Shown: piece by piece, positions 1-64,000 of the stretch
Position numbering within the stretch: the stretch's first letter is position 1
Layout of the letters: each line of letters opens with the position of its first letter
DNA from: Arenicola marina
Lineage: Eukaryota; Annelida; Polychaeta; Arenicolidae
Direction of reading: 5' to 3'
Length of the DNA stretch: 64,000 nucleotides
Assembly: GCA_964019135.1 (NCBI GenBank)
Contig: OZ025255.1
Coordinates: 28,025,188-28,089,187 of the forward strand
Made by a program: the position numbers and the translations under genes
The notes under the pieces: generated by a model
Database searches by the model: none
The model's input: only the letters and a program-made list of their open reading frames with translations
Told to the model about the DNA's origin: nothing

Positions 1-443
1 ACCCTTTGGTGAGATACACGTTTAATGGGTTTACTACAGCTTATATATAGCCAGTTCAGACCCAACCCTTTGGTGAGTTACATGTTTAATAGGTTTACTA
101 CAGCTTATAGCCAGTTCAGACCCAAACCTTTGGTGAGATACACGTTTAATAGGTTTACTACAGCTTATAGCCAGTTCAGACCCAACCCTTTGGTGGGATA
201 CACGTTTAATAGGTTTACTACAGCTTATAGCGAGTTCAGACCCAACCCTTTGGTGAGATGCACGTTTAATAGGTTTACTACAGCTTATGACGAGTTCAGA
301 CCCAACCCTTTGGTGAGATACACGTTTAATGGGTTTACTACAGTCTATAGCCAGTTCTGACCCAACCCTTTGGTGAGATACACGTTTAATAGGTTTACTA
401 CAGCTTATAGCCAGTTCAGACCCAACCCTTTGGTGGGATACAA
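1..443. repeat. Minisatellite, 60-bp unit, about 7.4 copies
   Basis: Each 60-base line of this stretch repeats the same phrase containing CCCAACCCTTTGGTGAGATA, with only scattered substitutions. The array begins before the window. Because 60 is a multiple of three, both strands show open frames made of repeated 20-residue blocks; these are by-products of the repeat. Confidence 0.95.
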
Positions 444-774
444 TCTTGGCGTGGGAATAACATACTCCGTGCATATTCTAATGTTACCGTTGACGCAATA
501 TTTTAAAGTTTAAACCCCCAATTACTGTTCGGCGCTCGAGGGTGGCGGGTGTATTTTATATCAATTGACAGCTCATAATAAGGCCCCAGTGTGTCGGTGT
601 CTATTTTGAGTGTGATTCAGCATGATGTAACCATCAGTGAATGTGTCTTTACGTGTCTTTCCAGAACAATCCCAGGCGTCCCTACTACTGACAGCCGTTC
701 AACATTGTTGCCTGCCATTCACGAAACAGAATATTGTACGTGTGTTGTTGCTGAAGCTGCTTTAACCCAAATCC
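444..774. other. Non-coding spacer
   Basis: Unique sequence between two minisatellites. I see no exon with splice sites, no RNA gene and no mobile-element signature. Confidence 0.5.
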
Positions 775-1240
775 TGTGTGGTGACGTCGACGGCTCTACT
801 GCTTTACGACAGGCCCGCCAACAAATTTACGACAGCCACGTCGATGGATTGACGAGAGGCACGTCAATGAATTTACGACAGGAACGTCGAGTGCTTTACG
901 ACTTAACGACAACACGTCGAGTGTTTTACGACAGGCACGTCGAGTGCTTTACGACAGGCACGTCGAGGGCTTTACGGCAACACGTCGAGTGCTTTACGAC
1001 AGGCACGTCGAGTGCTTTACGACAACACGTCGAGTGCTTTACGACAGGCACATCGAGTGCTTTACGACAACACGTAGAGTGCTTTACGACAGGCACGTCG
1101 AGTGCTTTACGACCACACGTAGAGTGCTTTACGACAGGCACGTGGAAGGCTTTACGATAGTTACGTTGAGTGCTTTACGACAGGCACGTCGAGGACTTCA
1201 CGACATGCACGTCGAAGGTTTTACGACTTTAGGACAGGCA
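775..1240. repeat. Minisatellite, alternating 22/23-bp units
   Basis: Units of the form GTGCTTTACGACAGGCACGT alternate with a form carrying ACAACACG in place of ACAGGCACG, giving a roughly 45-bp dimer in the middle of the array. Copies decay toward both edges. The open frames across it are repeat artefacts. Confidence 0.9.
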
Positions 1241-1290
1241 AGATCCGTTGCCGTGGTGTTTTAATTGTAGATCACTACGGATTTCAAGTG

Positions 1291-1512
1291 GAGAAAGGAC
1301 ACTGTGGCTAACAAAGCACTTCAGAAAGAATGGAGAAAGGACGCTGTGGCTAACAAAGCACTTCAGAAAGAATGGAGAAAGGACACTGTGGCTAACAAAG
1401 CACTTCAGAAAGAATGGAGACAGGACACTGTGGCTAACAAAGCACTTCAGAAAGAATGGAGAAAGGACGCTGTGGCTAACAAAGCACTTCAGAAAGAATG
1501 GAGACAGGAAAG
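1291..1512. repeat. Minisatellite, 42-bp unit, about 5.2 copies
   Basis: Five near-identical 42-bp copies of a unit containing GTGGCTAACAAAGCACTTCA. The main variation is A/G in GGACACTG versus GGACGCTG, plus AAAGG versus CAGG. Because 42 is a multiple of three, two plus-strand frames stay open as 14-residue repeats with no family resemblance. Confidence 0.93.
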
Positions 1513-2142
1513 ACGTGCGTGTATGAAATGGGATGCGATGTTACGTGCTTACATTTTTATGGTCACGCCTGTAAACACTATTAAATTTTCGATCGCTCTC
1601 TGTAAGTAATTCCACAGTAGTTCTAAATGACTAATTGTAAAGCTTCACTTGCGTTTTAATAATAGTTTATCAGCATTGAAAATCCGATTTCATGTTTTCT
1701 TTAGAGCATACGATTAGATGCTCAGCGCGCTCGCGAGGCGTACTTACGAAGTATGTGTGGTAAGAGGCGGTGGGCTCTACACGTCAATAAACTGGTATTT
1801 GTATCTGACACTCTTGTCTTTGTTGATCATTGCAGTCTGGTTAGATATTTAAGAAAAGAAGTGAAAAGCAGACCTGTTTGATAAGTTTTCACTAGTGTCG
1901 CCGTGTTAAACGTTTCTCAATCGCGAGATATTTAAGTGCTGCTCAGTTAAATGTTTTACATTAGTGTCACCCCGTTGGAAGTTTATCAATCGGGCGATAT
2001 TAAGAGTTACTGTTAAAGCGGACACGTGACCTATTTATTGACACCCCTCCCCAGACTCCATGTCGGTGATGGCCGGTGTGATTCAACAATACGACTGAAC
2101 CACGCTTATAAAGATACACAACACAGGATGGTTATTGTAACA
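1513..2142. other. Non-coding stretch downstream of MRPL24
   Basis: AT-rich unique sequence beyond the 3' end of the minus-strand MRPL24 gene. Two short related phrases (TCAATCGCGAGATATTTAAG near 1918 and TCAATCGGGCGATATTAAG near 1986) suggest an old local duplication. No coding exon is visible. Confidence 0.5.
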
Positions 2143-2148
2143 TTTATT
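2143..2148 (-). terminator. Probable MRPL24 polyadenylation signal
   Basis: Plus-strand TTTATT reads AATAAA on the minus strand, 84 bases downstream of the MRPL24 stop codon. The position suits a short 3' UTR. No cleavage site can be proven from sequence alone. Confidence 0.5.
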
Positions 2149-2231
2149 CTTCAGTACAAATCATTCAGACACTTGTTTCCCACTCGTCCGCCCTTCAGTC
2201 ACTCGACAGCTTACATAGTATAGATAATCCT

Positions 2232-2368
2232 TTAATACCAATATGTCTTCGCTCGTTTTCGATCGTCCGTCAGTGATAACGATTCTAGTATTTCCTGATC
2301 GAATGTCACCAGCTGAGGTTTGAAGGTCACTTGTGTCAGCTCCTTCTCTGTGGTGTCCTTATCTGACT
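2232..2368 (-). CDS. MRPL24: MRPL24 coding exon 5 (residues 197-241) with stop
   Basis: Acceptor TGTTACAG precedes AGTCAGAT. With the phase-1 G from exon 4 this reads ESDKDTTEKELTQVTF and ends RAKTYWY, then TAA. The KDT segment and the YWY terminus match the C-terminus of animal MRPL24. Confidence 0.88.
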
Positions 2369-5300
2369 CTGTAACAGGCGAGAAAAGAAATATTAAACCA
2401 GCAGCTGGGACAGATGCGCGCTACGCACGGAGGTCTCTTCTGGTCAAGTCCCAATCGACATGATGTGGCCATTCGTAACTAATGTATGTACCTTTATCCG
2501 CGTTTATTATGGCCTTTATAGATGAATTATGCCAAGCAATGCTAAGAAAAGAACGTTATGAAGGCTTTCACCCACTTAAAGGACGCCACTAATTCGCAAT
2601 CCTTTACTGAAATGTATATCATCGTCAAACCCCAAAGGCAATTAATCATCCAAAAATCACGGTATATATGATACCGTATCCATGGTACCATTATAGGTGT
2701 CCGGGTTGACCAAGTCTCTCTGGCCTAGACTGACCATTATAGGTGTCTAGGTTGACCAAGTCTCTCTGGCCTAGACTGACCATTATAGGTGTCCGGGTTG
2801 ACCAAGTCTCCCTGGCCTAGACTCACCATTATAGGTGTCCGGGTTGATCAAGTCTCACTGGCCTAGACTGACCATTATCGGTGTCTAGGTTGACCAAGTC
2901 TCCCTGGCCTAGACTGACCATTATAGGTGTCTAGGTTGACCAAGTCTCTCTGGCCTAGACTGACCATTATAGGTGTGTGGGTTGACCAAGTCTCCCTGGC
3001 CTAGACTGACCATTATAGGTGTCTAGGTTGACCAAGTCTCCCTGGCCTAGACTCACCATTATAGGTGTCTGGGTTGACCAAGTCTCCCTGGCCTAGACTC
3101 ACCATTATAGGTGTCTAGGTTGACCAAGTCTCCCTGGCCTAGACTCACCATTATAGGTGTCTAGGTTGACCAAGTCTCCCTGGCCTAGACTCACCATTAT
3201 AGGTGTCTAGGTTGACCAAGTCTCCCTGGCCTAGACTGACCATTATAGGTGTCTGGGTTGACCAAGTCTCTCTGGCCTAGACTCACCATTATAGGTGTCT
3301 GGGTTGACCAAGTCTCCCTGGCCTAGACTCACCATTATAGGTGTCTGGGTTGACCAAGTCTCCCTGGCCTAGACTGACCATTATAGGTGTCTAGGTTGAC
3401 CAAGTCTCTCTGGCCTAGACTCACCATTATAGGTGTCTGGGTTGACCAAGTCTCCCTGGCCTAGACTCACCATTATAGGTGTCTGGGTTGACCAAGTCTC
3501 CCTGGCCTAGACTCACCATTATAGGTGTCTGGGTTGACCAAGTCTCCCTGGCCTAGACTGACCATTATAGGTGTCTAGGTTGACCAAGTCTCTCTGGCCT
3601 AGACTGACCATTATAAGTGTCTAGGTTGACCAAGTCTCCCTGGCCTAGACTGACCATTATAGGTGTCTAGGTTGACCAAGTCTCCCTGGCCTAGACTCAC
3701 CATTATAGGTGTCTAGGTTGACCAAGTCTCTCTGGCCTAGACTGACCATTATAGGTGTCTAGGTTGACCAAGTCTCCCTGGCCTAGACTGACCATTATAG
3801 GTGTCTAGGTTTACCAAGTCTCCCTGGCCTAGACTGACCATTATAGGTGTCCGGGTTGACCAAGTCTCCCTGGCCTAGACTGACCATTATAGGTGTCTAG
3901 GTTGACCAAGTCTCTCTGGCCTAGACTCACCATTATAGGTGTCTGGGTTGACCAAGTCTCCCTAGCCTAGACTGACCATTATAGGTGTCTAGGTTGACCA
4001 AGTCTCTCTGGCCTAGACTCACCATTATAGGTGTCTGGGTTGACCAAGTCTCCCTGGCCTAGACTCACCATTATAGGTGTCTGGGTTGACTAAGTATCCC
4101 TGGCCTAGACTCACCATTATAGGTGTCTGGGTTGACCAAGTCTCCCTGGCCCAGACTCACCATTATAGGTGTCTGGGTTGACTAAGTCTCCCTGGCCTAG
4201 ACTCACCATTATAGGTGTCTGGGTTGACCAAGTCTCCCTGGCCTAGACTCACCATTATAGGTGTGTGGGTTGACCAAGTCTCCCTGGCCTAGACTGACCA
4301 TTATAGGTGTCTAGGTTGACCAAGTCTCCCTGGCCTAGACTCACCATTATATGTGTCTGGGTTGACTAAGTCTCCCTGGCCTAGACTCACCATTATAGGT
4401 GTCTGGGTTGACCAAGTCTCCCTGGCCTAGACTCACCATTATAGGTGTCTGGGTTGACCAATTCTCCCTGGCCTAGACTGACCATTATAGGTGTGTGGGT
4501 TGACCAAGTCTCCCTGGCCTGGACTCACCATTATAGGTGTCTGGGTTGACCAATTCTCCTTGGCCTAGACTCACCATTATAGGTGTCTGGGTTGACCAAG
4601 TGTCACTGGCCTAGACTCACAATTATAGGTGTCTGGGTTGACCAAGTCTCCCTGGCCTAGACTGACCATTATAGGTGTCTGGGTTGACCAAGTCTCCCTG
4701 GCCTAGACTCACCATTATAGGTGTCTGGGTTGACCAAGACTCCCTGGCCTAGACTCACCATTATAGGTGTCTGGGTTGACCAAGTCTGTCTGGCCTAGAC
4801 TCACCATTATAGGTGTCTGGGTTGACCAAGTCTCCCTGGCCTAGACTCACCATTATAGGTGTCCGGGTTGACCAATTCTCCCTGGCCTAGACTCACCATT
4901 ATAGGTGTCTGGGTTGACCAAGTGTCACTGGCCTAGACTCACAATTATAGGTGTCCGGGTTGACCAATTCTCCCTGGCCTAGACTCACCATTATAGTTGT
5001 CCGGATTGACGAAGTCCTCCAGCTCCCTGGCACCGCTCGGCAGTGGGATGATGCGGCCCGTGTGGACGGCCACTCGCACCTTGTCTCCGGCCTCCGTGTA
5101 TCGCCACTCCACCTCTGTGGGCTGACTGCTCACAGGACACGCCAAGACAGACAGACACGTTTGTACAGGTCACAGACACACCGACACACAGACAGACAGC
5201 TGTTACCTTACAGTATAACAGTAATAATCTAGTTATCGCTCGCAAAAGAAAATCTTATCACTATATTTATCAATTTAGAACTCACATCTCTCGAAGAAAT

Positions 5301-8300
5301 ATAGCTGTAGGGCAAGGCATATTGATGATTTAAGTTTATGATACATCATGATATTGTCGCGACGTATTCTCATAATATATTCATAACATCTTGTCTCGCT
5401 CCCCATGTTGAAGGGGAGTTGAAGAGATGCAAAATCCAAGATGGCCGCTTGTGAACAAACTAGGAGAGTATTTTCATCTGTTTAGTATATTTTTTCTCAG
5501 AGTACCTATAATGTTACAATTACCAGTTCATTTATCTTGATATATCTAGGGTATGGATTTTATATTTGTATACAATAATGCCCGGATGAGAGACTGATTA
5601 ATGGTCTCACTTGTCAGACGGGTCCACAAGTCGGACTTGCGTGGTGACCAGCAGAGGGCGCTCTCTCATTTGACAGATAGGCACCATGTCCGGGTGCTGG
5701 GAAGCCACGCTGTAGTCCTGTAACGAGGCGACGGGGAGAAGGTAACCATCAACAAACACAGGCACAGAACATTACAGGACGTAGATATATGTGGTTGGTT
5801 GTATATTCAGGAAGCTTTAACCACTGTTGATCACATCGCGTCAATGAGAGAAGGAAGGGAAAGTGGAGCCATGTCCCCCGGGGTAACCCCCTACTCTTTG
5901 CGAAGAAGGACTTGGTATCTATATCCTGCGACCACACAGACATGGCCACAGCGGGGCTCGAACCACCGATCCACGTGCCGTTAGGCTCTCAGGTGGCCAG
6001 GGTGCTCAAGGCGAGCGTTCTAACCCACTGAGCTATCGGGCCGGCCCTAGATATATGTGGACTACGAAAGGGAAGAGTTTGGACTTGAGGGGTGATACAA
6101 ACGTCCAGCGTATTATAATGACAGGTTTCCAGCAGCTTAAGCTTAAATTCCGAAGAATTTTGTCCCTCGGTTAGTCTAATGACTCCAACGATTATGAAAA
6201 TACACACAAGACAAGTGTTTGAATGTAGAATAGATCTGAGACAAGCCAACACTATATATGCAGTTCTACAACGGACAGATGGCTCAAGCTTTCCCGGCGG
6301 GAAATTGCAACGATAGTTGGCCGCCCCACAAAAACTAAATACATACGCAGTTCAGGCCTTCGACGTACACCCAGTTCCGTTCCTTGATGATAGAGTTGAT
6401 GATGCCTTGTTTGCCTTTGTCTCTGCCCACCAGAATCTCCACCTGGATAAAGAAAAGTAAGCACAGGTGGCAGTCAGAGAGTGTCGCCAATGTAACAGCT
6501 TGACCAAGGCAGCAGCAAGGTGCTTTGCTGAACATGAATGCTAAATCGGGCCAAAAACCCTTGCAGGACAATGAAATGGGGTTGGGCGAAAATTGCTGGA
6601 GCTAGGGTTCGAACCCACGACCAGTTGATCCGCTGCAGCTCGACCTGCTTACCCACTGAGTTAGGCAGGCACCCCGTCGGCCCGGGATGGATAGTTTGTA
6701 GGCCGCTCTGGTCACGATCGATTCTAGGTCGGTAGCAGGGTAGCAGTGTACATTAATCACAAGTTACCTCCAGGACAAGACGTCGTCCTCGGTACATCGC
6801 GGCAGTGGCACATGGTGTCTTATACAGTCTAGCTTATCCAGCGTTTAAGTGTTAAAAAGAAATACCTTACTACATATAGACTACATATAGACTACTAAGT
6901 TAAGATCAAAACTATGTTTGCCAATCCTCAGTTCAATGGATGCGGGAAATCTCAACCGACACGTTGTTTCCTGGCGGTACCCGCGCGTAGTTCCAAATGT
7001 GCGTTCAGCTGCAGATCCTATGCAGTCTAAGTTACGCCTGTTCGGGCGTCATTTGGCATTGCTACCATAGTGAATGCATATTGTGGTTGGTTATTCAGGG
7101 CGCTTTAACTACTTTTGTTCATATCGCGTCAATGGGAGAAGGATGGGAGAGTGGAGCCATGTCACCGGGGGTAACCCCCTACTGTTTACGAAGAAAGACA
7201 TGGGATCTTTATCCTGCGACCACACAGATGTGGCCACAGCAGGGCTCGAACCACCGATCCATGTGCCGTTAGGCTCTCAGGTGACCAGAGCACTTAATGC
7301 GAGCGCTCTAGCCTAAAGCTCTAGCCCGAAGACGAATGGCAATGGTGATCTGAGGTGCTTTTCTCACTTCTATTTTCCAATGTCCACTGACCAGCTCCAC
7401 AATCCAAACTTTACATTGCGATACAAATTAATATTTCTTTGGATAAAAACAATGGCTTAGAAAGTGGTTTTTAATAGTTTTATTAACGACACACGTATTG
7501 GCATTCCATAACATCACGTCATTCCTGGAGAGCACTGATATTTTAAAATACGAGAGACAAGCATCATTCATTGTTCTTTATGGTAACAATTTCATGATTA
7601 AGATTATTCGGAAAATATGCGACATAATTGCATAGGTCTTAACGCCAAGAAAAGAATGCTAACTGCATTAACTTTACAAGCTCTTTAATATAATATGCAG
7701 AACTACAGCAATTCATACATCATTTACCAGATTTAGGTGGATACGGTAATGTTGTCATGGCAACGAACCAGAGAAAACAGCCACAAGACGCCATATTCAC
7801 GTAATTTGCATAGAAAACATGTAACCAGTTCTACCTTCAACGAGCCAATAATCGTCAAAATAATGAGACATCCGGCAAAAAGTGTAAATAGACACTATGA
7901 ATATAAGTCTAAAATAATATTACTCAGTCTTCTATTGTTTGTAAAATGTTTCACACGTATTTTAATCCTTCACATGCGAGAAAAGCGTTATTATGCACAA
8001 AAAACACACATTCATGTTTACGCCATTGTCATAGCGAACGATTGTTGTCGTCGCGGGACGAGGTAAGTCTGTTGTACATACCAGAAAGCACCAGAGTTAC
8101 CAGACCACTGGGTCGGGTCATAATTCAGCTCGATGATACCTACTCTCTAACGTCAGACACACGAGGACTCTCTTGGCACATAAGTATACCCTGACTAGCT
8201 GCATTTCAAACGAAAATCATCATTTGAGGGTATCCAAGTAGCATTTGGTCACATCGAAAACATGTTACAACCTCGTGACTTCGTAGCATGGTCTTGAGAT

Positions 8301-11300
8301 AAATATAGATGGTAATACTGATATATCTACGCCACGAAACCGCTTCAATCAACGTGTATAATAACTTAGTAAATAGGTCATCTCCGTAGTCATTATCAGA
8401 CCACAAGTCAATATCAAGCATCGCGACCTTGATTAATGTCAGTGCTCCATATAGACGGGCCCTTGAGATGCTACAGTAGATAGAAGTATTAATTGCCGAT
8501 ATTAGTTAATGGATCATAAAGCTGAGCTGTGCGCCTGCAGGAATTCTTCATAATACATTGTTCCACAGGAACAGGCTGTAATAGCCAGAGGTAGGCGATC
8601 GTGGTGCACGGAATTTGAAAGGGGGGAAGTAAGGTATATCTTAGGGTCTGAAATGGATAGGGGGGGGGGCACGTGTCCCCTGTGCCCCCACCCCTGGTAA
8701 GCGGACACATAATTTTAAAAGGGTGGTGGGGGGTACAGATATATCTTAGGGTCTGAAAGAGGGGGCACGTGCCCCCTGCCCCCCCCCCCCCACCTTCCCC
8801 TCTGGAGATGTGAGTGATGAGACAAGATATAATCGCTTTAAAGACAATGGCAAAGATATGGAAATAAGGGCAACATCCCAAGCTGGCTTCACAGAAGGTT
8901 CAGACTGACGGATGCGAGGTTTGCTACAGCTGTCTAACTAAGATCCCCTGGAGTGTAAAATCCCTTCACGGAGAAGCAAACTAGAAACAAATCGAAATAA
9001 AAATTCAAACCGTTTTTTGCTCATTCTTGACACTTCACTTACCAATAACTCTCAAAAAGCGGAACTCACTGGGAACAAGCAGGCCCTCGAGGGGCCGGGG
9101 GGGGGTCACTTCAACCAGGGGCTTCACCAGCACGTGCAGCGGGAGGTTAGTTGCAGTGTGGTCCAAAACATGTTGCCCAAGCAGTCACTAGCGTTCGCAA
9201 AAAAAACAAAAAACGAAACTAGCACGGAAGAGAGTGTCCTCGGTGTAGTTACAAGACACAGGGATGCCAGTGGGTCTCTATAACCGGCACGTTGACGGCG
9301 CACAGCGACCAGGCATAGATAGATAGGCATGATGGCTGCCTCAAATAGACCAGGGTCGAGGTCGACCGACCCTCAATCAAGTGAGTGAGGGTAGAGCATG
9401 GTTGAGATCGACCCTCAATCAAGTGAGCGAGAGGGCACAGACGGCCACGACCTCACTTGAAGTCCGGGTGGGCGGGGAAGTTACACCCCCAGTGCTTGAC
9501 GACCACGGAGGCAGCGTACTGGCCGGCCCGGAGACAGTCCTCGAGAGGAGCGCCCCGCACCTGCTGCGACAGGAACCCCCCGACGAAGGCGTCGCCGCAG
9601 CCGTTCGTGTCCCGGATGTCGGCCTTGCGCACGGGGATGATGGGGTGCTCGCTGACCCGCCCGTCCACGGCCACGACGGTCGGGTCGACGCCTTGGGTGA
9701 AGACCACCATGCGGCTCCGGCCGCCGCTCTTGGCCTGGGGCAGCGCCGCCGTCCGCAGCGCCATCTCGCGAATGTCGTCCGTCTCGATGCCGCGCTCTCG
9801 GCAAAACTCGGCCGCTTCCGTCTCGTTGCCGAAGAGGATGTCGATGTACGGGGTGATGTCGGGCTTCTTGGCGGCGAAGTACTTGCAGAGGAAGGGGGCC
9901 GACAGGTTCATGGCCAGCACCTTGTCGTGTTCCGCCGCGTGCTGCGCCACGTCGAAGATGGCCTGGTTGCACACGGGGAACACGAACCCGCCGATGTAAT
10001 AGAAGCGCGCCTTCTCCACCAGGGACCACGTCTCCGGAAGCTCCAGCCAATCGTGCCGGAAGTAGTCGGCGGCGCCGAGGTGGGCCACCAGCGAGCGGTT
10101 CTCCCCCGTGATGACGGCGCCGCACACCCCGGTCGGCAGGGACTCGCACAACTGGTAGTGGACGTTCACCCCGGCCTCACGCGCCTTCTCCTCCAGGATC
10201 CGACCCCGCTCGTCGCTACCCACGCACCCCAGGAACGTCGTCGCCAGCGGCCGTCCCAGCATCCACTGCGCCACGCGGATGCTGTTTTGCGTGGCGCCCC
10301 CTGCCAAGTAGTCGGGGTGGAGATTGGCCATCATGTCTTGAAACATGGGCATTTGGCGGGGTCCGGCGATAATGGCGTCGTTCGCCTTCAGGCCGTACTT
10401 CTCCAGGAAGTGGGTGTCAGCCCGTACAGTGATGTCCAGCAACGGGTTGCCGATGCCTAGCAACACACCCTCCGCGATATCCTCGGCGGCCATCTTGTCG
10501 ACCGTTGTGGAGTGGAAGCTTCGGCTGAGTAGCGCGCCCGGCACACGGCTATTGCAACGCTGGCCTAAGGGGTTGCCACGGTTTCGGGTGCCAGAGAGGA
10601 GCGAGAGGCCACGCGTGAAGGGGCTGGCGCGGTCAGGGTCGGAGTAACGTCCAGGGCCAGGCTGTGAACTAGGCCAAGGGATACAGTCACTGGCCGCTGA
10701 GGTACATTCAACCTACAACAGTACATACAACACCGACTCAGTATCGTCATACATGCGCAACGCACACTGAGTACGTATGTTAGGGTCCAAAACGTCATAG
10801 TGACGAAAACGTCAGATCACACGGTCTGAGCCATCTAGGAGCAAATGTACAGTTTCACACTGTGCCTCGATCGCAGTGTCTGTTGACGGGGGCTATGAAT
10901 ATATGAGACAGTAACTCTTCAGTTTCAGATATATTTAAGTGCTTTCATAAACGATGGAATATGGGTATCGCCCCCCCACCCCCTCCCTCCGGGTCCATCC
11001 CTTGAAACCTTCTAGTCCAAGAAACCTTAGATTTCCTTATTTTCCTGCGCCTTAATTCGTAAATATCGGCCCCCAAGAGGTCTCCAATTGTCAATCAATT
11101 AATCCTTTCGCCCCGAGTGGCCCCGCCCCGTCTTCTTCAGAAACGCCACGCAGGGTTGTGTGAGCGATAAGCGGGATGGTTGAAATTAAACTTTTAACTG
11201 TATATTTCATTCTACCAAGGTATGACGTTTTGGTCACTATGACGTTTTGGGTTCTAACATACGTACACCCCGCCGTGCACAACACCCGCAGAGTACACAT

Positions 11301-14300
11301 CGATATAGACAAGCACTGATAGTGTATACATCGATATAAACAAGCACTGATAGTGTACACATCGATATAAACAAGCACTGACAGTGTACACATCGATATA
11401 AACCAACAATGACAGTGTACATATCGATATAAACAAGCACTGACAGTGCACACATCGATATAAACAAACACTGACAGTGTATATATCGATATAAACAAAC
11501 ACTGACAGTGCACACATCGATATAAACAATGAGTGTACATATCGATATAAACAAACACTGACAGCGTACACATCGATATAAACAAACACTGACAGTGTAC
11601 ATATCGATATAAACAAACACTGACAGCGTACACATCGATATAAACAAACACTGACAGTGTATATATCGATATAAACAAACACTGACAGCGTACACATCGA
11701 TATAAACAAACACTGACAGTGTATATATCGATATAAACAAACACTGACAGTACACACATCGATATAAACAAACACTGAGACATATCACTGTACACAACAA
11801 ACAACGAGCGAGTAAACATCGATATACAAAACCAACACAGACTGAGTGCATATTGCTGTACACAACAAAGCCAAACGCGTTATATATCAATACACTGTAT
11901 AAACAAACAGCCAATCAATGCACATCGCGCCGCACAATACTTCAGTATTTCATGCCACAATGCGAATGTAACGTCCAACGTTGATAATAAGGGGACCTAA
12001 GACCTGCACATCAAGATGGCCGCTCGATGTTTCTTTTTTATTACCTTTTTTCACAAACCATTTCGGCCAATTGCTCTGCACACGTCGTTGTCTCCTCAAT
12101 ATTAATCACCATTACGCCACCAACAGGAACTCCCCAGTCAGCCACCATCTAGAGGTATACGCGCTACGTCTTGGTGTACGCTCGGAATTAATTCCCGTCA
12201 GCCACCATCTAGAGGTATAGGCGCTACGTCTTGGTGTACGCGCGGAATTAATTCCCGTCAGCCACCATCTAGAGGTATACGCGCTACATCTTGGTGTATG
12301 CTCGAAATGAACTCCCTAGTCAGCCGCCATGAACTTCTTGAACTCCCTAGCCCGCCTCAATGAACTCCCTGAACTCCCTAGGTTAGTCGGCCACCATCTA
12401 GAGGTATAGGCGCTACGTATTGGTGTACGCTCGGAATTAATTCCCCAGTCAGCCACCATCTAGAGGTTTACGCGCTACGTCTTGATGTACGCTCGGAATG
12501 CAAATCTCTAACCAGCCACCATCTAGAGGTATACGCGCAACTTCTTGGTGTACGCGCGGAATGAACTCCCGCATCAGCCACCATCTAGAGGTATACGCGC
12601 TACGTCTTGGTGTACGCTCGGAATAAACTCCCTAATCAGCCACCATCTAGAGATATACGTGATAAGTCTTCTGTGTACGCTAGGAGAACATTTCGTAAAG
12701 CGGCGTGCTGCATGCGCTCTAGCCATGTTTATTTACTGCGCCTTGATCCAATATTTAGCCCCCAGTCCACTGCCTAATGGTAATGTTGACTGAAGTTTTA
12801 CTAAGCATAGCTGTATTATACAGTCAAGCCGAACATAGCGCACAGCTGGTCTTGTACACATAACACGCCATTCCAGGTCCGGAGGTATGTCAGGACAGCA
12901 AGGACCAGTCCAGTCTGGATACCCCAACAAAATATCATACAATCCTTATACATGCACCACTGTGCGTCCAATGCGGAGCCTGTTGTAGGCTCTACCTATA
13001 GGATGGTTCATGGCGTGTGCTTCATCCGCTGACATGTCGCACTCATGCACATTCACGTTGATCATTTCCGGGACGGTATTAGCACCCGGGGGCCGGGCCA
13101 CGAGAACATCCTTGGTACCGACCTTTACTACAGCTGACTACATAAAACACCATGTCTCAAACCATGCCGACACTTCTCTTCCGGGTGGATAGCAAGCGAT
13201 CCCATGTAGGATCGATTTTACAAACCTAAAGGCAGCCGCCGCACGACGTGTTACTACCATTGCGATGCAGCACACATCGCCAGTATGCAGTATATATCGC
13301 CGCGGAGTCATCCTTCCGTAGTGAGCAGGCCGTCAAGACACTCCGCCAGTGGTGGCCTCGCTTCCTGACAGCGTATGAATGTTCCGAGTACAGCCGCACG
13401 CTGACCTACATAAACAGCTATTCACGGCGGAGCGCTCGACCTGGGTACGCCGTGCAGTACATGCCTGTCTTTATACTCCCCCCCACCCCGCACGCATGGC
13501 CGATCAGGGAGGCAATGCCATCCCAACGGGAGACCATCGTCCCGGTCTGATGCCAGTCATGCAATCCTCATTATGGCTAGGTCTGACAGGTAAGCCCAAC
13601 TGTCGCCCTTTAAAAAAAAAAATGATAATAAATATACTGTAGTAATATATTTACATCTGTACATGAATATATTGCAATAAAAAAAAATTCTCGTGATACC
13701 TCTCAAGAGAAATCGAAAGCGGCATCCGATGTTTAAAGTTCAGTGAAATATTGTCCGATTGGGTAAAAATATGTCGTCATAATATGACGCCATAATAACT
13801 TTGTTTGGCAATAAACAATGATGAATAACGTTAGCAACCCGTAGCAACTGAATCTATTGCCACACCGGTGCAAATTCTCAGGCGCCTCATCCAGCCTTCA
13901 ACCGCCATTCTCAGCAGGATACAGTGCTCGTACGAAATGTCTGCTTTTCTTATTGGAATCAGCGACCCTTAAACCTAAAACCCTCATGCTTTCGGCCGGG
14001 AACGAACATCTTCTTGGTTAGTTTTTTGCCCCACATCGTTCCCACTATATGGATGTACAACGAGGAACCAACAGAGCTACACACTGGACAACAACAGACT
14101 CCGACTGTGTCAGTTACATCACCTTGTGTTGATGTTTTGGCACTGGCCTACAGATCGCGGGTGTTGGTTGGGTGACGATCAAGAATGAACACGACCATAT
14201 AATCCACATCTATATTCGGCATATTGACATATTCTTCGGGGCAACATGTGACGATGTAGTATCTCGGTACCGGGCCGGTGCGACATAAATAGACCAAAAA

Positions 14301-15165
14301 CTACCTGCGCCAAAAGGATTATCTCTTTGACGCATCGCGTTGGACGTTTCGCTGCGAACGTCCTGGACTGCGAGTGGTCGGTGGTTCGAGTCCGAGCCAA
14401 GGCGGGTACCAAAATTTCCGGTCAGTTCGTGACTCTTGATCCCCGTATACAGCAAGTACACTCAGCAGGAACATGACTATATAATGTGTTAACGATGCAA
14501 TTGAAAATGTGTCATCAACCCACAGTGATAAATCATTGTCTGCAACGCCCGTGCAGGAATACGTGGGAGTCAAGGAATCCAGGAGGCCATCTATCCATCT
14601 ACTGACTTATCTCTATATATTTATCTCACACACGATTCTCGAAAAAATAAATGAAAATAGAGTTCAAAGTAAGAGTTTCCACTTCGTCTCCGTCTAACAT
14701 GCGAATACTGTATAAACTGTACATGCCGGAGTCTCCCTTCACTCAGACTGTTCAAGATGTGAAAGCAAATAGAGTTAAAAGTGAGTTTCCACTTGGTCTC
14801 CGTCTAACATGATGTAGCAACTACCCTACATACTGTAAACGTTGGAGTCTCCCTTCACTGACCTCTTTACTCAGACTCCGTGAAATAAAACAGAGTAAAA
14901 AAAACTGTTCACTTACTCTGTCGCCTTTGAAGATGTGCCAGTCCTTCAGCGGCTGCACAAGCACGCGCTTCGGTCGCTTGCCTAGCGGGTTTTCCTGGTG
15001 GAATTGATCTTCCCAGGGTCGATGTTCGGTGTAGACAAACTTCCTCTTCTTGATTTCCTTGAAGCCGGTGAGTGGATGCCACTGACTCCGCACCCGCCCT
15101 TCATACAACGCTCGGTCTATATAGCGCTTGAAGTAGTTCCTGCATAACGGTACAGTTAGACGCAT
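2232..15165 (-). CDS. MRPL24: Mitochondrial large-subunit ribosomal protein L24, full gene, 5 coding exons
   Basis: This encodes the mitochondrial bL24-family protein, a structural component of the mitoribosome large subunit made in the cytosol and imported into mitochondria. Coding exons on the minus strand are 14917-15165, 6347-6442, 5611-5717, 4989-5125 and 2232-2368. They total 726 nt, exactly 241 codons plus TAA, and all junctions are GT-AG and in phase. The joined protein starts MRLT, like other animal L24 proteins. It carries the KOW segment (GDRVEILVGRDKGKQG, about residues 81-96), then RNWVYVEGLN, VRLVDPSD and PTEVEWRYTEAGDKVRV, and ends in YWY, all recognisable from animal MRPL24. 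It is somewhat longer than the roughly 216-residue human protein. Intron 1 (8.5 kb) contains an adenosine kinase-like gene; intron 4 contains a minisatellite copied from the exon 4 boundary. A 5' UTR exon may exist, since TTTGCAG precedes 15210. Confidence 0.92.
2369..2685. other. MRPL24 intron 4, unique 3' part
   Basis: Unique AT-rich intron sequence between exon 5 and the 46-bp array. Nothing further is recognised. Confidence 0.6.
2686..4988 (-). repeat. 46-bp minisatellite built from the MRPL24 exon 4 5' splice site, about 50 units
   Basis: On the minus strand each 46-bp unit has 28 nt resembling the end of exon 4 (ending ACACCTATAATG), then GTGAGT or GTCAGT, then CTAGGCCAGGGA. The template at 4971-5016 is the genuine exon end (ACAACTATAATG) with donor GTGAGTCTAGGCCAGGGA. 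The array directly abuts that donor. I counted boundary motifs every 46 bp from about 2731 to 4986. Around 31, including the authentic site, keep GTGAGT and around 19 read GTCAGT. Confidence 0.95.
4989..5125 (-). CDS. MRPL24: MRPL24 coding exon 4 (residues 151-197)
   Basis: 137 nt from acceptor GAGCAG to donor AATG|GTGAGT. It encodes QPTEVEWRYTEAGDKVRV and then TGRIIPLP, very close to the human PTEIEWRFTEAGERVRV and SGRIIPKP. It ends DFVNPDNYN in phase 1. The last 28 nt of this exon plus the first 18 nt of the intron are the template of the adjacent 46-bp minisatellite. Confidence 0.92.
5126..5610. other. MRPL24 intron 3
   Basis: Non-coding, including a short CA/GA-rich stretch (ACAGACACACCGACACACAG near 5168). 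One CAAGATGGC motif lies at 5437-5445. No mobile element is recognised. Confidence 0.6.
5611..5717 (-). CDS. MRPL24: MRPL24 coding exon 3 (residues 116-151)
   Basis: 107 nt from acceptor CGTTACAG to donor GTGAGA. It encodes DYSVASQHPDMVPICQ and ends PLLVTTQVRLVDPSD, matching the PLLxxxQVKLVDPxD stretch of animal MRPL24. Relative to the human protein there are small length differences before the MVPI segment. It ends in phase 2. Confidence 0.88.
5791..6047 (-). mobile_element. tRNA-derived SINE, full-length copy A
   Basis: Read on the minus strand it begins GGCCGGCCCGATAGCTCAGT. It contains an A box (TAGCTCAGTGGG) and a B box (GGTTCGAGCCC), then a unique body, and ends AATATACAACCAACCAC. It is flanked by a direct repeat TAGATATATGTGG (5782-5794 and 6048-6060), which supports insertion by target-primed reverse transcription. 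It sits in MRPL24 intron 2. Related copies occur near 7.2, 41.9, 43.2, 50.7 and 52.2 kb. Confidence 0.88.
6347..6442 (-). CDS. MRPL24: MRPL24 coding exon 2 (KOW motif, residues 84-115)
   Basis: 96 nt bounded by acceptor TTATCCAG and donor GTATGT, phase 0 on both sides. It encodes VEILVGRDKGKQG followed by RNWVYVEGLN, the KOW domain that contacts rRNA in the L24 family. Confidence 0.9.
6537..6690 (-). mobile_element. Second tRNA-derived SINE family, one copy
   Basis: On the minus strand: GCCTAACTCAGTGGGTAAGC (A box) and, about 50 bases on, GTGGGTTCGAACCCTAGC (B box), then a T/C-rich body. The head is tRNA-like but differs from the more common SINE in this window. Boundaries are approximate. 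It lies in MRPL24 intron 1. Confidence 0.6.
7083..7327 (-). mobile_element. tRNA-derived SINE copy B, head decayed
   Basis: Same family as the copy at 5791-6047. Body, B box (GGTTCGAGCCC) and tail match closely, but the 5' head is altered: the A-box region reads through a short CTCTAGCC duplication instead of the usual GGCCGGCCCGATAGCTCAGT. It lies in MRPL24 intron 1. Confidence 0.8.
7328..8620. other. MRPL24 intron 1 unique sequence
   Basis: AT-rich intron with no recognisable gene, RNA or mobile element. Short open frames here lack splice sites and family resemblance. Confidence 0.55.
8621..8815. repeat. Tandem pair of about 110 bp with G/C palindromes
   Basis: The phrase TATATCTTAGGGTCTGAAA occurs twice (near 8635 and 8740), each time followed by a G-run, CACGTG and a C-run. 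The second copy contains the perfect palindrome GGGGGCACGTGCCCCC at 8761-8776. This resembles the end of a dispersed repeat, but the family is not identified. Confidence 0.65.
9453..10544 (-). CDS. Adenosine kinase-like protein, intronless (probable retrogene)
   Basis: A 363-codon uninterrupted frame encoding a PfkB-family adenosine kinase, which phosphorylates adenosine to AMP using ATP in purine salvage. Visible marks are the N-terminal GIGNPLLDI (about residues 30-38), AGGATQNSIRVAQW (81-94), NRSLVAHLGAA, NLSAPFL, DILFGNETEAAEF, VVFTQG and the C-terminal catalytic loop DTNGCGDAFVGGFL (312-325), whose second Asp (about 318) is the family's catalytic base. Length matches animal ADK (about 345-362). 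Animal ADK genes are normally split, so an intronless copy suggests retroposition. It lies inside MRPL24 intron 1 on the same strand and is far more GC-rich than its surroundings. An alternative start at Met18 (10493) matches the usual ADK N-terminus; the first 17 residues (MPGALLSRSFHSTTVDK) could be a mitochondrial leader or UTR. The anion-hole loop reads GCGD where GAGD is usual. No poly(A) remnant or polyadenylation signal was seen downstream. Confidence 0.85.
   Translation of the reverse strand: MPGALLSRSFHSTTVDKMAAEDIAEGVLLGIGNPLLDITVRADTHFLEKYGLKANDAIIAGPRQMPMFQDMMANLHPDYLAGGATQNSIRVAQWMLGRPLATTFLGCVGSDERGRILEEKAREAGVNVHYQLCESLPTGVCGAVITGENRSLVAHLGAADYFRHDWLELPETWSLVEKARFYYIGGFVFPVCNQAIFDVAQHAAEHDKVLAMNLSAPFLCKYFAAKKPDITPYIDILFGNETEAAEFCRERGIETDDIREMALRTAALPQAKSGGRSRMVVFTQGVDPTVVAVDGRVSEHPIIPVRKADIRDTNGCGDAFVGGFLSQQVRGAPLEDCLRAGQYAASVVVKHWGCNFPAHPDFK
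10545..11284. other. MRPL24 intron 1, upstream of the ADK-like gene
   Basis: GC content falls away from the kinase gene. Apart from a C-rich run near 10974-10990 I see no promoter element that can be named and no exon. Confidence 0.5.
11285..11780. repeat. Minisatellite, 31-bp unit, about 16 copies
   Basis: Copies of ACATCGATATAAACAAACAC plus CTGACAGTGT recur every 31 bp, each carrying the palindrome ATCGAT. One copy is shortened (11520-11540). Because 31 is not a multiple of three and the unit lacks minus-strand stops, all three minus frames are open for hundreds of bases; these are artefacts. It lies in MRPL24 intron 1. Confidence 0.94.
12130..12690. repeat. Minisatellite, 60-bp unit, about 8 copies, one disrupted
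   Basis: The phrase CAGCCACCATCTAGAGGTAT recurs at about 60-bp spacing, followed by CTTGGTGTACGCTCGGAAT. The regular spacing breaks near 12320-12395, where short phrases around AACTCCCTAG are themselves repeated. It lies in MRPL24 intron 1. Confidence 0.9.
12691..14640. other. MRPL24 intron 1, mostly unique sequence
   Basis: No exon or RNA gene recognised. Near 14392 the phrase GGTGGTTCGAGTCCGAGCC fits a tRNA B box and could belong to an old SINE, but I find no convincing A box. Confidence 0.45.
14651..14875. repeat. Imperfect tandem duplication, about 110 bp, next to MRPL24 exon 1
   Basis: The phrases AATAGAGTT, GAGTTTCCACTT, CTCCGTCTAACATG and GGAGTCTCCCTTCACT appear in the same order twice, in adjacent blocks. 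It ends about 40 bases from the exon 1 donor. Confidence 0.65.
14917..15165 (-). CDS. MRPL24: MRPL24 coding exon 1 (residues 1-83)
   Basis: ATG at 15163-15165 begins the MRLTVPLCRN leader, a basic N-terminus suited to mitochondrial import. The exon ends DWHIFKGDR at a consensus donor, AGA|GTAAGT, in phase 0. The open frame continues upstream to a possible acceptor (TTTGCAG before 15210), so the mRNA exon may begin there. The start was chosen because animal MRPL24 proteins begin with a similar MRLS/MRLT. Confidence 0.88.
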
Positions 15166-15210
15166 CTTGGTCCGATTGTCCACACACCGACGAGACGAAG
15201 ACGATATCCC

Positions 15211-15571
15211 CTGCAAACAATGAACATGTCATATATACGTATCATATAAATATAGTGGAGCTGTGCAAAGAAGGATCACTGGACAAGGCAAAGTATTCAT
15301 TCAAAGATATATATATGTAGAACAATCTTAGCTTTCAGTTTAGGTGAAGTGGCTCTCATGAATTTGATATAGGACATCACAAAAATCGCTGAAATAGAGT
15401 GCATTGTACGGGATTTATTTTTGTCAATAGATAATATGTAGTGCCAAGAATAGCTTTACATAATATGTATAAATTAAACAATGTATGGTGTGATCAGAAG
15501 TATCTTTTATAATATATTTTGGATGATGCCAGCCGGTTGGTCTACATCCTTTCAATATATGTCAAACCCCA
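15211..15571. other. AT-rich sequence upstream of MRPL24
   Basis: Probable promoter and 5' UTR side of MRPL24. No TATA box or initiator can be assigned with confidence. Confidence 0.4.
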
Positions 15572-15579
15572 AGCAAGCA

Positions 15580-15690
15580 GGGTATTAGCCAGAGACCCGC
15601 CTGCCTGCCAGATGAGCAGGCAGTTTCAAATTTGGCAGGCACTCAGATGCTGTTTACCTGCCCAAAAAGGGCAGATTCTGGCTAATACCC
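15580..15690. mobile_element. Small MITE-like element with 14-bp terminal inverted repeats
   Basis: It begins GGGTATTAGCCAGA (15580-15593) and ends with the exact reverse complement (15677-15690). Flanks AGCAAGCA (15572-15579) and AGCAAACA (15691-15698) look like an 8-bp target-site duplication with one change, the length expected for hAT-type elements. The interior holds CAGG/CCTG-rich inverted pieces and no coding capacity. Confidence 0.65.
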
Positions 15691-15699
15691 AGCAAACAA

Positions 15700-18390
15700 G
15701 CTTTTTTCATAATCTCAAGGGAAAAATGACAAATTTCACATTCTCCAACAATTCTAATTCTAAAGTTTGAATGCAGTCATCAGCAAAAGGGGGATTGACA
15801 GGATCCTGCAGTGATTCTGATAGGTACACCAATGTGTGGGTCCTAGTATCCCAGAGGTCCTTAAAATTATCGGACATTCCCCCGAAGACAAGAGAAATCT
15901 TGCATGGTTTGTATGCTATTTTATACAATTGATGTGAGATGATCAGTTTCTGATCTTTAGCATTCTAATCCTTTTTGCACTTTCATGTGTGAACACATGT
16001 GTTAAAGTCTTGTCTGGAAGGTCCATACTGACTGATGCTAGGTCATCATGGCAAATCTGAACCTGTAAGGTGTAAGGCTTTGATTCTGGATGAGTAATCC
16101 CCAGTGAAGAAACAGATGGGGGTTAGCTTCCCTATTATTACTTTATAACAGTTCCAGATACAGCTGCAGTTGTCTAGCTGATTTTAGACTTGGAGTGCAA
16201 TCAGTACTGCCGGTACTGCTTACTATGCATCGCCCATGTCCTCTCACATCTCAATGAAATGTGCCATTTCAAATTTACTTTCTGTATTTAGAAATGCTGT
16301 ATCTTCTGGGTACTTCTCTTTTGATGTTTGACAGGTCATTATAGCTGATACGCTGAAGTGCATGAAGGTGTCCACATGTGACATGATACCAATTATTTTA
16401 TTGTCACTTCTGTTGGGGCTAAAATATATTTACCTTATTGTGAGACTGACATTCTAGGATTAATAAAGAATTTTCCTTCATATGTACTTCCAAATGAGTG
16501 CGAGAGGGAAATGATACAAATCTTATAAACTATACATCTCCTGCAAGCACATAACAAATGCAATAGAACAGTGTTTATTTTATAGTTCTAGGTAAAAAAA
16601 TGCCAAACTTAGGCAAGTTTGACAGAAATTAAAAATGGGCCATTTCTGCCTGTTTTGGGTTCTCTCTATACAATGTCTAAAATAGTTGTTGGCAAACCTA
16701 ATGGTAATTTAATTAATATTTCTCTCGCTCTTCAAGACCTCTCTACAGCATGGGAGGCACATCCCCACCACTGTAGTTATATAGTGCCCCCCCCCCATGT
16801 TAAAGGGTTAACCGATCAGCATTTATATGATGTTCGAAATTAGCACTTTGGCATAATTAACCCATTGTAAAAATGCTACCGAAGTATGGTCGACACTTTG
16901 CAATTAATAAAAAATGATCATCAGCTAGATGACAATGTAGGGAAAAGCATATAAACTGGTGATAATTACCCGACATAAATGAATGAAGTAACAGACGAAA
17001 ATTCACCTGAATAAAACAAATAAATAACCTGAAAACAAGACGTTACAGTCGTAAGATTGGGATTGGACGACATCCGCCCTGGTCTCTGTTAGCAATACCT
17101 ATTTTATGCGAAATATCGAAACACTCATCTGATAGACAAAATGTAAAATTACACAAATATTGCCAAAAACAAATATGGCTGATGCCTGGTCTGGAACAGT
17201 TGTGTGCTCCAACATTTCTTTGTGAAAATATAACTGAAACAACCTAGTGTCAATATACTTTATTGATATCAGATGATAGAATAAGGTATATAGAATACGT
17301 AAACACCATGATTATTTGAGCACTCATTATAATAAAAGCTACAGTTGATTCCCTACTAACGTCGAAGGATTTTAACATTGTTCCCATGGTGCCCCTAGAG
17401 AAGCGGGCATGCCTGGGGGCACTTGCGCCAACCCATCCCCTAACTGTCTTACGAGTGTAACATCTTGTTTTTAGGCTAAGAAAAAAATATCTTTACAGAG
17501 ATTCTCGCCCATGTTGTCAGAAGGCAAAGTCACGGTTACGGGATTCATCTGACCTCCCTAACTTGGGCCTTGGCAGAAAGACGTTGTTGGAGGTAGCCAC
17601 AGGCACAGCGGCTTGCTCACAGTCCTGACTTGTTTTCATGGATGTCAGGCATAAGGGCCGCATGGCACAAGGGCCGCGCGGATGTTAGGGGGTTGAGGAG
17701 GACAAGGTGTGAATTGCAACTTGTAGTCTCTTATCGGCTTCCGTGTCGGGGTCTGGGACTGGGGCACAGTAGCGAGTCAATTAATTTGTAGCCTCTGTTA
17801 TCTTCCTTTGATTTGGTATTCATTGCTCGGTCACACTTTATATGATGCGCGGCTTCTGGTACTGGCATTAATTGCCGTCTTTGGTTGGCCTGGGCAAATG
17901 ATAACTTGTGCATGTTCCGCGGGGTGCGCCAAGCGTGAATTGCAACTTGTAGTCCGGCTTCCGTGTCGGGGTCAGCAGGGAGTCAATTTTGGGGATCACA
18001 GGGTTTTGTGTGAGAATGCTTCCGTTGATATGTTATTATATGGATGTGTTTTTATGTATGGCTGCATGACTGACGTCTTGTACGTTTTGACATGGCTTCC
18101 ATTACTTTTCATTGGTCGTTCCATTTGTTTGGCGTACTTATCATTTACCTTAAAATGGGGCTGAAACAAAATTTTCATCATTCGACATTCGACGGTGTCA
18201 TGGCCGACTTTATGTCTTCGGTGTAATAAGGCAGTACGTCCACTTCAAGAGGGGCTGCAGTGTGACATATGCGAACACTGGCAGCACCGTACATGTGATA
18301 GTGGTGTAACTCTTCCGACTATGGACTGAATATGCGGCCGGCCAATGTACGGCTACTACTCACTTAGCGCCGGGAGCCACCTCATCTGTC
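15700..18390. other. AT-rich gene-free stretch
   Basis: No exon recognised. A direct repeat of about 45 bp containing GTGAATTGCAACTTGTAGTC and GGCTTCCGTGTCGGGGTC occurs at about 17709 and 17934. Near 17384-17440 a short G/C-rich stretch with GGTGCCCC and GGGGGCAC could fold into a hairpin. Confidence 0.5.
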
Positions 18391-18394
18391 CGAG

Positions 18395-18560
18395 GCCGGT
18401 CCCGGAGGCTGCCGTACCCGGAGCGGAGGTCCCGGAGGCTGCCGGACACAGAGAGGTCCCGGAGACTGCCGTACCCTGAGCGGCCATGGAGTAAAGTAGA
18501 GGCCGACCCGGAGCAACATCAGGCCCGAGGAGGCTGCCGAAAGCGGAGGTCCCGGAGGAC
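18395..18560. repeat. Short degenerate GC-rich repeat
   Basis: GAGGTCCCGGAGGCTGCCG-like phrases recur about four to five times at uneven spacing. It is unlike the AT-rich surroundings. Confidence 0.7.
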
Positions 18561-19876
18561 ATTGTCTACATTTGTATCTACCGTTTTGTTTTGTTTGAAG
18601 TAGTTGTCAACAAATATGTATCTACCGTATTGCGCCTTCGTGAATAATTGCTTAATCGCAATCAATCAGTCTGTCTGCCGAATCTGCACCCCTGCACCCG
18701 ACTCTGCCTTATCTGCCCAGCCGCACCCGCCTACCCGACGCACGCCCCCTCCCCCCCCCCCCGCGCTCCCCCACCCCTTGTAGGGGGTGGGGAAATCGCG
18801 CGGCCTTTACGGCCGTACACCGTTTTCATGCTAACAGATGGCAGACCAGTCAATTGTCATTTCAAGTTCAAACCACTTATTATCGTCCACACCATTCGGC
18901 CTTCTCTAATCCTATCATATATTAAACATTTATGCGCGTAATGAACTACTAACCTCTATGTCAGTTTTCCTTCATTCTAGTCGAATACTTTAGAATGTCA
19001 GAGCGATCAGCGCATAGAACCAGGCGTAACCAGCGACTGACCACTGCTGACAATAACTTGTCACGTTGTGAAGGGTGTCCCGTACGAGTTAAATGCACGG
19101 ATTTACCGGGGGTAATGTTTCTGTGTACCAGCGGACGACTGGTTAAGCTGACCTGACTGGGCCTGGCAAAGAGGAGGTGGTACCTGGGGCATGCGTACTG
19201 GGACGGGGCATTGGACAATATATCTGCATTAGGATAGACCAACGAATTTATAGCGCACAATTACCACAGTAACTCACAGTAGCTTTTTCCCATGCTATAA
19301 TTTCCAAGGACGTGGCCGGCACCGGCAATAGATCCGGATAAATTCATGAATGCGTTTGAAGTTGCCACTCACACAGGCCTCACAATAGGCGCTATAGATC
19401 GTTGGATCAGGAGATGGAAAAAAGGGCGAGGGGCCCAATCGCACACCATGTCATAATACCCCCCCCCCCCCCCTCTTCCCTCCATCCCGCACAGATCTGC
19501 AGCGCCTGTAACCTGGCTCACTCTCCGTATAGTCCGGGCAACCTAGGGATATACCCAAAACAAATTGCAATAGTAATGAAACCTGTTTTTTGTCTCATTC
19601 CTTAGGTATTTAGGAGTGGCATATCCAAAATGTACCAAAATCTATTTATTAGAACATATTTTTATGGGGGTGGCTTAGTTTATCTGTTTACCCCTTAAGA
19701 AGCAACGTATTTTTACATAAACGGAAAGGCCCAGGGGGGGGGGGGGACTACATTTTTTGTAGGTATATACATATGTGCCGCCCAAATCAAATGACCCCTT
19801 TTTTCTCTCGATCCTCGGGGAAGAAATCTAAAATTTCTCTCGATGTACTCTTCTAAGACTGAAGTTTTATAAAGTT
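18561..19876. other. Non-coding with C-runs
   Basis: Contains homopolymeric C tracts (18745-18765, 19459-19472) and a G tract near 19734. No gene evident. Confidence 0.45.
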
Positions 19877-20222
19877 ATGCACAGAACTTCAGCGGTTAGT
19901 TGTGCTTCCAAGGACAGCTTTAGCCGATCTTGTGTGTGAGGCGATTGAAGGCAAACAACCAGAAGGTAGGCAGCACCTACAGGCCGTTGATGCTAGGCAT
20001 TGGCGTAGAACATAGGTATCCCTGTCTCGTGGGGTGTCGATAAGATCCCGAAGTGACTGTACAGCCCTATAGCCGGACCGCTATAACAGGTGCAGATGCG
20101 TCAAGTGCCTGTCATACGCTGCAGATATATTAGTGATAGGGCTGTACAGTCACTTCGGGACACACACAAGATCGACTAAAGCTGTCATTGGAAGCACAAA
20201 TAACCACTGAAGTTATGTGCAT
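19877..20222. mobile_element. Foldback element with long nested inverted repeats
   Basis: Outer arms of about 62 bp (19877-19938 and 20161-20222) are reverse complements with about six mismatches. Inner arms of 25 bp (20045-20069 and 20136-20160; TCCCGAAGTGACTGTACAGC plus CCTAT) pair perfectly. About 106 bp of unmatched sequence sits between outer and inner arm on the left side only. This suits a foldback/MITE element that later took an insertion, or lost the right-hand counterpart. Confidence 0.7.
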
Positions 20223-20755
20223 ATCCGAATTATAACCATCCAAGTAGATTTATTAATGTATGAGCGGTTAGGCAGTTGATAAACCAGAATGCGGTTGTCT
20301 CATGAGTGACTGTCAGTGTCCGGCGATCTAATGTGCTGCGCGGGGTTTTCCATGTCGTATGACGTAATAATCATCATGACGCGCGTGTCTGCGCGCGGTA
20401 TCTATGGTTACGTAACAACGCTCCTCATAGGGACTGAGTAGGTGAGGACAATGGTGCTCCGTTTGTCGTAGAACTGTAAACATCGATGATTTGGCTCAAA
20501 ATACAACGCTTCCAACAGTCTCATCGAACGGACCACATGTATTATGGAAAGATAAATGTCTTATCTTTAATTATATTAGGATTTTATAGTTAGCCATGCC
20601 TGGACCAAAGCAAACCAAAAATAGTTTCACACCCACTCGATTCTTCACGCACAAACAGCGCAGCCGGCCGGTTCCCAACACTAAAACGTTGACTACAATG
20701 AGTGCGAGTCACTCAGTTGCAGCAAGGCACCAGCGTGATGCGCACTCGTTCTAAG

Positions 20756-20895
20756 AGCACGTGTTTTTTTGTTGGTCCCCAAAAGACCTAAACCGGAAAT
20801 AGAACTCACGAGAACTGTACAGGCCTATAGGACTATACAGTTCTCGCGATCGGGCCGCGAGACTTCAGTTTTGGGGAAAAACAAACACACGTGCT
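20756..20895. mobile_element. Inverted-repeat element, 140 bp
   Basis: Ends AGCACGTGT and ACACGTGCT are inverted. The next segments (GGTCCCCAAAAG and TTTTGGGGAAAAA) also pair, and the centre has GAGAACTGTA facing TACAGTTCTC. A related left half lies near 21714. No coding capacity. Confidence 0.6.
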
Positions 20896-21713
20896 CCATG
20901 TTGAAGCATAGGCAGCTATAAGTCAATTTCTTTCCAGGTTTATTCTAAAGACTATGAGTACCATTTCACTAAACATGGCTATGGGAGATATACGTTAAAA
21001 TATTTGGAGACGATGAAGCGCATAACTTTGGGAATATACAAGGAAAAATCCGTCTTCAAAACACTCGAAAGCTAAAAATAACGTTCTAAATTTAGCCCTG
21101 CACCCGGGCTTTCGCAAGTTCCTCAAACAGTGAGTGACGTCACAGAGTTTCGCGTGCCTCCGCGGTAACAAAAATGGCGAGAGCAAGTGATCGACTTAAC
21201 CATTCCGCTGTCAAAATGTGTAGTGCATGCAGTAACAACACACGGATGCGTCATTAAACCACACGGTAAAGATAAAATAAGACCAGTTGGATGTTTTCGT
21301 ATCACTTTTGGATCACGAAAAGACAAAGTTTCCTCATTTTTGTAAGTTTTCTGTATGAAGCGTTGCGCCAACGTTGTCACCGGGGAGAATCCGTGTGACG
21401 TCATAATGTCTCGTTTTCGTAGGAAATGCAAAAAAAAGTTAGTTTCTCAGTCGTATTGTCTCGTCGTAACAAATATTCGTGATTGTGATGGCGCACACGA
21501 ATAAAAAATATGTTGTCTATCCGTTTTGTAAAGCTATAGTTCCTAAATATTCTTAGTCATATCGCTAGGCCTTCCGCAATGGACCCACCCCTCGGCGCCT
21601 GGCTTTTGCGCGGGTAGGCTGGTTCCCAGTCTCTCTCTTTGCGTAACATACACGTCACGCCTATGTCACAGATAATCAGGATACCAGGGTGCGCAGATAT
21701 TCTAAACTAGTTC
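20896..21713. other. Non-coding spacer
   Basis: No exon recognised. Short open frames here lack homology and splice context. Confidence 0.45.
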
Positions 21714-21800
21714 CGAACACGTGCTTCGTTTGTTTGTCCCCAAAATGAGTAAACCGGAAGTCCAAGCGAACGAGACTTTATAGCCCTATTTCCGTTGACC
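21714..21800. mobile_element. Partial copy of the 20756-20895 inverted-repeat element
   Basis: The segment CGAACACGTGCTTCGTTTG, then TTGTCCCCAAAATGAGTAAACC and GGAAGT, parallels the left half of the 140-bp element (GAGCACGTG, TTGGTCCCCAAAAG, TAAACCGGAA). The right half is missing or unrecognisable. Confidence 0.5.
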
Positions 21801-21911
21801 TGACGAGTCAAGTTAGCGTGAGTCAAAATGTATGACCATTTATTTAACTTTATACAGAGCAGCCGATATATTAAAATTAAGAGACTTATGACTGGCAATG
21901 CGCCATTTTTT

Positions 21912-21917
21912 TTTATT
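21912..21917 (-). terminator. Probable polyadenylation signal of the multicopper oxidase gene
   Basis: TTTATT on the plus strand is AATAAA on the minus strand, about 108 bases past the stop codon at 22025. Confidence 0.5.
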
Positions 21918-22024
21918 GATACACAAATAAGAAGGCGACACGAGACACGCTTCTTTTGGTACTCGCTGGATGGTGCCGTGGCCGGGTGACAGTTATACTT
22001 AAGCACTACGTAAGCTATTACAGA

Positions 22025-22377
22025 TCACAAGGTGCAGGTTCTGGTCCGACCAAAACGTCTCCTCAGTGCCAATGTGTCTACTTGGCGTGACGTCACCGGT
22101 TTGAATTGAGACGTCACTTCCATTTCCGCCCTGGTAGCGCTGGTTTGACACGTGCGAGAAGATGTTGCACTAAGATGTTCCTCCTCGGGCTGATCTGACT
22201 GAGATACACATCTGTATCTGTGTCTCCGTCGGTGCGTTGTTCTGTAGTACAGCGGAAAACCACTCTCAAATCTGTAGCCAATGAGATGACAGGAGCACAG
22301 AAAGGCGAAAATGACCGACGTCAGGAGCCCACCCAGGATGAGAATCGCTGTTTCCTTCCCTGTCCATCTCCGCGCCT
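22025..22377 (-). CDS. Multicopper oxidase exon 3 (transmembrane anchor and tail)
   Basis: Acceptor ATATTTCAG precedes AGGCGCGG. Joined with the phase-1 G from exon 2 it reads EARRWTGKETAILILGG and continues LLTSVIFAFLCSC, a single membrane span. A basic, Ser/Thr-rich tail follows to TGA at 22025-22027. The frame only works through this splice, which supports it. Confidence 0.78.
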
Positions 22378-25300
22378 CTGAAATATACGGGAAATATAAC
22401 AACCAATAATAAAACCGATCATGGGATATTGGTTGGTCAAATGTGAGACGCGAGGCTTCAAGTTTCAGTCGTGACAATGATAGAAATTGTCAGGGAATTT
22501 GCCGTAGTTGATGTTACATCAGGAAGGAAGGTCGAAATAAGCGTGAGAACAGTTCTAGTCACGGAAACGCAGTTGGAGCATGCGGCAGGGGAACATATTG
22601 GTGAGTCGGATCACATTATAATCGTAATTGATTCCTTCATGATTTACGAACAGTTACCATTTTTGTGTAAATATCCAGAAAAGCCAAGGTCAAATAGTCA
22701 CCATTGCCTTGGCTATGAGAAACATGCCCCACCATATAGCAAGGACCCGCAATAACGGTCTCTGTTTAACCTCAAAGCAGGACTTAACCCAGAAATTTGA
22801 CACCGCTAAATATTTGAGGTTATATAAAAAAAATTGACGTATCTAAACGTCAAATGAACGCTCTATTCTTAACCTGTGTTGGGGTAGATATCCTGGTTGC
22901 CGAACTCCTGGTATTCACTGTCCGTGATCGCCCTCTTGGCAGCATCATCAGAGTCCGGCTCAAAGTTCCGGCATGTCGGGAATCCCCTGGGTACGGCGGG
23001 GAACCCTTCTGGATCACCCACCTCCAGAATCATAGCCATGCCCTCCATCAGGTGTAGCTCCTGATGGCAGTGAAGCAGCCACCAACCCGGATTTCGAGTC
23101 CGAAACCGAACGACCATGTAGCCGCGTGCCGGTATTACCACCGTGTCCTTGACGGGCGGATTATGCAGATTAAAGCCATGAAGGTCATGCCCTTGCAAAT
23201 GACCTTGAGAATTAGGACGCCCTCGCCATGCAGGGTTGGTGCAAATCGCGTTATTGCAGCGGATATCCCGGTTTGGGCGCAGCCATCGACCAGACGTCCG
23301 GTTGACGGTGGGGAACCCGGCCTTAACGACCGCCATTTTGTATCCATGGAGATGTACCACGTGGTGCGCTACGTGTGGGAAGCCCGGCTGTAGGTTGGAC
23401 AGCACTAGCTGGACAGTCTTGTTGTAGGGCAAGCGGCGAATGTGGGTACATATACAGCCCTGCTCACGACACTGCGGCACGTTACAGGACTGCGCAGCGG
23501 ATTTAGGATTATTTTGAAACAGTGGTTCCAGCAGAGGGACGAACTTTCGACCGTTGATGGATGATCCGAAAGAGAAAGCGAAGTTCAGAAAGATTTCCTC
23601 GTCGACGATGTCGTTTAAACCGTATTCCTCCTGCAGCTCACTGGCGCCAAACGCGCTAACTAAATCATTCAAGTGAATGCAGGATTTGAAACGTCCAACT
23701 GGATATTCAGGAAAAGGGCAGTTGAAAATTCGGCACGGGTTAAAATCTGAACACATTTTTCGTGACGTTACTGGTTCGTCGCCGGTAGTGACAGCAGCGG
23801 TGGCGTAGCGCACGTAGGCGAGAACCTCCGAGAGTGGTTCAGCGTCCGCCTCGTTTCTGGCCAATATGGCGGACCGCAGCCAATATTTCCCTGGCACCTG
23901 ATTGGCTGTGACCTCCACGTCAATTCGTTCTCCCGGGAATATGATTACGGAATCCACGGGGATTGGTCGAAGCTCGTGGCCATCAGAGGCTACTATCGCC
24001 ATCTGGTGGCCATCGATGGAAACCTCGAACGTATGCTCGGCCCCGGCGTTCACCATCCGCAGTCTGTGTCGGCGTCCGGGGTGAAAACTAAAGGTAGCCA
24101 ATGGAGAACGTCCTTGCCCTTGCCCTTGCCCGTGACCTTGACCTTGACCTTGCGCTTTGATCCCGGAACCGCGACCCTGGATCAATCCGGACACGTATTT
24201 AAGGGCGGACAGCTCCACGCCGTCCTGCGACCTGAGACGATCCAGATCATGTAAGTGGAGCTCACCAGTTCCTGGGTGCCAAGGATCGTACGGATCCGTG
24301 GTCTCCAGGGTCAGACTCTCCTCGTGGAGCCAATCCTGAAGAAACACGGGAATCTGGATCGGCGGAAGTGGCTGTATTAATGTCGTGGCTGGCCTGATGT
24401 GGGTATCCGGTGGATGGGGCTTGGGATGAACGATGATCACCCCGGCCAGGCCGTCCAGCCTCTGGGAGTGCAGGTGAGAGTGGTACCAGTGGGTACCCGA
24501 CGGTTCGCTGCGGAAGCGGTAGGTGAAGACTGCGCCCGGTGGGACGGCGCACTGGGTTACCATGGGCACTCCATCCATCCACAGGTTGTCCGCCATGGCC
24601 ATGCCGTGCCAGTGGAGAGACACCGACTCGGTCCACAGTCTGTTGACCACCCGCACCTCCACCTTGACATAAATATAGAGGCCACTGTCATAGCTATTAC
24701 CATCACTTAATTACTCCAGGTAACATACAGTGTACATATGTGACGTTTCACTAATTGCCTTCACATTGCAGATGTCCAGTTATTTACACGCACCTGCCTC
24801 AACCTACATACATCCCCATAATATCTCCGCCACGTCCGTGTACGATAGATATATGCCAGTTTGTGACATTTGGTGTGAGCTAAATACTCTACACTTACAC
24901 TTACTTTAGGACATCAGTCGATGCAAATGAAATGTACAGCTATTGCAATTCGTTTATAAGCATCCGCTGTAGTTTCATCACCAGTTTGAGTTATAACACT
25001 ATAATTATGATTGGAGCGTTATCTGGTCGTTATCTGGTGGAAATGAAATGGCGTTGAAGGCGTTTCTGTATCATGCTTACCGTACTCCCCTCCAGGACTT
25101 CAATAGTGGGTCCCGGAAATTCGTCGTTAATCGTAAAAATATTCCGCGGAAAGCCATCAGCAGTGATGACGTCACGGGGCTCCACGAACGAACCAATCCT
25201 GGCGGACGACAGCGGGTCATCCGAGTGCTTGTAGCTATTTCCGGTAACCTGGAGACGAGTTCCGTTTAGACGGACGTTATACCGGAGATTGGTGACCTTG

Positions 25301-25473
25301 TCCACGAAGGTCATAGTCCGACTTCGACGGATAACGAACTCATATTTACACACGGGTTCCAGACAGATGTTTGTCGCTGGCTCCGGCACCGGATCGTCTC
25401 CATGGACCAGTCTAGATGGCGCCACCGACACCAGGAGTATCCCGCTGATACATAAGAGATGACAACTAGGCAT
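22025..25473 (-). CDS. Laccase-like multicopper oxidase, 3 exons, membrane-anchored
   Basis: Three minus-strand coding exons (25081-25473, 22874-24662, 22025-22377) join in phase to 2535 nt, about 844 residues. Multicopper oxidases oxidise phenols, amines or metal ions and reduce oxygen to water. An N-terminal signal peptide (MPSCHLLCISGILLVSVAPS) implies export. Copper motifs are all present: HWHG (His148/150), HWYHSH (189/192/194), HVVHLHG (565/568/570) and HCHQELHLMEGM (from 662), so type 1, 2 and 3 ligands look intact, including the axial Met. Residues about 301-315 are a Gly-Gln repeat inside the domain. Exon 3 encodes a hydrophobic segment (about 736-760) followed by a basic tail of roughly 85 residues, suggesting an extracellular enzyme tethered to the membrane. 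Animal laccase-like enzymes serve cuticle tanning in insects; in this gene the substrate cannot be told. Calling the second exon by itself would wrongly end at NTG, because a TAA follows the donor. Confidence 0.9.
22874..24662 (-). CDS. Multicopper oxidase exon 2 (cupredoxin domains)
   Basis: 1789 nt from acceptor TATGTCAAG (an AAG acceptor) to donor ACAG|GTTAAG. It opens VEVRVVNRLW and SVSLHWHG, continuing exon 1 without a gap, and carries all the copper-binding motifs. Confidence 0.9.
25081..25473 (-). CDS. Multicopper oxidase exon 1 (signal peptide, residues 1-131)
   Basis: Begins at ATG 25471-25473 with a hydrophobic signal peptide and ends FPGPTIEVLEGST at donor ACG|GTAAGC, phase 0. The DEFPGPTIEVLEG phrase is typical of the first cupredoxin domain of laccases. 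Confidence 0.88.
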
Positions 25474-25550
25474 TATTATCTGGATCGTGGCAGCGGTCGC
25501 CTTGGTGCCATTCAGTTATTAATTACAACTGATGGATGAACAGCTCTAAT

Positions 25551-25570
25551 ATTTATATATCTATATAAAC
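25551..25570 (-). promoter_or_regulatory. TATA-like element upstream of the multicopper oxidase gene
   Basis: The minus strand reads GTTTATATAGATATATAAAT about 80-100 bases before the ATG, a plausible TATA box for a start near 25530. Inferred from position and composition only. Confidence 0.4.
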
Positions 25571-26377
25571 GGCTGTGATGCAGATGGAGACAGCGTTGGC
25601 CAGCGTGTGATCGAGATAGCCTGTCTTGGATGTTACAACATCCGGAGTAGTATGGTCTCCGCTTGGCCTCGTCGTTTCCAAACGGTAACCACTATGTTTT
25701 CACTGTGTGTAACTATGATTATGTGTACTGATACTATGCTCCGTTGGGGTAGAAGCCAACCGATAACGACCTACCCGTTGGACATTCTATTCGATACAGA
25801 TGCGGTTTCATCAGCGGGCTCTCGCTATATGCTGCTACGTACGTGATGGAACTTACATAAGACCCTTATAATCGAAAATAAAATCTGATTTCTGGTCTGG
25901 TATTTCGGAGGTCAACCACAGATTAACCCGTTTAGGCCTGTGCGGGTGCCACATGGAACGCATTCTGGTCAATGCACCCGCTAGTAGTGTGTTATTATAC
26001 CGGTAGACTATATTAATGAACACCGCTTTTACAATTGGCTCCAGTGGTGCCTCTGCATGGCACGGCGTTTAATGTGGAAACGGCGACTTGTAACGACGTG
26101 AGCAGTGGATAACTCATGCTTTAAATTGACCAGAAACAAACTAAAACAATAAGCCAGCCTGTAACACGTACATGTATACTAACTCCACCTAGCGGCCGCA
26201 TATGTAAGGTGTCCTGTTGCACAATGGAAGGGTGACATTTCCATACTGTGGGCCTTCACAGCTGCCATGGGAGGCGGGGGGGGGGGGATACCAGCATATT
26301 GGCGGGTCATGGGTTCACAACACACCCACTGTGACATTCAATGGTCCATTGCACTACATTCAACGCAATAATATAGA
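25571..26377. other. Non-coding stretch upstream of the oxidase gene
   Basis: No exon or element recognised apart from a G-run at 26275-26288. Confidence 0.5.
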
Positions 26378-26545
26378 TGTAGGTGTGGATGTACATTTTT
26401 ATGTAGATGTAGGTATAGATGTACATTTTTATGTAGATGTAGGTGTAGATGTACATTTTTATGTAGATGTAGGTATAGATGTACATTTTTATGTAGATGT
26501 AGGTGTAGATGTACATTTTTATGTAGATGTAGGTATAGATGTTAG
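26378..26545. repeat. Minisatellite, 30-bp unit in 60-bp dimers
   Basis: ATGTAGATGTAGGTGTAGAT plus GTACATTTTT alternates with a form having GGTATAGATG, giving about 5.5 units and a clear two-unit higher order. Open frames across it (Val-Asp-Val and Tyr-Ile-Tyr rich) are artefacts. Confidence 0.92.
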
Positions 26546-27010
26546 CATGACCATGACACTTTTACTTCCATGTCGACGTATCCATAGTTAGCAACCACAA
26601 TAATTAATAACCACAATAAACGTTGTTGCGACTTTGAGGTTCGACATTTTAATCAAGATGGTGAGCAGACCAATGGCGATGTAATTATAGTGAACGTAGA
26701 CATTAGTATAATCAGATTAATATCAGTTTGCATGCAATATTATCGACTTACAAGCGTCAAGTAATGAGACCGTGGGATAGGGATTTAGATCAAAGGCTTG
26801 AAGCGGGCATTACACGCTATGATTATTTATCTTGGTGTGCTCTGGTCACTGGGATGTATACGTGCAAGCCCGGCCAGAAGTCTCAATGGATAATGGAAGA
26901 ATCACACGACAGCAAGACCTTTAATTATAAATGACATTTTAGATTCTTTTAGCGATAATGCACCAACGCGCGTTGTAAAGGTAGACATATATTACATATT
27001 GATATAGTGC

Positions 27011-28698
27011 AATAGACCAAATATTTGTGTTATAAAGCATAATTAAAAAATACCTATGCAAGAAAAATGGAAGATGCTATGTTTTATTTATTGACCTTTT
27101 CGAAGGCGTTTGACTCTGTCCCACATAGCTTACTGTGGTATACCCTGCTCAAAGATGGGCTCCATGGAAAGATTATTAACGTGTTGAGATCCATGTACTC
27201 TAATATCCGATCGTGTGTTAGAACTGAAAAATGTCTTACTGATTATGTCACGTGTACTGTTGGAGCCAGGCAAAGTTGCATGTTAAGTCCCCTTCTCTTT
27301 TCATTATATATAAACAATATTATAGATATGCTACAGATAAAAGGAGACCGTGGAATCTACATAAGTGAAAACGCAATTAATATTATGTTGTTAATGTACG
27401 CTGACGATCTGGCACAGTGCAGCGATACAATGGGGAGACTGCAGCACATGATTAATACATTGGGTGATTTTTGTACAAAGTGGGCGATGCGTGTGAACCT
27501 TGAAAAGACCAAAGTTGTCGTACTTGGCAGAGGAGGACGTGTCAAGAAAAGTGAGCAGTGGTATTTGCAAGGTCAGCCGCTAGAGGTTGTTTCGTGCCAC
27601 AAATATTTAGGCCTAGTTATGGCTTCAACACTGTCGTGGCCAAAAGCGGTGGACACATTAGCCTGTCAGGCGACCAAGGCAGTCAATGTATTACGGAGCT
27701 ATATCGCCAAGTGTCCCCAGATGAGATTACAGACGATATTTTATTTATTTGATAAAACTGTCACACGAATCTTGATGTATGGAGCAGAGGTATGGGGTTC
27801 TATCACGTATGGTGTTATCGAAAGAGTGCAAACAGCATTTTGTAAAAAGGTCCTGGGCCTACCAAAGCGAGCCATGAATGAAGCTGCTCTTGCTGAATGT
27901 GGTCGACATGTACTAGCCGTGGAGCAAAATTTGAAATGTATTAAGTATTGGGTACGAATATTAAATATGCCCACAAGCAGATATACTAGATCTTGCTACG
28001 ATATGCTGAAGGATTTTGACGAACACGGAAAATTGACGTGGGCCACTACCGTAAGACAATTGTTGATGACAAATGGATATGGGGTGGTATGGCTGCAGCA
28101 ATCAGTCGGAGATGAAACTCGAATCTTCACTCAATATAAACGAACTCTAAAAGACAGTGCTTTTCAAAACTGGTGCTCATTAGTCTCCTCTAGTAGTAAA
28201 CTAAGTACATGTCAAACCTTTAAATCAACTTTGTCAGCTGAACTGTACATAGATGTGTTAAATGTAGTTAAGTATGGATCGGCGCTGGCAAGGTTCAGGT
28301 GTTCGGCTCACAGATATGCAATTGAGTTTGGTCGATATGAAAATGTTCATAGGGAGATGCGTCTTTGTAAATACTACGTGAGTCGAGGTTTACATTCCAT
28401 AGAAGATGAATTTCATGTTATTTCTCAATGCCCATTGTATGATAAGTTAAGAAAATCATATATAGATGAAACTTACGGATCGAATAACTCTTCACAACTT
28501 TTTGTAAAATTAATGAAATCCCACAATAAGCAAGAAATACTGAACTTATCTATTTATTTATTCAAGGCAGAGATATTGCACCAAACAAACGTTGAAATGT
28601 AACCTGTATATACCCTGTTGCACCGTATTAATTATGTTATACCCTGTATGTAGTATGGGCCTGATGGCCTCTTCTACTAAATAAACTTACTTACTTAC
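27011..28698 (+). mobile_element. 5'-truncated non-LTR retrotransposon (LINE) with target-site duplication
   Basis: The insertion is bounded by TTACATATTGATATAGTGC (26992-27010) and TTACATATTGATATTGTGC (28699-28717), a 19-bp target duplication with one mismatch. It starts within the reverse transcriptase domain and ends in AATAAACTTACTTACTTAC, an AATAAA signal followed by a TTAC simple tail. The intact tail and visible target duplication point to a fairly recent insertion. Confidence 0.88.
27067..28602 (+). pseudogene. LINE ORF2 fragment: reverse transcriptase and Cys-rich C-terminus
   Basis: The frame of about 511 codons carries FSKAFDSVPHSLLW, GARQSCMLSPLLFSLYINNI, the catalytic YADD box (MYADDLAQ) and a C-terminal EDEFHVISQCPLY Cys/His motif common at the end of LINE polymerases. 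Endonuclease and early reverse transcriptase segments are absent. The first dozen or so residues of this frame are not the true protein: the frame one base over reads KKNGRCYVLFIDL, so a one-base insertion or assembly error lies in the GACCTTTTC run at 27093-27101. It cannot be autonomous. Confidence 0.85.
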
Positions 28699-28739
28699 TT
28701 ACATATTGATATTGTGCTGCATATATTAATATTGTTGGC

Positions 28740-29260
28740 TTGTTAGGATCTAATTTTGTTGCGGGCAAGCGGCTTGGCGGATGGGAGGGAGAGGAGGAGT
28801 GGGAAGGGGAGGGGGGTGTCGATTTAAAGAAATTGGAGACAAAGTATACACAATTAAGGGGCGTAATCCGACTTTTCCTCCTTGTTTGGCGAGGCAGAGG
28901 CGATGCTATGCGTTTGCCCTCGCCCACCTGTTTCCTGCCAATTTAAAGGTCATATAGTTGACCTTTGGCTGCGAACAACTTCGCGCCGTATACCCTCCAC
29001 CCTCACCCCCCAAACTCCGGCTAAGCAAGGCTCCATACGTACTGATAATAACTCCTGCACCGCACCGTACAGGCGGTGCAACGTTTACTCGGCGAAAAAC
29101 TTGTGACCGTGGCGCGGGGGAAGGAAGGGGGCCGGTGGCCTAAATTTTACATTGAAAAACGGCATTCTTCCTCAAAAAATGAGGGGGGGGTCTTCCTCAA
29201 AAAAAGGGGGGGGGGTCCCGCCCCCCCCCCTCGTGTGGATCCGACCTTGACCATCTACTG
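28740..29260. other. Low-complexity purine and G/C-run stretch
   Basis: A GGGAGGGAGAGGAGGAG tract near 28782 and alternating G and C homopolymers near 29180-29230. No coding feature. Confidence 0.5.
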
Positions 29261-29460
29261 AACCCCGATCCAGAAGCCTATAGTCGTCATATTGTAGATT
29301 TATCCAGTCGCCTTCTACAAATTCGGGGATATTTTTCTCTTTCTATCTTGGCTATTATTTGTCAAAGGTTGCTATATTTTAACATGGTTCAGACCAATAC
29401 TTCCTGATTCTTTAAAAATGAGAGCTGCGTCGTCCGTCACCTTCGAACAAAATAAGATCA

Positions 29461-29646
29461 TCACGGCCAGTTTGCAATTATTTGATGGCCGCAGTCACTA
29501 TACATCATAACGCAACCATCTAGACACCAAATGTCTCCTTCGCTGATTGGTTCACTCGTCAGATGGCGGCACATATGGTCTTCCCCACAGACGTTCTCTT
29601 CCTTCGTCACTCGATCATTTCCAGGAGCCATGACCTGCAAATAAAA
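29461..29646 (-). CDS. Possible terminal coding exon, unknown protein
   Basis: After a good acceptor (TTTATTTGCAG) the minus strand is open for about 60 codons to TGA. It reads VMAPGNDRVTKEENVCGEDH and later GDIWCLDGCVMMYSDCGHQ, a balanced composition with five cysteines. I recognise no family and found no matching upstream exon. The splice phase does not join with the exon at 44482. It could be a chance open frame. Confidence 0.22.
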   Translation of the reverse strand, partial: FYLQVMAPGNDRVTKEENVCGEDHMCRHLTSEPISEGDIWCLDGCVMMYSDCGHQIIANWP

Positions 29647-29685
29647 CGCATGTCCTCTTCGGCACAAGTATAAAAAGTACCACAA

Positions 29686-31085
29686 AAGGCAGACCCCTGT
29701 AAGATCATAATTAGGAGTAAGCCCAATTATTCATTATAGGTTGAGTTTCTCACTTTGTTTAGTCAAAAGTATGTAAAAATACTTCATGTTGCATACACAG
29801 CGACTGCGACAGCGGGTGGTGAACAAAGGAAATCCGTTGAAATATATTGTATGCTGACTGTCATACACCGGTAATCCTGAAAGATGATTACCGGTACTTT
29901 TGCACCGTTTCTCTTTCCCTCAAGAAAACCAGGGGCTGGAGGCAGGGGCTTGAGCAGGTGTATGGACCTGTTGCAGATGAAATTAAAAAAAATTGCTCCC
30001 GAACAACAGGATTGCACGTACCGGCACAGCCCAATGTTTACGCAGGTGCGTACGTGTGTGCGGCTAGCTACACCCCTGAAAACTGCCGAATTGCAGAACG
30101 GTTATTATTCGTGACTTGTTGTTATTGTTCGCCACCAGGAGGCGACTCCGGTCTTGCCGCACAACACAATTCACCGAGAGTGAGTTCGGATATGCGACCG
30201 GAGTAATGGGCGCCGATATTTGGAGCATGCGCACTCATGCGGTCCGCTCGTATGCGGATAAAGAAAAAACCGAACGCTAAATCCGCGATCTGCGTGAACG
30301 TTTGACTTGCTGAACTGCACAAATCATGAAGATCATTAAACAGTCATATAAAAAAGAAATCAACGGATACGCGTGGTGTTAATTATTTTATTCTCGTTGT
30401 TAAAATAGTATTTACAGATTTTTTGCAGGTCGGAACACCACATTATATATATTTAACGTAGTGTGGGGCCATGGACGCTATGTTGGAAATCCTCGTGATC
30501 TTCTTCTGGGTGAGGAGTAAGGTCTGGGAGTAAAATGTACCACGTGACCGCCCTATCGGACCACAATCTCCGCGTTCGGTTATGCACTCCGCGGCGTCAG
30601 ACTATAGTCCACTTCACAAATCATAGTTCAGATTATTCCACTGTGAGGCGCCACTGCATGTGCAATGCATTCTGGGTATTATTTTGGTCTTAGCGGGATG
30701 TCAAGATGGCGTCATCGCATGACAACGTATTTTGTAGACACTTAAATATGCAATATTGGCATCTATGTAACGGAAAAGTTACGTAATCTGGATGTAAGTT
30801 AGACATACTCAACTTTATACATGCCTTGCCAATACCCTGGAAATATGGCATTTATCTCCATAGAAAATAATCAAGATAACACCAAAATATTTCCCAGAAC
30901 TCTTTGCGCCAATCACGTTTTTCCAAGATGGCGTGTAATTGCGAAGTCGTGTATACCCGAACTCACCCCGAAAGTCTGTCCCATTTCACTCTGTTTAAAC
31001 TTCATCGGCAAGGCGTCTGTCACTCTCATGGCACGGTATAACAGCAGATTAACGCATTATGGTGGTGCGATTACCGCTACACACC
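29686..31085. other. Non-coding stretch
   Basis: No gene recognised. Two CAAGATGGC motifs lie at 30702-30710 and 30924-30932. Confidence 0.5.
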
Positions 31086-31089
31086 GAAT

Positions 31090-33750
31090 ACCATCTTCAA
31101 TGCAGGTTATATTATAAACACGCACAGATAATACATTATCTCTGATACAGGTCATATTGTAAACATGCACAGATAATACATTATCTTTGATACAGTTCAT
31201 ATTATAAACGTGCACATATAATACATTATCTTTGATACAGTTCATATTGTAAACATGCACAGATAATACATTATCTTTGATACAGTTCATATTATAAACG
31301 TGCACAGATAATACATTATCTTTGATACAGGTCATATTATAAACACGCACATATAATACATTATCTTTGATATAGGTTATATTATAAACATGCACATATA
31401 ATAAATTATCTTTGATACAGATCATATTATAAACACGCACATATAATACATTATCTTTGATACAGGTTATATTATAAACACGCACATATAATACATTATC
31501 TCTGATACAGATCATATTGTAAACATGCACAGATAATACATTATCTTTGATACAGTTCATATTATAAACGTGCACATATAATACATTATCTTTGATACAG
31601 TTCATATTGTAAACATGCACAGATAATACATTATCTTTGATACAGTTCATATTATAAACGTGCACAGATAATACATTATCTTTGATACAGGTCATATTAT
31701 AAACACGCACATATAATACATTATCTTTGATATAGGTTATATTATAAACATGCACATATAATAAATTATCTTTGATACAGATCATATTATAAACACGCAC
31801 ATATAATACATTATCTTTGATACAGGTTATATTATAAACACGCACATATAATACATTATCTCTGATACAGGTCATATTATAAATGTGCGCAGATAATACA
31901 TTATCTTTGATACAGGTCATATTATAAACGTGCACATATAATAAATTATCTTTGATACAGGTTATATTATAAACGTGCACAGATAATACATTATCTTTGA
32001 TACAGGTCATATTATAAACGTGCACATATAATAAATTATCTTTGATACAGGTTATATTATAAACACGCACATATAATACATTATCTTTGATACAGGTTAT
32101 ATTATAAACACGCACATATAATACATTATCTCTGATACAGGTCATATTATAAACACGCACAGATAATACATTATCTTTGATACAGGTCATATTATAAACA
32201 CGCACAGATAGAACATTATCTTTGATACAGGTCATATTATAAACATGCACATGTTATACATTATCTCTGATACAGGTTATATTATAAACGTGCACAGATA
32301 ATACATTATCTTTGATACAGGTCATATTATAAACACGCACAGATAGAACATTATCTTTGATACAGGTCATATTATAAACATGCACATATAATACATTATC
32401 TTTGATACAGGTCATATTATAAACGTGCACAGATAATACATTATCTTTGATACAGGTCATATTATAAACGTGCACAGATAATACATTATCTTTGATACAG
32501 GTCATATTATAAACGTGCACATATAATACATTATCTCTGATACAGGTCATATTATAAACACGCACAGATAGAACATTATCTTTGATACAGGTCATATTAT
32601 AAACGTGAACAGATAATACATTATCTTTGATACAGGTCATATTATAAACATGCACATATAATACATTATCTTTGATACAGGTCATATTATAAACACGCAC
32701 ATATAATACATTATCTTTGATACAGGTCATATTATAAACATGCACATATAATACATTATCTTTGATACAGGTCATATTATAAACGTGCACATATAATACA
32801 TTATCTCTGATACAGGTTATATTATAAACGTGCACAGATAATACATTATCTTTGATACAGGTCATATTATAAACACGCACAGATAGAACATTATCTTTGA
32901 TACAGGTCATATTATAAACATGCACATATAATACATTATCTTTGATACAGGTCATATTATAAACGTGCACAGATAATACATTATCTTTGATACAGGTCAT
33001 ATTATAAACGTGCACAGATAATACATTATCTTTGATACAGGTCATATTATAAACGTGCACATATAATACATTATCTCTGATACAGGTCATATTATAAACA
33101 CGCACAGATAGAACATTATCTTTGATACAGGTCATATTATAAACGTGCACAGATAATACATTATCTTTGATACAGGTCATATTATAAACGTGCACATATA
33201 ATACATTATCTCTGATACAGGTCATATTATAAACACGCACAGATAGAACATTATCTTTGATACAGGTCATATTATAAACATGCACATATAATACATTATC
33301 TTTGATACTGGTCATATTATAAACACGCACAGATAATACATTATCTTTGATACAGGTCATATTATAAACACGCACAGATAATACATTATCTTTGATACAG
33401 GTCATATTATAAACGTGCACAGATAATACATTATCTTTGATACAGGTTATATTATAAACACGCACAGATAATACATTATCTTTGATACAGGTCATATTAT
33501 AAACACGCACAGATAATATATTATCTTTGATACAGGTCATACAATTAAACATGCACTGCTAATACATTATCTTCGGTACAGTTCATATAACAAATATGCG
33601 CTGATAATACATTATCTTCGATACAGTTTATATAATAAATAAGCAATGATAACACATTATCTTCGATACAGGCCCTATAATAAATAAGCAAAAATAATTC
33701 ATTATCTTCGATACAGTCCATATAATAAATATGCACTGATAATACATTAT
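31090..33750. repeat. Minisatellite, 45-bp unit, about 59 copies with higher-order blocks
   Basis: Units of ACATTATCTTTGATACAGGT followed by CATATTATAAAC and a variable CACGCACAGATAAT. Two kinds of higher order are visible. An 8-unit block of 360 bp is nearly identical at about 31150-31500 and 31510-31860. A 12-unit block of 540 bp is nearly identical at about 32281-32620 and 32821-33160. Copies at 33545-33750 are clearly older. The minus-strand 15-residue open repeats (VYNMTCIKDNVLSVH) follow from the unit length. Confidence 0.95.
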
Positions 33751-33759
33751 GAATGCGCC

Positions 33760-34970
33760 ATGACATCTCCAGTGCACCCGTTATCCCTGGGAATAGAAGA
33801 CACTTCGCATGATTTGTGCCTTCCAGAATGGTTTTACAGGTGTCACAGTCCGCTCTCATTAACGCCGGCATAAGTTACTCGGCTTTAGATCGATATGGTT
33901 GTCAACATTTTAACAGGTCCCTGGGCGATAAAAGAGGAGTATCATTACTTAGGAGAACGACCCTCGCGCACCTGGAGCACGAACTGGGGGTCGGAGCGGC
34001 TGGCGGCACCGTCGCCCCCCCCCCTCCCCCCTCCCCCCTGGTCGCGTCTCCTCTCCCGTCCTCCTACCCTTCCAAAACTGCCCCTCCAATTCTACCACAC
34101 TTAGTTCTGTTCCGATCTATAACCGCCATCGTTCAGTACCACTCAATGATATTATGCCTGCGCCGGCACCCGCCCATATACCACCAACCCAATGCACCCC
34201 CGCCCCCCATAGGAAGCCACCTCCCACCCGCCCCCGCATCCCCCCCCCGTCCCCGCCTACCCCCCCACACATACACCACATTTACACCCCATAGACCCCC
34301 ACCCACCATCTCTAGCCCCCCTTACTCCCCCCCCCCCCACACACATACACCACATTTACAAGGAACGACCACCCTATACACCCCCAACCACCAACTTTAC
34401 ACTTACAACTAATAACCAGCCCCACCTTCACCCCCACAACCCCCCTCATATATCCACACTAATACAGAACACACTGGGAGTATTGTATTACGTATTGTGC
34501 GTGTTTATTTTACTGCCATTGTCTTCTCGCGAGCTTTGAAGGGAGTGCACCGGCACCAGATGTATCAGCTGACTGCACCAGACCCCATGGCGACCAGACC
34601 ACGCGCACCCTAGTAACGAACTCCCAACCAGGTGGACATGCGCACGCATGCGCGTCAATGGGGCTTTAAACTAGTTGACTGACGTGCAGTTGTCTTCAGC
34701 TAGAGGGCGCTGCAAGCTGCGTCATCGCCATGGTGCGAAGTGTAATGCCGGTCGCCTTTTAACAGTTCCGCCATCGATAGCAATGGGAGATGAAAAAAAA
34801 AACGGTAAAAGGTCACGCGAAACAATTATCTGATCAGTGCTTTTCATTCGGAGTGATGTTTAATTTCATTGTGAATGGCTATAAGCTATTTTTATGTGCG
34901 TAGTCATACCCCGGGTCGCCGGTCTAAAGGTCCTTGACGTCTGCCTCAACCTGTCCCCCGGTGTGTGTTC
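33760..34970. other. Non-coding, C-rich
   Basis: 33990-34440 is dominated by C-runs and CCACCCAC-like phrases. The sequence turns AT-richer from 34440. A CTCF-like phrase CAGCTAGAGGGCGCTG lies at 34697-34712. No gene. Confidence 0.45.
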
Positions 34971-34974
34971 GTGG

Positions 34975-36450
34975 GTGGGTCACTGTGTGCGGGTGACGGT
35001 GTGCGGGTGACGGTGTGGAGGTCACAGTGGGCGGGTGACGGTGTGCGGGTGACGGTGTGGAGGTCACAGGGGGCGGGTGACGGTGTGCGGCTGACGGTGT
35101 GGAGGTCACAGTGGGCGGGTGACTGTGGGCGGGTGACGGTGTGCGGGTGACGGTGTGGAGGTCACAGTGGGCGGGTGACGGTGGGCGGGTGACGGTGTGG
35201 AGGTCACAGTGGGCGGGTGACGGTGGGCGGGTGACGGTGTGGAGGTCACAGTGGGCGGGTGACGGTGGGCGGATGACGGTGGGCGGGTGACGGTGGGCGC
35301 GTGACGGTGTGCGGGTGACGGCAGGCGGGTGACGGTGTGCGGGTGACGGTGGGTCGGTGACGGTGTGCGGGTGACGGTGGGTCAGTGACGGTGTGCGGGT
35401 GACGGTGGGTCGGTGACGGTGTGCGGGTGGCGGTGGGTCGGTGACGGTGTGCGGGTGACGGTGTGCGGGTGACGGTGGGTCGGTGACGGTGTGCGGGTGA
35501 CGGTGGGTCGGTGACGGTGTGCGGGTGACGGTGTGGAGGTCACAGTGGGCGGGTGACGGTGGGCGGGTGACGGTGTGGAGGTCACAGTGGGCGGGTGACG
35601 GTGGGCGGGTGACGGTGGGCGGGTGACGGTGGGCGCGTGACGGTGTGCGGGTGACGGCAGGCGGGTGACGGTGTGCGGGTGACGGTGGGTCGGTGACGGT
35701 GTGCGGGTGACGGTGGGTCGGTGACGGTGTGCGGGTGACGGTGGGTCGGTGACGGTGTGCGGGTGGCGGTGGGTCGGTGACGGTGTGCGGGTGACGGTGG
35801 GCGGGTGACGGTGGGAGCGTGACGGTGTGCGGGTGACGGTGTGCGGGTGACGGTGGGCGCGTGACGGTGGGCGGATGACGGTGTGCGGGTGACGGTGGGC
35901 GGGTGACGGTGGACGGGTGACGGTGGGCAGGTCACGGTATGGAAGTGACGGTGTGCGGGTGACGGTGGGCGGGTGACGGTGGACGGGTGACGGTGGGCGG
36001 ATGACGGTGTGCGGGTGACGGTGTGCGGGTGACGGTGGGCGGGTGACGGTGGGCGCGTGACGGTGGGCGGATGACGGTGTGCGGGTGACGGTGGGCGGGT
36101 GACGGTGGACGGGTGACGGTGGGCAGGTCACGGTATGGAAGTGACGGTGTGCGGGTGACGGTGTGCGGGTGACGGTGTGCGGGTGACGGTGGGCGGGTGA
36201 CGGTGGACGGGTGACGATGGGCAGGTCACGATATGGAAGTGACGGTGTGCGGGTGACGGTGGGCGCGTCACGTTGTACGGGTGACGGTAGGCGGGTGACG
36301 ATGTGCGGGCGACGGTGGGCGCGTCACGTTGTACGGGTGACGGTGGGCGTGTGACGGTGGGCGCGTCACGTTGTACGGGTGACGGTGGGCGGGTGACGGC
36401 GTGCGGCTGGCGGCGCGCGGGTGACTGTGAGCGTGGGCGGGTGACGGTGG
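34975..36450. repeat. Minisatellite, 15-bp G-rich unit, about 98 copies
   Basis: GTGACGGTGTGCGGG and its variant GTGACGGTGGGCGGG repeat throughout, with interspersed GTGGAGGTCACA and GTGGGTCGGTGAC forms. The plus strand is strongly G-rich, with almost all C on the other strand. The minus-strand open frames (HRHPPTVTRTPSPA type) come from the 15-bp period. Confidence 0.95.
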
Positions 36451-37300
36451 GCGGGTCGCTGCTGGTGCCTGGCGCCTGGGTCCGGGGTGACACTATTGAC
36501 CCCCCGTCGAGTGGCTGACACCGACCAGGTTGGGGACAGCTCGCCCGCTTGGCACATAGTTTGTTCAATATCCAGTTAATCAGCTAAGAATAAAAAAAAA
36601 GATATACCGGTTTTTTATTATGAACAACAGACTACCCCCTATCAACTGTCCATACAGTTTGCAAGAACGCTACATTATAGCATGTAGCACATATGAAGTT
36701 ACCATAAAAATCCACATTTTGATGATTTCGAGAGATTTCACTAAACTAGTGTCTTTAAATTTTGCCCGTTTTTCGCGTAATTAATACACTAAGACAGTAG
36801 TAGAGACAAATCATTACAAGGGAGCCAATTAAGGCCATGAATACAAAGTTACTACGGCAGCTGGGCGTGCATTCATGTTGACATCCGTATCTTCATATGC
36901 TTGGTGTTGTCAAATCTAAAATAAGGACTTGGAAAGGGGCGAAAAGCTGCTTACAACAATCAGCAGATCGGCAAGGTATGCCAAGTCAACAATCTGGCGA
37001 TCTTATATAATATCGTTTTTAGCTTATTTTGAGTACCAAGGACACTTTCTTGCCTTGAAAGCCTTTTCGATGGTTTGCTTCCGTCTTTTAGACGACCCTT
37101 AGTCTTGTTACCCTGCCCAAACGTCCATTTTTTAGTCTACTGGACATGTTTTCGGTTTACCGTATTACCTCTCAGGTTCGAAGCGGATGACACAGGCGGT
37201 CGCCAGTGGGCGCCAATGCTCTCTCACGCTTATCCTTAACTAATAGACCTTCTCCGACCTTTTCCCCTTCTTAATTTGCGTCTTCTTTCTGCTCGCGTAT
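36451..37300. other. AT-rich non-coding stretch
   Basis: No exon, RNA or mobile element recognised. Confidence 0.5.
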
Positions 37301-37901
37301 CTCAATACGACCCCCCCCCCCCCCCCCATCCCGCCCCCATTTTTTCTTATTTTTTTGCTCAGCTCAGTACGCACTAACCCACCGTCTAATAGGCGCGTCG
37401 TCTTACAGTTACAATAAACCCCCCCTTCCCGTCGACCCCAGAAGCCACCCCACCTCCCTCCCCCCTTTCTCACGCCTGTCCGCCCCAGTCACGGGTCACC
37501 ACGGTAGGGCTGTGTAACACGGTACGTGCAGGCTGGTACCCCCGGGCCTCTAACCCTGTTAGCAGCCGCCTATTAAGTTCAAAATGATCAAATTAAGGAG
37601 TTCTATTCAGCGCGTTAGACACTTGACAAATTAGGCAACAAAACCCCGGCGACTAATGGTGGAAAATGTTCACTCCATCCGGGCCTTGAATGGTGCCGAC
37701 GGCCGAACACGGCGCGGCCATTAGCGGAGATGAGATCGAGGCTGACAGGACACGGCTTCTCTTTCTCGGGGCGCGCTCAGCTGACACATTGCCACCACCC
37801 TCCCCTCTCTCTCTCTCTCCCCTATTCTCTGCCCCGCGCGTCTCGGGGTCCCCGTCACAGTGTCTTCAGCCCATTCGGCGCTCCCCCCCGCCACCCCCCC
37901 C
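37301..37901. other. C-rich low-complexity DNA before the gap
   Basis: A 16-18 base C-run near 37311 and further CCCTCCCC and CTCTCTCTCC tracts lead into the gap. Confidence 0.7.
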
Positions 37902-38101
37902 NNNNNNNNNNNNNNNNNNNNNNNNNNNNNNNNNNNNNNNNNNNNNNNNNNNNNNNNNNNNNNNNNNNNNNNNNNNNNNNNNNNNNNNNNNNNNNNNNNN
38001 NNNNNNNNNNNNNNNNNNNNNNNNNNNNNNNNNNNNNNNNNNNNNNNNNNNNNNNNNNNNNNNNNNNNNNNNNNNNNNNNNNNNNNNNNNNNNNNNNNNN
38101 N
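37902..38101. other. Assembly gap, 200 N
   Basis: Exactly 200 N follow a poly-C run. The round length looks like a placeholder, so the true size is unknown. Confidence 0.99.
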
Positions 38102-38264
38102 GTGTACTCGTCAGCAAGCGATTCCTAAAGCCAGAACACGCGAATAAAATAATGTATCTATTCGTAAAGATACAAACAAGGCACACATTTCTCAACCGGT
38201 AGAACCCCAAACTACTAGTTCAGTGCCAGGTAAAAGCCTTCCACCCGTCGATCCCTCACCTGGT

Positions 38265-39240
38265 TGAGTCCCCATCCCCCTCGCCCTCGCCCTCGCCCTC
38301 GCCCTCGCCCTCGCCCTCGCCCTCCCCCTTCCCCCTTCCCCCTTCCCCCTTCCCCTCCCCCCCCCTCCCCTTCTCCTCCAGCCAAGTTGTATGAAGGCAC
38401 ACGGCGCGGAAGCCGATTAAGAGAGGCTAGTTAACCAGGTTTGCATGTTTATCCTGCATTTCATGACAGGTGATGCGGTCGTGGCAGATTACTCCGCCAT
38501 CCGGCTGTCGACTCCGTAAGACCCTCGCTTACCTTATACGGCACCCTCCCCCCTCACTCTCCCCCTTCCCCTAACCCTTCCTCTCTCCATGCCACCCCCC
38601 CCCCTCCTCCCCCCACCCCTAAACCCCCCTCCCCACCCACACCCACCAACTCACCCACCCACCTATCCCGCTTTCTTCCCAGCCGGTTCAGAGTCAAAAC
38701 ACCCACCCTCCAATCTGCATCGCACTAACCCCCTCCCTCCCCCTCCATCACCCCCCCCCCCCCTCCATCACCCCCCCTCCCCCCCCCCCCGCGGCCGCCC
38801 CCGCCCTCCGAGGCCCACAGCGGTACTACCCGGTAGGTCGGTGGACCGTCCTCCCTGCCCGACAGGCCGAGGAAGTATGACAGGCCCTAAGTGAGGGTGA
38901 CAAAAGCCCGGGACCCCGGGCCAGGGCGGCGGCCCTAACGAAGACAAGTGCCACATATGAGTAGATTCACACGAAGGCCTGTTGTGTTTCTACCCACAAT
39001 AGCGACCGCTGGGGGAGGGGGAGGGGGAGGGGGAGCGGGGGGAGGGGGAGGAGATTGGAGGAAAGAGGGCGGGGGATGTTAGGGGGGGGGGGGTCAGACT
39101 AAGGAGATCCCACGGTAGGGGATTACAGAGGGAAGGGGTGGGGTCCGGAAGGCTGTGGGAGGGAGGGGTGGTGATGTGGAGACAGTGGGTGGGTGGGTGG
39201 GTGGGGGGGGGGGGGGGGTGCCTTCCCCCGGCGTCAGGGG
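38265..39240. repeat. Simple and low-complexity G/C tracts
   Basis: Includes a hexamer array of CCCTCG (38278-38325), CTTCCCC repeats (38325-38370), C-rich DNA to 38795, GGGAGG arrays (39010-39055) and a GGGT/G-run block (39185-39222). The G-rich segments can form G-quadruplexes in principle. Confidence 0.8.
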
Positions 39241-40190
39241 TGCCACGGCGTGGCGAGCCCCAGTTGTCACGCCACCCGCCATTATCTCAGCGCAACTTGC
39301 GTCACGTAAGACATGAAATATTTACGCAAATTAAACAGACAAGGCGGACATAAGAAAGCCTTAATCTGAAAATTGGCGACGCTTTCACGGGGTTCCATAA
39401 TTTTATTAATCTTTGACAGTTGCGCCGTCCACTGCTTAATCGAGACAGCGGAAACTCGAAGGGAGGGGGATGAGGGAGAGGGGGGGGGGGATAGGTTGGG
39501 GGTATGGGGACAATTGTTCATTGATTGAATGGTGGTGGCACCAGGGCGTGGAGGGGGAGGGATGGGGGAGGGGCGCCACTATGAGCCACCCGCTTCCATT
39601 GTACTGCGCCAACAAGTGATAAAGAAACATTGTGCCAAGTCGCATGTCTCTATTATAGAAACCAATCAGTCTTACTTTGGCCTGCCCTGATACTAGACAA
39701 CCTGTTTGTTTTCTCACGGATGTCTCCTTGCGCGTCCTCTATCTAACAAACAACCTTTTATCAGTTGCTATTCTCCTTGCCCATGGAGGGGGGGGTGGGG
39801 GGCAGTGTAAAGACAATGCAAGCAGTTAATGCGACAGGTTTAGAAGTGAAGGACAAGCGACATAATATTCACACATAGAGAATAGCACAGCATTATCGAC
39901 AATGTTATCCGTGGAAAACACTCCATAGGGTTGATCATTAGTCTGAAGAAAAAAAGGCGCCAATCTGTCAGAGACTTATTACACTATGCCGTCACTATTT
40001 TTGTCACACCTATATTTCTGAAATGTATGTGTGGCCCTAGCACACATTAATCCATGTATTCGTGTAATAAATGCATTCAAGTCACTGATGTATTTATTGG
40101 TGTAACTCATGTCATGTATGTATGTTTCGTTCTCATGTATTCACGGTGGTACGGTACTTGTATTTTTTTTTTATTGTGACAGTCCAAATG
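39241..40190. other. Non-coding stretch
   Basis: Mixed unique and G-rich sequence. From about 40030 diverged ATGTATT phrases foreshadow the next array. No gene. Confidence 0.5.
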
Positions 40191-40194
40191 TTGA

Positions 40195-41575
40195 TTCCTG
40201 TCACAAATGTTTTCCTGTGACACATGTATTCATGTCACACATGTATTCCTGTCACACATGTATTCCTGTCACACATGTATTCCCGTCACACATGTATTCC
40301 TGTCACACATGTATTCCTGTCACACATGTATTCCTGTCACACATGTATTCCTGTCACACATGTATTTCTGTCACACATGTATTTCTGTCACACATGTATT
40401 CCTGTAACACATGTATTCCCGTCACACACGTATTCCCGTCACACACGTATTCCCGTCACACACGTATTCCTGTCACACATGTATTCCTGTCACACTTGTA
40501 TTCCCGTCACACATGTATTCCCGTCACACTTGTATTCCTGTCACACATGTATTCCTGTCACACATGTATTCCTGTCACACTTGTATTCCCGTCACACATG
40601 TATTCCCGCCACACTTGTATTCCTGTAACACATGTATTCCCGTCACACACGTATTCCCGTCACACACGTATTCCCGTCACACACGTATTCCTGTCACACA
40701 TGTATTCCTGTCACACTTGTATTCCCGTCACACATGTATTCCTGTCACACATGTATTCCTGTCACACATGTATTCCTGTCACACATGTATTCCTGTCACA
40801 CATGTATTTCTGTCACACATGTATTTCTGTCACACATGTATTCCTGTAACACATGTATTCCCGTCACACATGTATTCCCGTCACACACGTATTCCCGTCA
40901 CACACGTATTCCTGTCACACATGTATTCCTGTCACACTTGTATTCCCGTCACACACGTATTCCCGTCACACTTGTATTCCTGTCACACATGTATTCCTGT
41001 CACACTTGTATTCCCGTCACACACGTATTCCCGTCACACTTGTATTCCTGTCACACATGTATTCCTGTCACACTTGTATTCCCGTCACACATGTATTCCC
41101 GCCACACTTGTATTCCCGTCACACATGTATTCCTGTCACACTTGTATTCCCGTCACACACGTATTCCCGTCACACTTGTATTCCCGTCACACTTGTATTC
41201 CTGTCACACTTGTATTCCCGTCACACATGTATTCCCGCCACACTTGTATTCCCGTCACACATGTATTCCTGTCACACTTGTATTCCCGCCACACATGTAT
41301 TCCCGCCACACACGTATTCCTGTCACACATGTATTCCTGTCACACTTGTATTCCCGTCACACATGTATTCCCGTCACACTTGTATTCCTGTCACACATGT
41401 ATTCTTGTCACACTTGTATTCCCGTCACACATGTATTCCCGTCACACACGTATTCCTGTCGCACATGTATTCCCGTCGCACACGTATTCCCGTCACACAC
41501 GTATTCCTGTCACACATGTATTCCCGTCACACATGTATTCCTGTCTCACATGTATTCCCGTCACACATGAGGTTT
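40195..41575. repeat. Minisatellite, 17-bp unit, about 80 copies
   Basis: GTCACACATGTATTCCT repeats with few variants: ACACTTGT and ACACACGT for ACACATGT, and CCCG for CCTG. Because 17 is not a multiple of three and the unit contains no plus-strand stop, all plus frames stay open for up to 458 codons (HTCIPVTHVF type), none of which is a gene. Confidence 0.95.
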
Positions 41576-41756
41576 TTTCCTGTGAGTTTTTGTTCTGTGA
41601 GTTAAAAGCTTCAGTTTTGGTCCTGGGAATTAAGACCTGTGAACTTTTGTCGAGTGAGTTTTTTCCCCCGGAGTGTTTGCCCTATGCGCTTTTGACCAGC
41701 ATTCATTTTCGTGGTAGCGATACTCAGATACCACGAAAGAGCTACAATTTTCATCA

Positions 41757-42014
41757 TATGGTTGATTGTATATTCAGGACGCTTTAACCACTTCTGGTCA
41801 TATCGTGTCAATGGGAGAAGGAAGGCAGAGTGGAGCCATGTCCCCGGGGTAACCCCCTACTCTTAGCGAAGAAGGACTTGGGATCTTTATCCTGCGACCA
41901 CACAGACATGGCCACAGCGGGACGCGAACCACCGATCCAGGTGCCGTTAGGCTCTCAGGTGATCAGAACACTCAAGGCGAGCGCTCTAACCCACTGAGCT
42001 ACCGGGCCGGCCCC
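41757..42014 (-). mobile_element. tRNA-derived SINE, full-length copy C
   Basis: Same family as 5791-6047 with intact head (GGCCGGCCCGGTAGCTCAGT on the minus strand), GTTCG B-box region and tail. Flanks ATCATATGG and ATTATATGG may be a target duplication. Confidence 0.87.
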
Positions 42015-42536
42015 CTCTTTATTATATGGCATGCTATTGCCCAAAACGTAACGTTCTTACCTCATGTCTAAATGGTCTTTTTTTTCATGTGACATACGAA
42101 ACATCAACTACTGATATTAATCACGATATTCGCCGATTGTTCATTTTGTCTGACACGGTTTATTGTTGTTACGCTGAGAGAGCGAAAGAATCAGTGAGTT
42201 AGTCTCTTCTTTTGTGTCAGTGTTGTCTTTCTTTTTCTAGCCATTATGAAAACTAGCTAAACTCTTCTTGAAGTTGGCTTAGAATATAGAGACATTGTAT
42301 GATACATATTGATATATCGCAAGGCAACGCCTTTTGTGCCGATGGCCAGAAATAATGAACAAATAAACTCTATGCACAATCTATCATAATACCCGACAGT
42401 ACTTTAGTAGCGGCAAAGGCTTGTCAGTAACATAGGGACATATATGTGCTCGCACTCAATGATACTTGGTTCGCTGGTTTTGCTTTAATCATTTATTCGT
42501 TGTCTCCAGGCTTCTCTAGAAAGTGTGTGTGTGGGG
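42015..42536. other. AT-rich non-coding stretch
   Basis: Nothing recognisable apart from AT-rich unique sequence. Confidence 0.5.
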
Positions 42537-42835
42537 GGGGGGGGCCTCATCGGAATCGCGAATCTCCAAGAATTAGGGAGAGCAATATCGAATCTCCAAG
42601 ATGAGGACTGTTCAAGATCGGGTGCGAAAAACCACCTTAAACCAACATAAAAGTAATATCGCGAATATCGAAGTTCACATACTGCTATAAGGGATCGCGG
42701 TAAATAGAGAAAGGGTCTTTGCGTTGAACCAGGAAATGTAGGGATAACTATCCCCAAAAATTGCCAACAGCAAATCGCGAATCTCCAAGAATTCCTGAAT
42801 GCCAATCGCGGAGATCGGAAAAGGTATTCCATCCC
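42537..42835. repeat. Cluster of dispersed ATCGCGAATCTCCAAGAAT repeats
   Basis: The phrase TCGCGAATCTCCAAGAATT recurs fully at about 42555 and 42776 and partially near 42588, 42660, 42695 and 42804. Spacing is irregular, so this is not a simple tandem array. Confidence 0.6.
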
Positions 42836-43107
42836 CTGTACGTAGTGACGCTACCGCCATACCACTGGTGCAACATAATATCTCCTCTATTTATAAATAA
42901 CCCTTACTCTGTTACACTTTGACACACGAAAGGCTTGTAAAATACACGTCTTCTCCCTGTACAAAAAAGCCATTTGAAAGACATGAATCCGTATTTGCGA
43001 TAGATAGATATTTACGAGGGTGAATTTCCCTGAGAAGTCTTCTTGATCCTGTTTGGTCTCGAGTGCCTTTAATACCTAATTATTTGTTAGAATCACATCA
43101 TGGTCCT

Positions 43108-43270
43108 TCCAGCCTCGCTGTAGCCATGCCTACGCAGGATAAAGATCACATGCATTTCTTCGCAAAGAGTAGGGGGTTATCCCGGGGACGAGGCTCCACT
43201 CTCTCTTCCTTTTCCCATGGACGCGATATGATATTGGTTAAAGCGTCCTGAATATACAACCATCCAACCA
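43108..43270 (+). mobile_element. tRNA-derived SINE copy D, 5'-truncated
   Basis: Body and tail of the main SINE family on the plus strand (GCAAAGAGTAGGGGGTTA, then AAAGCGTCCTGAATATACAA and a CCAACCA end). The tRNA head is missing, as expected from incomplete reverse transcription. Confidence 0.8.
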
Positions 43271-44481
43271 AAGTATTCCAATTATAGTCTTAATTATATA
43301 TGGATCATCCAACTCTTAGTATTATTTGTCGAACGCAACATGTGGTTTTACCAATATTTCGATGTGGCTGGGTCTATTTAAGTCAGTGTATAAAGGGAGG
43401 TTACCTGAAGGTCTAGATCTACTATTGATCACATATGTTGGGACATATGCGGGGGCGGTGAGGGTGGCTGGCTGAGGGTGGGGGGGGGGGGGCAGGTCAG
43501 GGTAGTCAGAGGGACGCCATTGCTTCAACCGCATCCGGCTAAAAGCATTCAACTTGTTACTTGAAAACCCGAGCCTCACAATGACAAACAGCGTGCCGAC
43601 CGACCTGCTGTGGTCACGGCCCCGATGTTAGCACCAATTATCGGTCCTCCGTCGCCGTACGGTCAGCTACCGAAGAGCAATTTGGCATGTGGTCGAACAA
43701 ATTCATCAGAGTGTATAATCAAATGGCAAACACGAAGTGTGCGGGGAAGAGATTCATATTGTTATTTTAACATTACCTTAAATATTATTACTAGTTACAT
43801 TACAAGAACAGATGGTTTACGGTTAATATCTAAAAGCCACGTCTTAAATCAACATGTTGACAATTATCTGTCAATAGTTTTTTGGCTGCGAAGGTCGTGA
43901 ACACGAGCGCTTACTTCCGTTGGGCATACACAATCAGTACTGTGTCCAGCTGCACACGAGGCGGCCCCATGCCATATACACTGTATTCTACATGTGACCG
44001 GTTCGTTTATATCACGGTCAACGGAGGTGTACACTCGTGGTCATGAAAGCCGTTACAGAGGTTAATCTCCTGTATATTGGTCTGACAATTATTTCCTTCT
44101 GTAGAATAACTTATTCACAGTAATTCCTTATGATTTATTTAATAAAAGGATTAGAACATTGTGCTTGGCCTGTAGCTAAACCAGGCGAGGTACAACAGTT
44201 TCTTATCCTATTCGGTTTTATGAATTATACTAGTGTTTATAATTTGTGTTTATTACTCTGTTGGTTTGGCTCAATGAGTCAATTCAAGAAGGGACAATCA
44301 ACATAAGGAAAGCCACTATGGTAGAGATTTGGCCGCTACCAGGAAAACCATAGATGTTAAGCTATATTAAACCTCCCTTGCAGGGGCCTCGTTTTTTTTG
44401 CCAATAGCGATTATTTTTGTGACGAGTTAAATAGACTAATTCATTTAGCGCAGACTGATGTGGTTGCCATGGCATCCTTAC
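43271..44481. other. Non-coding stretch, probable intron of the gene at 44482
   Basis: No exon was recognised downstream of the donor at 44481. Confidence 0.45.
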
Positions 44482-45235
44482 CTGTGACTCTACAGGATCG
44501 CAGCCCGTCTGCCTGGTCACCACCAGGTGGCGGCATATGTATCAGCGGTTGCGTCCCGGTCGGAAAAGGATGTCTGGGCTGGAACATGGCCATGTGATGG
44601 GCGGCGGGGTGGAGGGGGGTAAAGGTGTCGCTTGGGGCGGCCCCCCCGGGCAGCACCCCCGGGAGGGCGTGATGGGCGGCGAGGACCCTCCCGTCCGCCG
44701 CGGGGTCAGCACTTCCCAGAGACTTCCCCAAGATGGCGTCAATGGTGTGGCGGATACATCGGGGGTGGGGGCCGGACCCGGGGGGACTCTCGGGGACAGG
44801 AGGGGGTCCGGGGGTCGGGGACACCACGGGTGACGTCTCATCCACCCCCAGGGCTACCTGAGGGCCCGTCTCATCGTCACTTGGGGTCGGCCCTGGCATC
44901 TCACCACCCTCACGACTCTCCCGTTCCGTGTCCGCTGACTGTCGGCAGATAGCCTGTGTCTGGCCGCCGTCGCTATGGGGATCGGACTCTCGCTTGGAGC
45001 TGCCTTCCCCAACGTGCGGTCGCTTTGCACTCCGACCTTCCGCCGGCGACCTCAGTTTTCGTTTGAGTTTCTCCTGATCTTCAAGGTCATTGTCATTGAT
45101 CCGGATCCCGAAGGGCTGAGCTCCCACGTCATCCTGGCCGTTGCTATGCGCGGTTGCCATGGATACATCCACTTCCGCTTCCCCTTTCATGGCCTTACTG
45201 GCTGAGGCCGATATCTTGTGGCCCTTGTTCTTCAT
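44482..45235 (-). CDS. First coding exon of a probable transcription regulator with octapeptide/eh1-like motif (partial)
   Basis: ATG at 45233-45235 is preceded by an in-frame TGA, and the exon ends at a good donor (CACAG|GTAAGG) after 251 codons plus one base. The product is Pro/Ser/Gly/His-rich and disordered-looking. It has a basic, NLS-like segment (EKLKRKL and SAKRPH, around residues 55-75) and the phrase CIRHTIDAILGKSLG, with HTIDAILG at about 163-170. That phrase resembles the octapeptide/eh1 Groucho-recruiting motif of paired-class homeobox, Pax and forkhead proteins. I see no homeodomain, paired or forkhead exon in this window, so the family assignment is inference. The remaining exons may be beyond a long intron, in the 200-N gap, or off the window. 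Confidence 0.5.
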
Positions 45236-46599
45236 GACGCGAAATCGGGTCGTGTCGTTTCGCAAAAATCACTTCAAATCAAATCTTGAACAACATATCA
45301 AGCATTCTATTCTGTTTGACAAAATCTTTCAATTGGCAACCCTGAAGCTGCAGCCCTACAGTGGGCGTCACGCTGAGATGTTCACCAGCACGTGGCTGTT
45401 AACCGTGGGTAAGGAAATCCTTCCAATGTCCGTGATATTGTCAGACTGCCAAGATGGCCGGGGTGACCTATAAAACAGCGCCTCCAGACGGTAATAACAA
45501 CTGTTTTTTCGCCATTGAATGAGTAACGTGTGGACTATATATCAATGTATACTGTTCGGCGGTAAATTCCTTTACCACAGGGTGTGACCACGAGAGGCCT
45601 GGAGGCCAATGGAAGGACCCTCACGCGCTCGAATACCGTCCTCCGTGACCGTCCGAGACGAGGGTTCCGATTAGTCTTTCAACAGGGGGCGCCACCACGG
45701 GAACTCTCTTCATCCAACGTGCGACTAGCAGACACCCAGCCGACTCAATGCCACTGTCGACTGCACCCCCTACCCGCGGGCCTTAAAAGTCTTGTCTTAA
45801 TGCTCGGTGGGCCCTCACCCGGGGCCTCTTGTCAGCCTGCCTGGTGACCCCCCCCCCCTTCCTTCCGCCCTTCCTTTCCCTTCCTCACCCCACCTCTCCC
45901 GCCCCTCCCCCCTCCTGCTCTGCCCCCCCCCCCACTCCGCACGGCGAACGTACCTGGCGACAAACAGAGGAGGGGTCCCGACAGAATGAAGTGGGCGGAG
46001 CCTAGTCATTGTGGACCAATCACACGGCTGGCTGGCCACTCTCAATTGGGGCTTTCTTCATCCAGTGCCAAGCGAGGTGCCGGTCAGTCACTCCGCCAGT
46101 GTCGCCGAGGTCTGATGGTGGGTGGGGGTCGAGGAAGGGGGGCGAGGAGAGGGGGGGGGGGGTGTGCTTATGATGATGAGCGGTCTTTCGCGCGACACAC
46201 TGGTGATGTGTGTTATATGTGGCCTTTTGGCAGCCACGTTTAGAAGAGAGGACAGTTCACGCCCGCCCGTCCCCACCCCTCTCCCCCACCACCGGTCGTC
46301 GTCCCCCATGCGCCCATCCCCGCCACCCACCCACAACCCACACTTACATATGAAGCCCACCCAGTCGCCGCGACCCATTACCGCTACCCCTGCCAGTTAC
46401 CCACACCTACATGCCATGTAAATTACAATATCGTCTAGTCAACAACATGAACCAGAGCCACAATCTCAGTTACGAGTTCATATATTAATCCAACGTGTCT
46501 CATACCTCACAGTTTTCGTACATGAACCTAATCAGCACATGACATCTCCGTACTAAGGCCGTGACCGCCAGGGAAGGAGTACTGCGTGCATCAATGTTA
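45236..46599. other. Upstream region of the 44482 exon, with C-rich tracts
   Basis: Holds a CAAGATGGC motif at 45450, a CTCF-like AACAGGGGGCGCCAC near 45684, C-runs at 45848-45930, G-runs at 46130-46165 and CCACCC-rich DNA to 46380. No further exon is supported. Confidence 0.4.
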
Positions 46600-46634
46600 T
46601 TAAGGCGTCCTGAATATACTAAAAGACAACCAAT
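46600..46634 (+). mobile_element. SINE tail remnant
   Basis: AAGGCGTCCTGAATATACTA and the following ACAACCAATCC match the 3' tail of the main SINE family. The rest is missing. Confidence 0.6.
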
Positions 46635-46914
46635 CCTTAACGCTAATGAAGTATTGCGCAGCCACTGTTAAGTAATCCGTGAGCTACACTGAAGCATTGA
46701 ATGCCAACAAGGGAACGACATTAAAGTAAGCTGATTGTACTCTGTTTGTGAAGGGCCAAGTATCGAAGGCGATCGACACAAAGGTGTGAAACGGCGTTTT
46801 CTGCCACCTTTGTGCGTGCAAGGGCTGGATCGATTCATGGATGACTAGATTCAATGAACGTAACAGGGTGTCAGGTTCCGTATGATAATGAGAATATTGG
46901 TCTTTAATGAATCA

Positions 46915-46980
46915 TAATAACTGCAAAATCCATCGTCTTACGCAGTCGGAGGGATGTCACCCTACTGCTGGTGTGGCAGC
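46915..46980 (+). mobile_element. LINE 3' UTR remnant
   Basis: CTGCAAAATCCATCGTCTTA and TACTGCTGG match the sequence directly after the LINE coding fragment at 57 kb (GCTGCAAAATCCATCGTCTT), so this is a second, shorter 3' piece of the same element. Confidence 0.65.
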
Positions 46981-47018
46981 TGTTAACCTGTCAGGCCCTC
47001 GATCGTTCAACGTCCGAC

Positions 47019-47180
47019 CAAGTCACGTGACTGCTGCTTCTCCAGCGGTCACGTGACTGCTGCTTCTCCAGCGGTCACGTGACTGCTGCTTCTCCAGCGG
47101 TCACGTGACTGCTACTTCTCTAGCGGTCACGTGACTGCTGCTTCTCCAGTGGTCACGTGACTGCTGCTTGTCCCGTGGTC
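47019..47180. repeat. Minisatellite, 26-bp unit, six copies, each with GTCACGTGAC
   Basis: The palindrome GTCACGTGAC sits at 47022, 47048, 47074, 47100, 47126 and 47152, exactly 26 bp apart, separated by TGCTGCTTCTCCAGCG. A seventh, degraded copy reads GTCGCGACC. Confidence 0.95.
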
Positions 47181-47847
47181 GCGACCCAGCCAGAGGTAAT
47201 CTAGTAAATAGAGCCCCCAATAACATTGCCGTTATGTGATTTTTCGCGATTTGTGGCCGATTTGTTTAGACTTTCTTCCATCGCCATTCGTTACATCGTT
47301 TAAGCCAATCTCGCTCGGCCAGCGCAGAGCAATCTAACCGTTAAATTATCTTGTTAAGCAAACTCGCGGCATGCTCTTTGATGAGCATGACGAAGCAGAT
47401 TGGATTTTGCCCTGGGTTTCTACTCGGCTGCTTCATTTTGACCACGATTTCGCCCCCTAGCGACGGTCTCCAGGGAAAAGAGGAGAGTGAAATTGAGGCG
47501 CCGAGCAAAAATTGTCCTGCTTAGCCGATGAAGGAGCATCGAAGGCCTTTGATGTGGAGCCTATATTCCTAATATCATGAATTAAGAAGTCGTTTGCGCC
47601 AACAAACCCCTTCAAATATGACGAAATTCAATAGATGATCATATATTTGGGGGTTGTTGAAATGCGTCTTAGACGCCGGATGAGGAGGGATGAATTCAAT
47701 ATGAGTCCGCATCACCATTTCTTCTCGGTCTTTACCAGACCTTGACTCTTCGCAATTTGGTCTACGTTAACGGTATCCTTAGGGAACCACCTTATAGCCG
47801 TCAGGGGTGAAGGAGCGCCCCCAACCATCACCCCACACCCCCCGTTA
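47181..47847. other. Non-coding stretch
   Basis: No gene recognised. Confidence 0.45.
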
Positions 47848-47890
47848 CTCCCGCCCCGCCCCGCCCCGCCCCGCCCCGCCCCGCCCCGTC
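47848..47890. repeat. CCGCC pentanucleotide array
   Basis: About eight perfect CGCCC-type pentamers. The minus-strand Gly/Arg-rich frame across it is an artefact. Confidence 0.85.
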
Positions 47891-48399
47891 TCACGCCGCC
47901 CCGCAGTCCCAGTGTGGCCACAGCGCCAGGGCCCACAATAGCGAGCCAGGCGTCATAAGGGGCTGCGGGATGCCAGCCTCCAGCGTCCTTGGCAACTCTC
48001 GACGCTGAGACTGGGACTCGTGACAACGGCTGCGGCGATGGACGTGATTGAATCCTCACATCCGGTGACCTATTTTATCCGTGTATTAGGCGCGGCGCAC
48101 CAGGGACTGATCTCGTCTGGTGTACCACGTGACCCAGTACAATTAGCTCGTGGGCCCTCAGCCACTTAACCCACCCCTCCACCCTCACCCCCGCCCCTCT
48201 CCCTACCTTGCCTACTCCTTGAGGGCATAATAACTTATGGAATGGCAGTTTATAAATCATGTTAGGCCTACATAAGAAAAGCAAGAGTTTATAAATAATT
48301 AAAAAAACATCTCATCAAACTGTAGTACCAAGTGGGCTTCAGTGTAATTCAACTGAGCCGGGGAACCCATCGTCTTCTCGTTTATTGAACAATGTGTAT

Positions 48400-49105
48400 T
48401 GACTCTACTAGTGACGTCATTCTATATTGATGTCAATCTACATAGTCTCAACTCAATATTGTCGTCACTATATTCATGTCACTATATTGTCGTCACTATG
48501 TTGACGTCACTCTATATTGCCTCCACTCTACATAGTCGTCACTTTATATCGTTGTCACTATGTTGTCTTCATCATGTTGTCGTTACTCTGTAATGTCGCC
48601 ACTATAGGGACGTCATTATATTGATGTCAGTGTATTGATGTCACTATATTGTCGTCATTTTATATTGCCGTTACCCTATACCGTCATCGTTATATTTGCA
48701 TCACTTTATTTTGACGTCACGCTATATTGACGTCAACCTATGTTGAAGTCAGTATACTGTAGGCCCTGTATTGCCGTCACAATATTGATGTCACAATGGT
48801 GTCTTCATTGTATATTGCCGTACCGTTACTGTCGTCACTTTAAATTATCGTCGCTTTATATTGACGTCACTTTCTATTGTCGTCACCTTCTATTGACGTC
48901 ACTTTCTATTGTCGTCACTTTATATTGACGTCACGTTATTTCGGCATCATTATATATTGACGTCACTATGTTGATGTCACTCTATATTGCCTTTATTCTA
49001 TATTGTCGTCACTGTATATTGCCTCCACTCTTCATGGTCGTCATTTTTCATTGATGTCACTTTATACCGGCATCACTTTTCATTGACGTCACTGTATATG
49101 GATTA
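48400..49105. repeat. Degenerate repeat of 14-20 bp with many TGACGTCA sites
   Basis: Phrases of the type CACTATATTGACGTCA and TATTGTCGTCAC recur throughout at irregular spacing. Eight perfect TGACGTCA palindromes lie near 48502, 48712, 48728, 48862, 48893, 48926, 48958 and 49084. Confidence 0.85.
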
Positions 49106-50637
49106 TTCGCCATAAACCCCCAATATGAGTTTATTTTGGGGACCGGATGTCGTTACAACATTTAAAATGTGATAAAAAAAACTTGCTGTGAATTCAATTT
49201 AATAGTCCTCTTGGATTTCCTTCACGACCCCACCAGGTACAGCCAATTGTGTATCGAATTCAACCACTCAATGTTAACTGACCCTATATAACACAATGTG
49301 GTGGGAAAGATAAAAATTTATCAGCGGATTTGATCTAGAATTACCTTGTTGAGTCCGCATTTTATTGACCTGTGGATTGCGGATGTAACCCGAGGCCTGA
49401 GTCCCACGCTGACCAGCTCGGCAGACAATGCAACGCCCTTTTGTCCTTATTGCAATCAAGTTTTAACTATATTATATTAACATTATTTTTGCTTTGGATG
49501 AATCAAACCGTTCATCACCCCGTGACAGAGAATGGTATTGCTTTGTGCATTGATAATAGCTCTAGTTACACGATTAAGCATCGGTGACAGGAGCAGTGTA
49601 TCAGTCAATGCATACAGCGGGCGTAAAACACAGATGTAACACAAATCAGCGCGTAAAAGTGTTTGGCTTTTGATAAATGACATCGGTGTTACAACGCCTG
49701 GATGACTGGTATTGTATACAGCAAACCAGGGGGTCTCGTTCTCTGTTTCCGCTGTGGCCATCAGGGCAGCCTCCGTGATCTGGTGTTCAGTTACTCACGC
49801 CATGATTGATTACATGGGACTCCACACCCACGACACTGTTTGTCCAAAGCGGATTTTGAATTTTTTGTTATTCTGAATCAAGGGTCAATACTGAATAAAA
49901 GCCACTGTAACATATTAATTACCGCCCAATTGGACAATGAGAGTCTAAATTTGTATTATTGTTCACCGATACGCGGTATTATGGTATTTATCGCTGGGGG
50001 ATATATGTCATTGCTATAGTATTGATTACATTTTCATCGGGACCGTTCTGCTTTGAAAAAATTATTATGTATTTTGAGACAATGCAAAGCTTTGCTCTTA
50101 AAGGTCTCACATAAAAACAACTGTGAACATTACAAGTAAAACTAACTTCATATATAAGGTCAGAGGGCTTTGATAAATGACACTATAAGAACATTTTACC
50201 AATATTCACACATGTAACATATTTAATACGATGGTGTAGGATGTTTGAGTTGGGGCGGGGTAGGCGGTGGGGGAGGGGGGCGAACCAACACGGACAGGAA
50301 TGGGGGATAGGGGTTGGGGTGTGGTGGTTGGTGGGTGGTGGGGGCGATAGATACTCCTGCCCCTCCCCCCTCCCCCTCTCCCGCTGCGTACAAATTCAAA
50401 CTTGGACATATTTGGTACATTTACAGGTAAATAGTAATATTTAAACGGTTTGACATAGCTATTTAGTACGCAACTGACAATAGTGTGACTTATTACTACC
50501 AAGATCTCATTTTCCTGCCATCCATCATCATATGTTACCAAGGAATGTGTTGAACTTTTGAAATTCAAGTTCAATTTTGCACTTATCATCTCTGGAATCG
50601 ACTGTGTACGTACTTTCTCTATTACGTACGGGTACTG
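49106..50637. other. AT-rich non-coding stretch
   Basis: No exon recognised. A G-rich, then C-rich, block lies at 50250-50380. Confidence 0.5.
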
Positions 50638-50811
50638 TTCCCGGGGCTAACCCCCTACTCTTTGCGAAGAAAGACATGGGATCTTTATCCTGCGACCACA
50701 CAGACATGGCCACAGCGGGGCTCGAACCACCGACTCACGTGCCGTTAGGCTCGCAGGTGGCCAGAGCACTCAAGGCGAGCGCTCCAACCCACTGAGTTAT
50801 CGAGGCGGCCC
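50638..50811 (-). mobile_element. tRNA-derived SINE copy E, 3' tail missing
   Basis: Head, A box (TAACTCAGTGGG), B box (GGTTCGAGCCC) and front half of the body match the main family, but the tail half is absent. This is unusual for a retroposed copy and suggests a later deletion. Confidence 0.83.
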
Positions 50812-52099
50812 TAGAGTGAATGGGAGACCGTTTGCAACATTTTTTGCAATAAATGTTCCAAAAAAAATAAAATAAAGGATGTGACCTTTGGGATAATCAC
50901 AATGTGTGGACAGTGAAGCCTCGTAGGCAAACACAAAACCACACAGGAAAAGCTTATGGGACAGACATATAGGAGAAATCTATCATCTAGATGGGGCTTT
51001 GAACGGCAGGTACTGTATAGTCAACACTATTTGTCAGGGGTCAAATCTCAAGCAAGTTGTTCTGCACGCTGCACGTAACGGTAGATATTTAATTATATCT
51101 ATAGTATAGATATCATTAAATAACTACTGATTAAAACATTGAAAGTAATCATGATTACAATCACGATAACTTTCCATCTTTTTAATAAATGAACCCTGGA
51201 CCAGACCTTTAAGTAGCTACTTCAAAAACACTAAACATTGCATGAACGGGGCCACACATATGTATACTGGGCAGCTTGGTTGGGAGAACGGTAGATTTGT
51301 CATCATGCGGCTTAACTTTTTTTGAGGGCATTTACTTAGGGTTACAGCTCACGGTAGTCACTTTCTGCAGAGTAATCCTCGATCGTAATAAGTTATTGTA
51401 AAACTAATCAAAAAATTCTAGTTATCATATTAGATATATTAAATAGTAAGAATAATATAAAAACGCAATATATATGTTTGATACAAATCGGCTGCAATTA
51501 ATCTTATTTCCCTTAGACGGGGGTGTTATGAGTAACAGAACTTATGGCCGTTATGGCGGGTAATAAAGGAAACCACAATGTTATAGGGCACGGACAGCTC
51601 CGACCCACCCACTCCCAACAAGAGAGGTGGCTCTGGACCCAATGCAAACAAGATAATTATAGGATTAAAGGGTGGTCCACTTTCGGGTAGCCCCTTAATT
51701 TATGATATCTGGGTATGTCTCAGGGTTAGGTAGAAAGGATCGGAAGGGGGTAGGGGTGTTTTTTTTTAGAGGGGAAAGACTCGATTACATTGCTCCTAAA
51801 ACCAATGTAATCGATTACGAATACGATTACTTGGAAAATGTAATCGATCACCGATTACCCCATATCTGCTCTATACCCGTAATGATCAATGGCTCATTCC
51901 GACCCACGTTGCAATCCATATCGCGACAGCATACGCTCATTATTAAGCATGTCATACACGGCTTAATTCCAGGCCCCATAGACTCCTCCTGGAATGGAAC
52001 AGAAGATGGTTGGTCCACCGCCACGCCCTCTAGCGTCGACAGTAGGCCAAATACACAAAGCTGACTTTTATACGTTTTTTTTCAGTCAGTTCCAACTCT
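50812..52099. other. AT-rich non-coding stretch
   Basis: No gene. A cluster of CGATTAC/GTAATCG motifs, including two GTAATCGAT phrases, lies at 51779-51858. Confidence 0.5.
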
Positions 52100-52103
52100 C
52101 AAG

Positions 52104-52270
52104 CGCCGCTGTGGCCATGCCTGTGTTGTCCCAGGATAAAAAATCCCATGTCCTTTTCGGGAAAGAGTAGGGGGTTACCCCCGGGGACATGGCTCCACTC
52201 TCCCTTTCTTATAAAATTGGCGCGATATGACCAAAAATGCGTTAAAGCGTCCTGAATATACAACCAACCA
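52104..52270 (+). mobile_element. tRNA-derived SINE copy F, 5'-truncated
   Basis: Plus-strand body (GAGTAGGGGGTTACCCCCGG) and tail (AAGCGTCCTGAATATACAAC, CAACCA). The head is missing. Confidence 0.8.
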
Positions 52271-52509
52271 ATTCTCCAGCGTCACTAATTAGCGAGTTGG
52301 GACTACATGTGTTAGGACTCCACATGTTATTCACCGATGCCTCCTTCTCTCGCCATACTCATCATTGTCACCCATGTTTTCAGTTTAATTGTCTAAGAGG
52401 CTTTCTGACAGGGGAGGGTTCACACCGTTGGTATCTTGTGCCCGTTCGGCCGCAGTCGAGTGTGCCCTGCTGGGCCAGCCCGGGCGGTCGGTGCGTGGTT
52501 TGAACCCCC

Positions 52510-52650
52510 CTGGCCAAATGTCCATACTTGTACAGGATAAAGTACGGTGACAGCACACGTCTTTCTTCGCGAAGAGTTGGCGGGGACTCCCGGGGGCAAG
52601 GCTGGGATGGGTCTCCAGCTTGACCCTCATTTCCTTTCTTGTGCTATGAC
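52510..52650 (+). mobile_element. Possible diverged SINE body
   Basis: AGGATAAAG, TTCTTCGCGAAGAGT, GGGGACTCCCGGGGGCAAGG and TTTCTTGTGCTATGACC follow the order of the main SINE body but with many changes. Weak evidence. Confidence 0.35.
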
Positions 52651-53619
52651 CTTCAGACTGAAGTTAAACGAACCCACTCTGGCGTCAGACGCCCCCTAGC
52701 GGCCAGTAACGCAGCTCGTCTTGCTCAACTCAAGAGTCTATTTTGTACCTTTCGGCATCAGGTACATTTTAACCCACGGGCGGATCCGGGATAGTGTCCA
52801 GGGGTCCGGGCCTTATGAGGAAGAACGCTATCTAGTTTTCAGTGGACCCTCCTCTCGGTGGCAATTTGGTTCACAGTTCACAATATTGCCAGGAGAGGCG
52901 CTGAAATAAACCAACCGGGTTACGCCCATATTGGCGGATCACAGCACTCTTGGCGGGGAAAAAATTAAAAGCAAAATACTAAAAAATGTACCAACAAATC
53001 GTAAAACACACAAAATTCAGATATGTGATGAAACAACCGATCACAAGAATATTTAGGATTTCATGTACCTATATCATCAAGAAATAATGGTTGTTGGTGC
53101 ATAAAATCCTTAAACTTACGAAACAGCCAATGCGACCGTTCAAAGCTTCCGCGAAATAACAATTAATATTATAATAGCCTTGCAGGGCGGGGTGCCAACC
53201 AATCAGACGAGTCTATCCTATTTACCCCGGAGGCCGTTATGACACAGCGTCAGTCGCTCTCTGACAATGGTAGTGTCCTCGGGTCGGCTAGTGTTGACTT
53301 GTGCCACGATCAAACAGATGACGGCTGAGCGTGGGAGTGTGTGTGTGTGTGTGGGGGGGGGGGGAGGAGGGTGGTTGGGGGGGGGGGGCTGCGTGTTACT
53401 ATCAGCCTGCGCGGTGGAAAGTAGCGGGGATCTGGAAGAGAAGGGGTGGTCGTCAGCTACACGCCGATGTGCCAGGACCACCTTAGTTGGGTATCTCACC
53501 AGAGATCGTCTCTGATCTCACCAGGACACGCCAGCCGCAGCTATCAACGCATCGAGACCGGGGCCCATCCACCCTTTGGTTATCTACCTCCCTCTCCTTG
53601 GGACCATAGTATCCCACCC
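52651..53619. other. Non-coding stretch with (GT)n/G-run
   Basis: A GTGTGTGTGTGTG tract followed by G-runs lies at 53336-53388. No gene. Confidence 0.5.
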
Positions 53620-53621
53620 AG

Positions 53622-56600
53622 CTATTCGTCAGACCACACAGACCACTAACCTCAATTTTTCAGACCACACAGACCACTAACCTCCTATTCGTCAGACCAC
53701 TAACCTCCCATTCCTCAAACCACACAGACCACTAACCTCCCATTCATCAGACCACACAGACCGCTAACCTGAATTCCTCAGACTACACAGACCACTAACC
53801 TCCCATTCGTCAGACCACACAGACCGCTAACCTCCCATTCCAAGACCACTAACCTCCCATTTCTCAGACCACACATACCACTAACCTCCCATTTGTCAGA
53901 CCACACAGACCACTAAGCTCCGATTCGTCAGACCACACAGACCACTAACCTCCGATTCGTCAGACCACTAACCTCCCATTCCTCAGACCACACAGACCAC
54001 TAACCTCCCATCCATCAGATCACACAGACCACTAACCTCCCATATGTCAGATCACACAGACCACTAACCTCCCATTCCTCAAACCACACAGACCACTAAC
54101 CTCCCATTCATCAGACCACCCAGACCGCTAACCTGCCATTCCGAGACCACTGACCTCCCATTCCTCAGACCGCACAGACCACTAACCTCCCATTCGTCAG
54201 ACCACACAGACCGCTAACCTCCCATTCGTCAGACCACTAACCTCCCATTCCTCAGACCACACAGACCACTAACCTCCCATTCGTCAGACCACACAGACCA
54301 CTAACCTCCCATTCCTCAGACCACACAGACCAATAACCTCCCATTCGTCAGAACACACAGACCACTAACCTCCTATTTGTCAGACCACACAGACCACTAA
54401 CCTCCCATTCGTCAGACCACTAACCTCCCATTCCTCAGACCACACAGACCAAAAACCTCCCATTCGTCAGAACACACAGACCACTAACCTCTCATTCGTC
54501 AGACCACACAGACCACTAACCTCCCATTCCTCAGATCACACAGACCACTAACTTTCCATTCCTCAGATCACACAGACCACTAACCTCCCATTCCTCAGAC
54601 CACACAGACAACTAACCTACCATTCGTCAGACCACACAGACCGCTAACCTCCCATTCCAAGACCACTAACCTCCCATTCCTCAGACCACACAGACAACTA
54701 ACCTCCCATTCCTCAGACCACACAGACAACTAACCTACCATTCGTCAGACCACACAGACCACTAACCTCCCATTCCTCAGACCACACAGACCACTAACCT
54801 ACCATTCCTCAGACTACACAGACCACTAACCTCCCATTCCTCAGACCACACAGACCACTAACCTACCATTCCTCAGACTACATAGACCACTATCCTCCCA
54901 TTCCTCAGACTACACAGACCACTAACCTCCCATTCCTCAGACCACACAGACCAATAACCTCCCATTCCTCAGACTACACAGACCACTAACCTCCCATTCC
55001 TCAGACCACACAGACCAATAACCTCCCATTCCTCAGACCACACAGACCCCTGACCTTACATTCCTCAGACCACACAGACCACTAACCTCCCATTCGTCAG
55101 ACCGCACAGATCACTAAACTCCGATTCGTCAGGCCACACAGACCACTAACCTCCTATTCGTCAGACCACTAACCTCCCATTCCTCAGACCACACAGACCA
55201 ATAACCTTCCATTCGTCAGAACACACAGACCACTAACCTCCCATTCGTCAGACCGCACAGACCACCAACCTCCCATTTGTCAGACCACACATACCACTAA
55301 CCTCCCATTTGTCAGACCACACAGACCACTAAGCTCCGATTCGTCAGACCACACAGACCACTAACCTCCGATTCGTCAGACCACTAACCTCCCATTCCTC
55401 AGACCACACAGACCACTAACCTCCCATCCATCAGATCACACAGACCACTAACCTCCCATTCCTCAAACCACACAGACCACTAACCTCCCATTCATCAGAC
55501 CACCCAGACCGCTAACCTGCCATTCCAAGACCACTGACCTCCCATTCCTCAGACCGCACAGACCACTAACCTCCCATTCGTCAGACCACACAGACCGCTA
55601 ACCTCCCATTCGTCAGACCACTAACCTCCCATTCCTCAGACCACACAGACCAATAACCTCCCATTCGTCAGAACACACAGACCACTAACCTCCCATTCGT
55701 CAGACCACACAGACCACTAACCTCCCATTCCTCAGACCACACAGACCAATAACCTCCCATTCGTCAGAACACACAGACCACTAACCTCCTATTTGTCAGA
55801 TCACACAGACCACTAACCTCCCATTCGTCAGACCACACAGACCACTAACCTCCCATTCCTCAGACCACACAGACCAATAACCTCCCATTCGTCAGAACAC
55901 ACAGACCACTAACCTCCTATTTGTCAGATCACACAGACCACTAACCTCCCATTCGTCAGACCACTAACCTCCCATTCCTCAGACCACACAGACCAACAAC
56001 CTCCCATTCGTCAGAACACACAGACCACTAACCTCTCATTCGTCAGACCACACAGACCACTAACCTTCCATTCCTCAGATCACACAGACCACTAACTTTC
56101 CATTCCTCAGATCACACAGACCACTAACCTCCCATTCCTCAGACCACACAGACAACTAACCTACCATTCGTCAGACCACACAGACCGCTAACCTCCCATT
56201 CCAAGACCACTAACCTCCCATTCCTCAGACCACACAGACAACTAGCCTCCCATTCCTCAGACCACACAGACAACTAACCTACCATTCGTCAGACCACACA
56301 GACCACTAACCTCCCATTCCTCAGACCACACAGACCACTAACCTACCATTCCTCAGACTACACAGACCACTAACCTCCCATTCCTCAGACCACACAGACC
56401 ACTAACCTACCATTCCTCAGACTACATAGACCACTATCCTCCCATTCCTCAGACTACACAGACCACTAACCTCCCATTCCTCAGACCACACAGACCAATA
56501 ACCTCCCATTCCTCAGACTACACAGACCACTAACCTCCCATTCCTCAGACCACACAGACCAATAACCTCCCATTCCTCAGACCACACAGACCCCTGACCT

Positions 56601-56846
56601 TACATTCCTCAGACCACACAGACCACTAACCTCCTATTCGTCAGACCGCACAGATCACTAAACTCCGATTCGTCAGGCCACACAGACCACTGACCTCCCA
56701 TTCGTCAGACCACTAACCTCCCATTCCTCAGACCACACAGACCAATAACCTTCCATTCGTCAGAACACACAGACCACTAACCTCCCATTCGTCAGACCGC
56801 ACAGACCACCAACCTCCCATTTGTCAGACCACACAGACCAATAACC
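53622..56846. repeat. Minisatellite, 32-bp unit, about 100 copies, internally duplicated
   Basis: The unit is CAGACCACACAGACCACTAA followed by CCTCCCATTCGT. Many copies lack the ACACAGACC part and are shorter. Marker variants recur in the same order about 1.4-1.55 kb apart: AAGCTCCGATTCG near 53914 and 55330, and CCCATTCCAAGACC near 54651 and 56195. The array therefore contains a large internal duplication. Confidence 0.95.
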
Positions 56847-56984
56847 CCTGGTAATGGTAATAATTGATTTATGCTTAGTCATCTCCCTGTCTTGTGACTT
56901 TATTCTACCAAGGTATGGTATCCTCCTAGTAATAACATGGTAGCCAACGGTACTGCTATATTATTACTAGGAGGTTAAGGTAAC

Positions 56985-57530
56985 AAATGCCGACGTGTTA
57001 GCCAGGGCCAACCTCCCGAGCATTCTTGCTCTTGTGAAACTACGACGTCTCCGTTGGCTTGGAAACGTTCATCGAATGCAAGATGAACGCATTCCAAAGG
57101 ATGTGCTCTACGGTGAGCTTGCCGATGGCAAAAGGCCAACTGGACGGCCAAAGCTCAGGTTTAAGGATGTTTGCAAGCGTGACATGAAGGCTTTCGGCAT
57201 CCAAACAAATTCTTGGGAGGACCTAGCATCCGAAAAGAGGGTATGGTCACGTGTCGTGCGTGAGAGAAATGGCCCACCACGACGGGCTTTGGTTTGACAA
57301 TCTGGACTTGAAACGCCAATCTAGGCGCCCAGTGAGTACAAACCAGGACCTGTCGACAGGTCATCGATGCGACGACTGCGGGAAGCTCTGTCGGTCACAG
57401 ATAGGCTTATTCAGTCATAAGCGCAAATTTCGCGACGCAAATCGTATTACTTGAAATCAAACAAAGCTGCAAAATCCATCGTCTTTCGTGGACGGACGGA
57501 TGACAACAGGTACTGCTGGATTTCTCAGGT
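56985..57530 (+). mobile_element. LINE 3' fragment (C-terminal ORF2 and 3' UTR), frameshifted
   Basis: Frame 56995-57297 reads LRRLRWLGNVHRMQDERIPK and then GRPKLRFKDVCKRDMKA, a stretch typical of the C-terminal region of non-LTR retrotransposon polymerases. The expected end (HRCDDCGKLCRSQIGLFSHK) follows in another frame (57251-57454), so the copy is frameshifted near 57290. The last Cys of the usual CxxC-SHxRxC motif is replaced. The 3' flank matches the remnant at 46915. Confidence 0.82.
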
Positions 57531-59130
57531 TAATCTTCCCAGAAGAATATGTTACCTTTACTTGATTATCACCAGAAAATAATAAAAGACAGACATTTCA
57601 TTATGATACACATTTGTTCCGCTTTGCACTGAGCGACCTCCGAGGCACTTGAACCCATTTACGGAGAGATGACGTCATTGTACGCAAGCTAAACCGCAAC
57701 TCGAAGTGTCAGACTAAACGTGAAAATCGTTGATAAATCGTTAGTGCGAGAAGCTCTCACACACTTGAAATTAAATGACAGGTTTGATCTGGTGCGTTGG
57801 GCGTGGAAAATCCAGGATGGCGGATATTTTACCCTTTGTGATCATCGATCGCTCGTCAGCCATTGGCAGCGGGGGTGGGAGGGAAAGTGGGGGGGGGGGA
57901 GCAGCTTGGTGACATTTCCCCTTCCCTGGGGACACATGAGAGACTCCATGACATGACCCTGGGCGGGGCGGGAGGGTGAGGGATGGGGGGTGGGGGGCGG
58001 ATGGCTTGTAACACGCTGGGCAGGGATGAAGGGGTATGGAAGGGGGAAATGCGACCTCTGATATCAGTAACCTGTTTGAATTGTTATGACAAGCCATCGA
58101 TGGTAAAATGTTCGACCTTGACGAATGACCTTTGCCAGTCGATGTAAATCGGTGTCCGATGTTGGGTCCTGAGCTTGTGAGCGATGCAAGAAATTGGGCC
58201 GTATTTGTATGGAACAAAGTTTGATGGACGTTTACACAATTTTCCTGAAGCTTACACCATCGATTAGATGATTAAATGATGGATGTACACTCTGGTCTGG
58301 TGAACCAGGGGGTCGGGGGTGGCGGGGGAGGGGGGGGGGGAGCTCCGCATATATATGCGTGGGTTCGAGTCTCGCCTTGGACCACACCACTACATGACAC
58401 CCAATCAACCTTCGGTCAGCAATCAAGAACACTGAATCAAAGATTAATCTTCCAGTTCACACTCGACAAAATACAATAACAAACGCTGTTCCTGTCCCAT
58501 ACTGTCCACTTAACACAACAATTGTTTGGAACTTCATGAAAAGGCTCAACTAACACTCTCAACCAACCACATATTTGCAACTATCAACCACACATTCGTA
58601 ACTGCCAATCAACATTCTGTCCACCTCCAATCAACGCCCACGTAACACAACACCGAGAAACGCTCGTAGCGCCCTCTCTGACACCTTACTGTGGCCTCCA
58701 CGCCACTGCTTCCGGCAGTGAACATCTGCCATGCCGCACTAGCAGCCCCCTCTCCCCTCCCCCTCCGCCCACACGCCAAATTTACACCTCGGGGAACCGT
58801 CCTAACTAACAGGGTAACCGACCGCCACCCATAGAGTAAGTAAGCTCAGCTACTGGCGGCTAGCCACGCTGTGAAAGAGACACCCACCCCACTCTCCCTT
58901 TCTCTAGACTTGTAATTAAATTTGTTTTTGGTACCAATGCCATCTAATCTGCGGCAATAACTCCCCAATTGCCCAATACACTTAGCGGAACAATTAGGAA
59001 GGAAGGCCGTAGACCAGGGCATCTCGCTAATCATGGTAGATATAGAAGTTGGCAGAATCCTCTTGCACATTGCTAGTCATACAGTGAGTACAGGGGGATA
59101 ACTGCTCGCTGGTTCATTAGCGTTGGTTTG
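57531..59130. other. Non-coding stretch
   Basis: G-runs at 57885-57900 and 58310-58340. At 58363 GTGGGTTCGAGTCTCGCC resembles a tRNA B box without a visible A box. No exon is supported. Confidence 0.45.
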
Positions 59131-59139
59131 TTTACCAGG

Positions 59140-59385
59140 GGGTAACGGTAGTGGTGGTGGTGGTGCTAGTAGCGGTGATGGTGCTAGTAGCGGTAGTGGC
59201 GATGGTGGGGATGGTGGTGGGGCTAATAGTGGTAGTGGTGATGGTGATGGTGCTGGTAACGGTAGTGGTGATGGTGATAGTGCTAGTAACGGGAGTGGTG
59301 ATAGTGGTGATGGTGGCTGTGCTAGTAGCGGCAAAGGTGGTGGTGGTGATGGTGCTGGTAGCGGTAAAGATAGTAAAGGTAGTGT
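59140..59385. repeat. Cryptic trinucleotide repeat (GGT/GAT/AGT/GCT)
   Basis: Runs of GGTGGTGATGGTGCTAGTAG type. Frames are open in several phases (Gly/Ser/Asp or Val/Met rich), as expected from such a repeat. It leads directly into the 40-bp array. Confidence 0.85.
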
Positions 59386-62300
59386 CTATCTGCCCCATGT
59401 TAAACATACCGAGAGGTCAAAGTGTCTATCTCCCCCATGTTCAACATACCGAGAGGTCAAAGTGTCTATCTCCCCCATGTTAAACATACCGAGAGATCAA
59501 AGTGTCTATCTTCCCCATGTTAAACATACCGAGAGGTCAAAGTGTCTATCTTCCCCATGTTAAACATACCGAGAGGTCAAAGTGTCTATCTCCCCATGTT
59601 AAACATACCGAGAGGTCAAAGTGTCTATCTCCCCCATGTTAAACATACCGAGAGGTCAAAGTGTCTATCTTCCCTATGTAAAACATACCGAGAGGCCAAA
59701 GTGTCAATCTGCCCCATGTTAAACATACCGAGAGGTCAAAGTGTCTATCTTCCCCATGTTAAACATACCGAGAGGCCAAAGTGTCTATCTGCCCCATGTA
59801 AAACATACCGAGAGGTCAAAGTGTCTATCTTCCCCATGTTAAACATACCGAGAGGCCAAAGTGTCTATCTTCCCCATGTTAAACATACCGAGAGGTCAAC
59901 GTGTCTATCTCCCCCATGTTAAACATACCGAGAGGTCAGATTGTCTATCTTCCCCATGTTAAACATACCGAGAGGTCAGATTGTCTATCTTCCCCATGTT
60001 AAACATACCAAGAGGTCAAAGTGTCTATCTTCCCCATGTTCATCATACCGAGAGGTCAAAGTTTCTACCTTCCCCATGTTAAACATACCGAGAGGTCAAA
60101 GTGTCTATCTTCCCCATGTTAAACATACCGAGAGGTAAAAGTGTCTATCTTCCCCATGTTAAACATACCGAGAGGTCAAAGTGTCTATCTTCCCCATGTT
60201 AAACATACCGAGAGGTCAAAGTGTCTATCTCCCCCATGTTAAACATACCGAGAGGTCAAAGTGTCTATCTTCCCCATGTTAAACATACCGAAAGGTCAAA
60301 GTGTCTATCTTCCCCATGTTAAACATACCGAGAGGTCAAAGTGTCTATCTCCCCCATGTTCAACATACCGAGAGGTCAAAGTGTCTATCTTCCCCATGTT
60401 AAACATACCGAGAGTTCAAAGTGTCTATCTTCCCCATGTTAAACATACCGAGAGGTCAAAGTGTCTATCTTCCCCATGTTCAACATACCGAGAGGTCAAA
60501 GTGTCTATCTGCCCCATGTTCAACATACCGAGAGGTCAAAGTGTCTATCTGCCCCATGTTCAACATAGCGAGAGGTCAAAGTGTCTATCTGCCCCATGTT
60601 CAACATAGCGAGAGGTCAAAGTGTCTATCTGCCCCCCATTGAAACATATTGAGAGGTCAAAGTGTCTATCTGCCCCATGTTCAACATACCGAGAGGTCAA
60701 AGTGTCTATCTGCCCCATGTTCAACATACCGAGAGGTCAAAGTGTCTATCTTCCCCATGTTCAACATAACGAGAGGTCAAAGTGTCTATCTGCCCCATTT
60801 ACAACATATTGAGAGGTCAAGGTGTCTATCTGCCCCATGTTCAACATACCGAGAGGTTAAAGTGTCTATCTGCCCCATGTTCAACAAAACGAGAGGTCAA
60901 AGTGTCTATCTGCACTACGTACAACATACCGAAAGGTCAAAGTGTCTATCTTACCCATGATCAACATACCGGGAGGTAAAAGTGTCTATCTGCCCCATGT
61001 TCAACATACCGAGAGGTCAAAGTGTCTATCTTCCCCATGTTCAACATAACGAGAGGTCAAAGTGTCTATCTGCCCCATTTACAACATATTAAGAGGTCAA
61101 GGTGTCTATCTGCCCCATGTTCAACATACCGAGAGGTTAAAGTGTCTATCTGCCCCATGTTCAACATAACGAGAGGTCAAAGTGTCTATCTGCCCTACGT
61201 ACAACATACCGAAAGGTCAAAGTGTCTATCTGCCCCATGTTCAACATACCGAGAGGTCAAAGTGTCTATCTTCCCCATGTTATACATACCGAGAGGCCAA
61301 AGTGTCTATCTGCCCCATGTTAAACATACCGAGAGGTCAAAGTGTCTATCTTCCCCATGTTAAACATACCGAGAGGCCAAAGTGTCTATCTGCCCCATGT
61401 AAAACATACCGAGAGGTCAAAGTGTCTATCTTCCCCATGTTAAACATACCGAGAGGCCAAAGTGTCTATCTTCCCCATGTTAAACATACCGAGAGGTCAA
61501 CGTGTCCATCTCCCCCATGTTAAACATACCGAGAGGTCAAAGTGTCTATCTTCCCCATGTTAAACATACCGAGAGGTCAGATTGTCTATCTTCCCCATGT
61601 TAAACATACCAAGAGGTCAAAGTGTCTATCTTCCCCATGTTCATCATACCGAGAGGTCAAAGTTTCTACCTTCCCCATGTTAAACATACCGAGAGGTCAA
61701 AGTGTCTATCTTCCCCATGTTAAACATACCGAGAAGTAAAAGTGTCTATCTTCCCCATGTTAAACATACCGAGAGGTCAAAGTGTCTATCTTCCCCATGT
61801 TAAACATACCGAGAGGTCAAAGTGTCTATCTCCCCCATGTTAAACATACCGAGAGGTCAAAGTGTCTATCTTCCCCATGTTAAACATACCGAAAGGTCAA
61901 AGTGTCTATCTTCCCCATGTTAAACATACCGAGAGGTCAAAGTGTCTATCTCCCCCATGTTCAACATACCGAGAGGTCAAAGTGTCTATCTTCCCCATGT
62001 TAAACATACCGAGAGTTCAAAGTGTCTATCTTCCCCATGTTAAACATACCGAGAGGTCAAAGTGTCTATCTTCCCCATGTTCAACATACCGAGAGGTCAA
62101 AGTGTCTATCTGCCCCATGTTCAACATACCGATAGGTCAAAGTGTCTATCTGCCCCATGTTCAACATAGCGAGAGGTCAAAGTGTCTATCTGCCCCATGT
62201 TCAACATAGCGAGAGGTCAAAGTGTCTATCTGCCCCCCATTAAAACATATCGAGAGGTCAAAGTGTCTATCTGCCCCATGTTCAACATACCGAGAGGTCA

Positions 62301-64000
62301 AAGTGTCTATCTTCCCCATGTTATACATACCGAGAGGCCAAAGTGTCTATCTGCCCCATGTTAAACATACCGAGAGGTCAAAGTGTCTATCTTCCCCATG
62401 TTAAACATACCGAGAGGCCAAAGTGTCTATCTGCCCCATGTAAAACATACCGAGAGGTCAAAGTGTCTATCTTCCCCATGTTAAACATACCGAGAGGTCA
62501 AAGTGTCTATCTCCCCCATGTTAAACATACCGAGAGGTCAAAGTGTCTATCTTCCCTATGTAAAACATACCGAGAGGCCAAAGTGTCAATCTGCCCCATG
62601 TTAAACATACCGAGAGGTCAAAGTGTCTATCTTCCCCATGTTAAACATACCGAGAGGCCAAAGTGTCTATCTGCCCCATGTAAAACATACCGAGAGGTCA
62701 AAGTGTCTATCTTCCCCATGTTAAACATACCGAGAGGCCAAAGTGTCTATCTTCCCCATGTTAAACATACCGAGAGGTCAACGTGTCTATCTCCCCCATG
62801 TTAAACATACCGAGAGGTCAGATTGTCTATCTTCCCCATGTTAAACATACCGAGAGGTCAGATTGTCTATCTTCCCCATGTTAAACATACCAAGAGGTCA
62901 AAGTGTCTATCTTCCCCATGTTCATCATACCGAGAGGTCAAAGTTTCTACCTTCCCCATGTTAAACATACCGAGAGGTCAAAGTGTCTATCTTCCCCATG
63001 TTAAACATACCGAGAGGTAAAAGTGTCTATCTTCCCCATGTTAAACATACCGAGAGGTCAAAGTGTCTATCTTCCCCATGTTAAACATACCGAGAGGTCA
63101 AAGTGTCTATCTCCCCCATGTTAAACATACCGAGAGGTCAAAGTGTCTATCTTCCCCATGTTAAACATACCGAAAGGTCAAAGTGTCTATCTTCCCCATG
63201 TTAAACATACCGAGAGGTCAAAGTGTCTATCTCCCCCATGTTCAACATACCGAGAGGTCAAAGTGTCTATCTTCCCCATGTTAAACATACCGAGAGTTCA
63301 AAGTGTCTATCTTCCCCATGTTAAACATACCGAGAGGTCAAAGTGTCTATCTTCCCCATGTTCAACATACCGAGAGGTCAAAGTGTCTATCTGCCCCATG
63401 TTCAACATACCGAGAGGTCAAAGTGTCTATCTGCCCCATGTTCAACATAGCGAGAGGTCAAAGTGTCTATCTGCCCCATGTTCAACATAGCGAGAGGTCA
63501 AAGTGTCTATCTGCCCCCCATTGAAACATATTGAGAGGTCAAAGTGTCTATCTGCCCCATGTTCAACATACCGAGAGGTCAAAGTGTCTATCTGCCCCAT
63601 GTTCAACATACCGAGAGGTCAAAGTGTCTATCTTCCCCATGTTCAACATAACGAGAGGTCAAAGTGTCTATCTGCCCCATTTACAACATATTGAGAGGTC
63701 AAGGTGTCTATCTGCCCCATGTTCAACATACCGAGAGGTTAAAGTGTCTATCTGCCCCATGTTCAACAAAACGAGAGGTCAAAGTGTCTATCTGCACTAC
63801 GTACAACATACCGAAAGGTCAAAGTGTCTATCTTACCCATGATCAACATACCGGGAGGTAAAAGTGTCTATCTGCCCCATGTTCAACATACCGAGAGGTC
63901 AAAGTGTCTATCTTCCCCATGTTCAACATAACGAGAGGTCAAAGTGTCTATCTGCCCCATTTACAACATATTAAGAGGTCAAGGTGTCTATCTGCCCCAT
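59386..64000. repeat. Minisatellite, 40-bp unit, about 115 copies, extends past the window
   Basis: The unit is CAAAGTGTCTATCTTCCCCA followed by TGTTAAACATACCGAGAGGT. Variants (CTGCCCC or CTCCCCC; TTCAACATA; GAGAGGCC; CAGATTG) form ordered blocks. The segment from about 59640 to 61118 reappears at about 62520-64000, an offset near 2882 bp; further shared blocks sit about 1602 and 1280 bp apart. Confidence 0.95.

Follow-up and report, generated by a model that had tools for sequence, protein, structure and literature searches.

The last intron of MRPL24 begins with a 46-bp minisatellite in which each unit contains a copy of the exon/intron junction that the array adjoins, and this array is probably a recurring, near-neutral minisatellite of the type called mirages, seeded at a splice donor. 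It lies in a window of 64,000 nucleotides (C8:28025188-28089187) of an 867-Mb genome that is assembled into 762 contigs. The same anatomy, with units that are specific to each gene, is found at two donors of the neighbouring gene SUGP1, at two donors of HAL, and at ALDH1L1-like and TTL-like exons.

Structure of MRPL24 and its array

Five coding exons of MRPL24 were found on the minus strand of the window. The N-terminal coding exon (14917-15150; ...YTEHRPWEDQF...WHIFKGDR) has its 3' end at 14917 and a GTAAGT donor, and is followed by coding exons at 6347-6442 (VEILVGRDKGKQG...EGLNC), 5611-5717 (DYSVASQ...VDPSD) and 4989-5125, the 3' end of which is the template of the repeat unit and precedes the authentic donor, GTGAGT from 4988 downwards. 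The last coding exon (2232-2368; ESDKDT...TYWY, stop) has its acceptor AG at 2370-2369. Splicing of the exons 6347-6442, 5611-5717, 4989-5125 and 2232-2368 gives an open frame of 158 residues and a stop, which aligns over its full length with the MRPL24 chain 4ce4_Y (E=2.1e-38), so that the acceptor at 2369 and the last exon had been placed correctly in an earlier note on this DNA. By itself, the exon 4989-5125 matches PF17136 at 5.5e-6. It had been called exon 4, which is to be taken as a label for the fourth among the five coding exons found. The closest named protein relatives include those from annelids and a nemertean (Lineus 64%, Lamellibrachia 61%, Capitella 56%), and the top match reaches 70%.

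The surroundings contain several other elements. Nested in the first MRPL24 intron is a single-exon open frame on the minus strand (9453-10712), which we take to resemble adenosine kinase and which is probably a retrocopy. By eye, tRNA-like and SINE-like stretches are seen in MRPL24 introns at about 5880-6050, 6590-6680 and 7100-7310. Between SUGP1 and MRPL24, a 42-bp repeat occupies positions 1289-1509, with one frame open as WRKDTVANKALQKE.

The minisatellite covers positions 2687-4988 on the minus strand, with 50 copies past the authentic boundary; TRF reports 2687-5016, with a period of 46, 50.7 copies and 94% matches. Including the authentic one, 51 boundaries follow each other at an exact spacing of 46 bp from 4988 down to 2688. 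The register starts at the donor of the coding exon 4989-5125, and the array does adjoin the real donor. The boundary hexamers are GTGAGT in 31 cases (the authentic one included), GTCAGT in 19 and GTACCA in one. The number of GTGAGT boundaries is the one given before, but the total is 51 instead of 50, the last boundary having been omitted. GTGAGT becomes less frequent as the distance to the exon grows (rho -0.36, P=0.012), GTCAGT units being commoner farther away. This trend could be the result of selection against near decoys, and it was counted against the near-neutral reading.

Template and origin of the unit

The end of the template exon encodes DFVNPDNY. In an alignment of 120 homologs, its D is kept in 119 rows and its Y in 120, and the three closest homologs share RIIPLPSGAKELEDFVNP. 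The conservation of the exon end in homologs marks the exon as the older element and the array as its copy; copying has proceeded from exon to array. The exon has a single match in the genome, in a search that skips very common words and in one haploid assembly, and the 46-bp unit has 50 matches within 284 kb, all of them inside the MRPL24 array. These observations uphold the proposal of the earlier note that the unit originated from the gene's own junction. A satellite origin of the unit was considered and is not favoured, in view of the conserved exon end and the confinement of the unit to this array within 284 kb.

The unit had been said to equal the last 28 nt of the exon plus the first 18 nt of the intron. 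The exon is indeed the template, but the equality does not hold, since units 1-50 are identical to the last 28 nt of the exon at 22-25 of the 28 positions. The GCCAGGGA of the unit recurs in the exon just upstream, with a 7-nt gap between; a shared word of this length or longer was present in 31 of the 11,136 stretches used for comparison. Because of this recurrence across the gap, we read the unit as about 36 nt from the exon and about 10 nt from the intron, with a single early deletion, and this division is probably the right one, rather than 28 + 18. The MRPL24 units have common fixed differences from the exon, and no gradient of unit identity to the exon was found along the array (rho 0.05, P=0.72). 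Together, this is as expected from one founding copy that was followed by homogenisation.

Consequences for the message and donor strength

When the exon is extended to each of the first 12 of the 50 array donors, one and the same TAA is in frame, inside the first unit, and a protein resulting from array-donor use would end in ...NPDNYNGESRPGRIGQPGHL, without the C-terminal part. Since the TAA sits in unit 1, the remaining array donors should include it as well. Every array donor would then bring an early stop, which implies that a working MRPL24 depends on the authentic donor. The expectation had been that frameshifts and stops would follow from most of the downstream donors; the outcome for the 12 donors that were computed is stronger than that, as the stop is already present in the first unit.

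Donor strength was expressed as a pairing score against the U1-complementary consensus. In 10 of the 11 scored arrays the first donor does not surpass the median copy in U1 pairing; the exception, in which the median copy is lower, is the 60-bp array of SUGP1. A full match to CAG/GTAAGT is present in 25 of the 31 other scored copies of the ALDH1L1-like array, and 5 of the 9 copies in the first HAL array score above the authentic donor. Since the first donor mostly has no advantage over the copies in U1 pairing, its own strength would not be what selects it, and the choice among equal sites becomes testable. The comparable strength of most copies and the authentic donor counts against the near-neutral reading, which offers no explanation for the copies being ignored.

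Two arrays in the neighbouring gene SUGP1

SUGP1 lies on the plus strand and carries, in the upstream flank of the window (L002), two donor-seeded arrays with units of 48 and 60 bp. The 48-bp array (L002 3875-4508, plus strand, 13 boundaries) starts from the donor that follows the exon end ...GTWEHKRRTMEMVATR, and the join of the exons that flank it is gapless at that place in comparison with the SUGP1 chain 8gxl_A (E=2e-24). In a pattern comparison, 102 of 120 homologs agree with this join. The final copy ends in GGTAACAC, which resembles GGGAACAT at the start of the copied exon tail, an outcome to be expected from slippage between two such short and similar sequences. The reading frame is open through several units of this array.

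The second array, with units of 60 or 64 bp and 68 boundaries, is seeded at the donor of ...RMMLAYRFRPNPL, of which the exon end is at C8:28021555. It runs on the plus strand from L002 6350 (G000:C8:28021537) to L002 10000 and then through positions 1-442 of the window, 442 being its distal end. The last coding exon of SUGP1 (665-691, plus strand; NNPRRPYY, stop) is spliced from the exon preceding the 60-bp array, and RFRPNPLNNPR is carried by 118 of 120 SUGP1 homologs. Since a Pfam search with the SUGP1 exons gave no family, PDB and homologs were used for identification; the comparison with the Lamellibrachia protein gave 55%.

Two further observations concern this gene. SUGP1, the host of two donor-seeded arrays, is itself a splicing factor by name. 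In addition, a C-rich array with units of about 15 bp (L002 2718-3684) stops ~60 bp short of the acceptor that belongs to the SUGP1 exon with the 48-bp array.

Donor arrays elsewhere in the genome

In a contiguous sample of 284 kb around the window, 74 arrays with a period of at least 12 and at least 3 copies occupy 93,254 of 284,000 bp (32.8%). Three of the 74 are proven donor arrays, in a region that was chosen because of one of them. For the two SUGP1 arrays, 0.09-0.17 would be expected by random placement (P 0.003-0.013); the calculation uses a manual count of 11 donors, and the region had been selected on account of a similar array. Besides the three proven cases, ten arrays in the 284 kb have GTRAG in their unit; seven of these were viewed by their edge, and none of the seven was judged to be at an exon.

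Genome-wide, three tandem GGTGAGT gave 45,738 matches as compared to 27,837 for the reversed pattern (1.6-fold), and three tandem AGGTAAGT gave 7508 as compared to 2935 (2.6-fold), these being numbers of matches and not of arrays. Among the matches listed, 11 arrays on one contig (C1) were inspected, four with GGTGAGT and seven with AGGTAAGT. An apparent exon donor starts seven of the 11; two (L024 and L030) have no exon donor at the array, as judged by eye, and of the other two, L029 fills the whole stretch viewed and L034 is ambiguous. Matches above the Pfam cut-offs were obtained for three of the seven: histidine ammonia-lyase (HAL; L026; PF00221 5.5e-7; 6v6h_A 3.9e-9), an ALDH1L1-like exon that is aligned to its last codon (L028; PF00171 7.1e-8; 7yjj_B 1e-24) and a TTL-like exon (L032; PF03133 6e-15). 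A lustrin-like match (L025; 1.7e-4) is under the curated cut-off, as is that of a transmembrane exon (L027; 6.1e-5), and L031 and L033, with no Pfam match, have an apparent exon by open frame alone. The next exon of HAL (PF00221 1.6e-15, ending in VVEHVEQ) seeds a second array of degenerate units of ~22 bp. This second array, at L026 2800-3250 (G000:C1), has mostly GTCAGT.

For the reversed-motif control, three of the arrays listed were viewed and no exon was seen at the edges in view, the left edge of L036 being outside the stretch. In the first 19.6 Mb of C1, seven donor-pattern and six reversed-pattern arrays were counted by eye among the matches listed, from which it follows that the excess in matches comes partly from long arrays. 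An acceptor-like tandem pattern gave 1710 matches against 427 for its reversed control (4.0-fold), which is above the ratios of the donor patterns, and donor specificity is thus unproven; this was also counted against the near-neutral reading. Ratios of match counts are a weak test, being governed by long arrays and raised for the acceptor-like pattern too. The 284 kb contain ten acceptor-like array candidates, six of which were viewed; the proven arrays are at donors, and one of the candidates may lie on the acceptor side. The earlier note had called the MRPL24 array unusual. This is true in comparison with ordinary genomes, but not within this genome, where like arrays are present at other donors, nor in comparison with the published amphioxus mirages.

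Some other arrays in the sample deserve mention. The array at L020 7157-7624 (C8:27952344-27952811) has 35-bp units and an acceptor-like motif. Open frames of 64 and 79 aa, for which no Pfam match was found, come after it; it is possibly an acceptor-side mirage, with the next open frame as a candidate last exon. An array with about 266 copies of a 40-bp unit, ~10.6 kb in length, extends from 59381-64000 of the window into L003 1-6027. The unit of a 50-bp array at L003 7437-10000 contains the tRNA B-box-like GGTTCAAACCCC, and this array was perhaps seeded in a similar way from a tRNA-derived element.

Proposed mechanism and alternative explanations

The MRPL24 array probably started with a short tandem duplication that crossed the exon/intron boundary. 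An early copy would have dropped 7 nt and acquired the fixed differences, after which slippage or unequal exchange may have expanded it to about 50 units, all of which are intronic. The array donors would mostly be skipped, and transcripts that do use them, with the same early stop, would be lost to NMD. The exon-proximal donor would still splice because it alone is located behind the real exon and keeps the frame. Recurrence of such arrays would be expected because a duplication across a donor leaves the exon and its donor complete, and is therefore nearly neutral.

A functional role of the copies is an alternative. The array donors might bind U1 and be used or occupied to such an extent that MRPL24 output is lowered or regulated via early-stop transcripts, and the retention of GTGAGT at 31 of 51 boundaries, the U1 pairing of the median copy in 10 of 11 arrays and the single stop produced by all computed donors agree with such a decoy field. 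However, similar arrays are carried by unrelated genes, which fits a mutational origin, and by eye no column pattern of the unit marks the donor positions as protected. Furthermore, the available text on amphioxus mirages describes these as neutral for splicing (PMC3087553, PMC3902484). A regulatory role is possible but not favoured, and we consider it unlikely. It is also improbable that the intron itself is new and was formed by duplication, with a repeat copy as donor and a later AG as acceptor, in a gain of the Rogers type as proposed for amphioxus globins. An Ebner-type model for mirages is given in the available text of PMC3087553. The protein continues through the junction as it does in the MRPL24 relatives and the exon is conserved up to the donor ahead of the array, which speaks against a new intron, even though both facts are silent on intron age. 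Tandem arrays of this kind are hard to assemble, and they make up 32.8% of the 284-kb sample, so that an assembly artefact or a pre-existing satellite that invaded the gene has to be considered. Against this count an exon end that is part of a conserved protein, gene-specific units in the arrays examined, MRPL24 units that vary and form types, and the absence of the unit elsewhere in the 284 kb, and we regard this explanation as highly improbable.

A further proposal is compatible with the near-neutral mirage but goes beyond mere tolerance, namely that in this lineage donors are places where mutation gives rise to minisatellites, due to their sequence, to transcription or to R-loops. The two SUGP1 arrays against 0.09-0.17 expected (P 0.003-0.013) and the 1.6- and 2.6-fold ratios of donor patterns to reversed controls (in matches) point in this direction, whereas the 4.0-fold ratio of the acceptor-like pattern, as well as the seven donor- against six reversed-pattern arrays among the matches listed in the first 19.6 Mb of C1, point away from it. 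We hold this proposal to be conceivable but rather doubtful.

Implications

There is an even chance, in our opinion, that donor-seeded minisatellites form a genome-wide class of ~1000 arrays, sometimes with several in one gene and with up to 100 or more near-identical donors each, and that splicing reliably takes the exon-proximal one among dozens of equal sites. The number of arrays was extrapolated, with two exact motifs and on the basis of 11 inspected arrays, from three in 2.9 Mb and four in 19.6 Mb at the start of one contig. If such a class exists, splice donors would rank among the main places at which minisatellites arise and introns grow in this genome, and donor arrays do suggest a route of intron lengthening. 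Since the exon fixes the ancestral sequence, the arrays also reveal the birth of a minisatellite and the direction of its growth, which normally are unknowable. Constructs in which two or three identical 5' splice sites compete are the usual means of studying how one of them is chosen. The natural arrays offer 10 to >100 near-identical donors in conserved genes, each next to an authentic exon, and if splicing is faithful, the effects of the exon body and of position would be separable from U1 pairing.

Comparison with known systems

In amphioxus, tandem repeats across exon-intron boundaries are known as mirages and have been described for Adh3, the globins BflGb6 and BflGb9, TnC and PGBD5, with units of 10-72 bp in Adh3; according to the available text, regular splicing is reportedly undisturbed (PMC3087553, PMC3902484). 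At the sequence level, the present arrays share the defining features of mirages that were tested. Units of the MRPL24 array hold the exon end and the intron start, the array is joined directly to the authentic boundary of its own gene (in SUGP1 too), and splice signals are kept by many units (31 of 51 with GTGAGT). The amphioxus globin mirages, as far as the available text describes them, consist of 3 and 6 units of about 150 bp in two haplotypes and are located at 5' and 3' boundaries, whereas here 10 to >100 units of 22-60 bp are found, and single genes can have two such arrays; the genome is lophotrochozoan-like, and the proven cases are on the donor side.

A minisatellite with multiple splice donor sites was reportedly described in 1995 for the human gene 6-16 (IFI6/G1P3), with 12-bp units that are said to be used as alternative donors. 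The likeness is that one minisatellite provides one gene with many splice donors; the difference is that use of the array donors here would truncate the protein, as computed for 12 donors from sequence alone. In human segmental-duplication paralogs, internal tandem repeats at boundaries can alter splicing or make novel introns, according to the available text (PMC2812944); these repeats, which are in young paralogs, have a mean of 4 units of 30 bp, whereas the present arrays are long and located in conserved genes. As in the Rogers model of intron gain, a splice signal is contained in a tandem duplication, but here the array lengthens an intron. Intronic repeats of earthworm metallothionein were considered as a precedent and set aside, as donor copying is not reported for them in the available text (PMC12783039). 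For annelids and other lophotrochozoans, no mirage report was present among the matches listed in a literature search that had most subscription journals outside its reach. As compared to the systems described above, the present arrays are new in their host group, in their number of copies and in occurring more than once within single genes.
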